Of a stretch of 64,000 nt of DNA, positions 1-64,000 are shown piece after piece. Position numbers and translations under genes: made by a program. Under the pieces are notes generated by a model that was not told where the DNA came from, did not search any database, and worked only from the letters and a program-made list of their open reading frames with translations. Position 1 is the first letter of the stretch, and every line of letters begins with the position of its first letter. Origin of the DNA: a bacterium DOLZORAL124_38_8 (GTDB taxonomy: Bacteria > Patescibacteriota > Gracilibacteria > UBA4473); the NCBI GenBank assembly GCA_002747745.1, contig PDQG01000005.1, positions 92,524-156,523 on the forward strand. The letters are read 5' to 3'.

Positions 1-209
1 ACGATAATGGCTTTATTGATTGAGCGACTGCTCGAAAATCCTTCCGCGAGAGCGGCTTCAATTTGTTCGCGCGCGTTTATGATGCGTTGTTTTTGAATTG
101 TTTGGTTCCAGTTTATCATGCCCACGGTGAACAAAATTCCCATAATAACAATGGTTACCAGAATTTCTATCAGCGTAAAAGCGTTTTGTTTAGGCTCCAG
201 TAAAGGCAT
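1..209 (-). CDS. Type IV pilin-like/pseudopilin protein (GspH/FimT-like), truncated by window edge
   Basis: Minus-strand translation MPLLEPKQNAFTLIEILVTIVIMGILFTVGMINWNQ... with prepilin motif FTLIE; overlaps the pilC-like gene. Confidence 0.75.
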   Translation of the reverse strand, partial: MPLLEPKQNAFTLIEILVTIVIMGILFTVGMINWNQTIQKQRIINAREQIEAALAEGFSSSRSINKAII

Positions 210-1353
210 CTTGTAGGGCAAAAATAGGTTTTAAAATAGCGAGTCCCATAAATATTACGGCTACCGATACAATCACCAAAATTACTGGCGAAAGCATTTT
301 TGATAGGTTTTTGATGTCGGCATCAAATTGCAGTTGGTATTGGGTACCAGTTTTTTGCAAAATTTCGGTTATGGCTCCAGATTTTTCTCCAATTTCAATG
401 ACTTCTCCAATAATAGGGTCAATTTCTGGTGATTCTTTAAATCCTTCAGACAGTTGGTCTCCGGCCACAATTCGTTGTTCGACACTGTATATTTCTTCGG
501 AAATTACTTTGTTGTCTACAATTTGTCGTAGTACTTGCATGGCTTTAGAAACTGGAATTCCAGCTTCGAGTAAGGTAGCAAAGTTGGTGGCAATTTGAAT
601 GGTAGAAAAATTGCGGACAAATTTACTTACAATTGGGGTGTCGAGTAATATTTTATGCCATTGGATTTTCCCTTCGGGCGAATCTTTCCAGTTTTTGAAA
701 AACAAAGCGGCCGCCACAAGAATGGTTAGCAAAATCCACCACGAACTTTGTACAAATTCTGAAGTCGCAATTAAGGCTCGGGTTTCCCACGGTAGTTCGG
801 CTCCGAGTGAGGCGAACATTTCTTTGAATTTTGGTACCACAAAAATCATCATGGCAAATCCAGACAAAATAATCACGCCAAAGACGGTGATTGGGTACAC
901 CATGGCTGATTTAATTTGCATTGAGAGTTTTAAGTTTTTGTCCATTTGAACGGCCAAGTAAGACAAAACTTCTTCAAGTTTTCCCGTAATTTCTGCCGAG
1001 TAAATCATTTTAATTTCTGATTCGTTGAAAAAATCAGGATATTTTGACATGGCTGACGATAATGGCATTCCACGTTCGTTAATATCGTAATGAATGGTTG
1101 CCAACACCCGTTGGAGCCGTTCTGAACGGGCACGTTCGGATAACATTTTAATGGCTTGGCTTACGCGAATTCCCGAACCCACTAACAATTTCAGTGAGTT
1201 AAAAAACAAACTTTTTTCTTTGGCAGGGAGGGGCGTATTATCGATTAAAAAATCGTTTAGTTTTTCATGCCAAGGAATATCACGGCGGTCAGTTACGCCG
1301 TAAATAACGGTTGAAGCAGTTTTATTGTTCATTTGTTTGCGGTTGAGATTCAA
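190..1353 (-). CDS. pilC: PilC/GspF-family inner-membrane platform protein
   Basis: 387 aa; typical GspF repeats (LFFNSLKLLVGSGIRVSQAIKML..., FATLLEAGIPVSKAMQVLRQ) and TM segments. Confidence 0.88.
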   Translation of the reverse strand: MNLNRKQMNNKTASTVIYGVTDRRDIPWHEKLNDFLIDNTPLPAKEKSLFFNSLKLLVGSGIRVSQAIKMLSERARSERLQRVLATIHYDINERGMPLSSAMSKYPDFFNESEIKMIYSAEITGKLEEVLSYLAVQMDKNLKLSMQIKSAMVYPITVFGVIILSGFAMMIFVVPKFKEMFASLGAELPWETRALIATSEFVQSSWWILLTILVAAALFFKNWKDSPEGKIQWHKILLDTPIVSKFVRNFSTIQIATNFATLLEAGIPVSKAMQVLRQIVDNKVISEEIYSVEQRIVAGDQLSEGFKESPEIDPIIGEVIEIGEKSGAITEILQKTGTQYQLQFDADIKNLSKMLSPVILVIVSVAVIFMGLAILKPIFALQDAFTGA

Positions 1354-1843
1354 AATAGTACGAGTACAAATTTACGCCGAAGGTTGTTTGGTCGTCTTCG
1401 TTTTTTTCGATGGCAAAATTTTCAACGCCCATTAGTAGTGGGTTTGATTCGACACTTTTGAGAAACAACAAAATTTGTGATCGAAACCCTGTAACCGAAA
1501 ACTGTGTTGAAAGTTTTTGGAGTCCATTAGCCTCGGTTGTTTTGCTAAACTGAATTGCGTCGCTCACCGTTACGCCCGCTTTTTGGCTTAATTTTTTAAT
1601 ATCGGTAATGAGTTCGCCTTGATTAAACTCCGTAGGAATGAAATGTTTGATGGAATCTTTAGACGCTTGCAGGGCTTCAAATTCTTTTTTTACGGCTTTG
1701 AATTTAGTCGTCTTTTGTTGTTTGGTTTGTTGTAACGTTTGTATTTCTTTTTGAAGTGTGTCTACGGCTCGTTTTTTAGGTAATCCCACAAACCCAAATA
1801 ATAGTACCGCACTTAAGATGAGAATAATATTTAGATTTTTCAT
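1322..1843 (-). CDS. PilO-like pilus assembly protein
   Basis: N-terminal TM + coiled coil + small alpha/beta domain, located in the pilus cluster; overlaps pilC start. Confidence 0.6.
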   Translation of the reverse strand: MKNLNIILILSAVLLFGFVGLPKKRAVDTLQKEIQTLQQTKQQKTTKFKAVKKEFEALQASKDSIKHFIPTEFNQGELITDIKKLSQKAGVTVSDAIQFSKTTEANGLQKLSTQFSVTGFRSQILLFLKSVESNPLLMGVENFAIEKNEDDQTTFGVNLYSYYFESQPQTNEQ

Positions 1844-1844
1844 T

Positions 1845-2336
1845 TTATTTGAGAGTAAAAGTTAGGGTAAACATAAGGTTGTTATTGTCGTCTTTTTGGG
1901 TTTGAAGTGAATGGATGAAAGGCGTTTCAACCTTTGATGATTCTTGAAGCCGTTTGAGGAGCAACTGAATACTTTCGACACTGGCAGCTTTGCCAGAAAC
2001 CTCTACTTGGTATGGTTTGGTGTTGGTACTACTAAATTGTTGGAACGAAAGAGACGGCGTTTCGAAATTAGTAATACTCGACATAATTTTTGACCAAGCG
2101 ATTCGTGATTTTGTTTTGTCGACTAATGCCACCATGTGTTGTGATGTTTGGTTTTGAGAACTTCCGTTTAATTGGTCATCAATGTTTTTGATTGATTTTT
2201 CCAAGAGTTCTTTTTGTGGTTTCAGTTGCGACTGTTGGTACTGGAAATATCCAGTAACACCCGCGGATACAAGTAACAAAACAATGGCAATAATACTGAG
2301 TTTTGATTTTTTTGGGGTTGGTTGGACGGTATTCAT
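1845..2336 (-). CDS. PilN/PilO-like pilus assembly protein
   Basis: Single N-terminal TM and coiled coil, pilus cluster context. Confidence 0.5.
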   Translation of the reverse strand: MNTVQPTPKKSKLSIIAIVLLLVSAGVTGYFQYQQSQLKPQKELLEKSIKNIDDQLNGSSQNQTSQHMVALVDKTKSRIAWSKIMSSITNFETPSLSFQQFSSTNTKPYQVEVSGKAASVESIQLLLKRLQESSKVETPFIHSLQTQKDDNNNLMFTLTFTLK

Positions 2337-2352
2337 GATAAAAAATTAAGAT

Positions 2353-3357
2353 TTAAGAGTTTGTTTCGCGGCTATTTCCATACACTCGAGAACTAACCGT
2401 GGTTTGAAGATGTAGGTGTGGAGCGTTATCAACTTCGAAAGAATATTTTTCAGGGTTTTTAATAGCGGTTGATAATTGAATGGTCACTTTCGGGTGTTGT
2501 TGGGCTGAATCATCTCGGAAAGCTAAGTAAGGATCTTTCTTTGGGGTGATTTTAAAATTTAAGGATTGTATGTTTACGGAATCTAATGAGATGGCTTGCC
2601 AATCGTGTGCCATAACCAAGCACTTTGATTTGGTATCAATGTCTAAATCTAAAATTGGATAATTTATTCCATTATTACTTATCTTACATTGATTATTCTT
2701 CCATTGTGGGGAGGTGCTCCAAATATCGGCTTCGCCGTCGTGGTTGGTGTCGGCCCCAATTTCGACTTTGGCTTGAATGTGGGCACAGTTTTCGTTGTCT
2801 GGTTCGCAAGTGTCGCTTGATTTAGTTCGTTTAAAAGCAAATCTTCTGGTGCGGGTATTATTGATTAAATACAATTCTTCGAGTGAATTTTTATGAAAGG
2901 CTACGGTGCAAGGGTCTGAGGTTCCGTCATTTTTTACGCCTCCAAGTTGTCGGTCTGGCACGTTGTCATCGTTCGTGTCCCAATAAAAAACTTCTGGGTA
3001 ATTAAGTTTTGCTCGGTTAGTAGAGTTATTTTCACAAGCATTGTTTTCAGTATAAGTTGAACTACAAGGATTTGCATTTATTAATTTAGGCAATTGCAAT
3101 CGATCAAATTTGGGGCATTGAGTATTACTTGGTCCAACTTCAATAAAATATCGATCATAATCGACCACATTGTTTTGAGTGACGGAGATAAGTTTGTCTA
3201 ATAAAAACCGTGATTCGCGTTGGAATTCTTTGGCAATACGGAGTCGTTTTTCTCCTAATTGAATAGACTGACTAAATTGGAATATAAACCCAACAAAGAT
3301 GGTTAAAAGCGTCATGGCGGTTAACACTTCTACGAGGGTAAATCCTTTTTGTTTCAT
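2353..3357 (-). CDS. Prepilin-type protein (GspJ-like), Cys-containing
   Basis: MKQKGFTLVEVLTAMTLLTIFVGFIFQ prepilin leader KG|FTLVE. Confidence 0.8.
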   Translation of the reverse strand: MKQKGFTLVEVLTAMTLLTIFVGFIFQFSQSIQLGEKRLRIAKEFQRESRFLLDKLISVTQNNVVDYDRYFIEVGPSNTQCPKFDRLQLPKLINANPCSSTYTENNACENNSTNRAKLNYPEVFYWDTNDDNVPDRQLGGVKNDGTSDPCTVAFHKNSLEELYLINNTRTRRFAFKRTKSSDTCEPDNENCAHIQAKVEIGADTNHDGEADIWSTSPQWKNNQCKISNNGINYPILDLDIDTKSKCLVMAHDWQAISLDSVNIQSLNFKITPKKDPYLAFRDDSAQQHPKVTIQLSTAIKNPEKYSFEVDNAPHLHLQTTVSSRVYGNSRETNS

Positions 3358-3395
3358 CGTTTATTATGATACGAAAGTTTCGAGAAAAACACAAA

Positions 3396-3430
3396 AAAAA
3401 CATCTTCAATCAAGAAGATGTTTTTAAGAA
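3396..3430 (-). terminator. Rho-independent terminator downstream of 3454-3903
   Basis: Inverted repeat aacatcttc...gaagatgtt with flanking A/T tracts. Confidence 0.6.
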
Positions 3431-3453
3431 AAAGTTTTTTATGTTTAATGCAC

Positions 3454-3903
3454 TTAAATGGTGCTACCTGTCGCAGTTCCAAATCCAGCAATTACGGTAT
3501 TTACAATCGCGTAAGCGGCCATGATAACCAAGATACCTACGGCTGCATAAATAATAGTGTTTTTTGCTTTTTCTGTGTCTTCACCCGCTGAAGTCATATA
3601 TTGGAATCCTCCCCAAATGATGATGATTACGGCTACGATTCCCAAGAAAGTAAGTCCTTTTGATACGTATCGTAAAATAATTTGTCGCAAACTTCCTTCA
3701 GTATCACCAGTACCAGTACCAGCTACGTTATCACCAGGGGTGATTAATTGGGCTTCTGCTACTGGAGCAACAAAGTCCGGAGCAACAATAGACATGACTC
3801 CAAGAGCCAAGAACAGACCAAGAACAGGGGCTAAAAACTTTTTCATTTTTTTATGTGTTAAACAAATATTAAGTTTTAAATGAATTCCAGTAAATTTTAA
3901 CAT
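3454..3903 (-). CDS. Secreted/membrane TrbC/VirB2-like (T4SS-pilin-like) small protein
   Basis: Signal peptide MKKFLAPVLGLFLALG... then two TM segments; GGFQYMTSAGEDTEKAKNTIIYAAVGILVIMAAYAIVN is typical of the family. Confidence 0.65.
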   Translation of the reverse strand: MLKFTGIHLKLNICLTHKKMKKFLAPVLGLFLALGVMSIVAPDFVAPVAEAQLITPGDNVAGTGTGDTEGSLRQIILRYVSKGLTFLGIVAVIIIIWGGFQYMTSAGEDTEKAKNTIIYAAVGILVIMAAYAIVNTVIAGFGTATGSTI

Positions 3904-3947
3904 AGATTTAATTAAAAATCAACTAAAATATAGAATTCGACTAAATT

Positions 3948-4343
3948 TTAGTTCTTCCTGTTTGTTTTGGCAAATCTTTTTTTTGCTTGTTTAATGAGCT
4001 TTATAGAAAGAAAGATTAGTAGAAATAAAATACTTATAGTGATTACGATGAAAGGGAGTCCTTGTAATATTTTTTGAGTCCAAAGTTTTAATTTTAATTC
4101 TTTTAATTCGTCTTTATTTAATTCATTTAAATGATCATCTAAATCATTATTGTTGTTTTTATTAGAAATGGAGAGTTGCGTGTTAGTATTTGTTTTAAGT
4201 GTGTTTTCTTTGTCGTTTAAGCTGTTTCCAAAATTTCCTGGGGCAATAAATTGGGCTTTAATTGTTGGTGTTGTTGAGACGAGTACGGCTCCGAATAAAA
4301 ATAAGCAAATGATTGCGGATGAAATTTTTTTCATTTTTAACAT
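3948..4343 (-). CDS. Small secreted membrane protein, hypothetical
   Basis: Signal peptide, low-complexity N/D/K stretch, one C-terminal TM; mature N-terminus QFIAPGN resembles neighbour QLITPGDN. Confidence 0.6.
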   Translation of the reverse strand: MLKMKKISSAIICLFLFGAVLVSTTPTIKAQFIAPGNFGNSLNDKENTLKTNTNTQLSISNKNNNNDLDDHLNELNKDELKELKLKLWTQKILQGLPFIVITISILFLLIFLSIKLIKQAKKRFAKTNRKN

Positions 4344-4480
4344 TATTATTTTATAAACAATTTTTTTAGTATGGCTTCATTATAAATATGAACTCATTTT
4401 ATAGCAAAGAAATATTATGAATCTCAGATGTTTTTTTATAATTTTTGGAAAATTTTTTTTGAAAATTATGTATAATTTGC

Positions 4481-6562
4481 TTGATGACCTTAGAATTTCC
4501 GTTAAAAAAGTTACTCAATACTACGCCGAAACACTTGGCAAAACTAGAAGCTTTGCATGTTGTTACGGGGCGTGATTTGGTAGAATATTTTCCGCGGGCA
4601 GTTGAATCGACAGATGTTCGGTCGAGTTTTGGGGCGATTGAAATGGATAAGAAAAACACGGTGGGCGGATTGTTGTGTGATTTTCGGTTAGAAAAAACGG
4701 CTCGTGGACGAAAAATTGGAAAAGCGGCTCTGGTACTTGATGACGGCGTGGTGATGGAAAGTGTCTGGTTTTCGGTGCCGTATGTGTTGCGAAACTTGCG
4801 TGATGAATCGCGGGTGTTTTTAGTGGGAAAAGTAAGTCGAAATTATGGGAAAATTCAAATTTCAAATCCAGAAGTTCATCTTGATAAAACCGTGCATGTG
4901 GGCGGTGTGCGGGCGATTTATTCTGAATCGTTACCGATTACCAGCAAATGGTTACGAGAGAAAATGCATGGTTTGTTGCCGCTCATTCAAGCTCACGAAT
5001 ATCCAGAATTTTTACCGGCGAGTATTTTGGAAGCCGAGTCATTTTTACCCCGCCACGAAGCCCTGAAATTAATTCATGCCCCGACTTCGGTTGAAGCTTG
5101 GAATGCGGCACGACGGCGGTTGGCTTTTGAAGAATTATTTGAAATTCAGTTACGAGTGTTACAAGAAAAATTTTTGCGACAAGCGGAAGCCGAAAATCCA
5201 TTTAAAGTGGTGTTTGATGCTGAGTTGGTAAAACAAGATTTAGCGACGTTACCATTTGCGTTAACGCTGGCACAAAAACGCGTTTTATTTCAAATTTTAC
5301 AGGATTTTCAGCAACCTGTGGCGGCGCATCGGTTGGTGCAGGGAGATGTTGGGAGCGGAAAAACAGTAGTGGCTTTTTTGGCGGCCGCACAAATGGTACG
5401 AGCGGGGTTTCAAGTGGCGATTTTGGCTCCCACGGAAATTTTGGCACAACAGCATTTTGAAAAAGCTAAGCAATTCTTTGCACATATCGATGTTGGTCGA
5501 ACCGAAACACCGAATTTGTTGGGAGAATCCAATTCGGGCGTCGTGGTAGAGTTGTTGACGGGATCTGTGACGGCCAAGCAGAAAAAAGATATCAAGCAAC
5601 GATTAGTTCAAAAAAAAGTGGACGTACTTATTGGGACGCACGCTCTTTTGACTGAAGACACAGTATTCCATTCATTGGGGTTAGCCGTGGTTGATGAACA
5701 ACATCGGTTTGGGGTTGCACAACGAGCGATTTTAGCCGAAAATAAATCACACGTTGTGTCTATGACGGCTACGCCGATTCCTCGGACATTAGCGCTGACT
5801 ATTTATGGCAATCAAGAATTAAGTGTTATTAACGAATTACCGGCCGGACGAAAACCCATTATTACTCGTGTGGTGGCGGATGATGCCACTGAACGAAAAA
5901 TGAATTTATTTATTGATGATCAGTGTGAAAAAGGTCGGCAAGTGTTTTGGGTGTGTCCGTTGGTAGAAGAATCGGAAAAAATTGAAGCGAAAAGTGTTTT
6001 GGCTGAATTTGAGCGGGTACGACAAATTTTTGCGAAGCGACGGGTTGAGTATTTACACGGAAAAATGCGCCCAGCTGAGAAAAAACAAATTATGGAACGT
6101 TTTCAGCGGAAAGAATTTGATATTTTGGTGTCGACGTCGGTTATTGAAGTGGGGGTGGATATTCCTGATTCGACGGTGATGGTTATTGAAAATTCTGAAC
6201 GGTTCGGGTTGTCGCAATTGCATCAGTTTCGTGGGCGAATTGGGCGGAATGATTTACAATCGTATTGTTTTTTAAAGGTCGGAAAGCGAGAAGATAAACA
6301 AAAAATTCGATTAAAAGCGATGGAACGGTTTACGAGTGGGCAAAAATTATCAGAAATTGATTTAGAACTACGAGGAATGGGAGAGATATATGGCGTGAAA
6401 CAAAGTGGGTTGCCGGAATTTAAAGTGGCAGATATTTCAAACTTGCCATTGTTGGAATCAGCAAAGCACTGGGCCGAGCAAATTTTGGAAGCGGATCCGC
6501 ACCTAGAAAAACACCCATTGTTGGCTCAACGATTACAAAAACAGGTGGTGTATTTTCAATAA
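4481..6562 (+). CDS. recG: ATP-dependent DNA helicase RecG
   Basis: 693 aa; helicase motifs GDVGSGKT, DEQHRFGVAQR, MTATPIPRTLALT, STSVIEVGVDIP, QFRGRIGR. Confidence 0.95.
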   Translation: MMTLEFPLKKLLNTTPKHLAKLEALHVVTGRDLVEYFPRAVESTDVRSSFGAIEMDKKNTVGGLLCDFRLEKTARGRKIGKAALVLDDGVVMESVWFSVPYVLRNLRDESRVFLVGKVSRNYGKIQISNPEVHLDKTVHVGGVRAIYSESLPITSKWLREKMHGLLPLIQAHEYPEFLPASILEAESFLPRHEALKLIHAPTSVEAWNAARRRLAFEELFEIQLRVLQEKFLRQAEAENPFKVVFDAELVKQDLATLPFALTLAQKRVLFQILQDFQQPVAAHRLVQGDVGSGKTVVAFLAAAQMVRAGFQVAILAPTEILAQQHFEKAKQFFAHIDVGRTETPNLLGESNSGVVVELLTGSVTAKQKKDIKQRLVQKKVDVLIGTHALLTEDTVFHSLGLAVVDEQHRFGVAQRAILAENKSHVVSMTATPIPRTLALTIYGNQELSVINELPAGRKPIITRVVADDATERKMNLFIDDQCEKGRQVFWVCPLVEESEKIEAKSVLAEFERVRQIFAKRRVEYLHGKMRPAEKKQIMERFQRKEFDILVSTSVIEVGVDIPDSTVMVIENSERFGLSQLHQFRGRIGRNDLQSYCFLKVGKREDKQKIRLKAMERFTSGQKLSEIDLELRGMGEIYGVKQSGLPEFKVADISNLPLLESAKHWAEQILEADPHLEKHPLLAQRLQKQVVYFQ

Positions 6563-6641
6563 AAAAAATGATTTTAAAATTTTTTTAAAAAAACTTGCGT
6601 CTCTTATTTTTTTTAGTAAATTTCTTGGGCTTTGTGGTTTT

Positions 6642-6714
6642 GCCGTCTTAGCTCAGCTGGTAGAGCAACGGATTTGTAACCCGTAGGTCACCGGTTCGAT
6701 CCCGGTAGACGGCT
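6642..6714 (+). tRNA. tRNA-Thr(TGT), CCA encoded at 6715-6717
   Basis: gccgtct...agacggc acceptor, anticodon loop tttgtaa, GGTTCGATCCC T-arm. Confidence 0.93.
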
Positions 6715-6733
6715 CCAGGAAAATACAAAGTGA

Positions 6734-6762
6734 AGCACCTCCTGAAAGGGAGGTGTTTTTTT
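6734..6762 (+). terminator. Rho-independent terminator after tRNA-Thr
   Basis: cacctcctgaaagggaggtg followed by T7. Confidence 0.85.
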
Positions 6763-6777
6763 GTGCTTTGAAAAATT

Positions 6778-7584
6778 TTGGAAATGTTTACGCTTTGTGT
6801 GATGTTAAGAGAGGGGTTTTATTTTCTATATAAATTGGCACAATCAAGTGTATTTGGCGGATTTATTTTGTGTTTATTGTTGGCGTTTTGGTTGTTAGGA
6901 ATCCAGTCGGGGCTTCGCGCCGATTTATTGTTTGGGTGTGTGTTGGTGGTGCAAATTTTATTAGTTGTGTTTCAATTTGAGTCCAAAAAAGAGGCGAAAG
7001 TGATTGGTTTGTTTCATTTGGTAGGAACGGCCATGGAGGTGTTTAAAACTTCGGCGGCGATTGGGTCGTGGTCTTATGCGCACATTGGTTTTTTTGCTAT
7101 TGGGAATGTGCCGTTGTTTACTGGATTTATGTATGCTTCGGTAGGAAGTTTTATTGCTCGGTGTTGGCGTATTTTACAATTTAAATTTGAGAATTATCCA
7201 CCCTTTTGGCAGACGGTTGTTTTGTCAGTTCTGATTTATGCGAATTTTTTTACGCATCATTATTTGCCCGACATTCGGAGTGTCTTATTTTTGCTTGCGG
7301 GAGTGGTGTATGGACGCACGTTTATACATTTTAAAGTGTATCAAAAACAATGGCGAATCCCGTTACTACTGGCGTGTGGGTTGGCGGCAGCGGTTATTTT
7401 TTTTGCAGAAAATGTAGGAACTTTTTCACGGTATTGGGTGTATCCAAATCAAGTAGATGGTTGGCACATGGTACCGTTGGGTAAATTTGGATCGTGGTTT
7501 TTGTTACTGATTTTGAGTTTTGTGTTAGTAACGTTGGTTCACCGTGATAAATTGTATCTACGAACCGATTGTGAGAAGTCTTAA
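6778..7584 (+). CDS. DUF817-like integral membrane protein
   Basis: Multi-TM; FHLVGTAMEVFKTSAAIGSWSY...GNVPLFTGFMYASVGSFIARCWR pattern recalled for DUF817. Confidence 0.65.
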   Translation: MEMFTLCVMLREGFYFLYKLAQSSVFGGFILCLLLAFWLLGIQSGLRADLLFGCVLVVQILLVVFQFESKKEAKVIGLFHLVGTAMEVFKTSAAIGSWSYAHIGFFAIGNVPLFTGFMYASVGSFIARCWRILQFKFENYPPFWQTVVLSVLIYANFFTHHYLPDIRSVLFLLAGVVYGRTFIHFKVYQKQWRIPLLLACGLAAAVIFFAENVGTFSRYWVYPNQVDGWHMVPLGKFGSWFLLLILSFVLVTLVHRDKLYLRTDCEKS

Positions 7585-9152
7585 CTTTTTCTTGTGATTT
7601 GTGCCCCAAGACTTTGAAGATTTTTTTCAAAATTTTCGTAACCACGGTCGATGTAATCAATGTTGGTTACTTTGGTCGTGCCTTTGGCAATGAGTCCGGC
7701 TAAAACCATGGCGGCTCCGGCTCGTAAATCCCAACTTTGAACACTGGTTCCTTTGAGCGGAGTTTTTCCTGTAACTTGAGCTTGGTGTGCGTTTAACAAT
7801 GATACGTTGGCGCCCATTTTTTCCAGTTCTGAGAGGTAAGTTAGTCGGTTTTCGAAGAGTGTTTCAAAGATAATTGATGAACCTTCGCATTGGGTTAGTA
7901 ATACGCCAAAGGGTGATTGTAAATCGGTTGAAAATCCAGGGAAAATAGCGGTTTGTAATTTTGGAATAGCTTTGAGGTTTTGTTTTCCGAAAATATGAAG
8001 TGTGTTATCAAAGAATTCAAAACTCGCCCCCGTTCGTTTTAAAACTCCATAGAATGACAACAGTTCGTGGTGATTGACGTTTTCAATCCATACATCTCCT
8101 TCGGTTAAAATGCCGGCAATACCATACGTGGCGGCGAGGAGTCCGTCTGGTGGAATGCGGAAAGTTCCGCCTTTTAAGTTGGGGGCTTTGAGGCCTCGAA
8201 TGGTTAAATGATGCGTTCCAATGCCGTCAATTTGGGCGCCCATGTCGGCTAACATTTGTACGGTGGCGGTTACATGGGTTTCCATGGCGGTAAAAAATAT
8301 TTCGGAAGTCCCGGCGGTTCCAGCAGCAAACATGGCTAGATTTTCGGTAGCGGTAACGCTGGCTTCTGGCAACAAAACTTGTGGGTGAATAATTTCTTCT
8401 TCGGTTTGGTTTTCGTTGGTAAGACAGAGTTTAGAAATAGTTGATTGTTTGAGTTTTCCGTCAAAATTGAGTTCGATTTGGTTGCCTTTATCGGTTACTT
8501 TGGCTCCAAACGCTTCAAACCCGTTTAAATGAACATCATTAGGTCGGGCACCGATAATGCAGCCTCCTGGTTTGAGGATTTTTGCGTGTCCGAAGCGGGC
8601 TAAAAGTGGTCCTACAATAAGAATAGAAGCACGGAATTTTTTGGCTTGTGGGCAATGTTCGAGTTTTTCTGGGTCAATATTTTGAGCCGTGATTTTTACT
8701 TTTCCGTTGACTAAATCTCGTTCGACTACGGCTCCGAGGGTTTCAAAAATATCAAGTAACAATCGGATATCAGTGATATTGGGAACATTGATAAATTCAC
8801 AGGTTTGGGTGGTAAGGAGCGCTGCACATAACATGGGTAAAGCCCCGTTTTTGGCTCCAGGAATGCTGATTCTTCCTGATAATTTTTGTCCGCCGATGAT
8901 TTCGAAATATTCGTTCATTTTTTGTGTTTTTAATGTTTGTGGAAACGGGTGTTTGCCGTTTGGAAATTTAATTATATCGGGAGAGAGTGATAAAAGTTTT
9001 TGTAAAACGGCTTTGTTTTTAGGAAAACTTTTGCCCTCAATCCAATTATGGACTGATTGTCGTTTTACTCCTAAAAAATCGCCCAAAGTCGTTGGGGTCC
9101 ACCGATTTTGGGTGAGCCATTCCTTGAAATTAGGGGAAAATTGAGGATTCAT
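7581..9152 (-). CDS. murA: UDP-N-acetylglucosamine 1-carboxyvinyltransferase MurA with N-terminal HTH extension
   Basis: MurA core from MNEYFEIIGGQKLSGRISIPGAKNGALPM (start 8918) with catalytic GGCIIGARP; 78-codon in-frame upstream XRE-like HTH extension. Confidence 0.92.
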   Translation of the reverse strand: MNPQFSPNFKEWLTQNRWTPTTLGDFLGVKRQSVHNWIEGKSFPKNKAVLQKLLSLSPDIIKFPNGKHPFPQTLKTQKMNEYFEIIGGQKLSGRISIPGAKNGALPMLCAALLTTQTCEFINVPNITDIRLLLDIFETLGAVVERDLVNGKVKITAQNIDPEKLEHCPQAKKFRASILIVGPLLARFGHAKILKPGGCIIGARPNDVHLNGFEAFGAKVTDKGNQIELNFDGKLKQSTISKLCLTNENQTEEEIIHPQVLLPEASVTATENLAMFAAGTAGTSEIFFTAMETHVTATVQMLADMGAQIDGIGTHHLTIRGLKAPNLKGGTFRIPPDGLLAATYGIAGILTEGDVWIENVNHHELLSFYGVLKRTGASFEFFDNTLHIFGKQNLKAIPKLQTAIFPGFSTDLQSPFGVLLTQCEGSSIIFETLFENRLTYLSELEKMGANVSLLNAHQAQVTGKTPLKGTSVQSWDLRAGAAMVLAGLIAKGTTKVTNIDYIDRGYENFEKNLQSLGAQITRKS

Positions 9153-9232
9153 TTCAAATTTTATTCTTCTTTTTTTTACTTATCCGTCAAATTTTTACCA
9201 AAATTCTTTGTGGGTCGTAAATTTGTCTTTCG

Positions 9233-9916
9233 GTGCGAGTCTTGATAAAATTGGCATCGATGTATGAAAAATTAAAAAAATATCAGTTTGAGTTTGTTTG
9301 TGCGAGTTTAGCGTTGGTAGGAATAATCGGACTGATGGTTGGGTATGTGTTCTCTACTGATTTTTCGCAATTTTCTACGTATGGGGGGCTAGTTTTGAAT
9401 GAAAAAGAACAAGCATTATTAGAGTGTTTATCAGACAAAAACGCTGGCTGTTTAAAGCAAGTTCAGTTGGTAACTTATGGGCAAACTACTTGGGAAACAA
9501 AAAATGCGAATGTGGTTCCACCGCAAGGTGTTTTGCGGTGTTATGATGGAAAAGATATTTACTGTGATAAATATGGAGGCTATTACACTTTTGAAGAAGC
9601 AAAATCGTTGTGTAAAGCCAAAAAAATGCATTTGCCAACCCTCGAAGATTTTCAATATTTGTATGCGGTGTTTGGGAAAAACCAAGATCGACTTATTTTT
9701 GATATGAATTTGTTTCCAGCGGGGGCTATTGTGTGGGGCGAATCTTCGGTGTGGGTTGATAAGGTGGCTCGATATTGGGCCGAAGATTTATATAATCCGA
9801 AAAAACAGTTGTATTATGGATTTACAGTTGGAAAATCTCCTGTGGCGGGTGAATTGCCACCAGAACACAAAGATTCTCGGTTTTCGGTGCGGTGTGTAAA
9901 ATATGAATGGGAATAA
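9233..9916 (+). CDS. Membrane-anchored protein with Fib_succ_major/FGE-like (C-type-lectin-like) domain
   Basis: N-terminal TM; YYTFEEAKSLCKAKKMHLPTLEDFQYL ... SRFSVRCVK motif. Confidence 0.55.
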   Translation: MRVLIKLASMYEKLKKYQFEFVCASLALVGIIGLMVGYVFSTDFSQFSTYGGLVLNEKEQALLECLSDKNAGCLKQVQLVTYGQTTWETKNANVVPPQGVLRCYDGKDIYCDKYGGYYTFEEAKSLCKAKKMHLPTLEDFQYLYAVFGKNQDRLIFDMNLFPAGAIVWGESSVWVDKVARYWAEDLYNPKKQLYYGFTVGKSPVAGELPPEHKDSRFSVRCVKYEWE

Positions 9917-9917
9917 T

Positions 9918-10991
9918 TTATTGCTGACGAATTGTCTGGCAGTAATGCGTTAGGGCTTCGCAGAAATTCTGTACGGATTCGTCCGTCAAAAATGAGTGAA
10001 GTGAAATCCTTAGTGGAAACTGCCAGTCAGGATTTTTTTCGAAAAATTGAATGGTAGTGGTGGGTTGTAAAATGTCGTTTGTGCAGGCAGACCCAGTAGA
10101 AACACAAATTTGTTCTTGGTCCGATAACATTTGAGCGAGTTGTCCGCCACGAATGTTTTTGAAACTTACATTTATAATGCCTGGAACCCGTGGTAAATCG
10201 GCGTGCCGAATTTTGCTGTCGGGAATGGTTTGCCTAATGTGTTGCTCGATTTGTGTTTGCCAATGTTTGATTTGTGCCAACTTTGGAGTGGATTCAAAAT
10301 TTTGGGTGGAAAGGTTGTTGGTTCCTAATAATTCAAACGCTGTGGACATGCCAAGGGCTAACCAACAATTTTTGGTGTGAGTGTCTTTGCTGATAGATTT
10401 CCATTGTTGGGGTTTTTTCATCCAAATTAGTCCAATCATTTTTGGTCCGTAAAATTTGTGCGGAGCCATGGTGATGATGTCGGCGTTCTCAAAATCAAGT
10501 CCCGTTTTGCCAACAGCTTGAACGGCATCTTGATGAATAATAGCGTGCGGGAATTTTTCTCTCAACGTTTGTGTGTCAAAGATAGTACCCGTTTCGGCGT
10601 TGGCACGCATAAGCGAAATAAATTGGGCGTGGGTAGGAATATCTGCAAAATCTCCAAGTGGGTCAAAACGGTTCGTTGGCAAAATTTCGTCTAACACAGA
10701 CGAATGTTCAACGGCCGAACAAAACATGTTTTGGCGTCCGAATTTTTTGTGGGCTTCCCAAAGAACTTTTTGGTTTCCGTGCGTGCCCGAATGACTGATG
10801 GCTAATTGGTTTTTAGCGACCCCTAAAATATCCGCAATTTTTTGCAAGGCTTGGTCTTGTTTTTTGTGGGCGGCAAATCCGTGCCGGTGTTTAGAGTTTT
10901 CATTACCGAAAAAACTGAAGTTTTCTTGCATTACTGTTTGTACTTCTGGATGTAGTGGGGTGGTGGCAGCGGCGTCAAAATAGTTTTTCAT
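9918..10991 (-). CDS. Cysteine desulfurase-like class V aminotransferase
   Basis: YFDAAATTPLHPEV, PHKFYGPKMIG (PLP Lys), STGSACTND (active Cys loop). Confidence 0.85.
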   Translation of the reverse strand: MKNYFDAAATTPLHPEVQTVMQENFSFFGNENSKHRHGFAAHKKQDQALQKIADILGVAKNQLAISHSGTHGNQKVLWEAHKKFGRQNMFCSAVEHSSVLDEILPTNRFDPLGDFADIPTHAQFISLMRANAETGTIFDTQTLREKFPHAIIHQDAVQAVGKTGLDFENADIITMAPHKFYGPKMIGLIWMKKPQQWKSISKDTHTKNCWLALGMSTAFELLGTNNLSTQNFESTPKLAQIKHWQTQIEQHIRQTIPDSKIRHADLPRVPGIINVSFKNIRGGQLAQMLSDQEQICVSTGSACTNDILQPTTTIQFFEKNPDWQFPLRISLHSFLTDESVQNFCEALTHYCQTIRQQ

Positions 10992-11115
10992 TCATTCATA
11001 ACTTTAGAAAAACGCGATAAGTTTACAAGTTTACCAGCTGACGAGTTTATATGTGTGAGTTATTTTGCTTTTTTTAGAGTTCTTTTTACTATGATTCTGA
11101 TTTATAAATTAAAAG

Positions 11116-11559
11116 ATGAATATGTTGAAAAAATTAGTAATATTTATGGGATTTCTGTTGGTTTCGACTCAGGTTTGGGCACAACGAATTCCGACGATAG
11201 AAATTTTTCATGGAAATGGATGCCCGCATTGTGCGCAAGAACTAGATTGGATTGAATCTGAATTGAAGCCAATGTATCCAGATTTGAAAGTTTTGGAATA
11301 TGAGGTGTGGTTTCACCCAGAAAATAAAACCCTTTGGGAGAACCGTATGAAGAAATTTAACCTAAAGCCACAGGCAGTGCCAACTAATATTGTTGGAAAT
11401 CAAGTTTTGGTCGGATTTAAAAAAGAGGCGCTTTTGGCGGAAATGAAAAAAAATTTTGGAGAACCGAAAAAAATTGAAAAGAAAGTTGAAGTTAAAACAG
11501 AGAAAAAAAGTTGGTGGAGTGGTTTTTTAGAAACCATTCTTGGTTGGTTTGGAGTATAA
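11116..11559 (+). CDS. Secreted thioredoxin/glutaredoxin-like protein with CPHC motif
   Basis: Signal peptide, IEIFHGNGCPHCAQELDWIE. Confidence 0.75.
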   Translation: MNMLKKLVIFMGFLLVSTQVWAQRIPTIEIFHGNGCPHCAQELDWIESELKPMYPDLKVLEYEVWFHPENKTLWENRMKKFNLKPQAVPTNIVGNQVLVGFKKEALLAEMKKNFGEPKKIEKKVEVKTEKKSWWSGFLETILGWFGV

Positions 11560-11631
11560 GAAAGGAAATTTTTAGTTAACCAGGTGGACAATGTGCCAGT
11601 TAGCAAGCAAAAAAAGTAAATTAAAAAAAAT

Positions 11632-12489
11632 ATGAAAAAAGGAGTTTTATTCGGATTAGGATTGGCGTTGCTCGCCACCGTTTCGGTTGAAGCAGCGGGT
11701 GAAATAGCGGTTAATGTCGGTTCGGCGGTTGATAATAGTTTGATTGAGCGAACGTTAAAACTTCCGTGGCCGGTAATGTCTTTTATTTTAGGGTTGATAG
11801 ATGGATTTAATCCGTGTGCCATGTGGACACTGCTCATTTTGATTGGGTTTTTGTTAGGCATGAATGATCGCAAAAAACGGTGGTTTATTGGTGGGATTTT
11901 TATTGCGAGTTCGGCGGTTTTGTACTTTGGAGCGTTGTTAGCTTATCTACTTGGGTTTGAAGCCATTGCGGCGTATGCTTCAGGAACGGTGATGTTGTGG
12001 GTGTTTCGAGTAGTTGGTTTGGTAGCATTAGTAAGTGGAATGAAAACCTTGTGGGATGGAATTCGAAACAAAAATGAATGTAGTGTGAAAGACATTCATG
12101 AACGACGAAATTTTAAAACAAAATTGGAACAGATTTTGGCCCGTGATCAATTTTGGCTGGTTTTGGTTGGCGTGATTGGGCTGGCTTTTGCGGTCAATGT
12201 GGTTGAATTATTATGTAGTTTTGCGATTCCAACGTTGTTTACTAATACGTTAGTGAATGTCTTGGATTTATCATTTATGAATCAATTGTTGGGAATCTTT
12301 ATTTATGACGTAGCGTATATATTTGATGATATTTTGGTGTTCTCGCTGGCGATGTTTGCCGTGAGTTCGGTACAATTAACTTCTGGGAAATTCGTGCGAG
12401 CGTCTAATCTAATTGGTGGATTGCTTTTGTTGGTATTGGGTGGATTAATGATTTTTAACCCAGCGTTATTAGGGCAATTGGCTGGATAG
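11632..12489 (+). CDS. CcdA/DsbD-like membrane thiol-disulfide transporter
   Basis: Multi-TM; membrane Cys motifs DGFNPCAMW and VVELLCSFAIP. Confidence 0.78.
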   Translation: MKKGVLFGLGLALLATVSVEAAGEIAVNVGSAVDNSLIERTLKLPWPVMSFILGLIDGFNPCAMWTLLILIGFLLGMNDRKKRWFIGGIFIASSAVLYFGALLAYLLGFEAIAAYASGTVMLWVFRVVGLVALVSGMKTLWDGIRNKNECSVKDIHERRNFKTKLEQILARDQFWLVLVGVIGLAFAVNVVELLCSFAIPTLFTNTLVNVLDLSFMNQLLGIFIYDVAYIFDDILVFSLAMFAVSSVQLTSGKFVRASNLIGGLLLLVLGGLMIFNPALLGQLAG

Positions 12490-12585
12490 AATTTTAATTT
12501 TGGTTTTCGCGTTAAAAAATTTAGGTGTCTAGTTAAAATTTGAGAAAAGACTTGATTAAACTGGTACGTAATTAGACTTATTTTG

Positions 12586-13181
12586 ATGCAAGTTCGCAAG
12601 TTCGCAAGTTCGCAAGTTCGCAAGTTCGCAAGTTCGCAAGTTCGCAAGTAGCTCGGCGAGGGTTTACGTTGATTGAATTATTGGTAGTAATTGTAATAAT
12701 CGGAATCCTTGCTGGAATGGGGATTGCTCAATATAAGCAGACGGTTTATAAGGCTCAGGAGGCTAAAGCGTTGGCTGAGATGGCACAGATAAAAAAGGCT
12801 ATTCGACTATTAGAAGTTGAAACAGGGAAGACAATCGGAGGGTTTTCGATTGGTACTTGTGTGCAAAATCCTGAATTCAAAATGGTTGGTTGTGCAGGAG
12901 GTTTGTTATGTAAAGAAGAAGTAGCAAAACCTACAAATTCTGGTCAAGAATTTGATTTTGGAAAGAAATGGGCGGGACCATATATAGATAAAAGTGTATT
13001 AATTGACCCATGGGGAACACCATATGAGTTTGATTGGGATTTTGTTTGTTACAATAACCCTAAGTATGCACAAAAGGAATGTAATGGAAAATCTGTTATT
13101 TCGGCTATTATGTCGTATGGACCAGATAGGTCTGGTAGTTATAAAGATAATATTATAATTCCGTTTTGTGTTCCCAAGTAG
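12586..13181 (+). CDS. GspG-like type IV pilin/pseudopilin; ATG currently out of frame with pilin body (candidate phase-variable OFF state)
   Basis: Pilin frame RRGFTLIELLVVIVIIGILAGMGIAQYKQ...IDPWGTPYEFDWD continues upstream without a start codon; ATG at 12586 is offset by 83 nt (2 mod 3). Confidence 0.75.
12588..12649. repeat. Tandem repeat of GCAAGTTC, about 7.75 copies
   Basis: Seven perfect 8-bp units plus GCAAGT read directly. Confidence 0.98.
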
Positions 13182-13299
13182 TGAATCTAAATTATGACGG
13201 ATTTTTGGTTTCTGAAATTTTGTTTAAAAACACTCGAAAACAGTTGACAATTTTTAGTAAAACACAAAAATTTGCCTGATTTTATTTAACATTGTTGAA

Positions 13300-14682
13300 A
13301 TGCAAAAAATTTACGACAACATTAAATCTATTGCTGGACCAATCCTTGTGGTTGATGGAGTAAAAGATGCCAAATACGAAGAGCTAGTAGAAGTACAACT
13401 GGCTGACGGAAGTACCAAAATGGGGAAAGTTTTGGAATCTCATAATGGACGAGCGATGGTTCAAATGTTTGAGTCTACGCAAGGACTTTCTACCGAAAAT
13501 TTGAAAGCAAAATTCACCGGAAAAGTGGCCACTTTGGGGGTTTCTCCAGATATGCTCGGACGAGTGTTCAATGGAGCGGGAAAAGCGCTTGATGATGGAC
13601 CAGCTGTGTTAGCGGAAAAACAAATTGATATTTCAGGAATGGCGATTAATCCATATTCTCGAACCTTCCCATCAGACTTTATCCAAACTGGTATTTCGAC
13701 TATTGATGTGATGAATACTTTGGTGCGAGGACAAAAATTACCAGTGTTTTCAGGGTCTGGGTTGCCACACGCTGAATTAGCGACACAAATTGCCCGACAA
13801 GCGAAAGTGAATGATGGATCTGAGTTTGCGGTAGTGTTTGGAGCCATGGGGGTAACGTTTGAAGAAGCGATGTTCTTTAAAAACGAATTTGAACGAACTG
13901 GAGCGATTGAAAACTCAACGTTGTTCTTGAATACGGCGGCCGATCCAGTGGTAGAACGAATTTCTGTGCCACGAATGGCGTTGTCTTTTGCTGAATACTT
14001 GGCGTTTGAAAAAGACATGCACGTGTTGGTGATTTTGACCGACATGACCAACTACGCAGAAGCGTTGCGAGAAGTGTCTGCGGCCCGAAAAGAAGTGCCA
14101 GGACGACGAGGATATCCAGGATACCTCTATACTGATCTTTCAACTATTTATGAACGAGCGGGACGAGTAAAAGGTTCAAACGGATCTTTGACGCAAGTGC
14201 CAATCTTATCAATGCCAGAAGATGATATTACTCATCCAGTGCCAGATTTGACTGGATATATTACCGAAGGACAATTCGTGGTTGATCGAGGATTGTACCA
14301 AAAGAAAGCGATGCCACCAGTAGACGTGTTGAAATCATTGTCTCGATTGGCCGGAGCTGGAATGGGAGAAGGAAAAACTCGAGAAGATCACTCAAAACTA
14401 AAAGATCAATTGTTTGCGTGTTATGCCCGAGGGAAAGACGTACGAGAATTGGCCGTTGTGTTGGGAGAAAGTTCTTTGTCTGACGTAGATAAATTGTACT
14501 TGGCGTTTGCGGATGCTTTTGAAAAAGAATTTGTAGGACAAGGCTTTGATGTTGACCGAACAATTTTAGAATCATTAGAACTTGGATGGGAATTATTGCG
14601 ACCATTCCCAATTACTGAATTGAAACGGTTGAACCAAAAAACAATTGATAAATACCACCCAGATTTTAAAGACAAAAACTAA
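13300..14682 (+). CDS. atpB: V/A-type ATP synthase subunit B
   Basis: 460 aa; [64 protein letters not shown]. Confidence 0.95.
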
Positions 14683-14715
14683 GAAACATTGGGTTTAGAT
14701 TTAGATTATGAAAAA

Positions 14716-14740
14716 TACCGCCGAATGGCGGTGTTTTTTG
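14716..14740 (+). terminator. Rho-independent terminator after ATPase subunit B
   Basis: accgccgaatggcggt + T6. Confidence 0.85.
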
Positions 14741-14859
14741 ATATGAATGATTTTAGTTTTTCTTACTAAAAGCAAAATAGTGTAAATCTTTTTCGGTCCA
14801 ATCTTACAGTGGGGGAATTTATGAATAGCTGGTTCAGTTAAATCGTGTTCGTTTTTATT

Positions 14860-15114
14860 TTATGCTGCTATTGGGGAGTCATCGTTTTCTATCGGAGTTT
14901 TTTCTCTTTCGAATACTACGACCATTGCTTCAACAGCCCAAAACCCAAATTTTCTTCTCATCTCTTTTTCTATGTTTTTAAACCTCCACCCGGCTTTTGC
15001 TTGTTCATTTAGGAATGTGTCGAACTTTTCTTTGTTTATTTTTCCATTTCCTAAAAGTATTGAGCTAAGTGCACTTTCTTCATAAATAGCTGTTTTATAT
15101 TCATACTGTTTCAT
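14860..15114 (-). CDS. DUF4177-like small protein (likely start MKQYEYKTA)
   Basis: MKQYEYKTA...FDTFLNEQAKAGWRFKNIE...VVFERE pattern. Confidence 0.6.
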   Translation of the reverse strand: MKQYEYKTAIYEESALSSILLGNGKINKEKFDTFLNEQAKAGWRFKNIEKEMRRKFGFWAVEAMVVVFEREKTPIENDDSPIAA

Positions 15115-15174
15115 CTCTAAATTATATAACAAAATAAATAAAAAATCCAATAAAAATTTAGAGAACTACTTTTC

Positions 15175-16248
15175 TTATACTCCCATAAAAATATTTACTA
15201 CGACGAAAGCAATAAACATCAAAGTAAGAATGATTCCTTGCCATTTGTGAGTCCGAAACTTTGTAATAGCGAAAAGTAGTAAAATAGCGAATAAGTATCC
15301 AAATAAAAATAGGATTGAAGTCGTCATTTTTTCGGTTTCTGCTCCGGAAATATTCCCATTTAGAAAGGCATATGGAATTGAAACGAGTGCAAAACTAATA
15401 CAAATATCCAGGGTGTTACTTCCGAGGGCATTTCCAATGGCTTGGTCGATGTTATTTTCTTTGGCGAGGGCAATGTTTGAAAATAATTCGGGAATAGAAC
15501 TTCCGCCCGCGAGTACGGTTAGGGCGATGAGGGTGCTGGAAACACCAATCATTTCGGCAAAAGTAACCGATGATTCTACAAATGTATAAGTTAATACGCC
15601 GATGGCAATGAGCGTAATGATAAATCCAACGGGAATTTTTTTGATAAGTCCAAACTTGTCATCAGGATTTGGAATTATAGAAAGAATCTTCTCAAGCCAA
15701 TGTTTGTTCTCTCTCTCTCTCTCTCTCTCTCTAGCTGAAAGTTCTAAGTGTAAATCAAAATTTGATTTTTTATGGGTGGCAATAAGAATTGTTATATAAC
15801 AAATATGGTAGGCTGATAGGATAACGAGTTCCCAGCCAGTGAGAGCTTGTCCTGATGATAGGAATGCCCATAGAAGAATTACAGATCCACCATAAATAGC
15901 TGAAGTTCGTAGAAGGCCTCGAGGATCTAACTTGACGGATTTTTTGGTGAATAGTAATGGAATCCCAATAACTACGGTGATTTGAAAAATAGCAGAACCA
16001 ATAATAGTGGCTAATCCAAGGGCTGGGTTATCGTGTAAAATGTATAATCCGATAAAACTAATAGCAATTTCTGGGGCAGATGTTCCGAGGGCTTGAATGG
16101 TTTCACCAGCAACAAAATCACTTAGATGCCATTGTTTTTTAAAGTGTTCAGTCCAGTTCATAAAAGGTCCATCGGAGACAATTCCGATGGCTTGTACCAG
16201 AATTATGATGGCAATACAGAGTCCGATTCCTATTAAAATTTCAATCAT
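15175..16248 (-). CDS. CaCA-family sodium/calcium exchanger-like protein
   Basis: Two alpha-repeat-like halves (ETIQALGTSAPEIAISF; LAGGSSIPELFSNI) with GSAIFQ / GNALGSNTLDI motifs. Confidence 0.9.
   Translation of the reverse strand: MIEILIGIGLCIAIIILVQAIGIVSDGPFMNWTEHFKKQWHLSDFVAGETIQALGTSAPEIAISFIGLYILHDNPALGLATIIGSAIFQITVVIGIPLLFTKKSVKLDPRGLLRTSAIYGGSVILLWAFLSSGQALTGWELVILSAYHICYITILIATHKKSNFDLHLELSARERERERENKHWLEKILSIIPNPDDKFGLIKKIPVGFIITLIAIGVLTYTFVESSVTFAEMIGVSSTLIALTVLAGGSSIPELFSNIALAKENNIDQAIGNALGSNTLDICISFALVSIPYAFLNGNISGAETEKMTTSILFLFGYLFAILLLFAITKFRTHKWQGIILTLMFIAFVVVNIFMGV
15708..15732. repeat. Dinucleotide repeat (CT)12, in frame inside exchanger gene
   Basis: Direct reading; encodes RERERERE in loop between exchanger halves. 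Confidence 0.97.
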
Positions 16249-16257
16249 TGTAATTTT

Positions 16258-17331
16258 CTAATTTTCGGTTGATTGTTCGAGTAAACTCTTTTGTTCTTCG
16301 AGGGCGAGGGCTTCGACAATTTTGTCTAAGTTTCCTTCTAAAATTCCGGGAAGATTTGAGAAATTTTGTCCGATTCGGTGGTCTGTTACTCGGTCTTGCG
16401 GGAAGTTGTAGGTTCTGATTTTATCAGAACGATCCCCTGATCCGATTTGTACCAATCGTTTGGCTCCGAGTTCTTTTTGTTTTTTCTCTTCTTCAATTGC
16501 GTGCAAACGAGACCGCAATACCGTAAAGGCTTTTTCTTTGTTTTTTAATTGTGATTTCCCATCTTGGCACGTTACTACCAATCCACTCGGAATATGTGTT
16601 AATCGGACGGCTGAATCGGTTGTATTCACCGATTGTCCTCCGTTTCCGCTTGAGCGGTATACATCCACTCGTACATCAGAGTCTTTAATTTCAATGGTTG
16701 ATTCTTCTACTTCGGGCATAACAACAATTGAAATTGCTGAAGTGTGGACTCGTCCTTGGCTTTCGGTGGCAGGAATCCGTTGTACTCGGTGTACGCCCCC
16801 TTCGAATTTTAGTTTTCCATACGCGCCAAATCCAGAAACCTTGAACACAACTTCCTTAATTCCTCCGCCGTCGTTCCAGTTTTCGTCCATAATTTCGGTG
16901 CTGAATCCATTATTTTCAGCAAACTTAAGCATCATGCGGTAGACTTCGTTGGCAAAGAGCGCGGCCTCGTCTCCACCAGTTCCTGGTCTGATTTCGACGA
17001 TACAATTTTTTTCGTCGTTTGGATCGCGTGGAATAAGCGCAATTTTTAAATCTTCTTCGATTTGAGGGAGTTTCGCTTTGGCTTCGTCTAACTCTTCTTT
17101 GGCCATTTCTTGCATATCTGGGTCTTTTTCTGTGCGGAGTAAGGTTTCTGAGTCAGTTTTTTGCACTGAAAATTTGATGTATTCAGACGCCAGTTGGTAT
17201 TTTGATTCCAAGGCCTTTCGTTTTTGGCTTAATTCTCGTAATCGATCTTGATCAGAATATATGTCTGGGCTTTGTAATTCGTCTTCTAATTTCTTGAATT
17301 CGGCTACTACTTTTTTGGCTTTTTCTAACAT
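16258..17331 (-). CDS. prfA: Peptide chain release factor 1
   Basis: [38 protein letters not shown] (PAT motif region); start [12 protein letters not shown] at 17331. Confidence 0.95.
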
Positions 17332-17366
17332 ATGAGTACGATTTTCGTATAAGTAATTTCCCCAGT

Positions 17367-18575
17367 ATGGTATATAAAACTTCGTCAAAAGGCAATGAAT
17401 TTGAGCAAAAATATCATTTGTCGACTTCTTTTTTTGAGAAATTGAAAGTGTTGGTAGCACATTTGTCTTATTCAACGAATACTCCTTGGAGTGCTTTGCC
17501 ATGGAAGAATCAGTGTGCTCCGTTAGTATGGAAATATAAATGGCAATTTCCGTGGCTTGAATGGGTAAATCCATCTATGTCTCATTATTCGGGATTAATC
17601 GGAGTTCCAAAATCAGAAATTAACCGGCATTTAGTGAGCAAATTTATGCCGATTTCGGTATTGGTAGAGCAAAAAATGTCTTTGGAAAACTTTTTAGCAT
17701 TTTTAAAAAAATATAAATTATCTTTTCCCATTATTTGTAAACCCAATGCGGGAGAACGATCTACTGGAGTATATTTTATTCAAAATGGGTCGGAGTTATC
17801 TCAGTTTATTGCTACGGCACCGGATGAACCATTTTTGGTGCAAGAATTTCTCGGTCAAAAAAAAGAGTTTGGTATTGTGATGGTGCGAAAATCGGTTAGT
17901 TCGAATGAGTTTTCCGTGTTTTCGTGTGTCGAAAAACAAGCCCGACGGGTTATTGGAGATGGAAAGTCAACTATACAAGCATTGGTCGAGCAATTGCCAA
18001 TTGCGGTGGCTCAGCGACAAAAAATCTTGTTATCTTTATCAGAAGATGAAAAACAGACGGTTTTGCCCGTAAACGAAGAACGAAAAATTGCTCGAATGGC
18101 CAGTGTGTCGTTAGGAACGGTATTTGTAAATCGGCAAGATGAAGTTACTCCAGCGCTCGAAAAAAGTTTGTCGGCGGCGTTGGTAAACTACCAAGGCTTT
18201 AATGTGGGGCGGTTTGATATTATGGCGGATTCGTTAGCCGATATTGAAAAAGAAAATTATAAAATTATTGAATTGAATGGAGTTGGGGCTACGCCGCTGA
18301 CTATTTATGAGTTGGATCGTAGTGTAGAAAGTGTGTACGAACAGTTAGAAAATTATTATGATTTGTTGTTGGAATGGGGACGAAAGAATGCATCGAAAAA
18401 GCGTTTGTCGATAGTTGATTATTGGCATTTTTTACGGTCGGTGTATCCAGCGGTAAAACAACAGAAAACATCTGATTTGGTGCGAAAACTAGAGAAGCAA
18501 AATTTCAAAATTTTATTTTATAATTGGTGGAAATTTGAGAAAAATGGTCGTAGAAATGGACGAGAAAACTCATAA
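17367..18575 (+). CDS. ATP-grasp domain protein (D-Ala-D-Ala ligase/carboxylase-like)
   Basis: [36 protein letters not shown]...[16 protein letters not shown]. Confidence 0.7.
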
Positions 18576-18693
18576 TTTCCCGCACTTGATGCGGGATCTT
18601 CGTTTTCTTTTTTGTCAAAATACTTCTAGTCAGAAATTGGGAAATATAAAAATTTTTTAGATTCTGGACAAGCCAGAATAACCTTGGTGTGTT

Positions 18694-19275
18694 TTATTCA
18701 GATTTTGGTTTCGGGAATTTTTTCCGAATTTCTCGTAGGGCGCGCATATGAATGATGCGGATGTTTCCTTCGGATTTTTGGAGTATGTCTGCCATTTCTC
18801 GGTAGGAAAAATCTTCCATGTATCGTAATTCCAATACTTGGGCGTGAATGGGAGAAAGATTGGTCAGAATTTTTTTTATTTCCTGTTGTTGATACTGTTT
18901 TTGTAATCCTTCGTCTGGAGTATCGTGTGGATCTTCTAGCAAAAATTTGTCTTCGCCTTCGTCGTCGGTTAACCCCAAATATTCTTTTTGTTTGCGGTAA
19001 AAATCAATGACGGTGTTTTGTGCAATTCTGAATATCCACGCCGCAAAACTTTGTTTGATTTTGGGGTTAGGAGCATAAGAGTTTATTTTTTGTACGATTT
19101 TCAGAAAAATATCCGAAACAATATCTTCGGCTTCGTTTTGGTTCACTCGAAACGATACAAACCGAAAAATTTTATCGTAAAAATGCTCAAACAGAATCCC
19201 AAATTGTTCGGTATCGCCTGCCTGCACTTGTTGTACAAGTGTTTCAATTTCAGTAGGCGAAAGGTTTTTAGGCAT
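18694..19275 (-). CDS. RNA polymerase sigma-70 family (ECF-like) sigma factor
   Basis: FRVNQNEAEDIVSDIFLKIV, AWIFRIAQNTVIDFYRK, LELRYMEDFSYREMADILQKSEGNIRI. Confidence 0.88.
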   Translation of the reverse strand: MPKNLSPTEIETLVQQVQAGDTEQFGILFEHFYDKIFRFVSFRVNQNEAEDIVSDIFLKIVQKINSYAPNPKIKQSFAAWIFRIAQNTVIDFYRKQKEYLGLTDDEGEDKFLLEDPHDTPDEGLQKQYQQQEIKKILTNLSPIHAQVLELRYMEDFSYREMADILQKSEGNIRIIHMRALREIRKKFPKPKSE

Positions 19276-19360
19276 TCATCTTTATTTTAACATTCCAGTT
19301 TGACCTGTAAATTATAATTTTTGTGTTTGGTAAAAAACTCTCGTTTCTTTTATACTAATA

Positions 19361-20284
19361 TTGATGAAGTTTTCGTTAGCGAGAGAGAAGTATTTTCGGT
19401 ATTTGGTAAATATCAAAGACGCTTCAAAATATACGATTAAAAATTATACCAAGGCGTTAGAGGCGTTTGGTGCGGTTATTGGCGAAAATACTCATTTGTC
19501 GAAAATTTCGATGGATCATTTAGACTCGTTTTATGATTATTTGTTTGGCTTAAAAAACCGTCGTGGCGAACCAGTTTCGGCGAATACCAAAAATTTGTAT
19601 TTAATTCCAGTACGAAGTTTTTTAAAATTTTGTATTAAGCGAGATTTAGACCAGAATATTCTCGCCCCAGAAAAAATTGAATTATCAAAATACAAGGCGC
19701 GTGATGTGTCGGGGTTGACGTTGGAGGAGTTAACTATGTTGCGGGATTTTTCGGGCATAAAAAATAAAATAATTGCCGCGCGCGATGCGGCTATCATCGA
19801 GTTGTTATATTCAACGGGGTTACGAATTGCCGAACTACATTCGCTTAATCGGAGCCAAGTAAATTTAGACCTAAAAGAGTTTACGGTGTTAGGAAAAGGA
19901 AAGAAATATCGAACCGTGTTTTTAACAGATCGAGCGGTGGAAAAGTTGCAAACCTATTTTGATTTACGCACAGATAATTTTCAGCCAGTGTTTTTGAATG
20001 CTAAAACACGTCCTGATGAGTTTGAAACTGCGGGTGAATCGCGCCGTTTATCGACCAATGCCATTGAGAATATGGTGCGAACGAGAGCGATTCGAGTTGG
20101 TATTACCAAACCGGTAACACCGCACAAATTACGGCATACATTTGCAACTCATTTGTTACGGAATGGAGCCGATTTGCGGAGTGTGCAAGAGATGCTTGGT
20201 CATTCGAATATTTCGACTACGCAAATTTATACACACGTGGTAAATGCCGATTTAAAAGCGGCGCACAAAAAGTTTTTAAATTAG
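19361..20284 (+). CDS. xerD: Tyrosine recombinase (XerC/XerD-like)
   Basis: STGLRIAELHSLNRSQV, TPHKLRHTFATHLLRNGADLRSVQEMLGHSNISTTQIYTHV. Confidence 0.9.
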   Translation: MMKFSLAREKYFRYLVNIKDASKYTIKNYTKALEAFGAVIGENTHLSKISMDHLDSFYDYLFGLKNRRGEPVSANTKNLYLIPVRSFLKFCIKRDLDQNILAPEKIELSKYKARDVSGLTLEELTMLRDFSGIKNKIIAARDAAIIELLYSTGLRIAELHSLNRSQVNLDLKEFTVLGKGKKYRTVFLTDRAVEKLQTYFDLRTDNFQPVFLNAKTRPDEFETAGESRRLSTNAIENMVRTRAIRVGITKPVTPHKLRHTFATHLLRNGADLRSVQEMLGHSNISTTQIYTHVVNADLKAAHKKFLN

Positions 20285-20431
20285 GAGTTATTGTATTTTT
20301 GGTCATTACGAGCGAAAGCGGGTCGAAGTATCTTCAATTTGTATTAAATTGTTTTGCAAAACACTGGAATATCTTTCGGCTTCTTTCTTTTGATTTAACT
20401 TTTTTCGCTCAAGAATAGTAATCAGATTTAA

Positions 20432-21133
20432 TTAGGCTTTCAGCGGATTATGTTTTGGTTCTCCAACGGCTCGCGGGAATTTTTTGGGTGTTTTTTCAAA
20501 TTTTTTTAAAACCACAAATCGTCGTTCTAGGTCTAAATAATCGCTTTCAAATACTTCCATTACCATTCCGCCTAACCGTTCGGCAACCGACTCGTTTTCA
20601 AACACATCATCTAAAATAGAGGGCGTTTGGTAGGCAATCATTTTTCCGCCCACTTTTAAAAATGGCAGGGTGATTTCCAATAAAGTCGTCCACGGAGCCA
20701 CCGCTCGACACACAATCACATCAAATTGCTCTCGGTATTCTGGATCGTGCCCGAGCGTTTCGGCGCGTTCGTTGATGGTGGTAATATTTAAACTCAATTC
20801 GTTTGCCATATTTTGCACGGCTTTTAATTTTTTCCCGACCGAATCTAGCCCAGTAATTTGAGCACTCGGAAAAATAATTCCCAATGGTAATGACGGATAT
20901 CCACCACCACAACCAACATCGAGTATTTTTTTGTCGGCTAAATCAAAAAACTTGGCTACCATTACCGAATCAAGAAAATGTTTGATGTAAATTCCTTCTT
21001 CGTCTCGAATGGCTGACAGGTTTATTTTTGAGTTCCAGTCGGTGAACAATTGGTGCAATTTTTTAAATGATTCGCCTTGGTTGGTTACAAATTCGGGTAA
21101 TGATTGGGCGGTAGTAAGTTGTTTCCAGTCCAT
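20432..21133 (-). CDS. rsmG: 16S rRNA (guanine527-N7)-methyltransferase RsmG
   Basis: NLSAIRDEEGIYIKHFLDSV, ILDVGCGGGYPSLPLGI, VICRAVAPWTTLLE. Confidence 0.92.
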   Translation of the reverse strand: MDWKQLTTAQSLPEFVTNQGESFKKLHQLFTDWNSKINLSAIRDEEGIYIKHFLDSVMVAKFFDLADKKILDVGCGGGYPSLPLGIIFPSAQITGLDSVGKKLKAVQNMANELSLNITTINERAETLGHDPEYREQFDVIVCRAVAPWTTLLEITLPFLKVGGKMIAYQTPSILDDVFENESVAERLGGMVMEVFESDYLDLERRFVVLKKFEKTPKKFPRAVGEPKHNPLKA

Positions 21134-21134
21134 T

Positions 21135-21539
21135 TTAAGCGATTATTTTAGGCGTATCTTCTTTGTCTTTTTTGGGGAATCGTTTTTTGAACGATTTTTT
21201 TGAACTTTGCGTTCGTTTGGTGGCTTGTTTTAGTTCAACTAATTCTTTGTTTACAAAATGTGTTAGTAGGATTCGTAATCCAACCAACACTACAATGTGA
21301 ATCAAAACGGAAGTGTTTCGTTCTAATACTAGGGTGTCTAAGATGTCTTTGGCTACTAAAAAATCAAGCCCTAATAATAAATGTTGTGATAGTTCTAACC
21401 GCGAAGCTTGAAAGAATGAGTCTTCTTTTTTTTCGATATACATTTTGGCGGCTTTCACCACGCCCACCACAATAATAAGCCCGCCAAATAACCCAATGGC
21501 GAAGGCAAAAATTTCGATAATCGTTTTGAGTAAAAACAT
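21135..21539 (-). CDS. DUF1622-like membrane protein
   Basis: RLELSQHLLLGLDFLVAKDILDTLV...LRILLTHFVNKEL pattern. Confidence 0.7.
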   Translation of the reverse strand: MFLLKTIIEIFAFAIGLFGGLIIVVGVVKAAKMYIEKKEDSFFQASRLELSQHLLLGLDFLVAKDILDTLVLERNTSVLIHIVVLVGLRILLTHFVNKELVELKQATKRTQSSKKSFKKRFPKKDKEDTPKIIA

Positions 21540-21572
21540 TTTTATAGTTGAAGTTAGAAATTTGGTTTAATT

Positions 21573-22448
21573 TTAGTTATTCGCCAGTGTTTCAGCGGCT
21601 TCAACGGTGTTTTCAATCAACGAAGCAACCGTCATTGGTCCTACCCCACCTGGTACTGGTGAAATGGCTGCTACTTTGTTTTTGGCTGATTCAAACTCAA
21701 CATCGCCGCACAATTTCCATCCTCGTTCGGTGTCAGGGGCGTCTTTTCGATGAATTCCGACATCAATAATAACCGCTCCTTTTGGGAAATCATCTCCCGT
21801 AAACATTTCTGGTCGGCCAACCGCTACAATAATAATATCAGCGTCTGCCATTTTGGCTTTTATGTCTTTGGTTTTTGAGTGACAAACGGTTACGGTAGCT
21901 CGTTTGTTTAGGGCGAGGGCGGCCACTGGTTTTCCAACAATATTAGAACGACCAATCACGCAAATGTTTTTTCCCGTCATATCGCCAATGGTGTCTTCAA
22001 TCATGGTGATGATTCCTTTGGGCGTACAACATTGTAAACAAGGTTCGCCCAAGAATAGTTTTCCAATGTTTTCTGGGGTAAATCCGTCGACATCCTTGGC
22101 TGGGGCAATAGTTTGCAGTACTTTGGTTACCGAAATATGGTCGGGAAGTGGTAGTTGGACAATGACTCCGTGAATTGAATCGTCGGCGTTGATTTGTTTG
22201 ATTTCATCTAAAATTTCTGCTTCGCTGATAGTGTCTTCGTAGCGTCGTACTTCACTTAAAATTCCGGCTTTGGTCGCAAACTTTTCTTTTTGTCGTACAT
22301 AACTGGCACTAGCCGAATGATTTCCGACTAAAATTACAACCAATTTAGGCTGAATACCCTGCGCGTTTAATTTTGCAACTCGTGGTTTGAGTGAGTTCTC
22401 GATTAAGTTTTCGGCGATTTGTTTTCCAGAAATAATTTGAGCGGTCAT
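21573..22448 (-). CDS. folD: Methylenetetrahydrofolate dehydrogenase/cyclohydrolase FolD
   Basis: DGVIVQLPLPDHI-type motif (HGVIVQLPLPDH), CTPKGIITMIE, VIGRSNIVGKPVA, PVPGGVGPMTVASL. Confidence 0.96.
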   Translation of the reverse strand: MTAQIISGKQIAENLIENSLKPRVAKLNAQGIQPKLVVILVGNHSASASYVRQKEKFATKAGILSEVRRYEDTISEAEILDEIKQINADDSIHGVIVQLPLPDHISVTKVLQTIAPAKDVDGFTPENIGKLFLGEPCLQCCTPKGIITMIEDTIGDMTGKNICVIGRSNIVGKPVAALALNKRATVTVCHSKTKDIKAKMADADIIIVAVGRPEMFTGDDFPKGAVIIDVGIHRKDAPDTERGWKLCGDVEFESAKNKVAAISPVPGGVGPMTVASLIENTVEAAETLANN

Positions 22449-22472
22449 TGCGATTAGGTGTTAGTGAATAGT

Positions 22473-23153
22473 TTATGATTTTTTTTGGAGTCGTTCGAGC
22501 ACTAAGTTTAAAATTTCGGCACCGATTTCTTCTCGTCGTCTGAGTTCTCCGCCTTTATCAACGGATAATTTTTGCCAACGGAAATCGGTTTCGCATCGGT
22601 CTAGGGCTACGGCTCGTACTTTGGCTAGATATTCATTATCCGATTCGTGCAAATCGGTGGTGCGGCCTTTGGCGGCGTGTATTTGTTCACGGGCTTCTGG
22701 CGAAGCATCTAAAAACAAGACTAAACTTTCACGAGGAAATCCGTTTAGTTCGTATTCAAGCGTTTCGACAAAATGAATTAGATCTTCGGCTTCGACTTTT
22801 GATTGTGCTCGTGCGGGGGTATAGATAAGGTTTGAGGTTACGCCGCGGTCAAAAATAACCACATCATTTTCAATCAACAATTTTTGAATTTCTTCGGTTT
22901 GAGCCACGCGGTCAGAGGCGTAAAGAGCGGCAATGGCTTTCGGGTCAAGGTTGTGAAAGTTTCCACACTCACCTCGTAAATAAGCCGCAATGCGGGCTCC
23001 AGCAGGAGTTTGTTCGTAGCCTGGAAATCGTTTCCAACCGACTTTAATGTTGTGTTTGGCTAAGTTTTTCAGCAAAATTTCGGTTTGGGTTGATTTTCCG
23101 CAGGCATCTAATCCTTCTAGTACAATTATGGGAGCTTTTTTCATTTTGTTCAC
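22473..23153 (-). CDS. tmk: Thymidylate kinase
   Basis: IVLEGLDACGKSTQTEIL P-loop, FDRGVTSNLIY. Confidence 0.88.
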   Translation of the reverse strand: MNKMKKAPIIVLEGLDACGKSTQTEILLKNLAKHNIKVGWKRFPGYEQTPAGARIAAYLRGECGNFHNLDPKAIAALYASDRVAQTEEIQKLLIENDVVIFDRGVTSNLIYTPARAQSKVEAEDLIHFVETLEYELNGFPRESLVLFLDASPEAREQIHAAKGRTTDLHESDNEYLAKVRAVALDRCETDFRWQKLSVDKGGELRRREEIGAEILNLVLERLQKKS

Positions 23154-23303
23154 ACTAAATTCGACGCTATAGTATTTGTTTCGTTTAAAAAAAACAAACA
23201 GAAATCGACTGGGTTTTTGAACGCTTGTTTAAAAAACATACTTTTATTTGACTTAAATTCAAAAAAGTTTTAAAAATATTTTGAAATATTCTTATCTTAC
23301 AAT

Positions 23304-24248
23304 TTGATGAATAAACAAATACAATTATTAGGGGCTGTTTTATTGCTTGGTTCAGCCGTGGTTTTTGCGACACAGGCGGTTCATTACGGAAACAGAACGA
23401 GAAAAAATATCACTCGACGTTTTTCTTATCATATGCGAACGGGAAATAATTCGGCTTATTTGCGAGACAAAACCGTCGAAAAAAAAGGGTATATGCGCCC
23501 ACGAGTAACGGCAAATAAAGGTGTTACAAGTGAAAAGAATAATCCGATTAGAAAGTTTGTGGGTGGAAGACGATGGGTTAATGGGCGTTCGTCTTTTTCA
23601 AGTTTGAAGAAAATTTCGGTGGAGAAAAAAGGATACATGCGCCCACGAGTAACGGTTGATCGTGCGGAAAAATCGCCTCAAAGTACGCCACTTCGAACCA
23701 TTACAAACCGAACTTTGCCAACCTCGAAAAAACTCAATTCTCCGTATGTGGCAACGAGAAAACACGTGATGTTACATACAGAATTTAAACCTTCAGAACT
23801 TAAAAATGTTCAATCAGAATCATTTGCGTTAGATTTGCCAACCGAAATGTTGCAAACCAGCAAATCAAAAACCGAATTGACGGCACGAACAGCTGATGGA
23901 GTAAAATTAAATATAGAAATACTTTCACCAGAAAAAGAAACGGGGTTTGACGGAACGGCTCGAGCAATTGCGGAAACTCAGTTGAAAAAACGGCTTGATG
24001 TGTCGACTATCAACCAAACACGAAAAGTGTCTGAACAATTTGGGAAAAATCACATTAAGTTTTTGCAAACTCCAGCTACCAAATATTTTGAAAAAGTAAG
24101 TACTGGAAACCAAAAATCTCTGGCACAACGGGTGCAAGAAAATCCGAATGGAGGTTTCGTGTATATGGAGGTTTCAGCGTTGGAAAAACAATTGAACAAG
24201 GTATTAAATTTTGCCAACCAAATATTTAATTCATTTAATCTGAATTAG
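23304..24248 (+). CDS. Secreted/membrane-anchored hypothetical protein with repeated VEKKGYMRPRVT motif
   Basis: N-terminal hydrophobic segment; motif TVEKKGYMRPRVTA and ISVEKKGYMRPRVTV. Confidence 0.65.
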   Translation: MMNKQIQLLGAVLLLGSAVVFATQAVHYGNRTRKNITRRFSYHMRTGNNSAYLRDKTVEKKGYMRPRVTANKGVTSEKNNPIRKFVGGRRWVNGRSSFSSLKKISVEKKGYMRPRVTVDRAEKSPQSTPLRTITNRTLPTSKKLNSPYVATRKHVMLHTEFKPSELKNVQSESFALDLPTEMLQTSKSKTELTARTADGVKLNIEILSPEKETGFDGTARAIAETQLKKRLDVSTINQTRKVSEQFGKNHIKFLQTPATKYFEKVSTGNQKSLAQRVQENPNGGFVYMEVSALEKQLNKVLNFANQIFNSFNLN

Positions 24249-24282
24249 TGAAAATTTTCTAACTTTAGGGGAACATTCAATT

Positions 24283-24315
24283 AGATTCTGTTGTGAACGA
24301 CAGAATCTTTTTTGT
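24283..24315 (+). terminator. Rho-independent terminator
   Basis: agattctgttgtgaacgacagaatct + T-tract. Confidence 0.8.
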
Positions 24316-24344
24316 AAAAAAAAAGTATTTTGCTACCATAGTTT

Positions 24345-25538
24345 GTGATGACTGATTTATTAAAAAAGTTTCGAAAAAAAATTGTTGATTTAGGCTTTTC
24401 TCACAACAAGGAGTCAAAAGTTGAAGCCATTGATTTGTCAGATTTGCCAGCCGTACAAACAGAAGAAGTGCCGAAGGTTGAGTTTACCATTTCTTCGATG
24501 ACGATTGCGAAAGTGTTGTTTGTGGGGGCCTTGTTTTTAGTAGGAAAAGAGTTATTGTTAGAGTTAAAAAGCATCATTATTATGACGGCGTTATCAAGTT
24601 TGTTGGCGCTCGGATTGTCACCGTTTTTGGATAGATTGGAACGGTTTAAAATTCCGCGTCCACTGGCAATATTGATTTTATATATAGTTTTTTTAGGGGT
24701 GTTGGCGGTTGTGTTTATTCAGGTATTACCAATGTTGTCAGAACAATTATTGGGTATTGCCAAAGAACTAAAACACTTAGTTTTCTCTCCAAAATTTGAA
24801 ATTCCTTTTATCGGAAAACTTGGGCTCAATATTAACGCGACTGATTTACAAGGATTAGTAGCCAATAATCTGACAGAAATTTCTCAAAATTTACAGTCAG
24901 TGGCTGGATCTACGTTTGATATTGTGGGAAGTATCTTCCAAGGGGTATTTAACTTTGTGTATACATTGATTTTATTGTTCTTTATGTTACTAGAACGAGA
25001 AAAAATTGGACGTTTTGTTTTGAGTCATTTGCCTTCTGATACGAGAAAATATGTGTACCAAAAAACCATTGACGTGCAGCATAAAATGGCCCATTGGTTT
25101 AAAGGTCAAATTATGGTGATGATTGTGGTCGGTGTTGGAATTTATATTGGAATGAAGATATTTTCGCTTATTTTTGGCGTAAAATATGCTGCGACCATTG
25201 CTATTGTGGCAGGAATTATGGAATTGTTCCCATATATTGGAGCGGCTTTGTCTACCGTTTTGGCTGGAGTGGTAGCGGCAAATGAATCTGCGACCGCCTT
25301 CTTATTTGTGTTAGGATGGATGGGATTAGTTCAATTCTTAGAAGGAAATATTTTAGTTCCATTGGTGATGGAGAAAGCGGTCGGATTATCATCGGTGGTG
25401 GTGATTTTGTCATTGTCTATTGCGGGTACTTTGGGGTATGCCGTAGGTGGAATTGCGGTCTCAATTCTTGGTATGATTTTTGCCATTCCGTTGGCGGCCA
25501 TTGGGTCAATCTTTATTTCGGGTGAGCATAAAGATTAA
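24345..25538 (+). CDS. AI-2E family (PerM-like) transporter
   Basis: PFLDRLERFKIPRPLAIL..., GIMELFPYIGAALSTVLAGVVAA, FLEGNILVPLVMEKAVGLSSVVVI. Confidence 0.88.
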   Translation: MMTDLLKKFRKKIVDLGFSHNKESKVEAIDLSDLPAVQTEEVPKVEFTISSMTIAKVLFVGALFLVGKELLLELKSIIIMTALSSLLALGLSPFLDRLERFKIPRPLAILILYIVFLGVLAVVFIQVLPMLSEQLLGIAKELKHLVFSPKFEIPFIGKLGLNINATDLQGLVANNLTEISQNLQSVAGSTFDIVGSIFQGVFNFVYTLILLFFMLLEREKIGRFVLSHLPSDTRKYVYQKTIDVQHKMAHWFKGQIMVMIVVGVGIYIGMKIFSLIFGVKYAATIAIVAGIMELFPYIGAALSTVLAGVVAANESATAFLFVLGWMGLVQFLEGNILVPLVMEKAVGLSSVVVILSLSIAGTLGYAVGGIAVSILGMIFAIPLAAIGSIFISGEHKD

Positions 25539-25630
25539 TAAAGATAATGAATAGTTTTTTACTATAAGAATGTCTTGAAATCTAGTGAAAAAATTAGACA
25601 AAGAAAGTGGCAGAAAATAGACTTAATTTG

Positions 25631-26379
25631 ATGAGTTTTATTGAACCGAACCGAACCGAACCGAACCGAACCGAACCGAACCGAACCGAACCGCGTTAGC
25701 GTTTAGGCAATTTGCTCGCGGATTAGTTAAAGGGTTTACTCTCATAGAGTTATTGGTGGTAATTGTGATAATTGGGATTTTGTCTGGAATGGGAATTGCT
25801 CAGTATCGTTCGTATATGAATAAAGCGAAAGATGCTAAAATAACTTCTGATTTAGCTCAGATTTCTAAAATTTTGCAGGCGGATAGAGTGAGTCGAAATA
25901 AATCGGATTATTCACATCTTATAAAAAATGAAGATGGGCAACTACGAAATGATGCGGTTGAAGTGGTGCGAATTATAAAAGAGGCTGGTTTTAAATTACC
26001 AAGTCCTGATGAGGCCTGTTATTTTATTATGATCCCGTGGGAATTACATGAGAAATCATTTCCTTACGGAAAAAAAACGGATTTTGCGGTGGTTTCATTG
26101 CGGTCAGGGATGTTAAACACTAATTTGGAGGCTCCATTTGGAGAAATGATATTGGCGAATGGAACGTCTGAATCAGTGAATGTGTTATTAAACCCAGCAC
26201 TGAATCCTCGAAGAGGGTCAGGATACACTTGGGGGAAATCACTTCGTTCGTGGTATAAGGATTATTATAAGGGGGCTTGTAAGGATAGCCCATCTTATGA
26301 ATATTGGAATGGAATAGCTCTAAATGGACAACCGTATATAAATGCTTTTAGTTTTATTCCGATTGATCCGAGTTTGTAA
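25631..26379 (+). CDS. Type IV pilin-like protein; ATG currently out of frame with pilin body (candidate phase-variable OFF state)
   Basis: Pilin frame LVKGFTLIELLVVIVIIGILSGMGIAQYRSY open upstream only to TGA 25642 with no start; ATG 25631 offset 122 nt (2 mod 3). Confidence 0.75.
25643..25692. repeat. Tandem repeat of GAACC, 10 copies
   Basis: Ten perfect 5-bp units read directly. Confidence 0.98.
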
Positions 26380-26394
26380 ATTTCTTTTAAGTAT

Positions 26395-28068
26395 TTAATT
26401 GCTGGATTTGGCATCAACTAACTGTAATTTTATTTGTGGTTGTCCTTGCCAATACTGGGTATCAGCATAAAATAGAATATCGTATTTGGTGTTTAATTTG
26501 ATGTTTTTTAAGTGGGGTGGGGTAAAAAATGACACGAATCTAATGGGGGTTCCGTTTACGAGTCCGTTCAATTGGAAGTGTTCATTGCTCTGTCCGAGGC
26601 TTTTTTGTTCGGTAATAAATACATTTTTAACGCCTAAAATTGGGTTTGGGTTTCCTTCGCCAAACGGAGCGAGCGTTTTTATTTTGGTTATAAGTGTTTC
26701 GGTTATCAATTCATACGGAAGCCACGCTTCGACTTGGTGGGTTTTGGGTGGGAACTCGCATTGATTAAAATAGTTTTGCAAGGCGGTTTTAAGAGCTTCA
26801 AAGTTTGATTCTTCGCATACAAATCCTGCAGCCCCGCTGTGTCCACCATAAAATGTTAGATATTGAACGACGGTTGGTTCGTGCAGGGCTTTGATAATGG
26901 ATACGCCTGGTACTGATCGGCACGATGCGCCAATACTTCCGTCTGATTTTTTGGTACAAGCAATGGTTGGCGTTCCCGTTTGTTCTGATATACGTGAGGC
27001 AATAAGTCCTAAAATTCCAGGTAACCAATGATCGGCGTACAAAATTTGGCATTTCTGACTTTTATCTATTTGTAGGCGTGATTCTTGCAAACCGTTTTGG
27101 GTGAGTTCTTTTCGTGCTTGGTTTAGTTCTTGCAAGTGCCGAATAATGTTTTGTGTATTATTGGGATTGCCCAAAAATAATTGTGCGGCGATAAGTCGGT
27201 CACCAATTCGAGATGCGGCATTAAGGTGTGGGGCGATAAAAAAACCAATGGTTTCTTCGTTCATTTCACCAGCGTTGGTTTGGGTGTCTAATAGGGCCTT
27301 TAGTCCGCTCCATTCTGATTGGTTCATATTTTGTAATCCGAGTTGCGTAATAAGGCGGTTTTCGCCCACCAGTTCGACACAATCCGCGACTACTCCAATG
27401 GCGGAAATTTCAATAAATTTTTTCCAAAATTCAGCGGCTTCACGTTTGGTTGAATATTTTGTTTCGGCGAGGGCTTGTACTAGTTTTAAGGCTACCGCGG
27501 ATCCGGAAAATTCTTGTTCGGAATAATCGGGATTCAGTTTAGGGTTGATAACGGCTACGGCTGCTTTTGGAAACGATTCTTTTTTTGGGGTGTGGTGGTC
27601 GGTTACGATAGTGTCAATGCCAACTGATTGTGCGTAAGCCACTTCGTTATTATCATTGATTCCACAATCGCAGGTAATTACGAGCGAAACTTGTTTGCTA
27701 GCAATTTCATCAAATAAATAGTTTTTGAGTCCGTGGTTATCATTAGTGCGGTCAGGAATACGGTACGAAACCAGTCCGCCTAATTCGGCAATGGCTTTGG
27801 TTAAAATAACGGTCGAGGTAATACCGTCGGAATCAAAATCGCCAAACACAATAATGCGTTCTTGGTTTTTAATAGCGGTAAAAATCCGCTCACAAGCGGT
27901 TTGCATGCCGTCTAACTCAAACGGATTGGTAAACAGATTCCACCACTCGCCTGTAAATTGTGGGGGATTATTGGCATTTGTTATTCGTGGTCTGTTGTGC
28001 GACAAAATATCCCACAATTCTTGGTCGGAATTTATGGTAGGAGCTGGAGTCCAGACATTTTTATTCAT
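26395..28068 (-). CDS. recJ: Single-stranded-DNA-specific exonuclease RecJ
   Basis: IIVFGDFDSDGITSTVIL, ITCDCGIND, IVTDHHTP, YGGHSGAAGF, FGEGNPNPIL. Confidence 0.95.
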   Translation of the reverse strand: MNKNVWTPAPTINSDQELWDILSHNRPRITNANNPPQFTGEWWNLFTNPFELDGMQTACERIFTAIKNQERIIVFGDFDSDGITSTVILTKAIAELGGLVSYRIPDRTNDNHGLKNYLFDEIASKQVSLVITCDCGINDNNEVAYAQSVGIDTIVTDHHTPKKESFPKAAVAVINPKLNPDYSEQEFSGSAVALKLVQALAETKYSTKREAAEFWKKFIEISAIGVVADCVELVGENRLITQLGLQNMNQSEWSGLKALLDTQTNAGEMNEETIGFFIAPHLNAASRIGDRLIAAQLFLGNPNNTQNIIRHLQELNQARKELTQNGLQESRLQIDKSQKCQILYADHWLPGILGLIASRISEQTGTPTIACTKKSDGSIGASCRSVPGVSIIKALHEPTVVQYLTFYGGHSGAAGFVCEESNFEALKTALQNYFNQCEFPPKTHQVEAWLPYELITETLITKIKTLAPFGEGNPNPILGVKNVFITEQKSLGQSNEHFQLNGLVNGTPIRFVSFFTPPHLKNIKLNTKYDILFYADTQYWQGQPQIKLQLVDAKSSN

Positions 28069-28116
28069 ACAAAATTATGGTAAATGGTTTGCGGTGGTTG
28101 GCAAGGTTTGAAATAT

Positions 28117-28148
28117 AAAAAACTTTCCCTAGTTCGCGGGAAAGTTTT
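28117..28148 (-). terminator. Rho-independent terminator downstream of trxB
   Basis: aactttccctagttcgcgggaaagttt with flanking A/T tract. Confidence 0.75.
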
Positions 28149-28173
28149 AAAGAGATGGTTTCTATGAATTTTT

Positions 28174-29112
28174 TTAATTCAAATATTGTTCGGCGTCCAT
28201 GGCGGCCATGCAACCAGCTCCTGCCGCAGTAATGGCTTGTTGGTAGTGGTGGTCGCTTACATCTCCGGCCACAAACACGCTTGGAATGTTGGTTCGTGTT
28301 TTGTTGGTAACTTTAATGTATTTGGCGTCGGTTAATTCGATAGATTCGTCTAAGAATTTGGTGTTTGGGTTATGTCCAATCGCAACAAAAATTCCGTTTA
28401 ATTCTAAAGTCGATTTTTCTCCGCTATCGCTATCGGTTAACTCTACACTTTCAATCAACATGTCTCCGTTAATATCGGTTACATTTTTGTTCCACACCAT
28501 TTCAATTTTTTCGTTGGCAAACACTCGTTCTTGCATTGGTTTGCTGGCTCGAAGTTCGTTTCGTCGGTGAATCAAATACACTTTGCTGGCAAACTTCGTC
28601 AAAAACATTGCTTCTTCGCAAGCGGTGTCTCCGCCTCCTACTACACACACGGTCTTGTTTCGAAAGAAGGCTCCGTCACACGTGGCACAAGCGGTGTACC
28701 CTCGTCCCCAAAACTTTTTTTCTAATTCGTCTTGTTTGTCTTTGTCGCCACCAAAATCAAGCCAACGAGCCGAGGCTCCAGTGGCAATAATCACCGATTC
28801 GGTTTCGATGGTTTCGGTGTCTGAAATATGAAGTTTTAAGTTTTTTTCGTCAGAAAAATCAACGCTTTTAACCATTTTATTGGCGGTTCGAGCGCCAAAG
28901 TTTTGGGCTTGTGTACGCATATTGGCCATTAATTCTGGTCCCATAATTCCGTCTGGAAACCCTGGGAAATTTTCAACATCGCTGGTTCCCATAAGTTGTC
29001 CTCCTGGATTGCTTCCTTCTAGTACGAGTGGGTTTAAATCGGCTCGTGCGGCATAAATAGCCGCGGTTAATCCGGCTGGTCCAGAACCAATAATAACAAG
29101 TTTTTCTTTCAT
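28174..29112 (-). CDS. trxB: Thioredoxin reductase
   Basis: IIGSGPAGLTAAIYAARA, ACATCDGAFF (CxxC), VVGGGDTACEEA, FVAGDVSDHHYQQAITAAGAGCMAA. Confidence 0.96.
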   Translation of the reverse strand: MKEKLVIIGSGPAGLTAAIYAARADLNPLVLEGSNPGGQLMGTSDVENFPGFPDGIMGPELMANMRTQAQNFGARTANKMVKSVDFSDEKNLKLHISDTETIETESVIIATGASARWLDFGGDKDKQDELEKKFWGRGYTACATCDGAFFRNKTVCVVGGGDTACEEAMFLTKFASKVYLIHRRNELRASKPMQERVFANEKIEMVWNKNVTDINGDMLIESVELTDSDSGEKSTLELNGIFVAIGHNPNTKFLDESIELTDAKYIKVTNKTRTNIPSVFVAGDVSDHHYQQAITAAGAGCMAAMDAEQYLN

Positions 29113-29198
29113 AATAGGGATGGTTTTTAAAAATCTTTCTTATGATACTAAGAAAGATTTTTGCTTCAAGTAAGAGTTGTGGTTTGGACTACAACAAA

Positions 29199-32100
29199 TT
29201 ATCGGTAATTCTTTTTATTTTTTAACCACTTGTGGAATTCTCCGATATTATGGAAATGTTCATCTTCAAAATATCCCGTTCCATCTACTTCAAATGTTGG
29301 TTTTCCTGAAAATTCGTTATATAGTTGTCGTATTCCATCGTAGATAGCAAATGGAATGGCCGCTGATCTTGCAGAAACATACGTTGATTCATGGAACGTG
29401 TCATCAGCTTGGTCAAAGGCATCAGCTTGTCTGGCAGATAGATAATCTGAAATAAAATCCTGATTTATTGTTTGTCCGTTCCAGAATTGTTTATCTAGCG
29501 CGAGTAGCGAGCGGAAATCTTCCATTATTTGTCCATCAGAATCAATCATTCCGTTGTCTTCCAAAAGTTTTACTTTCCAAATTGGGGTATCTGGTTTTCC
29601 GTCTGGTACTGGGAGTCGGACGATTTCCTCGTGTGATAAGTTGCTGGCTCCTCGATACAAGAAATCGTATGATTCTTTTTGGTATTCGTTGGTTTTCCAA
29701 GAGGCTGCGGTGCATTTTTCAGTCTCTTCGTATTCAGCGACAAAAAAGTCGGCCAGAGTTTTAGATTTAGAATTCATAAATCGTTTTCCTAAATCTGTGT
29801 CGCGTAAAAATATTCGTAATTCTGACTGGCTAAATCCAATGTGTTTAAACATTTCCCATTTTTCTTCATTAATCATCGACTCATCTGCTTTCAAGAATGA
29901 TTTGAATCCGTCTTTGGTGATATCTTTGATGTTATTCCAATCTTTAAGTGAAATACCCAATCCCTTTCGTTCGTAAGCAGTTTTGTGTTTATTTAATACG
30001 AGTTTATCAAAAATAGTTTTAAATACAGGGTCATCTTTTTGAGCGTACAATTTATTGTAGGCATCGCTGGTTTCCTTAAAGTACAAAGTTTCATTCGTGT
30101 TTAAATCGTGTAAATCTTTAGCGAGTTCCGAAATAGTATTGTATTGTTTTTGTTTAATACGAGAATGCCCTTCGGTTACCTCAAACTTTGTACCAGTTGT
30201 GTTTCCAATAGTTTCAATTAGATTTTTATCTAAGGCGGTTTTAATTGTTCTTATTTCTTCAATGGTCATTCCGCCCGCGTGTGGAAGTTTTAAAAGTGAA
30301 ATGAAAAGAGGGTTAATTTTTGCATCTTCAATTGTGTTTAAATTAAATAGCCCTTTTTCTAACACACCAGCTTTATTTAAGTTGTAGAGTTTTTTTATGA
30401 ATGTTGCTCCTGGTAATTTATTTACTTGGGTTTCACTCAATAAATTTTCTCCATTATTTAATAACAATTTTTTAGCTTTTTCATTAAATTCTCCTTTTCC
30501 GTTTTTAGCAATCTCTACTTGGTGCATAAAGTAGTCAGAGAGGTTTTCGTATTTTGATTTTAGGAAGTTTTGTCCTTTGGTGCTGTTAAGCCAGTTTTTA
30601 ACATCATTTTTATCGTTAAACCCAAGTTTTGCCAGCAATATTAGATGGGCTTGATTGAATTTATTGGTTCGGAATTGTTTTAGGTCGTTTTTTGAAATAT
30701 TTCGAATATCATTCCAATCATTGGTATCCAAATTAATTTCTTTTTCTACTAACTGTTTCATCACCCATTTAAATTCGGGGGTGTCTTTGGCGGCGTCTAA
30801 ATACAGACTTGATTCGTTCTCCTCAGGAGTGTCTGGGTCTTCTGGATTTTCTGGGTCGGTATTTGGATCATCGTTGTTCTTTGGTAGATGTTCGTTGATG
30901 TTATTTTGGAGGCGAGTTTTGTATCCACTCTCTTCCATAATGTTTAAAAGTTTGGTTTTAATAGTAATATCAACATCTGTAAACGATTGATTAACAATTT
31001 CTTCTACGGTAATAGAAATATTTTCTTCGTCTTTTTTGGTGGCGAGTATTTCTTCAAATCCTTGCCTTATTTGTTCTACAAAATACTTGTTTGCTTTGAA
31101 TAAGGCGTCAATTTCTTCTTTTGAAGCTTTAGATTCTAACGCTTTTTCTACTTCTTGTATTAAGGTAGAAATACTTTTTTCATGTTTTTCTTTCGCTTCT
31201 TTGGCTCTTTCCTCTTCTTCTTCTTCTTCTTTTTGCTTTTGTTCTTCGGTTATTTTAGTTTTTACTTTCGTGTTTTCAAATGGATTATCGGTAATTCCCT
31301 CAATACCGAGTTCACCGTATTCTTGGGCTTCTTTAAGTACTTCTTCTCGATGTGTTTTGGCATCATCTAGAGCTGTTTGATAAGCGTTTATATTCTTTTT
31401 TAATGTAGAGACATTAATTATCTTTTTGCTTCCATTTAAGGCGCCCACGATTGCGGTTACTGTTTCATCGAGGTTTTTTAATTGTTTTAAATCTTCAACA
31501 TTTGATAGTTGTGTTTTTAAGTTTTCGGCTTTAGCGAGGGCTTCTTGAGCGACTGAGTCCGTTACCACGCCTTCATTTTGGCTAGCATTAATTTGGTCTT
31601 GGAGGGCCCCAATTACTTCTTCTAGCTTGGTTTTAAATTCGGCTCCGCTGTTTTCCAAAGCGGTTTTCTGTGTGTCAACTGTTTGGTCTAATTTGAGTTG
31701 TTTTCTGATAGATTGTTCCGAAAATGTATCAAAGGCGTCTTTTAGTTTTTGTTCGGTTGCCTGTAATTGTTTTTTGGCTTTTTCCAATCGTTCTTTTGCT
31801 TTTGGTCGATTTGGGAAGGCCGCTTCTTGGGCTTCTTTTAATTCAGCTTGGGCTTCTTCATATGCTACTTGCAACGCCGAGAAGTTTTTTTGTTCTTTGT
31901 ATTTATCAGCCTGTTCTTTGTTATTTTTTCGTTCGTTTTCATCGGTAGAAACCATTTTTGATGCTTCTAAAACAGTTTTATATCGATCATATTCTGGATT
32001 CTTGGTGTTGTTTTTGAATCGGAACGCCGACATTTTGAAATCTACCGCTTCGGCGATGGTTTGGTATTCTTGTAATATTCGTCCAGAAGCACGAACCAAT

Positions 32101-32879
32101 TTGTTGGCATTTCGTTTTGAAATTTCGGCTTTTTCAAATAATTCAACCGCTTCTGATACGGCTTTATCCCGTTTGGCAATTAGTTTAGGGTTATTAAGTG
32201 ACTGAGCGAGTTCTTGTCCTTTTATCCGAGCTTCTAATAACTCTTTTCGAACTTCGTATTGTTTGTTGACAAAGTTTTGAATTTCCAAATTTTTGTTATG
32301 GAATTTTTGAAATTCTTCGAAAGATTCTTGGAATGGTTTTTGGAATTCTTTTATCGATTTTTTTAAGGACCGTTGTTTCTCTTTGAAATTTCTTCGGGCT
32401 TGTCGTCTTGTTTTTCGAGTAGTTCTTTTTTCTTCTCGGGTGGCGTTCTCCAGTGGTCCGTCATGAGCCGTTTCAAACCCTTCATTCGTTTCGGCTAGTT
32501 CTTGTTCGGCTTGTTGGGCTTCGTTTAGACTTTCCAAAATTTCTTGACCATATTTCCCCAAGACTTTTTGAGTGTTTAATTCAACTTTATCTAATCCTGT
32601 TTGTATTTCTTGGAACGATTTAGTGTCGTTTATTTTTAAATCTCGTAATTCTTTGAGCCACGGTCGTTCTCCTTTGAATTTGTATTCAGTTTTTTTCTTG
32701 TTACAGTTAAACATTTCCGCTACGGTGTTTTTGAGCGAAGTAAGGGCATTTTTTGATTCATCTATGACAGGAGACTTATCAGAGACTTCGGTCTGTTTTA
32801 AGACCTCGGTGTTTTGAAATATGAATCTATTTCTTGCTAAATTCGTATTTTCTCCGAAACTGTTGACTACAAATTTCAT
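29199..32879 (-). CDS. Very large (1226 aa) coiled-coil protein with two C-terminal tandem modules
   Basis: Long continuous ORF, heptad-rich K/E/A N-terminal two-thirds, repeated W-N-x-I-K module at the C-terminus. Confidence 0.85.
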   Translation of the reverse strand: MKFVVNSFGENTNLARNRFIFQNTEVLKQTEVSDKSPVIDESKNALTSLKNTVAEMFNCNKKKTEYKFKGERPWLKELRDLKINDTKSFQEIQTGLDKVELNTQKVLGKYGQEILESLNEAQQAEQELAETNEGFETAHDGPLENATREEKRTTRKTRRQARRNFKEKQRSLKKSIKEFQKPFQESFEEFQKFHNKNLEIQNFVNKQYEVRKELLEARIKGQELAQSLNNPKLIAKRDKAVSEAVELFEKAEISKRNANKLVRASGRILQEYQTIAEAVDFKMSAFRFKNNTKNPEYDRYKTVLEASKMVSTDENERKNNKEQADKYKEQKNFSALQVAYEEAQAELKEAQEAAFPNRPKAKERLEKAKKQLQATEQKLKDAFDTFSEQSIRKQLKLDQTVDTQKTALENSGAEFKTKLEEVIGALQDQINASQNEGVVTDSVAQEALAKAENLKTQLSNVEDLKQLKNLDETVTAIVGALNGSKKIINVSTLKKNINAYQTALDDAKTHREEVLKEAQEYGELGIEGITDNPFENTKVKTKITEEQKQKEEEEEEERAKEAKEKHEKSISTLIQEVEKALESKASKEEIDALFKANKYFVEQIRQGFEEILATKKDEENISITVEEIVNQSFTDVDITIKTKLLNIMEESGYKTRLQNNINEHLPKNNDDPNTDPENPEDPDTPEENESSLYLDAAKDTPEFKWVMKQLVEKEINLDTNDWNDIRNISKNDLKQFRTNKFNQAHLILLAKLGFNDKNDVKNWLNSTKGQNFLKSKYENLSDYFMHQVEIAKNGKGEFNEKAKKLLLNNGENLLSETQVNKLPGATFIKKLYNLNKAGVLEKGLFNLNTIEDAKINPLFISLLKLPHAGGMTIEEIRTIKTALDKNLIETIGNTTGTKFEVTEGHSRIKQKQYNTISELAKDLHDLNTNETLYFKETSDAYNKLYAQKDDPVFKTIFDKLVLNKHKTAYERKGLGISLKDWNNIKDITKDGFKSFLKADESMINEEKWEMFKHIGFSQSELRIFLRDTDLGKRFMNSKSKTLADFFVAEYEETEKCTAASWKTNEYQKESYDFLYRGASNLSHEEIVRLPVPDGKPDTPIWKVKLLEDNGMIDSDGQIMEDFRSLLALDKQFWNGQTINQDFISDYLSARQADAFDQADDTFHESTYVSARSAAIPFAIYDGIRQLYNEFSGKPTFEVDGTGYFEDEHFHNIGEFHKWLKNKKNYR

Positions 32880-32949
32880 AGTTTTTTTGTAATGTATCTT
32901 GGCATTGTATCATAAATCCGGTAAAAAATCAAGCGTCGAAAATGTTTTT

Positions 32950-32985
32950 TAAAAAAAACACTTCAAAGTGAAGTGTTTCTTTCTT
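32950..32985 (-). terminator. Rho-independent terminator downstream of L21-like gene
   Basis: aaacacttcaaagtgaagtgtttc inverted repeat with A/T tracts. Confidence 0.8.
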
Positions 32986-33003
32986 GAGTTCTTTTTTCTT
33001 AAA

Positions 33004-33606
33004 TTATTTTCCTCCGTTCAATTCTTCTTGCCAAGCTTTTAATTCGTCCCATTTTCCAGCGGCTGCCATTTCAGCTTGTTTTGGCCAAGTATCTGGGGTA
33101 TGATTTCCTCGTACGTCTGCAATAATTTCCGCAATTTTCCCTGCGTCGGTTTTTGCTAATTTTGCAAAAGTTTCTACTCCAGCGTTAGCTAAAGTTTCAG
33201 CGATTTTTGGTCCAATTCCTTCAATCTTTGTCAAATCATCTTCTTTTTTGGCACTGGTTTTTTTAGGGGCTGCTTTTTTGGTAGCTTTTGTTCCGCCAAT
33301 AGAAATAATTTCGATTAAAGTGTAATCTTGTCGGTGTCCTTGTGTTTTTCGGTATCGTTTTCGTGGTTTCATTTTGAATACCCGTACTTTTTTCCCTCGT
33401 CCGTGTTCGAGTACTTTAGCTTCAACGGTTTTCCCTTCAATAATTGGCGTTCCAATTTCGAAGTTTTTTCCGTCTGCTTCACTGATTAATAAGGTTTCAA
33501 ATTGTACTTTGTCGCCTTCTTTTGTGTTTTTTAACAAATCAACTTCAATGATTTCCCCCGCTTCTACGAGTGCTTGATGTCCTCCGATTTTTGCAATTGC
33601 AATCAT
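33004..33606 (-). CDS. rplU: 50S ribosomal protein L21 with C-terminal helix-hairpin-helix extension
   Basis: L21 core (IAKIGGHQALVEAGEIIEVD...KPRKRYRKTQGHRQDYTLIEI) followed by LTKIEGIGPKIAETLANAGVETFAKLA. Confidence 0.9.
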   Translation of the reverse strand: MIAIAKIGGHQALVEAGEIIEVDLLKNTKEGDKVQFETLLISEADGKNFEIGTPIIEGKTVEAKVLEHGRGKKVRVFKMKPRKRYRKTQGHRQDYTLIEIISIGGTKATKKAAPKKTSAKKEDDLTKIEGIGPKIAETLANAGVETFAKLAKTDAGKIAEIIADVRGNHTPDTWPKQAEMAAAGKWDELKAWQEELNGGK

Positions 33607-33784
33607 GGTGTAATATACAACTTCATTATAATGCTAGGCGGATGACTATTACACATCGCTCGGTGCCCGATTACAAAAGTTCTCAAAGAATCTAGTGTTT
33701 TCATGATTTTTGTCAAATTTTTGAAATCTTGTTTCTGTAATAAAAAAGTTTGCCAATGTCTTGTATAATTTTGTACAATAGTAT

Positions 33785-34891
33785 GTGATGAAATTTAGTA
33801 TACAACAAAGCGATATTTTAGAAGGGCTCAAGATTGTTTCTCGGGCTGTTTCTACTTCTAATACTTTACCCGTGTTGGGGAATGTTTTGATTCGGGCGGC
33901 TGGACGAAAAGTTCACTTCTCGGCTACGAATTTGGAACTTTCTATTATGACTTCGGTAGAAGCGAATGTGCAAAATGAAGGAGCCTTGACGGTTCCCGCC
34001 AAAATTTTGACTTCATACGTTTCATTATTACCAAAAGAAGCGGAATTAGAGTTAGCGGTAACTGATGGATCTACGTTACAAGTAAAATCAAATACTTCGA
34101 AAACCAAAATTAAAGGAATTGCGGCAGAAGAATTCCCAGAAATTAAATCGGTGGATGTGGGAATTAAAATGTCAATTGATACGGATAAGTTCCGTGATGG
34201 AATCCACAAAGTGGCGTTTGCGGCACAAGAAAATTCTTCTCGACCAATTTTATCTGGGGTGTTTTTGGCCACCAACAAAAAAGAGTTACGAATGGCGGCT
34301 ACCGACACGTATCGTTTGTCAGAAAAAGTGATTGAATTAGAACAAGAAGTAGAACCCGCTTCTTGTGTGATTCCAGTGCGAGCGGTGTTAGAAGCCGATC
34401 GTTTGTCTGGAAAAGAAGAATCGGTGTCTTTGACGATTGCCGAAAATCAAATCATGATTACCGTAGGGGTTACGTCGTTGATGTCTCGATTGATTGACGG
34501 ACAATTCCCAGATTATAAACGAATTATCCCGGCCAAAGCACAAACTACGGCCAAAATTGACCGCAATGCCTTAGAAATGGCGGTGCGTCGAGTATCGATT
34601 TTTGCCAAACAAAATAACCAACATATGAAATTGCAATTATTGTCTGATGGGCAATTAGAAATTTTTACTGATTCAACGGAAATTGGGGAAGAAAAAACTA
34701 CGATTCCGGTTTCAATTACGGGGGCTACCAACCAAATTGCCCTAAACAGTGATTATGTGTTGGATGTGTTGAGTGCTTTGTCATCAGAAGCCGAAATTCA
34801 ATTAGAGTTAGATAGTAAAATGACGCCAGCGGTAATTAAAACGACCAAAGAATCTGGATTTGTGCATTTGATTATGCCATTAAAAATGTAA
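33785..34891 (+). CDS. dnaN: DNA polymerase III beta subunit (sliding clamp)
   Basis: FSIQQSDILEGLKIVSRAVSTSNTLPVLGNVLI...; ends HLIMPLKM. Confidence 0.96.
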   Translation: MMKFSIQQSDILEGLKIVSRAVSTSNTLPVLGNVLIRAAGRKVHFSATNLELSIMTSVEANVQNEGALTVPAKILTSYVSLLPKEAELELAVTDGSTLQVKSNTSKTKIKGIAAEEFPEIKSVDVGIKMSIDTDKFRDGIHKVAFAAQENSSRPILSGVFLATNKKELRMAATDTYRLSEKVIELEQEVEPASCVIPVRAVLEADRLSGKEESVSLTIAENQIMITVGVTSLMSRLIDGQFPDYKRIIPAKAQTTAKIDRNALEMAVRRVSIFAKQNNQHMKLQLLSDGQLEIFTDSTEIGEEKTTIPVSITGATNQIALNSDYVLDVLSALSSEAEIQLELDSKMTPAVIKTTKESGFVHLIMPLKM

Positions 34892-34895
34892 TTCA

Positions 34896-35342
34896 ATGCG
34901 GTGTCCAAGTTGTAGTTTTGGGAGTTCAAAGGTGGTTGATTCGCGGATGTCAAACGCGAATAATTCTATTCGACGGCGACGAGAATGTGAAAGTTGTAAG
35001 TTTCGGTTTACTACGTTTGAGCGGTTGCAAAGTACCAATTTTTTTGTGAAAAAACGAAACGGAAGTACGGAACCGTACGACCGAGATAAACTAGAAAAAG
35101 GGATTTTGTTGTCGTGTGTTAAACGTCCGATTGATACAGGGAAAATTAAAGAAAATCTGAATGAACTGGAAGAAAAATGGGGACGGGAACAGACGGTTTC
35201 GACCCAAAAAATTGGGAAAGAAGTTCTTACCATGCTGAAAGAATTAGATCGAGTAGCGTTTATTCGGTTTGCGTCGGTGTATCGAGATTTTGAAGATTTG
35301 GAGAGTTTTGAAACAGAAGTAAAAAAATTATTAAACGAATAA
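34896..35342 (+). CDS. nrdR: Transcriptional repressor NrdR
   Basis: MRCPSCSFGSSKVVDSR...IRRRRECESCKFRFTTFE; ATP-cone. Confidence 0.95.
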   Translation: MRCPSCSFGSSKVVDSRMSNANNSIRRRRECESCKFRFTTFERLQSTNFFVKKRNGSTEPYDRDKLEKGILLSCVKRPIDTGKIKENLNELEEKWGREQTVSTQKIGKEVLTMLKELDRVAFIRFASVYRDFEDLESFETEVKKLLNE

Positions 35343-35345
35343 AGA

Positions 35346-36326
35346 ATGAAAAATATTCAACCAACGGCTTTGGCACACACTATTGATACTATTAACTGGG
35401 ACGGAGCACCAAAAATAAACGGAAAGGTGCGAGAATCGTTTTCGTTATCAAATAATAAACGAGCGTTGGTGGTAACCGACCGAATTTCGGCGTTTGATTT
35501 TGTGCTTGGAACGGTGCCATTCAAAGGGCAAGTCTTGAACAAAATTGCGGCGTGGTGGTTTAACAAAATCGATGGAATCGTGCCTCATCACTTGTTATCA
35601 GTGCCGCACGGAAACGTATCAATTGTGAAAAATGTAACAGTGCTTCCCGTGGAAATCATCGTGCGAGGATACTTGACTGGAACGACAAAAACGTCGTCTT
35701 GGTATGCGTACAACAACTTAGACCGAAAAATTTGTGGGTTGGAAATGCCAGCTGGCATGAAGAAAAACGAAAAGTTTGCACAGCCAATTATTACGCCTAC
35801 TACCAAACCTAAAGCGGGGAGCGGTGAACACGATGAACCAATCTCGAAAGCCGAGATTTTAGCGCAAGGATTAGTGGCTCCTGAAGTGTATGAAAAAGTA
35901 GAAGAATATGCCTTAAAGATGTTTGCGATTGGGCAAGCCGAAGCGGCAAAAAAAGGATTGATTTTGGTGGATACAAAATACGAAATGGGAATCGATGCAG
36001 ACGGGAATTTGATTGTTATTGATGAGATTCATACGCCAGATAGTTCTCGATATTGGGTGGCCGATTCGTATGAAGCGCGAATGAATGCTGATGAAGAACC
36101 AGAAATGCTGGATAAAGAGTTTGTCCGCCGAATGGTGGTAGAGGCTGGGTACGATGTAAATGACGAAACGCAAAATCCGTCTGATTTTTTGACCGATGAA
36201 GTGAAATTAATGGCCAGTCAAAAATACATTGAGTTGTACGAAAAAATTACCGGAGAATCGTTTGCGTTTCCAAACATTGAAACGCAAATGGATGATTTAT
36301 TAGCGGCGTTAGAAGCGAATAATTAG
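35346..36326 (+). CDS. purC: SAICAR synthase (phosphoribosylaminoimidazole-succinocarboxamide synthase)
   Basis: GKVRESFSLSNNKRALVVTDRISAFDFVLG, VEIIVRGYLTGTT, DTKYEMGIDADGNLIVIDEIHTPDSSRYW. Confidence 0.95.
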   Translation: MKNIQPTALAHTIDTINWDGAPKINGKVRESFSLSNNKRALVVTDRISAFDFVLGTVPFKGQVLNKIAAWWFNKIDGIVPHHLLSVPHGNVSIVKNVTVLPVEIIVRGYLTGTTKTSSWYAYNNLDRKICGLEMPAGMKKNEKFAQPIITPTTKPKAGSGEHDEPISKAEILAQGLVAPEVYEKVEEYALKMFAIGQAEAAKKGLILVDTKYEMGIDADGNLIVIDEIHTPDSSRYWVADSYEARMNADEEPEMLDKEFVRRMVVEAGYDVNDETQNPSDFLTDEVKLMASQKYIELYEKITGESFAFPNIETQMDDLLAALEANN

Positions 36327-36369
36327 AAAATAGTTAGCAAGTCTACGAGTGATTGAGTGAGCCAGTAAA

Positions 36370-36400
36370 AAAGAGAAGATTTTAAATCTTCTCTTTTTGT
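36370..36400. terminator. Bidirectional terminator between convergent purC and MBL gene
   Basis: aaaaaagagaagattttaaatcttctcttttt. Confidence 0.85.
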
Positions 36401-36432
36401 TCTTTATTCAAAAGTAATTTTCTTGTTTGTGC

Positions 36433-37917
36433 TTAAATCGGTTCGTTCCGATCAGGGAATAGACTTACAGATTTTTCATTCTTGTAGGGGAGTTTTTTCC
36501 ACGATTTATCTGCTCGGAGTTCAAAGATTTCTCCTGGACACGGAATATCAATATGCGTTTCTTTTAAGTTTTCTTGTAGGTACATTTCTTGTCGCAGCAC
36601 GGTCATAGATTTGTCTTCTCCGTGCACTAAGAAAATTTGTTTATTGGTTTTTCCGGTCCCATTGGCAAATCGCAACAATCCTTTTTGGTCGGCATGACCA
36701 GAAAACGCATTAAAGATTTTTACATGCGCTCGTACGGTGTGTGGTTCTCCAAAAATATTAACGGGGTTTTCACCTTCAATAATTTTTCGTCCCAACGTGT
36801 TTTCAGCCATATATCCAATAATCAAAATCAAGTTTCGTTCGTCATTAATATTGTTGGCTAAATGGTGTCGAATTCGTCCGGCTTCACACATCCCACTCGC
36901 CGAAATAATAATGGCAGGGCTTGGAACCTCATTTAAATCTTTTGATTCTTCCACACTTTTCGTGAATCGTAATCCGTGGGCTTCGTCTAAGAATGGGTCT
37001 TCGCCGGCGTCTACCAAGTCCAACAATTGTTGATCGAAACATTCAGGGTGAATGTGGAACACATCCGTGGCTTTGGTTGCTAACGGAGAATCAACAAAAA
37101 TTGGTACTTCAGGAATTTTCCCGGCTTTGGTTAACATTCGCAAAATGTACAAAATTTCTTGGGTTCGTTCAACCGCAAAGGCTGGAATGTAAATTTTCCC
37201 TTTTCGTTCGAAACAGGCCAAAATTTCAGCCACTAATTTTTCTTCAATATCAGTAATTTCGTCGTGGAAACGGTTTCCGTAGGTCGATTCTGAAATTAAT
37301 ACATCTAAGTTTTCTAGTTGTACGGGGTCCTTTAGAATTGGTAATTTTTTTCGTCCTAAATCACCCGTAAATCCAAATCGAATTTTTTGTCCGGTGTCTT
37401 GGTCGTCAATTTCCCATTCTTCCACGGCACTTCCGAGCACGTGTCCTGCATCTTGAAACGTTACATACACTCCTGGTGCCACTCGGAACTTTTGTCCGTA
37501 GCTCACACTTCGGAAGTTCCGTAAAGTTCGTTCAGCGTCTTCCATGGTGTATAGCGGCGTGGCATCGGGTTGTTTTCCGCTTTTAACCAGCCATTCAGCA
37601 TCGTATTCTTGAATATGCGCTGAATCAGGCAACATAATCGAACACAAATCTCGGGTGGCATGAGTACAGAAAATTGGTCCTTCAAATCCTTCTTTAATCA
37701 AAATTGGTAACGCTCCGGAATGGTCAATGTGGGCGTGGCTAAGTACCACGGCATCAATCTCTTTCGCATCAAACGGAAAGATTTTATTGGCTCGTTCGGC
37801 CGCTTTCCGTCGTCCTTGGAACAATCCGCAATCGAGCAATATTTTTTTTCCGTTAATATGCATCAAATGTTTTGATCCAGTTACATTACGGGCGGCACCA
37901 GAGAATTCTAATTTCAT
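36433..37917 (-). CDS. MBL-fold/beta-CASP RNA metallohydrolase
   Basis: LSHAHIDHSGALPILI, ISESTYGNRFH, IIISASGMCEAGRIRHHL, FSGHADQKGLL. Confidence 0.93.
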   Translation of the reverse strand: MKLEFSGAARNVTGSKHLMHINGKKILLDCGLFQGRRKAAERANKIFPFDAKEIDAVVLSHAHIDHSGALPILIKEGFEGPIFCTHATRDLCSIMLPDSAHIQEYDAEWLVKSGKQPDATPLYTMEDAERTLRNFRSVSYGQKFRVAPGVYVTFQDAGHVLGSAVEEWEIDDQDTGQKIRFGFTGDLGRKKLPILKDPVQLENLDVLISESTYGNRFHDEITDIEEKLVAEILACFERKGKIYIPAFAVERTQEILYILRMLTKAGKIPEVPIFVDSPLATKATDVFHIHPECFDQQLLDLVDAGEDPFLDEAHGLRFTKSVEESKDLNEVPSPAIIISASGMCEAGRIRHHLANNINDERNLILIIGYMAENTLGRKIIEGENPVNIFGEPHTVRAHVKIFNAFSGHADQKGLLRFANGTGKTNKQIFLVHGEDKSMTVLRQEMYLQENLKETHIDIPCPGEIFELRADKSWKKLPYKNEKSVSLFPDRNEPI

Positions 37918-38004
37918 TTTTTGTTTTTATTTTTAAAAAATTCTGGTCATTTTATCACAGAATTAAGGTTTTTTCAATGAAATTTCCTTTTCAGAAACAA
38001 ATAT

Positions 38005-39369
38005 TTATGTTTTATTATTCGTTTTTTGATAGTACCGCCATAATAAAAATCCTAACAGGCAGGCGTTGAGGGTGTTGGCAATAAAGTTTCCAAAGGCCAG
38101 TCCGAGCACGGCTTGTTCGCCCGTAAAAACTTGGAGGGCTAATACGGCGGCGGTAGAAGTGGCTAGTAGTAACGAAGTAACCGTGGTTATGGTTGGCACA
38201 TGGTTTTGGTTGTTAGCAAAAAAAGTTTTTGATAACAATGGGTTTAAGCACGCCATAGGCAAAGATAAAACCGTCCAAAAGAAAACCATGCTGGTCATGT
38301 TTAGAATATGTGGTTGCGGGTTATAGAGCAGTTCTACGATTTGGGGCGCAAAACCAGCACAGATGAGCGAAAAGGGAACGGTTAGGAGCAAAGCAAGGCT
38401 GACTCCTTGTAGTACGATTCGTTTTTGTTTTTGAGGTTGGTGAATGGTTTGGCTTAGTTTTGGAAAAAAAATCGTTCCAATCGAAAACCCCACAATTGAT
38501 AACAAAATGTGTCCCAACGCGCTTCCGATAGAAAAAGATGATAATGAGCCGGCTATCAAGAACGAGGCAATAAACACATCGGCTGATTGGTTTACTTGAA
38601 ACGCCCCACCGTTAATTAGGCGGTAGCCAAAGTCGCTGAGGAGGTTTTTCCATAAATAAACGGGTTTTTTCCAGTTTATAGTGGGCGCTGAAGACCATTT
38701 TGTGTAAACAATACTGCTTCCTAAGTGTAGCGCGGCTCCCGTTACGGCGGCTACTCCAATAGCGTTTAAACCCATTTGGGGAGCCAATAATTTGGTTCCA
38801 AGCGCCACACTGGCCATGTATAAAACAGGGTTGAGGGCACTGGTTAAAAATCGTTCGTGGGCTTGATGAAAGGCGATAAGAATAGAAGAGAACGACAGCA
38901 AAAAAACCGATCCAAACAAGTAACGAGATAGATGTGATATGACGGCTTGTTGTTGGGGTTCAAATCCGCCCGCAAATAAGGGCGTTAAATATTGTGGGAA
39001 GAGGGCGCCAAACAAACAAAAGAGGCCAAATATTACGCCTAAAAACAATAAAAAACTATTCAAAAAAAGGTACTGGTCGGTTTTAGTTTTGGCTTGGTGT
39101 ACACGTGGAATTACCACTGCCGAGACGGTTCCGGCAATAAGGATGAAGTAGAAAAAGTCTGGTATTCGAAAGGCGGCAAAAATTAAATCGCTTTGTCCGT
39201 CTGCTTGAAAAAACTCTAAAAATACTCGGTCTCGCCAGAGTCCAAACAATTTGCTTACCAAGGCTGATGCTGCGAGCAAGGCTCCAGCTCCAAGCAGTTT
39301 TGATTTAAGCGTTTGGAGTAATAATTTTTTCATACCATTTACTTGTACTATTTTTGCATTTTTGGGCAA
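38005..39369 (-). CDS. murJ: MurJ/MviN-family lipid II flippase
   Basis: LVSKLFGLWRDRVFLEFF..., NGGAFQVNQSADVFIASFL, TIFFPKLSQ; multi-TM. Confidence 0.88.
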   Translation of the reverse strand: MPKNAKIVQVNGMKKLLLQTLKSKLLGAGALLAASALVSKLFGLWRDRVFLEFFQADGQSDLIFAAFRIPDFFYFILIAGTVSAVVIPRVHQAKTKTDQYLFLNSFLLFLGVIFGLFCLFGALFPQYLTPLFAGGFEPQQQAVISHLSRYLFGSVFLLSFSSILIAFHQAHERFLTSALNPVLYMASVALGTKLLAPQMGLNAIGVAAVTGAALHLGSSIVYTKWSSAPTINWKKPVYLWKNLLSDFGYRLINGGAFQVNQSADVFIASFLIAGSLSSFSIGSALGHILLSIVGFSIGTIFFPKLSQTIHQPQKQKRIVLQGVSLALLLTVPFSLICAGFAPQIVELLYNPQPHILNMTSMVFFWTVLSLPMACLNPLLSKTFFANNQNHVPTITTVTSLLLATSTAAVLALQVFTGEQAVLGLAFGNFIANTLNACLLGFLLWRYYQKTNNKT

Positions 39370-39410
39370 GTGTTGTTGACTTGTGGTGTTTTTGTTTTAT
39401 ATTTTTTTTG

Positions 39411-39635
39411 ATGGCACATTTGGCAAATTCAATGGCGGAATATTTAGGAAATGAAAATGATTTATTTGATTTGCAAAACTTGTCTAATAAAGAGCGGTTA
39501 TTAGCTCATGAAAAGTTTTTAGAGTATGTTAAAAAAATACATAAAGGGTTTACATTAGCAGTGAGAGAATGTAATGAATCTAAAAAAACTCAAAATTCAT
39601 TCTTGGCGGCTTTAGATTTTTGTAGAAAGCCGTAA
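39411..39635 (+). CDS. Small hypothetical protein
   Basis: MAHLANSMAEYLGNENDLFDLQNLSNKERLLAHEKFLEYVKK...; preceded by TTGACT...TATATT promoter-like boxes. Confidence 0.55.
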   Translation: MAHLANSMAEYLGNENDLFDLQNLSNKERLLAHEKFLEYVKKIHKGFTLAVRECNESKKTQNSFLAALDFCRKP

Positions 39636-39735
39636 CGAACCAGGTGTAAAAGCTGTGCTTTCTTTGCCGTCAGGCAAAGTGTGCAATTTTTCCATTAGAA
39701 AAAAATTGCACAGCATTGCTTTTTACACCATGTTA
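39633..39735 (-). repeat. attC-like imperfect palindrome (candidate integron cassette recombination site)
   Basis: TAAC...GTTA ends, GGTGTAAAAGC/GCTTTTTACACC arm, internal GCTGTGC/GCACAGC and two hairpins. Confidence 0.4.
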
Positions 39736-39747
39736 TCGGTAGTTGTT

Positions 39748-40185
39748 TTATTTTAATTCTAAATTTGGATATGGATTCTCTTCGCTAGCTTTTCTCCATA
39801 TACTACTATCTGCTATTTTTAATCTTTCTTGTAAATTAAAATCACCCATTTTATTAAACATGCTTTCTAATATAATATCATCACCATTTTCTTTTTTGAC
39901 AAAGCCATTAGTTTCTCTAGCTAAAAAATATGCTACTCTATAAACATTTTCTTCATTACAAGATTCAATTTCAAAAAGCAATGGTTTGTCTTTTATTTTA
40001 ATAATCTCAAAAAATAAATTATTATTTTGTCGAGAACACATATATAACTCTGTCCAATCTTTACTTGTTACAGGGAAAGCATCTCCTTCACTGTCATAAT
40101 TATAGAAGTCATCTCCAAAAAAATAACTTCCAAAAACTCTAAAATCTGGGCGTTTTAAATTTACTGTAACAATAAGTTTAAACAT
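39748..40185 (-). CDS. Hypothetical protein (145 aa), possible single-gene cassette cargo
   Basis: Complete ORF flanked by GTTATCGGTA / TACCGATAAC inverted boxes. Confidence 0.6.
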   Translation of the reverse strand: MFKLIVTVNLKRPDFRVFGSYFFGDDFYNYDSEGDAFPVTSKDWTELYMCSRQNNNLFFEIIKIKDKPLLFEIESCNEENVYRVAYFLARETNGFVKKENGDDIILESMFNKMGDFNLQERLKIADSSIWRKASEENPYPNLELK

Positions 40186-40286
40186 ATTTTATTCCTCAAT
40201 TACCGATAACACGAGTATATACGCAATAGGTATATTGTAAATTGCGTTTTACACTTTGATTTGGAATATAAAACGCAATTGCCTTT

Positions 40287-40916
40287 CTACTCTTTCCACC
40301 AATCAGATGGATTTTGATGGAATCGTACCAATTCATCTTTTTCTGTGTCCGAAATTTTTCCTGTTTCTACCAAGGCTTCGATAATTTCGTCAAAATTAGT
40401 AAGCGGAACCATGTTTAGTCCGCTTTTTTTGGAGTTAGCGTTTACGAGTTTCTGGTTCCAGGTAAAAATTCCTAAAACGTGTGATACTTTGGCCTCAAGT
40501 TCGTTTCGTAAGGCTTCGGCGGATTTAATAGACGAGTTCCCAGTCGAAAAAGCGTCTTCGATTACCACAATGTTTTGGTGGTTTTGTCCTCGTCCTTCTA
40601 CCATTTTTCCGGCTCCGTGCCCTTTGGGTTTACTCCGTACATACAACATAGGCACGTTTAATCGTTCGGCTACAAAGGCCGCCCACGGAATACCCGCTGT
40701 TGCGGTTCCAGCCACAAAATCAATGGGAAGATTGTGTTGTTTTATTTCGTTTAAAAATCCTTCTACAATAGTGTTTCGGGCTTCTGGCAATGAGATAAGT
40801 TCGCGGCAATCGCAATAAATAGGCGATTTTATCCCACTTGTCCAGACGAATGGGTTTTTAAAATTAGTTTGGACAATTCCAGCCGATACGAGTGTTTGTG
40901 CAATGTTTTTCATCAA
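40287..40916 (-). CDS. pyrE: Orotate phosphoribosyltransferase
   Basis: FVWTSGIKSPIYCDCRELISLPEAR, FVAGTATAGIPWAAFVAERL, VVIEDAFSTGNSSIKSAEAL. Confidence 0.93.
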   Translation of the reverse strand: MMKNIAQTLVSAGIVQTNFKNPFVWTSGIKSPIYCDCRELISLPEARNTIVEGFLNEIKQHNLPIDFVAGTATAGIPWAAFVAERLNVPMLYVRSKPKGHGAGKMVEGRGQNHQNIVVIEDAFSTGNSSIKSAEALRNELEAKVSHVLGIFTWNQKLVNANSKKSGLNMVPLTNFDEIIEALVETGKISDTEKDELVRFHQNPSDWWKE

Positions 40917-40952
40917 AATTACTATACTAAAATTTGGGTTTAAAACGAGTTT

Positions 40953-43289
40953 TTATAGGTTTTTTCGTAAAGAGTCGAGTTGTTTGCGGTTGACGATTTT
41001 GAGTAAGGTTTCGTCGTCGGCGTTTTGAATGGCTGAGACGCTTCCGATGGTTTGCAAGAGTTTCTTCTTGGTTACACCACCAATGCCTGGTACTTCGTCG
41101 AGGGCTGATTTGACCATTTTTTTGGCGCGGAGGTTGCGGTTAAACGAGATGGCAAATCGGTGGGCTTCGTCTCGGATTCGTTGTAGCAATAACGAGGCCG
41201 CGGAGGTGTTGGGAATATTAATTTGCTCGAATTGTAGTTCGCCGTTGATAAATTTTCCTCTAAATACCTCTTCCTCTTGTTTGGCCAGCGCAATGATTTG
41301 AGTACTGATATCAAGTGGTAAATTTTGGTATTCTTTGAGCGTTTCTAGTACGGCTGAAAGTTGCCCTTTCCCGCCATCAATTACAATTAAATCAGGGTTT
41401 TTAGAGATTTCTTTGGGTGGGAGTTTTATTTTCCATTCGTAACTTTTCCAAATGGTGTTGGTTTCAGGATACGTTTCTGACATTTCTTTAATATATTTTT
41501 GTATTTTTTTGAGTGGTTTCTGGTTTACTTTGAATCCTAATTTTGTGTAGAAAATCTCTGCTGAAACGTCTGGTACTACGAATAGTTTTTTGATTCCGTC
41601 TTCTAAGACTTTTTGGGAAATTTTTTGTATAAGTTGTGTGCCAAGACCCTTCCCTCTTTGATTTTTTTTTACGACGATTCCTTCTATTTCCGCCATTTGC
41701 GGGGGAAATATTTTTAATTTTATTCTTCCCATAATTTCGCCTTTTTTATTATATGCGGCGAGGAATTTATATTTTTCTTCATCAAAATTTTCTTCTTCGA
41801 AATTTGTCATTGATGGCCAGCCGAGTTCTTGGCTGAAAATTTTGTCTCCAAATTCAAGTAAGGCTTGTTTTTCAGCTTTGGTGGTAGGTGTTTTGAAGGT
41901 TGTCGTATCCTTCTGTTCACTGGTAGGCTTGTTCTTAAAGGCACTAAATCTCCGTCCTAACACTTCTCGCATAGACTGAAAATCATCAATTTCGCCGGGT
42001 TTGAGCGTTTGAATTTTGTAGCGTCGATACTCGTTTTTGGCGGGTTTTCCGTTTAAAAACACTATTTGGCTGGCGACGGTTTGTTGTCCTGCAAAATGAG
42101 AAATGTCGTAGCATTCCATCCGATTGATGGCTTTTAAATTTAGCTTTTCGGCTAACTGTGGCAAGGCTTTGGTAAAATTCTCGTTTTGAGTTAGTTTGGT
42201 AATGGCTGATTTTTTGGCAAAATTTTCCGCGTTCTTCTGCGCGAGTTCGACTACTTTTAGTTTGTCTCCTTGATAGGGGACTTCTTGCTTAATATTGATG
42301 GAATTGTTTTTGGTGGCACTTAAAAATTCGTTTAATTCGGTGTCTGAGTTGGGAACAAATGGCAACAATATTTCCTTGGGAAAACTATCTACATAGGTAT
42401 AAAATTGTTGTAGAAATTGCCCCAGTACCACTGAGTCTTCTTCAAACTCGGGAGCGGATATTTTAATTTCGGATTGGTCCACAAATTTTCCGTTCCGAAA
42501 CATCATGCGCACAAAGTAAGCGGTGTTGTGTTGGCGCACCAGTCCAATAACATCTCGTGAGACGGTTTGCTCAAACTCGATAATTTGTTTTTGGGTTGAA
42601 CCTTGGATGCTGGTAATTAAATCACGCGTTTTAGCGGCGGCTTCAAAGTTGCGGTCTTGGGCAAACTGCATCATTTGTGTTTGCAGTTCTTTGATTACAT
42701 CTTGATTGTCGCCCCGTAAAAACCGAATCATCCGTTTGATATTGGTTTTGTATTCGTCATCGGATAAGGTTTTTTGTAGCATTTTGGCTACATAGTTATC
42801 TTTTTTGGCGTCCACCATTTTGGCTCCAAAAAATTTTTGGCAAAAGGCAATGGTGTTCCGAAAACTTTTGGCACTCGTCCGTGGTCCAATGTATGTCGAG
42901 CCATCGTTTATGAGCCGTCGAGTGATTTCCATTTTCGGTAAATCTTCTTTGGTGATACGCAAATATAAAAAATTTTTATCGTCTCGTAGTAAAATATTAT
43001 ATTTTGGTTGATGTTTTTTAATGAGTGTGTTTTCTAAGATTAAAGCTTCGGTTTCGCTGCCCACAATACGGGTTTCGACGCTTTGAATATGTTTTACGAG
43101 TGACGCAGTTTTGGGTGATTTATTGTTTTTTAAAAAATACGATTTTACTCGTTTTCGTAGGTTTTTGGCTTTGCCGATATAAATAATTTTATCGTTTTTG
43201 TCTTTAAATAAATAACACCCCGGATTCGTTGGAATCAGGGTGGAATCTAAAACGAATGGGCTTGGTTTAGTCATAGCACAAATAAGCAA
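40953..43289 (-). CDS. uvrC: UvrABC system protein C with inserted GNAT-like acetyltransferase domain
   Basis: GIY-YIG (NPGCYLFKDKNDKIIYIGKAKNLRKRV), ECYDISHFAGQQTVAS, LIVIDGGKGQLSAV, C-terminal HhH; insert carries IVVKKNQRGKGLGTQLI. Confidence 0.95.
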   Translation of the reverse strand: MLICAMTKPSPFVLDSTLIPTNPGCYLFKDKNDKIIYIGKAKNLRKRVKSYFLKNNKSPKTASLVKHIQSVETRIVGSETEALILENTLIKKHQPKYNILLRDDKNFLYLRITKEDLPKMEITRRLINDGSTYIGPRTSAKSFRNTIAFCQKFFGAKMVDAKKDNYVAKMLQKTLSDDEYKTNIKRMIRFLRGDNQDVIKELQTQMMQFAQDRNFEAAAKTRDLITSIQGSTQKQIIEFEQTVSRDVIGLVRQHNTAYFVRMMFRNGKFVDQSEIKISAPEFEEDSVVLGQFLQQFYTYVDSFPKEILLPFVPNSDTELNEFLSATKNNSINIKQEVPYQGDKLKVVELAQKNAENFAKKSAITKLTQNENFTKALPQLAEKLNLKAINRMECYDISHFAGQQTVASQIVFLNGKPAKNEYRRYKIQTLKPGEIDDFQSMREVLGRRFSAFKNKPTSEQKDTTTFKTPTTKAEKQALLEFGDKIFSQELGWPSMTNFEEENFDEEKYKFLAAYNKKGEIMGRIKLKIFPPQMAEIEGIVVKKNQRGKGLGTQLIQKISQKVLEDGIKKLFVVPDVSAEIFYTKLGFKVNQKPLKKIQKYIKEMSETYPETNTIWKSYEWKIKLPPKEISKNPDLIVIDGGKGQLSAVLETLKEYQNLPLDISTQIIALAKQEEEVFRGKFINGELQFEQINIPNTSAASLLLQRIRDEAHRFAISFNRNLRAKKMVKSALDEVPGIGGVTKKKLLQTIGSVSAIQNADDETLLKIVNRKQLDSLRKNL

Positions 43290-43295
43290 TAAGGC

Positions 43296-43727
43296 TTATC
43301 CAGTATAATCTTTTGTCCCGTAAAACACAATTTCGGTTCGAGCCAAATTAAAGTTTTTTTCTTTTTTTAATTGTTTGGCAATGGCATCGTGGTAGTTCAA
43401 AAAAATGCTTTCGGCTTGTCCACTTTTTTCGCAAATTAAAAAGTGTTCTACTTCTTTGGTGTTGGTTGGGTTAGCCGTAGGCATATATTTTCGGTCTACT
43501 TTTTTGGCCATTCCGGTTTCGAGTAATCGATCCATAATTCGGTATCCGGTGGCTAAATCGATTGATTTTCCGTTAGAATCAACGGTGGCTACCATTTCGG
43601 CAATTGAGAGTGGTTTCCGAGTTTCGGCTAGTACTCGAGCCATATTCCGCACGCCAGCGGTAATGCGCCAGTTTTTTTCTTTAAAACGTTGGGCGACGAA
43701 CTGTTCAAATTCTGCTACTGATAACAT
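43296..43727 (-). CDS. Fur-like winged-helix protein with degenerate metal sites
   Basis: RITAGVRNMARVLAETRKPLSIAEMV...YRIMDRLLETGMAKKV...HFLICEKSG; likely start MLSVAEFEQF. Confidence 0.65.
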   Translation of the reverse strand: MLSVAEFEQFVAQRFKEKNWRITAGVRNMARVLAETRKPLSIAEMVATVDSNGKSIDLATGYRIMDRLLETGMAKKVDRKYMPTANPTNTKEVEHFLICEKSGQAESIFLNYHDAIAKQLKKEKNFNLARTEIVFYGTKDYTG

Positions 43728-43800
43728 CGTGGCGTATAATAGAAAAAAAAACAGTAAATGCAAATGTTTTGCGTTTACTGTTTAAAATTTTTTTAAATGG

Positions 43801-43873
43801 TGGGAAAGGAGAGAATTGAACTCTCGACAAAGGCGTTATGAGCGCCCTGCTCTAACCACTGAGCTACTCTCCC
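43801..43873 (-). tRNA. tRNA with CAT anticodon (elongator Met or Ile2; Ile2-like loop CTCATAA), CCA encoded
   Basis: Reverse complement gggagagtagctcagtggttagagcagggcgctcataacgcctttgtcgagagttcaattctctcctttccca. Confidence 0.92.
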
Positions 43874-43948
43874 AATTGAAAGTGCACACAAACTATACTT
43901 AAAAATTATTTTTTGAAAATTTTTTGTGAAGAAATTTTCAATAAAGAA

Positions 43949-43975
43949 AAAACGCCGAAAGGCGTTTTTTCTTTT
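43949..43975 (-). terminator. Rho-independent terminator downstream of secY
   Basis: aaaaaacgccgaaaggcgttttttc. Confidence 0.85.
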
Positions 43976-43992
43976 GATTTCTTTATCTGTTT

Positions 43993-45282
43993 CTACAACT
44001 TGTCGTAGTCTTGCATGACTAATTGAGCATTGATTTTTCGAATAATATCGAGCACTACCGACACGATAATGATCATGCTGGCTCCTGAGATGAAGAGGCT
44101 GATGTTTCCGCTTGAAGAAATAGCTCGTTCAAACATTACCGGAATAATGGCTACGGCTGTTAAAAATAACGCTCCCCAGAAGGCTAATCGATTTACTGTT
44201 TGTTCTAAGAACGTAATACTTTCTCGTCCGGGTCGGTATCCTGGAATGTATCCGCCTCGTGATTGGATGTTTTCGGCTACTTTTTTCGGTTCAAAGGTGA
44301 TTGAAACATAGAAGAACGTAAATCCGAAGATGAGCAAGGCGTAACCAAGATTATACCAAATGCTTGGGTTTCCTGGGTTTAGGTGCATATTAAAGAATTG
44401 TCCAATGTGTTGCAGGGTTTCGTTGTTCGCTTTTAGTAAGAATCGAGACAAGATTGAAGGCATCGAAATTACTGATACCGCAAAGATGATTGGAATCATT
44501 CCCGCTTGGTTGATTTTTAATGGCAAGAACGATTGCATTGATTTGTTTGATCGTTTTGACGTGTAGACTACTGGAACTCGTCGGTCGGCTTCAGATACGT
44601 AGACAATGAATCCAGTCATAACAATCATGGCTAAGATGATAGCCGCAACGATAACCCAGTCAGCGGCTTGTAAGGCTCCGGCTAGTTGAGTTGGTACGGT
44701 AGCCACGATTCCGGCAAAAATCAGAATAGAAACTCCATTTCCAAGTCCTTTTTCGGTAATAAGTTCTCCCAACCACATCAAGAAGATAGAACCAGTGGTT
44801 ACGGTTAACATAGTTGGAAGCATTACTCCCCAGTCAGAAAGATTGATGATGCTCAGTCCAAAACTATTGAGCAATGCAATCATTCCGTAACTTTGTACGA
44901 AGGCTAATGGAATTGTTAGTAACCGAGTATATTGGTTGATTTTCTTTTGTCCTTGTTCTCCTTCTTTTTTGAGGTCTTCTAATGAAGGCACCATTACTCC
45001 TAATAGTTGCATAATGATTGAGGCATTGATGTATGGAGTAAGTCCCATTAACACTACAGAGAATTTGGTCATGGCTCCTCCGGTCAAGAGAGCAAAGACG
45101 CTCAAGGCAACATTGCCTTTTTGTGTTTCTAAAAGAGTTTTTAAATTTGCCAAATCAACAAACGGAATTGTTGTTTGGGCGGCTAATCGGAAAATTAATA
45201 GAATTGCGATGGTGAAAATAATTTTTTTTCGCAGTCCTTTGGTTTTCCAAATTTGTTGCATTTTTTTTACAAAGTTGCTCAT
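43993..45282 (-). CDS. secY: Preprotein translocase subunit SecY
   Basis: MGLTPYINASIIMQLL, YVSEADRRVPVVYTSKRSN, IPGYRPGRESITFLEQTVNRLAFWGALFLTAVAIIP. Confidence 0.97.
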   Translation of the reverse strand: MSNFVKKMQQIWKTKGLRKKIIFTIAILLIFRLAAQTTIPFVDLANLKTLLETQKGNVALSVFALLTGGAMTKFSVVLMGLTPYINASIIMQLLGVMVPSLEDLKKEGEQGQKKINQYTRLLTIPLAFVQSYGMIALLNSFGLSIINLSDWGVMLPTMLTVTTGSIFLMWLGELITEKGLGNGVSILIFAGIVATVPTQLAGALQAADWVIVAAIILAMIVMTGFIVYVSEADRRVPVVYTSKRSNKSMQSFLPLKINQAGMIPIIFAVSVISMPSILSRFLLKANNETLQHIGQFFNMHLNPGNPSIWYNLGYALLIFGFTFFYVSITFEPKKVAENIQSRGGYIPGYRPGRESITFLEQTVNRLAFWGALFLTAVAIIPVMFERAISSSGNISLFISGASMIIIVSVVLDIIRKINAQLVMQDYDKL

Positions 45283-45429
45283 TTTTATGAAGAAATTTCT
45301 AAATATATATTCTTTGAGAATTTACGAGAATTTTTGTATTTCGCAAGTTTTTTTGTAAAACTCTTATTTTTTTTGTTTTTTTGCTGAATTTGTCTTATAA
45401 TTTTTTCAGATTTTGTTTATAAAAATAGT

Positions 45430-46167
45430 ATGAATTTGCAAAAGTCGCCTTCTTTTTCAAAAACTATTGGAAGTTTTTTTACCGGTTTTGGGGCTGGAAT
45501 CGTAGGATCAATTGTTTTTGGAATCGTAATATTGTTGAGTTGGTCTGTGGTGGGAAATTCTTTGATTGGAGCTCCAGCTGCCACGGCTACAGAAATTGGC
45601 GTAAATACCACCATCGAAAAACCGCATGATTTATTCTTGTTTTTCATTATTTTGGCCCTATTTTTAGCCATTTTGTCTACGAGCATGGCGTACACAGCTT
45701 TGTCGAGTATTACGGAAGATACTTATAACAAACAGGCTACCGCATTGACGCAGTCTTTTTATGCAAATTTGTTGTTCTTGGTTATAACTATTCCCGTGTA
45801 TATTGGGTTTAGTGGTTTAAAAGTGCAGGGGTTGATGTTGGCCGCTATTATACATATTACGTTGAGTGCTGTTTTTACGTTTTTTGTGCAGGAATTTTAT
45901 GCCGAAAAGAAATATCTGATTGTGCGTTTGTATGGCGTGTTAATTAGTTTGTTGGTGTTTGCGGTAGTGGTGTATGCCTTGATTGATAAAAATACGTCTG
46001 TATTGGCCTTTTTGGCGTTGCCTTTTATTTATGGGCTACTGAATTTATTCCGAGAAATGGTTGAATCTATTTACATCTGGTTTTACCAAACCTATGGGGT
46101 GGATATTTTAAATATCGAAACTCGGTATGGACAAGATTTTGAAGACGAAATAAAACAGCCCAAATAA
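45430..46167 (+). CDS. Multi-TM hypothetical membrane protein
   Basis: About 6 hydrophobic segments; ATG/TAA overlap with downstream methyltransferase. Confidence 0.75.
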   Translation: MNLQKSPSFSKTIGSFFTGFGAGIVGSIVFGIVILLSWSVVGNSLIGAPAATATEIGVNTTIEKPHDLFLFFIILALFLAILSTSMAYTALSSITEDTYNKQATALTQSFYANLLFLVITIPVYIGFSGLKVQGLMLAAIIHITLSAVFTFFVQEFYAEKKYLIVRLYGVLISLLVFAVVVYALIDKNTSVLAFLALPFIYGLLNLFREMVESIYIWFYQTYGVDILNIETRYGQDFEDEIKQPK

Positions 46168-47624
46168 TGGCAAACGTGAATTTTCCGACCCGATTTATCG
46201 AACGGATTAAACAAGTTCTGGTTGAGAAAAAGAATCAATCAGAATTTTTTGATAGATGTACGGCTCCGTTGCCCAAAACCGTGCGGGTGGTTCATCCCAA
46301 AAAGAATCTCGATACATTGCCGAAAGATTGGACGCTCACGCCGGTGGCGGATATTCCATCGGTGTATTTTATCGAACGACCAAATCAAAAAGAATTGGCG
46401 TTAGGAAAAACATTTGAGCACCGAACGGGGAAGATTTATAGTGCTACTTTGAGTTCATTGTTTTCTGCATTTGTGTTGGATGCCCAACCAGAAGAAAAAG
46501 TGCTAGATTTGTGTGCCGCTCCAGGAAGTAAGTCGACTTTTTTAGCGGAAAAAATTGGAAAAGAAGGAATTCTCGTCGCCAATGAATTGTCGGCGAGTCG
46601 TATTAAAAAATTAGCCGCTAATATGGATCGATTAGCGATAGCGAATACGGTGTTGACGCAGAACAATGGCGCGACGATGCATTTCTTTTTAGATCAAGAA
46701 TTTGACCGAATTTTGGTGGATGCACCGTGTAGTTCGGAAGGATTTGGGCGGAAAAGTTCAGCGTTTTTTGAAAAACAATGGTTTGAACACAAAATTCACG
46801 ACTGTGCTAAATTACAACGGCAATTAATTGTGTCGGCGTTTCGGATGTTGGCTCCAGGAGGAACCATGGTCTATTCGACTTGTACCACCGCTCCAGAAGA
46901 GAATGAATTAGTGGTGCAACATTTGTTAGAAGAGTTCGGTGACGCGGTTGAACTGCAGTCGATTCCGATTACGGAAATTCCGCATACGAACGGAATTACA
47001 GAGTTTAATGGAACAAAAATTTTAGCGGAAGTACAACAGAAATCAGTGCGTTTGTGGCCGCATTTATATTCAGATAAATGGGATAGTGAGTGTTTTTTTA
47101 TTGTAAAAATTAAAAAAACAGAGGCGACGCAACGGCCACCAGCGGTTAAAGAGTTTTCAGATTCGTTATTGAAAAAAATGCCCAAAAACAAAATGGCTGA
47201 ATTAATTGTGCGATGGCATAAAAGTTTTGGGATACCACGTGATGAATTTAAACGACTGATTTTAGCCAACAAAAATGGCGAAGTGTTTTTGACGAATTCT
47301 GGGGCGTTATCGTTTGCTAAAAAGAATAAGTATCAACGAGTGGGGCTTAAGTTGCTTGATGCTCATGGCAATATTACGCCTGAATTTGTACAACGGTTTG
47401 GAGTTTTGATTACGAAAAATAGGGTTGAACTTACCAAGGAACAAGTTCAGAAATATTTAGATGGCTATGATTTGATGTTGGAACCGTCTCAATTGGATGA
47501 GTTGAATGTGGATAGTCAATTTCAAAATGCGGTAGTGGTAAAATATGATGGTTTTGCGCTTGGATGGGGGAAATTGCTGAAAGGGGGAAAATTGAAGAAC
47601 AAAATTGATAGAGGGTTGTTGTAA
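46167..47624 (+). CDS. NOL1/NOP2/Sun (RsmF/RsmB-like) rRNA m5C methyltransferase
   Basis: VLDLCAAPGSKSTFLAE, DRILVDAPCSSEGFGRK, MVYSTCTTAPEENE. Confidence 0.92.
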   Translation: MANVNFPTRFIERIKQVLVEKKNQSEFFDRCTAPLPKTVRVVHPKKNLDTLPKDWTLTPVADIPSVYFIERPNQKELALGKTFEHRTGKIYSATLSSLFSAFVLDAQPEEKVLDLCAAPGSKSTFLAEKIGKEGILVANELSASRIKKLAANMDRLAIANTVLTQNNGATMHFFLDQEFDRILVDAPCSSEGFGRKSSAFFEKQWFEHKIHDCAKLQRQLIVSAFRMLAPGGTMVYSTCTTAPEENELVVQHLLEEFGDAVELQSIPITEIPHTNGITEFNGTKILAEVQQKSVRLWPHLYSDKWDSECFFIVKIKKTEATQRPPAVKEFSDSLLKKMPKNKMAELIVRWHKSFGIPRDEFKRLILANKNGEVFLTNSGALSFAKKNKYQRVGLKLLDAHGNITPEFVQRFGVLITKNRVELTKEQVQKYLDGYDLMLEPSQLDELNVDSQFQNAVVVKYDGFALGWGKLLKGGKLKNKIDRGLL

Positions 47625-47730
47625 ACAAAAAGGAAACTTCCAAATCAAGTTTGGGGTTTAATACTTTTTTATGTTTGACACAGAATCTCCCTTATATTTT
47701 GCAAAAGTTTGGAGTCAGCTTATTAAAAAT

Positions 47731-48129
47731 TTATTTATCAATTTCTTCTAAGATTTTCTCATAAACCCCTTCAGGATTTGTTAACACATCTGTATTCCAA
47801 AATCGAACAACTTTAATTCCTAAATTGTTAAAAAACTGGGTTCTAATTTTGTCATACTCTTTTGTTTCATCACTATTATGTCCACTACCATCAACTTCAA
47901 TAATTATTTTTTGAGACGCACAGTAAAAATCTGCAATATAGTTCCCAATAATTTTCTGCCTCAAAAATCGTACCGAATTTAATTTTCCACTTCGCAACAA
48001 ATCCCACATTCTTTTTTCTGCATCAGTTGGATTATTTCTCATTTTACGTGCACGAGTCTTTAAATCTTTATTATAAGACAAAAAATATGGCACATATGTA
48101 TTATTTTTCATAACAAACAAATAATACAA
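47731..48129 (-). CDS. DUF559-type (Vsr-like) endonuclease domain protein
   Basis: RKMRNNPTDAEKRMWDLLRSGKLNSVRFLRQKIIGNYIADFYCASQKIIIEVDGSGH. Confidence 0.85.
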   Translation of the reverse strand: MYYLFVMKNNTYVPYFLSYNKDLKTRARKMRNNPTDAEKRMWDLLRSGKLNSVRFLRQKIIGNYIADFYCASQKIIIEVDGSGHNSDETKEYDKIRTQFFNNLGIKVVRFWNTDVLTNPEGVYEKILEEIDK

Positions 48130-48292
48130 AAAAATATAAAATATTTAAATCCCCCTGAATCCCCCTTTAAACAAAGGGGGAGAAATTTTATTTCCCCTCT
48201 TTTTATAAAGAGGGGCTAGGGGTGATTAAACATTAAAAACCCACTATTCAAGCCGTTTTTTAGTGGTTTTGTAAAAAAGTGTGAAAAAAGTT

Positions 48293-48321
48293 TTGACAAA
48301 GGAGTGAAGTTTGCATATAAT
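48293..48321 (+). promoter_or_regulatory. Consensus sigma70-type promoter TTGACA-N17-TATAAT
   Basis: TTGACA 48293-48298, TATAAT 48316-48321, 17-bp spacer. Confidence 0.9.
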
Positions 48322-48327
48322 GACATG

Positions 48328-49159
48328 AACAGTTCGAAAAAGAGGCTGCGATGACGCAAAGGCGAATAATTCCTTCCTTCTCTAGTAGAACTTGTTCCCC
48401 TCTTAGATCTTTCAAATCAACAGAAACATATAAGATTTCACCTACTAGTGAGAGAGTATTGAGTTTATTTGGTTCTTTTCCAAGTAGATTCAACCACTCT
48501 CCGCTGTGCGATGACGTGCCCCGTGAGTAACCCTTATGGACGCATGCCAATAAAACGCGTGAGATTGGCTGTTTTCGGGATTTTTTCTGGATAAGACGAC
48601 TGTTACGATTTTGTAATTAACGACTTAATCTTGAGATCTGTGATTCTTTGATACTGAGTTTATGCTCGGTATGAATCCATCCTCTTCCCATCTTTAAGCC
48701 GCTAATCTAACTCGCAAGAGCCGTTTTATTGAAAAATCTTGTAAACCCTATAAAAACCTTTTTATTCCCAATCAGTTTTCCTGATTTTAATATCAACCTT
48801 GTTTTTAACTCGCGCTCATAGATTGAGTTTTTAAAAGCCAACCAAAAATAAGTCGGACAACAACAAGCGAATAAAAAAATCCAAACAAAATGAATGAGGT
48901 AAGAGTTATTTCATTTTTGTCCGGATCCTTTCCAAGAATTATACGAATTATAAATCAAGAAAGTGGTTTTTGTTTATCAAGTAAACCAACAGTCCGTAGA
49001 TTAAATTCTTTTACTTAAAAAGTCAATTTATTTCTACATATGGATGCCGAACGAGGAAATGCGGTTAAAAAGATTTCCAGAGCATGGCTTTGAGCGTCGG
49101 TAGTCCCGACATTCATTTATAAAAACACCCTTCAGGATTAGCAGATGGGTGTTTTTTTT
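48328..49159 (+). ncRNA. Candidate large structured non-coding RNA, family unassigned
   Basis: Perfect promoter, no convincing plus-strand ORF, multiple helices with G-U wobbles, GNRA hairpin, terminator at 49121-49159. Confidence 0.6.
49121..49159 (+). terminator. Rho-independent terminator
   Basis: acaccc...gggtgt stem followed by T8. Confidence 0.75.
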
Positions 49160-49378
49160 GTTTTTAATGCCTGTTTCCGAACAGAGGTAAATAAATTCGC
49201 GCAAAAACCTCGTTCCCACGGAGGTGGGAATCTTTTAGAAGTGTTTTTGGATTCTGGACAAGCCAGAATGACAGAACATTTTTTAAAACTATCGAACGAA
49301 ATAGATTAAATTACTTTGTTTGACCATTCTATATTCATCTTTAAAATTTTATTAAGGTATTTTTTAATAAATAAATTT

Positions 49379-49840
49379 ATGAAACAACTATTTGTCGTAT
49401 TATTAATGGGGTTGTTAACCACGGCTTGTATGCCAAAACAAGAAAAACCAGTTCAATCTGAAATTAAAAATGAAGTGGTATCAACCAACACAGAATCAAT
49501 GGAAGTAAAAAAATCAGAACCATTAAAAATTGAAGTATTGCAAGACACCAAAGGTGGAAAGAAGGCGAAGGTTGGAGATAAAGTAGTCGTACACTACGTT
49601 GGAACGCTTACTGATGGAACAAAATTTGATTCTTCCGTTGACCGCAAGGTGCCATTTGAATTTAATTTAGGAGCGGGACAAGTAATTAAAGGTTGGGATC
49701 AAGGAGTAGAAGGAATGAAAGTAGGGGAACGACGGAAATTAACCATCGCGCCAGAGTTGGCTTACGGAAATATGGCTTTGCCAGGTATTCCAGCTAATTC
49801 TACTTTGGTGTTTGAAGTGGAATTATTAGAAATTAAATAA
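49379..49840 (+). CDS. FKBP-type peptidyl-prolyl isomerase lipoprotein
   Basis: Lipobox [33 protein letters not shown]...[36 protein letters not shown]. Confidence 0.94.
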
Positions 49841-50289
49841 TGCAAAAATTAGGAACGTTTTTGTCCTTGCTTGTTTTTTTGAGTGGTTGTTCGGTAATTC
49901 AGAACCCTATTGCGAATGAGATGCCAGATTCTAAAAATTTGGTTGTATCGGAAATTTCATCAGATACACCAATAGTTGACGCCAGAATAAACGCCGAAAA
50001 TATTTTATCGGGAAAAATTGTGGTTAAAGATTTAAGCAGAGCGGAAAAGTTTGATTTTTTAGGCGACGAATACGAAATTAAAGATTTACGGGATAAATAT
50101 CCTTCGTTTGATTTGTCTCTGCGTAAATTTCGGAAAGATATTATTGTTAGTTTGTCGGACCAAGAGTTGTATGAATTTGTTAGCAGAGCTGATAACGAGT
50201 TGGTGTTAGGGAAAGATAATGAATGGCGAAAAATAAAACTTACAGAGGCGCAAAAACAAGCTGAAATACAAGCTTTACGATTATTTTAG
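49840..50289 (+). CDS. Putative lipoprotein, hypothetical
   Basis: Lipobox FLSGC; TAATG overlap with preceding FKBP gene. Confidence 0.75.
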   Translation: MQKLGTFLSLLVFLSGCSVIQNPIANEMPDSKNLVVSEISSDTPIVDARINAENILSGKIVVKDLSRAEKFDFLGDEYEIKDLRDKYPSFDLSLRKFRKDIIVSLSDQELYEFVSRADNELVLGKDNEWRKIKLTEAQKQAEIQALRLF

Positions 50290-50303
50290 GTTAAATTTAT
50301 AAC

Positions 50304-50333
50304 AAAAAACCGCTCAAGCGAGCGGTTTTTGTT
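50304..50333. terminator. Bidirectional terminator
   Basis: aaaaaaccgctcaagcgagcggttttt. Confidence 0.85.
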
Positions 50334-51169
50334 TATTCTACCTTGATAAGTTTTCCGGTCCAAATGAGTCGGTTCGTGTTGGTTCCAATCGGGGTGCAAG
50401 TCATTAGGGTGATGATTTTTTGGTCGGTTGGTTGATCTAACACTGACACTTCGGTGGGGGGAATAACTCGGCTTTCATCTAGTTTATAGGTGTATTTTTT
50501 TCCGCTCCAATAAACATCAACGGTGTCGCCTTCTTTTAATTCGTGTAATAAGGCAAACACATCTTTGTATCGTCCTGGGTCCCATTTGTAGTACGATGAA
50601 TGTCCGGTCAAAAAGAAGTTTCCAAAGTTTCCAGGATGATGGCTGATAGGGTGTACCACGACTCCATTTTGAAGTCCTTTTTGGATATTGGTCTCTAGCG
50701 CGTGCCAATTTTTTTTGGCTTCAACTTCTACTAGTGGAACATTTTTTCCAATCCGTGGTAAGACGATTCGGTTATCCGATGGGTAAACTTTTAAATCTCC
50801 AATTACTGAGGTAAAAACACTTTCGGGTGTTTTTTTGATGGTGGCTCTTTTTACGCCCACTTTTTTCATTATTTTTACTGGTTTGGGGGTTGGTTTGGTA
50901 AAAAGATTCGCCGTTAATTGTTTGGTTTTAAACTCGGCGATTTGTGCATAGGCCGAAAAGTTAAGTCCTACGTGACTGATGCCCCAAATTGATAATGACG
51001 TCGTAGCCAAAATGGCCAATTCTTTCCAGAGTGGTCGCTTTTTTTTGAGTCGTAAAAATTGCCGTTGTTGATTGTGTTTGTGAGCAAATACTTGGGCGAT
51101 TTGTTTCCGAGTGGTTTGTTTATGCGCGTGTTTGGCTCGGTGTAAGGCTTGTATTGTTTGTAAACTCAT
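50333..51169 (-). CDS. Sortase-family transpeptidase
   Basis: NFFLTGHSSYYKWD (His) ... IITLMTCTPIGTNTNRLIWTG (TLxTC Cys and Arg). Confidence 0.9.
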   Translation of the reverse strand: MSLQTIQALHRAKHAHKQTTRKQIAQVFAHKHNQQRQFLRLKKKRPLWKELAILATTSLSIWGISHVGLNFSAYAQIAEFKTKQLTANLFTKPTPKPVKIMKKVGVKRATIKKTPESVFTSVIGDLKVYPSDNRIVLPRIGKNVPLVEVEAKKNWHALETNIQKGLQNGVVVHPISHHPGNFGNFFLTGHSSYYKWDPGRYKDVFALLHELKEGDTVDVYWSGKKYTYKLDESRVIPPTEVSVLDQPTDQKIITLMTCTPIGTNTNRLIWTGKLIKVE

Positions 51170-51275
51170 CGTTTTTTAATTTTTTCAAAGTTATCAGGGC
51201 ATTTTAGCACAAATAAATAAAAAACTCCAGCCATTGAGGTTGAAGTTTTAAGTGTTTTGTGGGTTTATATCTTTT

Positions 51276-51866
51276 CTACTTTTGGTTGGTGTAAAAGCCC
51301 GTGTTGTCGCCTTTTTGGATCAGCATTATGCCGTCATCTTCGTCAGTTGGTACAATAACCGCTTGGTAGTCGGTTTCGTTGGCAATGGCTTCGTGGAAAC
51401 TTTTGGTTTTGACTGGGAATTTTAACACATCATCTACAATGATTAACGTGTTGTCGTGCATGAGTGGTTTGCATAATTGCCAAAACTCAGCGTAGGATTT
51501 TTTAATGGCATCGATAAAAATTACATCAAATTTTTGGTCTAAAGTAGGAAGCACTTCTTGGGCTCGTCCAAAAATAGAAGTAATTCGGTCTTCGAGTCCG
51601 ACCTTTTTAAAATTTTCTAGGGCCCAGTTTCGGCTTGGCGTTGAGTGATCAATAGTGGTAACGTGTCCGTCAAACTCTTCAATGGCATCGGCAAACCAAA
51701 TAGTCGAGTAACCGTTCGCCGTTCCAATTTCGAGAACCAATTTGGCTTTGTGGAGTCGTGTTAAAAAATGTAAAAATTCGGCATTTTTTTTGGTTACATT
51801 TGGCACATTGTCCGCTTCGGATTCGGTTTTTAGCTGGGCTAAAAACTTAATTCGTTCCAGTTTCAT
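51276..51866 (-). CDS. O-methyltransferase (class I SAM, COMT-like)
   Basis: LVLEIGTANGYSTIWFADAI, FDVIFIDAIKKSYAEFW. Confidence 0.87.
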   Translation of the reverse strand: MKLERIKFLAQLKTESEADNVPNVTKKNAEFLHFLTRLHKAKLVLEIGTANGYSTIWFADAIEEFDGHVTTIDHSTPSRNWALENFKKVGLEDRITSIFGRAQEVLPTLDQKFDVIFIDAIKKSYAEFWQLCKPLMHDNTLIIVDDVLKFPVKTKSFHEAIANETDYQAVIVPTDEDDGIMLIQKGDNTGFYTNQK

Positions 51867-51871
51867 CGTTG

Positions 51872-52759
51872 CTAGGTATTAAAAATAGTAGGATTTCCAT
51901 TCAAGATGTCTTTTATTGGTTGGGCTTTTTTCCCTGGGATTTGTGCGGTGGCAATAAAAATTTTTGAATGGTTTTTGCACACTACTTCGAGTGTATTTGG
52001 GGTGGGTTGTAAATGAATTTCTTTTAATTTTACGTTTCCCAAAGGGGTGGCTACAAAAATTCCTGGCCAAGGGTTAAATGCTAAGTATTTTTGCCATATT
52101 TCGGTGGCGGTGTTGGTGGCAAAACAAACCTCGCCGTCTGATTTTTGAAACTTGCCACAAAAGGTAGCATCTTCTTCATTTTGTGGTTGAGGGGTGATTT
52201 GGCTGGCAAAATAGTCGTTTAAAAAGGTGGGAAAATGTGAGGCCGTTTCGTCCGCAAATAACTGCCACAATTCGGCGGTTGATTGGTTTTGAATATCGTA
52301 TTTTTTTTGCCATAAGATGTCGCCCGCATCGAGGGCGGGTACCATTTTTTGCCAAGTAATACCGCTTTGCGATTGTCCGTTTAAAATAGCCGCTTGTACG
52401 GGGCTAGCTCCTCGCCATTTAGGTAAAAGCGAAAAATGAACATTAACAAAAGTGTTTTGGGCTAATACTTGGGGCGTAAAAATCATGCCAAAGGCAATTA
52501 CAATTCCTAGATCAAACTCGGTGGTGGCCACCATATTTTCGAGGGATTTTTTGTTGGCTAATTCAACAATGGGTAAGTGTAAATTTTGGGCACAGGCCTT
52601 TACGGGGCAAGGTGTGAGTACTTGTTTTCGTCCTATTTTTCGGTCAGGAAAAACTCCCACAGCTACGACTTCATAATCGTCTAATGCAGAGATTTTTTTG
52701 AGGCTGGGCACGGCAATGTCTGGCGTCCCAAAGAAGGCGATTTTCTTTTTTTCTTTCAC
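51872..52759 (-). CDS. fmt: Methionyl-tRNA formyltransferase
   Basis: IAFFGTPDIAVPSL, FVNVHFSLLPKWRGASPVQAAILNG, NPWPGIFVAT. Confidence 0.93.
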   Translation of the reverse strand: MKEKKKIAFFGTPDIAVPSLKKISALDDYEVVAVGVFPDRKIGRKQVLTPCPVKACAQNLHLPIVELANKKSLENMVATTEFDLGIVIAFGMIFTPQVLAQNTFVNVHFSLLPKWRGASPVQAAILNGQSQSGITWQKMVPALDAGDILWQKKYDIQNQSTAELWQLFADETASHFPTFLNDYFASQITPQPQNEEDATFCGKFQKSDGEVCFATNTATEIWQKYLAFNPWPGIFVATPLGNVKLKEIHLQPTPNTLEVVCKNHSKIFIATAQIPGKKAQPIKDILNGNPTIFNT

Positions 52760-52833
52760 GGTTTTTAGGATATTATTTTTTCGGAGAAAAACAATAATTT
52801 GACTTTTCTCATACGGTATGATTGTTTGTTTTT

Positions 52834-53421
52834 ATGAGAAAGAAATCAATTTTAATTACTGGCGCGCCTGGATCCGGCAAAACAACTATTGCGAATGCGT
52901 TGTTTCGGTCAGAGAAAATAGTTCATAATTCAGAGGATTTTCGGCTTATTGGTACCGATACGATTCGAGAGATTATCAAAAGTGCGGTAGATCCTTTGCT
53001 CATACCAGAACTACAAGGATCTTCGATTGATTTTTGTGATGAAAATGATATGACCGACTTATCGGGGTTTTTGAAGCAGGCAGAAATATTAGCCCCAGGA
53101 ATAGAAGGTGCTATTAATCGAAATAAAGAAGAGGGGCGAACGTTGGTGTTAGAGGGAATTCATTGTTTACCAAATTATTTATCATCACTCGCAGACGTTG
53201 AATATTTTGTGGTGACTGTTCCGAAGTCTCAACAAGTATCACGTTTGCAGTCGCAACATCGTTCTCCAGAAAAAATCAAAAGGAAAATGCAAAATATGGA
53301 ACGATATTTACACTATCAGGAGTATTTAATTCGTCTGGCAGAAAAGTATGACAATGTTCATGTCATACAAGAGCAAAACGTGTCAGCGGCAGTCGATTTT
53401 ATTCTTTCGAAGATTTTGTAA
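52834..53421 (+). CDS. P-loop kinase (2-phosphoglycerate kinase-like)
   Basis: ILITGAPGSGKTTIANAL Walker A; LIGTDTIREIIKS. Confidence 0.7.
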   Translation: MRKKSILITGAPGSGKTTIANALFRSEKIVHNSEDFRLIGTDTIREIIKSAVDPLLIPELQGSSIDFCDENDMTDLSGFLKQAEILAPGIEGAINRNKEEGRTLVLEGIHCLPNYLSSLADVEYFVVTVPKSQQVSRLQSQHRSPEKIKRKMQNMERYLHYQEYLIRLAEKYDNVHVIQEQNVSAAVDFILSKIL

Positions 53422-53450
53422 AGTTCCTTTTTTTTGTTTGATTAGATGAA

Positions 53451-54701
53451 TTATTTGAGTGCGTTATCTGATTCAATCGTGCTCACTTTATCTAACTTTT
53501 TCTGAATCGCACGAGTACGAACCCCCATAACCGTATCGAGTTGATTGAGTCCTGTTTGAATATTTTTTTGGGCTTTTTCCATCATGCCTCCAAAATTCTC
53601 GAATTCTTTTTTAACAGAAGCCAATACTTTCCAGACTTCGTTGCTGCGTTTTTGAATAGCGAGGGTGCGGAAGCCCATTTGTAAACTATTGAGCATGGCG
53701 GCCAGGGTGCTTGGCCCAGTCACAATAATTTGGTGTTCTCGTTGTAAGGTTTCAAGCAAGGTGGCTGATTGGACGACTTCGGCATAAATGCCTTCGAACG
53801 GTAAAAACATAATTCCAAAGTTCGTTGTAGCGGGTGGGTCAAGATATTTTTCTTGGATATCTTTGGCCATTTTTTTAATGGTGTTGTGTAGGTTTTTACG
53901 AGCGGTGGTAATGATTTCAAGGTCTCCGCTTTCGTGTGCGGTTTGCATTTGTTCGTAGGCGTCTTTGGGAAATTTTGCATCAATGGGCAGCCAAACGTGT
54001 TGCTTGGTGTCGTCTTTGCCCGGTAATTTAACGGCAAACTCTACTACGCCGTTGCTACTTTTTTTCGTTTTTACATTTTTCTCATATTGTTCAGGCGCTA
54101 AAATCTGTTCGAGGAGCATTTCCAACTGGATTTCTCCGACTCCGCCTCGCATTTTTACATTGTTCAAGACCTTTTTGAGTCCGCCCACATCGGTGGCGAG
54201 TGTTTTCATTTCGCCTAATCCAGACTGAACTGCTTCAAGTTGTTTTCCCACTAATTCAAATGATTGGTGCAGGCGTTCGTTGAGCGTTTTTTGCAGTTTT
54301 TCGTCCACAGTTTTTCGGACTTGTTCGAGCTGTTTATTATTGTCGGTTCGGATTTCCGTCAAATGTTTTTCAACCGTGGTTTGAATAGCTTGTAAACGTT
54401 TTTCAGAATTAGCGGTTAGGTGTTCAAATTTTTTCTCAAGTTTCTCTTGAAAGGTTTGTAAGGCGGCATTTAATTCTTCTCGTTGACTCCGGCTCAGGTC
54501 GTTTAACTCTTTCCGATTACGATACAATTCATCTTTGAAAGTTTCGTTTGTTTTTGTGAGCGTTGAATCAAATTTAATAATAGATTTTTTGGTATCTTTC
54601 CAAGGGGTTCCTTGATTGGTTTTCCTAAAAAAATGAACCAAAATATTTATAAGTGTCAGTATGATAAGTGTGATGAGTAAATGAAATTCTGTAATAATCA
54701 T
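53451..54701 (-). CDS. rmuC: DNA recombination protein RmuC
   Basis: N-terminal TM, coiled coil, VWLPIDAKFPKDAYEQM, GIMFLPFEGIYAEV, VTGPSTLAAMLNSLQMGFRTLAIQ. Confidence 0.93.
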   Translation of the reverse strand: MIITEFHLLITLIILTLINILVHFFRKTNQGTPWKDTKKSIIKFDSTLTKTNETFKDELYRNRKELNDLSRSQREELNAALQTFQEKLEKKFEHLTANSEKRLQAIQTTVEKHLTEIRTDNNKQLEQVRKTVDEKLQKTLNERLHQSFELVGKQLEAVQSGLGEMKTLATDVGGLKKVLNNVKMRGGVGEIQLEMLLEQILAPEQYEKNVKTKKSSNGVVEFAVKLPGKDDTKQHVWLPIDAKFPKDAYEQMQTAHESGDLEIITTARKNLHNTIKKMAKDIQEKYLDPPATTNFGIMFLPFEGIYAEVVQSATLLETLQREHQIIVTGPSTLAAMLNSLQMGFRTLAIQKRSNEVWKVLASVKKEFENFGGMMEKAQKNIQTGLNQLDTVMGVRTRAIQKKLDKVSTIESDNALK

Positions 54702-54710
54702 GAGAAAGAC

Positions 54711-55637
54711 TTATTTGGTTAGGAAGTGTGCGACTAGTGGAATTGTAAGTATAGAAAGTACGGTGCTGAGAATAATACTGTTGGAGATAAACGATTTATC
54801 TAATTTGTATTGATCGGCGAGGGCAAATGGGGTAATAGCGAGGGGCATTGCCGCTTGAATGACGGAGCTATTGAAGGCCATGTGGGGAATGTCAATAAGA
54901 GACAAAATTCCAAAGAGTATCAGTGGGGTTATGAGCGTGGTGAAAATTGAAAACAAAATTACTTCTTTCCAGTGAGAAATCTTTTTAAAGTCAGATGTTC
55001 CAATGAAAAGTCCGATACTTATCAATATCATAGGGGTGGCTGAGGCACTTATCATTGATAAGGAGTTTTGAATAAAGTCGGGGATTTTCAGGTTCATCGT
55101 ACTGGTGGTAATTCCGATGGCTATGGCTAATAATGTTGGATTATGGACTAAGTTTTGGAAGATTTTTTTCCAAGAAGATGCCGTATTTTTTTTCTGTTGG
55201 TGTTCTAAAAACAGTATTCCAATGCTAAATATCCAAAAAAGATAAATGGCTGTAATAATACTGGCTTCGGTGGTGATTTGGGGTCCGTAAAGTTCTGTTA
55301 CAATTGGCATTCCGAGAAAGGCAATGTTTCCGAACGCAATACAAATAAAGAGGGTTTTATACTTTTGTGTGTCGAAGTTAAATATTCGGTTTATGATGAT
55401 AGTCAGCATAAACAATCCTACGATTAGTGCTGAGTTTGCGGTAATGAGTGGGAGGAATTCGTTCCACGAAAATGGATATTTGTTGAGTGAGTAGAATATT
55501 AAGAACGGGAAAGCGATGTTTACCACATATTCGTTGAAAACCGTGCTCCAAGTTTTCCCTATGTTTCGTTTTTTGAGGATAAATCCTAATAATACCAATA
55601 AAAAGAGCGGGATAATGGCAAAGATAGTTTGTTGCAT
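54711..55637 (-). CDS. AEC-family (auxin efflux carrier) transporter
   Basis: Multi-TM; GNIAFLGMPIVTELYG, ASATPMILISIGLF. Confidence 0.83.
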   Translation of the reverse strand: MQQTIFAIIPLFLLVLLGFILKKRNIGKTWSTVFNEYVVNIAFPFLIFYSLNKYPFSWNEFLPLITANSALIVGLFMLTIIINRIFNFDTQKYKTLFICIAFGNIAFLGMPIVTELYGPQITTEASIITAIYLFWIFSIGILFLEHQQKKNTASSWKKIFQNLVHNPTLLAIAIGITTSTMNLKIPDFIQNSLSMISASATPMILISIGLFIGTSDFKKISHWKEVILFSIFTTLITPLILFGILSLIDIPHMAFNSSVIQAAMPLAITPFALADQYKLDKSFISNSIILSTVLSILTIPLVAHFLTK

Positions 55638-55726
55638 TTTTTTGTTTTTTACGGTTTTTATTGTATGTTTCTGGGCTGATGTAGCAACTATTCTTTACAA
55701 ATCTCTCATTTCTAAAACAATGTATA

Positions 55727-56347
55727 GTGATGAGATTAAATCAAGCGGTGTTAGAAAAAGTCGCAGAAGCCAATAAGCAGTTGGTGGCGGTAACTAAATA
55801 TTTTTCTGCGTCAGAACTAGCGGTGTTTCAGGCGGATTTGTTGCGTGAATCTTGTGTGCTAGCTTTGGGCGAAAACCGTATTGAAGTTATTAAGCAAAAA
55901 CAAATTCCCCGTCAGTTTTGTCATTTTATCGGGAATATTCAGTCTCGGAATATTGCGGATATTGCCGTGCATTGTTCGGTCGTTCATTCTTTATGTAAAG
56001 TTTCCCATTTAAAAAAATTCTTACAACAACCGGTGTGTCCGCAGTTTTTTCTGCAAATAAATGTTTCGGGTGAACCGCAAAAAGGGGGACTTTTACCAGA
56101 GGAATTGCCTTTATTTTTAGCCGAAATAACCGATACGTCTTTGATTTTGGGGTTGTCGGCTATCGGGGCTTATTCGGCGGATGCACTTCAAAAACAAAAA
56201 GAATTTGCGGTGCTGAATCAATTACGACGGGATCATAATCCAGCGTGGAAACTGTCGGCGGGGACTTCGGTTGACTACGAACAAGCTTTAGAAAACGGGG
56301 TTGATATAGTACGAATCGGGCGAAAATTATTTGGAAATGTAGTCTAG
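55727..56347 (+). CDS. YggS-family PLP-binding protein
   Basis: LVAVTKYFSASEL, FHFIGNIQSRN-type motif (CHFIGNIQSRNI), FLQINVSGEPQKGG. Confidence 0.87.
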   Translation: MMRLNQAVLEKVAEANKQLVAVTKYFSASELAVFQADLLRESCVLALGENRIEVIKQKQIPRQFCHFIGNIQSRNIADIAVHCSVVHSLCKVSHLKKFLQQPVCPQFFLQINVSGEPQKGGLLPEELPLFLAEITDTSLILGLSAIGAYSADALQKQKEFAVLNQLRRDHNPAWKLSAGTSVDYEQALENGVDIVRIGRKLFGNVV

Positions 56348-56390
56348 GCTTGCATTTATTTTTTGAATATTTACGCTGTGTGTGAATATT

Positions 56391-57293
56391 ATGACGGCGA
56401 GGTTTAAAAGACGATTTCGGACGGTGGCAATTTATACGCATAGTAAACCCCAAAAGGTTAAGGAAGAAACGATTTTTCTAAAAAAATTGCTTATTTTTTT
56501 ACGGGAAAAAGGCGTAAAAGTCATTCATGGCGATTTGAATACGCAGTCTTTATTAGGCGAAGGGTTCCCATTGATGAAAGATACGGATGCGTATGATTTA
56601 AAGATCGGCATTGGGGGAGATGGGATTTTGTTAAAAATGATTCGAACCCTGCAAAAAGAAGATGGTTTGTTGCTCGGGATTAATTTTGGAACTCTCGGGT
56701 TTTTGTCTGAACTAACGCCTGAAACAGCGTTTGAAGGGCTAGAAAAAATCTTTCGAGGAAAATACGAAGTGGATGTGAGAATGCTGTTGAAAGCTTTTGT
56801 ATGGCGAAAAAAAGATAAAACGAAATCCAGTGTAAAAGTTCATCGTGGATACGCGTTAAATGAAGTGGCGTTTGGTCATGGTGGGGTGTCTCGGTTAACG
56901 AATTATAAAGTTACTAGTGATCGGCGAAAACTTTCTACGTATCGATCAGACGGGCTTATTTTTGCTACGCCAACTGGATCGACCGCCTATTCTTTGTCGG
57001 CGGGTGGACCGATTATTGCGCCCATGATTGATTCTATTTTATTAACGCCGGTGGCTCCACATCGGCTGTCGCATCGGCCTATTTTGTTACGACCAGATAA
57101 ACCGTTACACGTCAAATTCGATACGCGGTTTGATTCGATTTCGATGACGCTTGATGGGCAAATTCACTTTTCGGTGCTACCAACTGATAAAGTTTCGATT
57201 CACCAAGCGACCCGACGAGCCAAATTTATTCGGTTGAAAGAAAACCATTTCTTCCGAACGCTTCGAAATAAAATGTCGTGGGGCGAAAATTAG
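56391..57293 (+). CDS. nadK: NAD kinase
   Basis: GIGGDGILLKMIRTL, GINFGTLGFLSEL, DGLIFATPTGSTAYSLSAGGPII. Confidence 0.93.
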   Translation: MTARFKRRFRTVAIYTHSKPQKVKEETIFLKKLLIFLREKGVKVIHGDLNTQSLLGEGFPLMKDTDAYDLKIGIGGDGILLKMIRTLQKEDGLLLGINFGTLGFLSELTPETAFEGLEKIFRGKYEVDVRMLLKAFVWRKKDKTKSSVKVHRGYALNEVAFGHGGVSRLTNYKVTSDRRKLSTYRSDGLIFATPTGSTAYSLSAGGPIIAPMIDSILLTPVAPHRLSHRPILLRPDKPLHVKFDTRFDSISMTLDGQIHFSVLPTDKVSIHQATRRAKFIRLKENHFFRTLRNKMSWGEN

Positions 57294-57299
57294 GCTTGG

Positions 57300-57875
57300 T
57301 TATTTAGTATTGAGTGATTTTTTGAGTAAAAATCCAGTCAATAGTCCGCTGACACAGGCGGCTCCCCATGGCCAATTATGCCAAATTATTTCCCAGGCGT
57401 GTTGTCCGAGAAAATATCCGGCTAATACAACTCCGAGCGCCCAAAAGAACGTTCCTAATAAACAGGCTGGAAAGAATTTTTTGAGTGGGACGCCGACCGA
57501 ACCAACAATGAGCGACATAAAGGGGCGGACGTTGGTAATGAGCGACGAGAGGAAAATAGCGGGGGTAGAATGCGTATTGACATATTTTTCTTCAAAACGT
57601 TGGAGGCGTGTTTCGGGTAAGAAAAATTTATGTCCGTGGGTTTTGAGCCATTTTCGAGCGCCTCGTTGTCCCCATAAAAATAAGATAAAATTTCCTAAAA
57701 AGGCATAAACCGTACTGACCAGAATTAGTACCACTGGAGATAATTCGGGTGATTTGGCCGAGAATATAGCGGCCGAAAAAAGCAGTAATGTGCTGGGAAC
57801 GGGAACGCCTAAATCATCAATAAGAAAGATGATTCCGGCGAAAAGTATTCCTGTATTTGAAAAGTAAGCTTCCAT
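57300..57875 (-). CDS. DedA-family membrane protein
   Basis: FLIDDLGVPVPSTLLLF, GNFILFLWGQRGARKWL, FLSSLITNVRPFMSLIVGSVGVPLKKFF. Confidence 0.85.
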   Translation of the reverse strand: MEAYFSNTGILFAGIIFLIDDLGVPVPSTLLLFSAAIFSAKSPELSPVVLILVSTVYAFLGNFILFLWGQRGARKWLKTHGHKFFLPETRLQRFEEKYVNTHSTPAIFLSSLITNVRPFMSLIVGSVGVPLKKFFPACLLGTFFWALGVVLAGYFLGQHAWEIIWHNWPWGAACVSGLLTGFLLKKSLNTK

Positions 57876-57925
57876 AACGAAAGAAGCCTACTAGGAGAAA
57901 TATTTTTGCCAAATTTTTTTGTTTT

Positions 57926-59089
57926 TTACCCAATGGTGTCGTTGAGCTTCATAATTGGCAAGTAAATTGCTAAGATGAAGAATACTGCCCCAACGGCCAT
58001 AAAGAGAACAATGATTGGTTCCATGAGTTTAGAGATGGTCCCAATTTTTCGTTCGACGGCTTCGTCATAATAATCGGCCATTTTGTTCATAATGCTTCCG
58101 AGTGAAGAAGTTTTTTCTCCAATAGAAATCATGCGGACAAACATAGAAGGGAACAACGATTCGTCATCAGAAAAGTTTTCAGAAATTTCAATCCCTTGTT
58201 TCAAATCATTAATAGCCATTTGGATTCGTTGTTTGTAAATAGGGTTTCCCGCTACATCAGAAGCAATTTGTAGGCTTCCAATGATAGGAACTCCCGCTGA
58301 AATGAGGAATCCTAAAATCCGAGAGATTCGCCCGAGGGTTGACTCGACTACGAAGTTTCCAATAACAGGGATTTTGAGGATTATTTGGGACAATTGTGAC
58401 TGTCCGCTTGGAGTTTTTTGCCATTGTTTGAACCCCAAGAATAACACGACGAGTCCTCCTATTAAGAGGTACCAATAATTTTGTAAAAAATCACTCATTC
58501 CAATCATTATTCGGGTTGGAAGCGGTAAATTATCGGCTCCTTGAAACAAGCCTTCTAGTTTTGGAACAATCACGACAATCATCACAACGCCCAATAAAAT
58601 CATAACGGAAATAACCGTTACGGGGTACATCATGGCACTTTTTACTTTTTTCTTTAACGTTGAACTTCGTTCTTTTTGTTTGACGAGTTCTTTTAACAGT
58701 TCTGATAATTTCCCTGAGTTTTCCCCCGCTTCAACAATAGCACAAGTGGCCTCATCAAAAACAGATGGGTGTTGTCGAAACGCATTTGATAATGTATACC
58801 CTCGTCCAATATCATTTTTTACGTCATCAATAATTGTTTTGAGGGTTAAATTATTCGTTTGTGATTTGAGCAATTGCAAAGATTCTAACAAAGATACTCC
58901 GGCATTTACTAACGTTGATAATAATTGAAAAAACACGAGTTGTTCTTGGAGTGGCACGCCAGAAGCTCGAATCATCCAATCATTTATTTTATCAAACCAG
59001 TCTTTGAGCGATTGTGGTCGGTTTGCGCCTTTGTTGGTTTGAATTGATTGTTGTAAATCAAACACAATGTTGTTGTTTTTGTTTTCCAT
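57926..59089 (-). CDS. pilC: PilC/GspF-family platform protein (second copy)
   Basis: 387 aa; LVFFQLLSTLVNAGVSLLESLQLL, MMYPVTVISVMILLGVVMIVVIVPKLEGLF. Confidence 0.9.
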   Translation of the reverse strand: MENKNNNIVFDLQQSIQTNKGANRPQSLKDWFDKINDWMIRASGVPLQEQLVFFQLLSTLVNAGVSLLESLQLLKSQTNNLTLKTIIDDVKNDIGRGYTLSNAFRQHPSVFDEATCAIVEAGENSGKLSELLKELVKQKERSSTLKKKVKSAMMYPVTVISVMILLGVVMIVVIVPKLEGLFQGADNLPLPTRIMIGMSDFLQNYWYLLIGGLVVLFLGFKQWQKTPSGQSQLSQIILKIPVIGNFVVESTLGRISRILGFLISAGVPIIGSLQIASDVAGNPIYKQRIQMAINDLKQGIEISENFSDDESLFPSMFVRMISIGEKTSSLGSIMNKMADYYDEAVERKIGTISKLMEPIIVLFMAVGAVFFILAIYLPIMKLNDTIG

Positions 59090-59096
59090 GGTGGTC

Positions 59097-60335
59097 TTAG
59101 TTTTTTACTAATTTGTATATTTCCTCAATAGAAGTGATTCCCTGCATTACTTTAATAAGTCCGTCTTGTTCTAATGAAACCATTCCTTCTTTTTGGGCGA
59201 TTTTTTTGAGTTCGAAAGCGGGAACGCCTTCCATAATTCCTTTTTTAAGTCCTTCAGACATGGTAAGTACTTCGTATAGCCCAACTCGTCCGATATATCC
59301 TTTGTTTTGACAGTGTTCACACCCTCCTTCTTTGGCACAATAAAATTGAGGGTGTTTGAAGATATTTGGATCAAGTCCTTGGTATGGTTTAAATATTTTG
59401 AAGGCGTCTCGAATAGCCGCTTGGGCGTCTTTACTGGGGGTAGTTTTTTGTTTACATTTTGGACACAATCGTCGGGCTAACCGTTGGGCAATAATCAAAT
59501 TAACGGCGGCTACCAGCAAGAAATCTTGTACGCCCATATTTAGAATACGGGTTACGGTTTCAATGGCCGAATTGGTATGAATGGTTGAGAGCACCAAGTG
59601 TCCGGTCAAAGAGGCCTCGATGGCAATATCGATCGTTTCTTTGTCTCGGATTTCTCCCACCATAATAATGTCTGGATCTTGCCGTAACGCGGTTCGTAGT
59701 CCTTGCGCGAAGGTGTAGCCAATATCAGACCGAATTTGACTCTGATTGAGTCCTTCCATTTGGTTTTCAATTGGATCCTCAAACGTCATAATGTTAACAT
59801 TTGGTTTGTTGAGTACCGACATAGCCGAGTACATGGTGGTGGTTTTTCCTGACCCGGTTGGTCCAGACGTTAAAATAATTCCGTTTGGTTGTTTAATGGC
59901 ACTCAAAAAAGAATTATAATTTCTTCCTACAAACCCAAGACTTTGGAGGGTTGGAATTTTTTTTGATTTATCGACAATCCGCATTACTACTTTTTCTCCG
60001 TTCGGAGTTGGAAGCGTTGATACCCGTAAATCAACTTCGGTTTCTCCTACAAAGGTGGTAATCCGACCATCTTGTGGCACTCGTGTTTCGTCGATTTTTA
60101 GGTTCGACATAATCTTGAGCTTTGAAATAATCCCAGAATGAATGTTAATTGGGTACTCAACAATTACGACGAGTTCTCCATCGATTCGAATACGAATACG
60201 TACAATATTCTTGAGTGGCTCAATATGAATATCAGACGCTTTTTTTTCGAGGGCATATTTAAAACACGCTTCAATTATTTCTGGAATGTTTCCAGAAATA
60301 ATGCTTTGTTGAAGGGCTTTAATAGTGCTATTCAT
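59097..60335 (-). CDS. GspE/PilB/PilT-family secretion ATPase lacking the long N-terminal domain
   Basis: GPTGSGKTTTMYSAM, MTFEDPIENQMEG, MVGEIRDKETIDIAIEASLTGHLVLSTIHTN, CPKCKQ...C..C zinc motif. Confidence 0.95.
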   Translation of the reverse strand: MNSTIKALQQSIISGNIPEIIEACFKYALEKKASDIHIEPLKNIVRIRIRIDGELVVIVEYPINIHSGIISKLKIMSNLKIDETRVPQDGRITTFVGETEVDLRVSTLPTPNGEKVVMRIVDKSKKIPTLQSLGFVGRNYNSFLSAIKQPNGIILTSGPTGSGKTTTMYSAMSVLNKPNVNIMTFEDPIENQMEGLNQSQIRSDIGYTFAQGLRTALRQDPDIIMVGEIRDKETIDIAIEASLTGHLVLSTIHTNSAIETVTRILNMGVQDFLLVAAVNLIIAQRLARRLCPKCKQKTTPSKDAQAAIRDAFKIFKPYQGLDPNIFKHPQFYCAKEGGCEHCQNKGYIGRVGLYEVLTMSEGLKKGIMEGVPAFELKKIAQKEGMVSLEQDGLIKVMQGITSIEEIYKLVKN

Positions 60336-60338
60336 GGT

Positions 60339-61016
60339 TTATTTTTTTTGAGTTTCTTTGGGGAGTGGTTGCCCGTAAAAATTAACATTCAGAGTTACTT
60401 TTTTTTGATTCGAAACCGTGCGGTTGTCTTTTTGCAGGGTGGTAAAATCAATGGTTTGAATAGTACACAATGGTACAGGATGACTCTTGATGAATTTTCG
60501 GAGGGCTATTTCAGATTGGTTTCCCAGTCCTAACGGAAGAACATTGGTTTGCAAGTACTGAATAAATTGTCGGGCTTCTTTTTCTGAAGCGGTAAATTCT
60601 ATGTTAACTGGTAAAACCGCCACGTTAATGTCGGTATCCATTTTTGTTGTTCCAAAAGACAAGCTTGATAAATTAAACGATTGGTTTACGAGGCTGTAAA
60701 CTTCGAGACTCTTCGATATTTGTTCGATTTCAAGTTTTGGTGGAAGGAGTTGTTCCTCTGACTTGATAAATTTGCTCGCTTTTTTCTGAAACTGTGCTTG
60801 TTGGTTTGAAAGCGTGGTTTCGAGTTGGATAATTTCGTCGTTGAGGGTGTTTTCTTGTTGTTCAAAGGTATGAAGTGCTTGTTGTTGTTCTAGGTCGGTA
60901 AGAGTTTGTGGAATGATGATTATTCCAATCCATAACACAGTTAAACCAAGAATGGTTCCCCAAAGGAGGAAAGATTTTTGGTGTTCAGATTTTTTTGGTA
61001 GTACAGTTTTATTCAT
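60339..61016 (-). CDS. PilO-like protein
   Basis: N-terminal TM + coiled coil; pilus cluster context. Confidence 0.55.
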   Translation of the reverse strand: MNKTVLPKKSEHQKSFLLWGTILGLTVLWIGIIIIPQTLTDLEQQQALHTFEQQENTLNDEIIQLETTLSNQQAQFQKKASKFIKSEEQLLPPKLEIEQISKSLEVYSLVNQSFNLSSLSFGTTKMDTDINVAVLPVNIEFTASEKEARQFIQYLQTNVLPLGLGNQSEIALRKFIKSHPVPLCTIQTIDFTTLQKDNRTVSNQKKVTLNVNFYGQPLPKETQKK

Positions 61017-61024
61017 CGTGCAAA

Positions 61025-61912
61025 TTAGTTAGAAAGCCATTTTTTTAAAGGTGCAAACCGGATATCGGCTGGGTCTTTTTCGGTTTCGGTTTGTCGGTCA
61101 AGATTAATGGTGAATTCCATTGAATCAAGTCCGGTTGATTGGTCTGTATTTCGTGAAAACTCAGACAAGGTTCCATTTTTGAAGAATGGATACGCGTTCA
61201 TTTGTTTGGTTAATTCATTCGCCAAATAGAACAATCGTTTATAAGTTTGAGCGGCTTCAATCGTAATAGTTGCGTTTTCTCGGGTAATAGATTGGTCTTT
61301 AATTTTAATTTCGTTTCCGTCACTGATTAGGTTTTGGTTATCTTTGAATCCGTGTTTTTTGAAATATAGTTTTACTTTGTCAGCCGCATCAAAGAGGCCA
61401 ATCTTCAGTTGATTGTTTTCTTTACTATCAAACCAGTTGATGTGTTGTGCTCGAATATTTTTGATTTCTTCGTGAAATTTCGAAAACTCATTTTTTTCTA
61501 TTTGAGTTTTAATTTTGTTTATTTTTTGGGTTAAATTCAGTTTTTCTGATTCTAATTCTTGGACTTTTTCTTTTTTGTCGGCATAGGTTTTTCCAGTGTT
61601 TTCTAAACTAATTTTTGATAAATACTCGTTTTGAGGGTTTAAATCCATAATTAACCATCCTTGCAAAATGGCGGTTATTATCAGCGCCGATTTGGTTACA
61701 TTTTTTAAAATAGTCAGGAGTGAATCAGGCGTATAGTTTTGAAAAGACTCAGCTATAGACGACGCTGGTGGAACCGAATCTTTCTTAGAATTCGTTGGTG
61801 GAGTGGTTGGTATGTTTAACTCTACTTTTGGAGTTGGGGGGGTAGAGGGAGTAGCAACCGGTGTTTGTTTTTTTGTGTTTTCCATGGTTTTAAAGTTTGT
61901 ATTTCTCTTCAT
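61025..61912 (-). CDS. PilN-like/hypothetical pilus cluster protein
   Basis: Pro/Thr-rich N-terminus, TM, coiled coil; pilus cluster context. Confidence 0.5.
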   Translation of the reverse strand: MKRNTNFKTMENTKKQTPVATPSTPPTPKVELNIPTTPPTNSKKDSVPPASSIAESFQNYTPDSLLTILKNVTKSALIITAILQGWLIMDLNPQNEYLSKISLENTGKTYADKKEKVQELESEKLNLTQKINKIKTQIEKNEFSKFHEEIKNIRAQHINWFDSKENNQLKIGLFDAADKVKLYFKKHGFKDNQNLISDGNEIKIKDQSITRENATITIEAAQTYKRLFYLANELTKQMNAYPFFKNGTLSEFSRNTDQSTGLDSMEFTINLDRQTETEKDPADIRFAPLKKWLSN

Positions 61913-61997
61913 TGTACCACCTTTTACAATTAATTACAACAAAAAGACTCAACAATTTGTTGAGCCTTTTGATAAAATATTCTTTTGTAATGGTTTT

Positions 61998-62225
61998 TTA
62001 CTTTTCGTATCGCACGAACGGAAGTAATCCCATGTATCGAGCGTTTTTAATAGCGGTGGCTACTTTTTTTTGTTTTTTCAAAGGCATTCCTGTGTGGAAT
62101 CGGCTTTGGATAGAACGATGGTAAGTAATAAATTGCGCTAACAATTTAGAATCTTTGTAATCAACGTAGGTTACTCCGGCTAATTTTAACGGATCGATGA
62201 ATTTTTTTGGTCTAATTGGTGTCAT
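61998..62225 (-). CDS. rpsR: 30S ribosomal protein S18
   Basis: IDPLKLAGVTYVDYKDSKLLAQFITYHRSIQSRFHTGMPLKKQKKVATAIKNARYMGLLPF. Confidence 0.95.
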   Translation of the reverse strand: MTPIRPKKFIDPLKLAGVTYVDYKDSKLLAQFITYHRSIQSRFHTGMPLKKQKKVATAIKNARYMGLLPFVRYEK

Positions 62226-62257
62226 TTTTTTATGAGGTTAGATATTAACTTGGTAAA

Positions 62258-62626
62258 TTATTTAGTTTCTTCGGCTGGTTTTTCCATAGTTTCGTTTTCT
62301 TTTTTCATATCAGCGTATTTTTTTGGGGCTGGTGCCTTTTTGTCAACGCTGGTAATCAAGAATCGTACAATTTGTGTATCAATGTTTAAGTCTCGATTCA
62401 AAGTGGCTAACTTGTCAGTTTCCATTTCAAATTGTCCCACAAAGTAATATCCCCATTTTTTGTTGTTGATTTTGTAGGCAAACCCGCGGGTTCCCCAAAA
62501 ATCTTCAAACGTCATTTTTCCACCTAATTCTTTTACTTTTTCAAGAATAGATGTTTTTACTTGTGTTTGAGCTTCGGTTTCCGATAACTCATTTTGAATG
62601 ATGGCCATAATTTCGTATTTTTTCAT
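62258..62626 (-). CDS. rpsF: 30S ribosomal protein S6
   Basis: MKKYEIMAIIQN...DFWGTRGFAYKINNKKWGYYFVGQFEM. Confidence 0.93.
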   Translation of the reverse strand: MKKYEIMAIIQNELSETEAQTQVKTSILEKVKELGGKMTFEDFWGTRGFAYKINNKKWGYYFVGQFEMETDKLATLNRDLNIDTQIVRFLITSVDKKAPAPKKYADMKKENETMEKPAEETK

Positions 62627-62899
62627 GCTTTTTGGTCTGTAAAAAAATAATTTTGGTCGACTGATACTCGTTTGTGCTCTCGGCCAGAAAGACGCAAATA
62701 TATCAGTAAAGCGAGGGCAACTTAGTTGTTTTTCTAAACAATGCAAGGAAAAATGCCGTGAAAACTTGATTAGCGTATGATTTTGGTTTTAGGAAGGGAA
62801 AAGGGAGACCCCGTATCAAGTACGGGGAGTTAATAGGTTTGTAACTTTCCGAGCTTGACTCGGAATCTTCGAATTCTCAATAAAAAAGACGGAAATGAA

Positions 62900-63115
62900 A
62901 AAGTCTTACAAAAAATCGGAAGATACTTCGACTCGCGAATGCTCGCTCAGTAATAGTGAATTTTTTTTTAAGTATCGGTCATTCTGGCGTGTCCAGAATT
63001 CAAAGACCGTTTTAAGAGATTCCCGCCTGCGCGGGAATGAGGTTTTTGTGGACTTATAAAGAGACTCCGTCATTTTTTTGTACACACTTTGGACGGGGAG
63101 GAGTTTTTCTTTTCG
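62900..63115. repeat. Mosaic intergenic repeat, copy A
   Basis: aagtcttacaaaaaatcggaagatacttcgactcgcgaatgctcgctcag... near-identical to copy B. Confidence 0.85.
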
Positions 63116-63258
63116 TCTAAAGAGTATTTGAATATGACGAAATCTTAAAAATGTTAGAAAAAAGAAAAACTGACTATTAAATCTCCCTTAATCCCTCTTT
63201 AAACAAAGAGGGAGTTTTTTCCCCTTAATGTAAGGGGAGATTAAGAGGGGTTATAAGG

Positions 63259-63470
63259 AAAAAGTCTTATAAAAAATCGGAAGATACTTCGACTCGCGAA
63301 TGCTCGCTCAGCAATAGTACATTATTTTTAAAGTATCAGTCATTCTGGTGTGTCCAGAATCTAAAGACCGTTTTAAGAGATTCCCGCCTCCGCGGGAATG
63401 AGGTTCTTGTGGACTTGTAAAGAGACCTCCGTCATTTTCTATACACGCCTTGGTCGGGGAGGATTTCTCC
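63259..63470. repeat. Mosaic intergenic repeat, copy B
   Basis: aagtcttataaaaaatcggaagatacttcgactcgcgaatgctcgctcag... gattcccgcctccgcgggaatgagg. Confidence 0.85.
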
Positions 63471-63590
63471 GTCGACTGTGTGGTGGGTTTATTTTTTTAA
63501 TATTTCTTGACAAATTGACGAAAAAAGTATAATATTGCATTGAAATATTTGTATGTTGGTATACAAATACATTCTTAACCCCCTCGACAA

Positions 63591-64000
63591 ATGAGAATGA
63601 AAAAAACCGTACCGTTGGCTTTGGCAACCTTAGCGCTTGGGTTCGCGAGTTGTGAAGGTGATGACCCAACGCCTCAACCAGAACCAGTAGATAATCCGCC
63701 AACCACCGAAACCGTGGCGAGTGTTCAAAACGAAGTAAATTTGGTGATAGAAAATAGGAATAATGATCCGGATGGAGATTCGACTGAAACTGAAATTACG
63801 GTTACGAATAAAAGAGGGGAAGAGGTTTTTGCAAAAACGTATGAAACGAAGGAAATACATGAAGTGTTAAAGAATTTGCCAGAGGATACGTATGTGATTA
63901 GTACCAAAACTATGGCGGCGGGTAAACGGGCAAACGACAAAGATGAGGTAAGTATTGAACCACCAACACCAGAAGTGAGTTATAATTTGGAAGTAAACAA
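63591..64000 (+). CDS. Putative lipoprotein, 3' truncated by window edge
   Basis: MRMKKTVPLALATLALGFASCEGDDPTPQPEP signal peptide and lipobox; open to window end; TTGACA/TATAAT upstream with a short 15-bp spacer. Confidence 0.7.
   Translation, partial: MRMKKTVPLALATLALGFASCEGDDPTPQPEPVDNPPTTETVASVQNEVNLVIENRNNDPDGDSTETEITVTNKRGEEVFAKTYETKEIHEVLKNLPEDTYVISTKTMAAGKRANDKDEVSIEPPTPEVSYNLEVN

Follow-up and report, generated by a model that had tools for sequence, protein, structure and literature searches.

To our knowledge, few structured bacterial RNAs longer than 500 nt are known beyond rRNA and the group I and II introns. Three large ornate examples, GOLLD, ROOL and OLE, are still poorly understood in function (PMC12286853). 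Lineage-restricted large orphan motifs have also come out of GC-IGR screens, an example being the smtA motif ('Soda Lake RNA', >350 nt), which is found only in Thioalkalivibrio (PMC11109978).

The locus examined here lies in a 64,000-nt stretch of DNA, termed the window, to which coordinates refer unless a contig is named. A noncoding transcript of ~830 nt is predicted at 48327..49158 on the plus strand, based on the distance after the −10 box to the terminator, with which a copy comparison and the fold z-score agree. The transcript would probably represent a large bacterial RNA not described before. In size, extensive secondary structure and lack of a known function it resembles GOLLD, many members of which exceed 800 nt (PMC12286853). 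GOLLD has been reported from phages and prophages, frequently close to tRNA islands (PMC12286853), whereas here the nearest tRNA found is ~4.4 kb away and the neighbouring genes that were examined are of ordinary cellular kinds. With ROOL it shares being large, free-standing and of unknown function (PMC12286853, PMC5643018), but the sequences are unrelated as far as tested; with OLE it shares the character of a large ornate bacterial RNA (PMC12286853). Unlike these three, the present RNA has no Rfam match. The smtA motif is likewise a large structured RNA candidate of one lineage, but is supported by covariation (PMC11109978), whereas the present RNA has a predicted fold and two copies in one genome. 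By analogy, it may work like GOLLD, ROOL and OLE, which does not imply membership with them.

Known RNA families and homologue searches

The first-pass annotation had proposed a large ncRNA that stands alone and belongs to no recognised family, and had named cmscan against Rfam as a check, one capable of overturning the proposal. With family membership defined as a covariance-model score at or above the gathering threshold in Rfam 15, none of 4227 families qualified in the RNA region, and the whole window gave two tRNAs and nothing else. The proposal thus survived this check, and comparison with a second copy (below) adds support. A relaxed scan of 48150-49250 returned chance-level matches only, from which tmRNA, RNase P, 6S, GOLLD, ROOL, OLE and HEARO were all absent; the GOLLD, ROOL and OLE models were unmatched in the RNA region at E up to 5. 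Using ARAGORN, no tmRNA (tRNA-like domain plus tag reading frame) was found at the locus, nor was the RNase P P4 core (GAGGAAAGUC...ACAGAA) present there; the GAGGAAAGTC motif occurs at C4 ~241236 only, where RF00010 matches with 111.8 bits. The hallmarks of tmRNA and RNase P RNA had been reported missing from the locus, and both RNAs indeed map to contig C4 instead, each above gathering score (tmRNA, c60266-60678; class A RNase P RNA, 240904-241267, minus strand).

The host genome, from an uncultured bacterium, comprises 909,522 bp in 10 contigs with 37.8% GC. Its SecY shares 69% identity with the SecY of a Candidatus Gracilibacteria MAG (JALVIB01), on which basis the genome is assigned to Gracilibacteria within Patescibacteria; its family relatives are distant (RsmF identity 42-56%). 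BLAST searches with the RNA found zero homologues in 19 other family genomes or in 353 class genomes, and chance matches only in 17 named relatives, while its 5′ half gave a single 23-nt match in 380 phylum genomes; two candidates were scored per genome in the class and phylum searches, and diverged homologues may have escaped these. Class matches at E 1e-3 to 1e-6 were short and AT-rich; two of them were inspected and fell within long open frames, one dnaN-like. Phage, plasmid and E. coli collections held zero homologues, and exact patterns run on viral and genome contigs gave one chance match, in a phage coding region, and otherwise none. Searching with a covariance model built on the central arm (48511-48735) gave nothing in class, family or named Gracilibacteria loci. 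Among relatives, neither the intergenic regions adjoining FKBP and RsmF nor the perfect-promoter loci contained a comparable RNA. As a positive control, BLAST with the genome's RNase P RNA gave matches in 14/19 family relatives; therefore, the RNA is either absent from these relatives or evolving much faster than RNase P RNA.

Transcription signals, coding potential and the second copy

On re-reading, the perfect promoter claimed at 48293-48321 was exact: a −35 box TTGACA (48293..48298) and a −10 box TATAAT (48316..48321), both plus-strand exact consensus, are separated by 17 nt and unchanged in copy 2. Only six perfect TTGACA-N16-18-TATAAT sites occur in the whole genome, two of which head the two copies of the RNA. 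The intrinsic terminator (49121..49158, plus strand) is present where it had been placed, with a stem at 49121-49130/49147-49156 followed by a T-tract to 49158. The consensus sigma-70 promoter would drive the RNA and the terminator would end the transcript. An upstream hairpin, AAAACCCACTA...TAGTGGTTTT (48236..48272, no strand assigned), was read directly from the sequence and is mostly the same in copy 2 (T48267C); judged in this way, and not from terminator-scan output, it is probably a terminator that would shield the RNA unit from transcription arriving upstream. Leaving out rRNA, contig ends and dispersed-repeat arrays, the RNA region is the longest ORF-free stretch of the genome. The locus is thus a free-standing unit with promoter and terminator and without an ORF, as in large structured bacterial ncRNAs.

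The earlier statement that no convincing plus-strand ORF lies between promoter and terminator agrees with codon usage and Pfam. Apart from one 59-aa frame considered below, frames inside the RNA region have codon usage like off-frame sequence, and six-frame read-through gave zero Pfam matches, on which ground a decayed protein gene was rejected. In some Gracilibacteria TGA is read as glycine. No tRNA-Gly(UCA) was found when looked for in this genome, which indicates the standard code; with table-11 genes also being long, an ORF hidden by TGA=glycine was rejected, and translation with code 25 makes plus-strand frames of the region no longer.

Several other elements were noted. A gene for a DUF559-family protein (47731-48129, minus strand) lies directly upstream of the RNA and is oriented against it; the protein is also a weak match, below cut-off, to a restriction-endonuclease-like family (MTES_1575). 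Also upstream, 48150-48224 is a hairpin-rich repeat (TCCCCCTTTAAACAAAGGGGGA...) that recurs in part at other genomic sites. A dispersed intergenic repeat, CTCGTTCCCACGGAGGTGGGAATC...TTCTGGACAAGCCAGAATGACAG, occupies 49201-49275; it occurs at ~25 genome places, often near contig ends (e.g. C2:25904-25988, C7:184-248 and C6:155498-155571), and belongs to larger, composite arrays that span about 150-500 bp. At L095 3240-4526 (G017:C6), two similar units lie ~1.08 kb apart, the contig ending inside the second. Both carry a perfect promoter (TTGACA-N17-TATAAT) and a short hairpin-terminator, and an inverted repeat lies close to each; they have no Rfam match and are unrelated in sequence to the ~830-nt RNA. 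A leader-like motif, TTTGAACGTACTCATTTGAGACCC...CGGGTACTCAGGGAGACATC(A/C)CAAGGCCA, occurs twice at L091 1505-2130 (G009:C31), at the starts of putative transcripts upstream of small frames, with no Rfam match at gathering.

BLAST of the RNA region against its own genome found two further partial matches: C5:45274-45491 (plus strand), equal to window 48206-48424, and C2:38683-38018 (minus strand), equal to window 48681-49348. Both terminate exactly at contig ends, the simplest reading being that they are one second copy that broke the assembly; its middle 256 nt (48425-48680) are unassembled. Its neighbours differ from those of copy 1, with a citrate-transporter-family protein (CitMHS) on C5 and, on C2, a 166-aa putative exported protein and then a PurF-like protein; the PurF-like label and the signal peptide of the 166-aa protein are presumed here, being named from sequence alone.

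Substitutions between the copies number 3/538 in the RNA body (48327-48424 plus 48681-49120) and 16/236 in the flanks (48226-48292 plus 49167-49335; Fisher p = 1.4e-6). The promoter spacer carries 3/17 substitutions, with both hexamers identical, and the terminator a single change (49146 T to A), the copy-2 stem being longer. A two-boundary change-point model, given difference positions only and so blind to promoter and terminator, placed the start of the conserved block at 48315-48397 and its end at 49091-49157 (95% intervals), with a ln Bayes factor of 7.8 over a single rate. The same limits follow from the positions of promoter and terminator. Conservation is therefore confined to the transcript, as for a large structured bacterial ncRNA, in a comparison of two copies only. 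These sequence comparisons give good support to a genuine noncoding RNA gene that stands free and is under constraint.

Predicted fold

The 835-nt transcript has a minimum free energy (MFE) of −211 kcal/mol and a z-score of −5.7 (20 shuffles, terminator included). Without the terminator, z was −4.1 for the plus strand and −3.1 for the minus strand; 50 random 792-nt genome windows gave a mean of −0.9 (sd 1.25, lowest −4.0). That the lowest random window matches the value of −4.1, and that the minus strand also folds well, counts against the reading as a structured RNA gene. Within 48401-48580, the local z was −4.8/−4.5 for the plus strand and −1.3/−2.0 for the minus strand. The plus-strand preference previously suggested from G-U pairs is thus clear locally and modest over the whole RNA. 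Overall, modelling gives a fold more stable than expected, and a global structure is plausible.

Eight helices had been proposed, of which five agreed with the fold when the full transcript was refolded and three did not. In the refolded plus-strand RNA, a 5′ terminal stem, GAACA-GUUC/GAAC-UGUUC (48327..48397, P 0.77-0.87), begins at the predicted first nucleotide and is followed by a strong hairpin (48452..48501, P 0.99) with loop UUCUUUU, in which the proposed 6-bp GAGAGU/ACUCUC helix and 14-bp hairpin were both recovered at P 0.99. A central multi-branch domain (48503..49088) appears in the MFE structure, possibly closed by a long-range helix, GCUGUGC/GCAUGGC (48503-48509/49082-49088; MFE, P ~0.5). 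Within it are predicted a hairpin CGUGC...CCGUGAG/CUUAUGG...GCAUG (48515..48546, P 0.97-1.00) and an arm (48548..48731, P 0.90-0.92) of a 10-bp helix, CAAUAAAACG/CGUUUUAUUG, and an 8-bp helix, AGAUUGGC/GCUAAUCU. The hairpin GAUUC-AUACUGAGU/GCUCGGUAU-GAAUC (48642..48677, P 0.78-0.99) reproduces the proposed GAUUC+AUACUGAG/CUCGGUAU+GAAUC helix at the same probabilities, and the proposed GUCGG/CCGAC helix (P 0.94) recurs in a hairpin UGAG-GUCGG/CCGAC-UUCA (49091..49115, P 0.80-0.94). The GCAA hairpin was weaker (P 0.45) and part of the MFE. The remaining three were disfavoured, namely GCCAAU/AUUGGC (P 0.01), CGGACAA/UUGUCCG (P 0.002) and GGAAAU/AUUUCC (P 0.06), forcing of which costs +4.3, +5.1 and +2.9 kcal/mol, respectively. 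The RNA would most likely fold into a 5′ hairpin set and a large multi-branch domain closed by the long-range helix. The three body differences between the copies have unpaired probabilities of 0.90, 0.66 and 0.98, relative to a mean of 0.40; such mostly unpaired positions fit the modelled fold, although three sites are only suggestive.

Alternative explanations and likely role

Similarity of the two RNA bodies could also reflect not function but gene conversion, or a noncoding repeat, neutral or selfish, that was duplicated recently. The genome is rich in dispersed intergenic repeats, which also touch the RNA flanks, and the element was not found in any relative searched. Recency alone does not explain the similarity, because the flanks, part of the same duplicated block, have diverged more than tenfold further than the body. 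The coincidence of the conserved limits with promoter and terminator, the hexamers that stay unchanged though their spacer drifts, and a block without visible transposase or terminal repeats argue the same way. Gene conversion could mimic purifying selection, but its tract would need, by chance, to stop close to the transcript limits on both sides, and we regard this explanation as unlikely. Far less probable is a highly diverged tmRNA, RNase P RNA, group I/II intron, OLE, ROOL, GOLLD or HEARO invisible to Rfam models. RNase P RNAs of some Patescibacteria do score under model thresholds (PMC8172020), but here the class A RNase P RNA and tmRNA were located elsewhere above gathering score, and the relaxed scan of the region returned none of these families; of the explanations weighed, we give this one the least credence.

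Downstream, and outside the RNA unit, lies a gene for an FKBP-type peptidyl-prolyl isomerase (49379..49840, plus strand; PF00254, E 1e-38). The next gene is co-directional in both copies and starts just beyond the duplicated block, as would suit a long 5′ leader or attenuator of FKBP in copy 1 and of the 166-aa putative exported protein in copy 2. Against this, RNA and gene are set apart in both copies by a terminator with a T tail, a dispersed repeat and a promoter of the gene's own, the latter being TTGACC-N16-TAAAAT ahead of FKBP (49320..49347, plus strand) and, read from the copy alignment, TTGACC-N17-TAAAAT ahead of the different gene of copy 2. Pfam gives no match for the copy-2 gene, which means that the two next genes do not share a recognised family, and family relatives lack a long ORF-free gap upstream of FKBP. 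With the RNA unit INDEPENDENCE from the next gene, and the dispersed repeat and separate promoter between, a long leader is therefore very unlikely. A role as mRNA for small proteins, alone or alongside an RNA function, is if anything a shade less credible: the 59-aa plus-strand frame (48351-48530) has an SD-like AGAGG five bases ahead of its ATG, but its codon score of −0.435 (genes, 0.352 ± 0.178) falls under every one of 800 sampled real gene segments, it crosses the strongest hairpin of the RNA, and it has no Pfam match.

We therefore return to the free-standing gene, and consider it likely that the locus encodes a folded, trans-acting structured ncRNA of ~830 nt, present in two copies, each with a sigma-70 promoter and an intrinsic terminator. 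Transcription, global fold, trans action and molecular role are what we infer for it. Antisense pairing of the RNA to gene starts showed no excess over controls. A trans-acting folded RNA appears most likely because the unit is strong and stands alone, is highly structured, exists in two copies and has neither coding signal nor antisense excess; the RNA would act as a scaffold or as a binder of protein, ribosome or RNA, a role as leader or messenger being disfavoured relative to trans action. More tentatively, and as a possibility short of probable, it may represent a new class of strongly expressed, ~830-nt trans-acting structured RNA, held in two copies by one lineage of Gracilibacteria-class Patescibacteria and unlike described bacterial RNAs in its role, which could, for instance, be that of a homo-oligomeric scaffold or of an RNA associated with the ribosome.

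Comparison of copies within a genome can expose lineage-specific RNA genes of this kind, which comparative screens miss because no homologue is sampled. Retention of the duplicate in a reduced genome of 0.9 Mb, with ~tenfold conservation over its flanks, suggests that the RNA is important to its host, which has otherwise lost a great deal.
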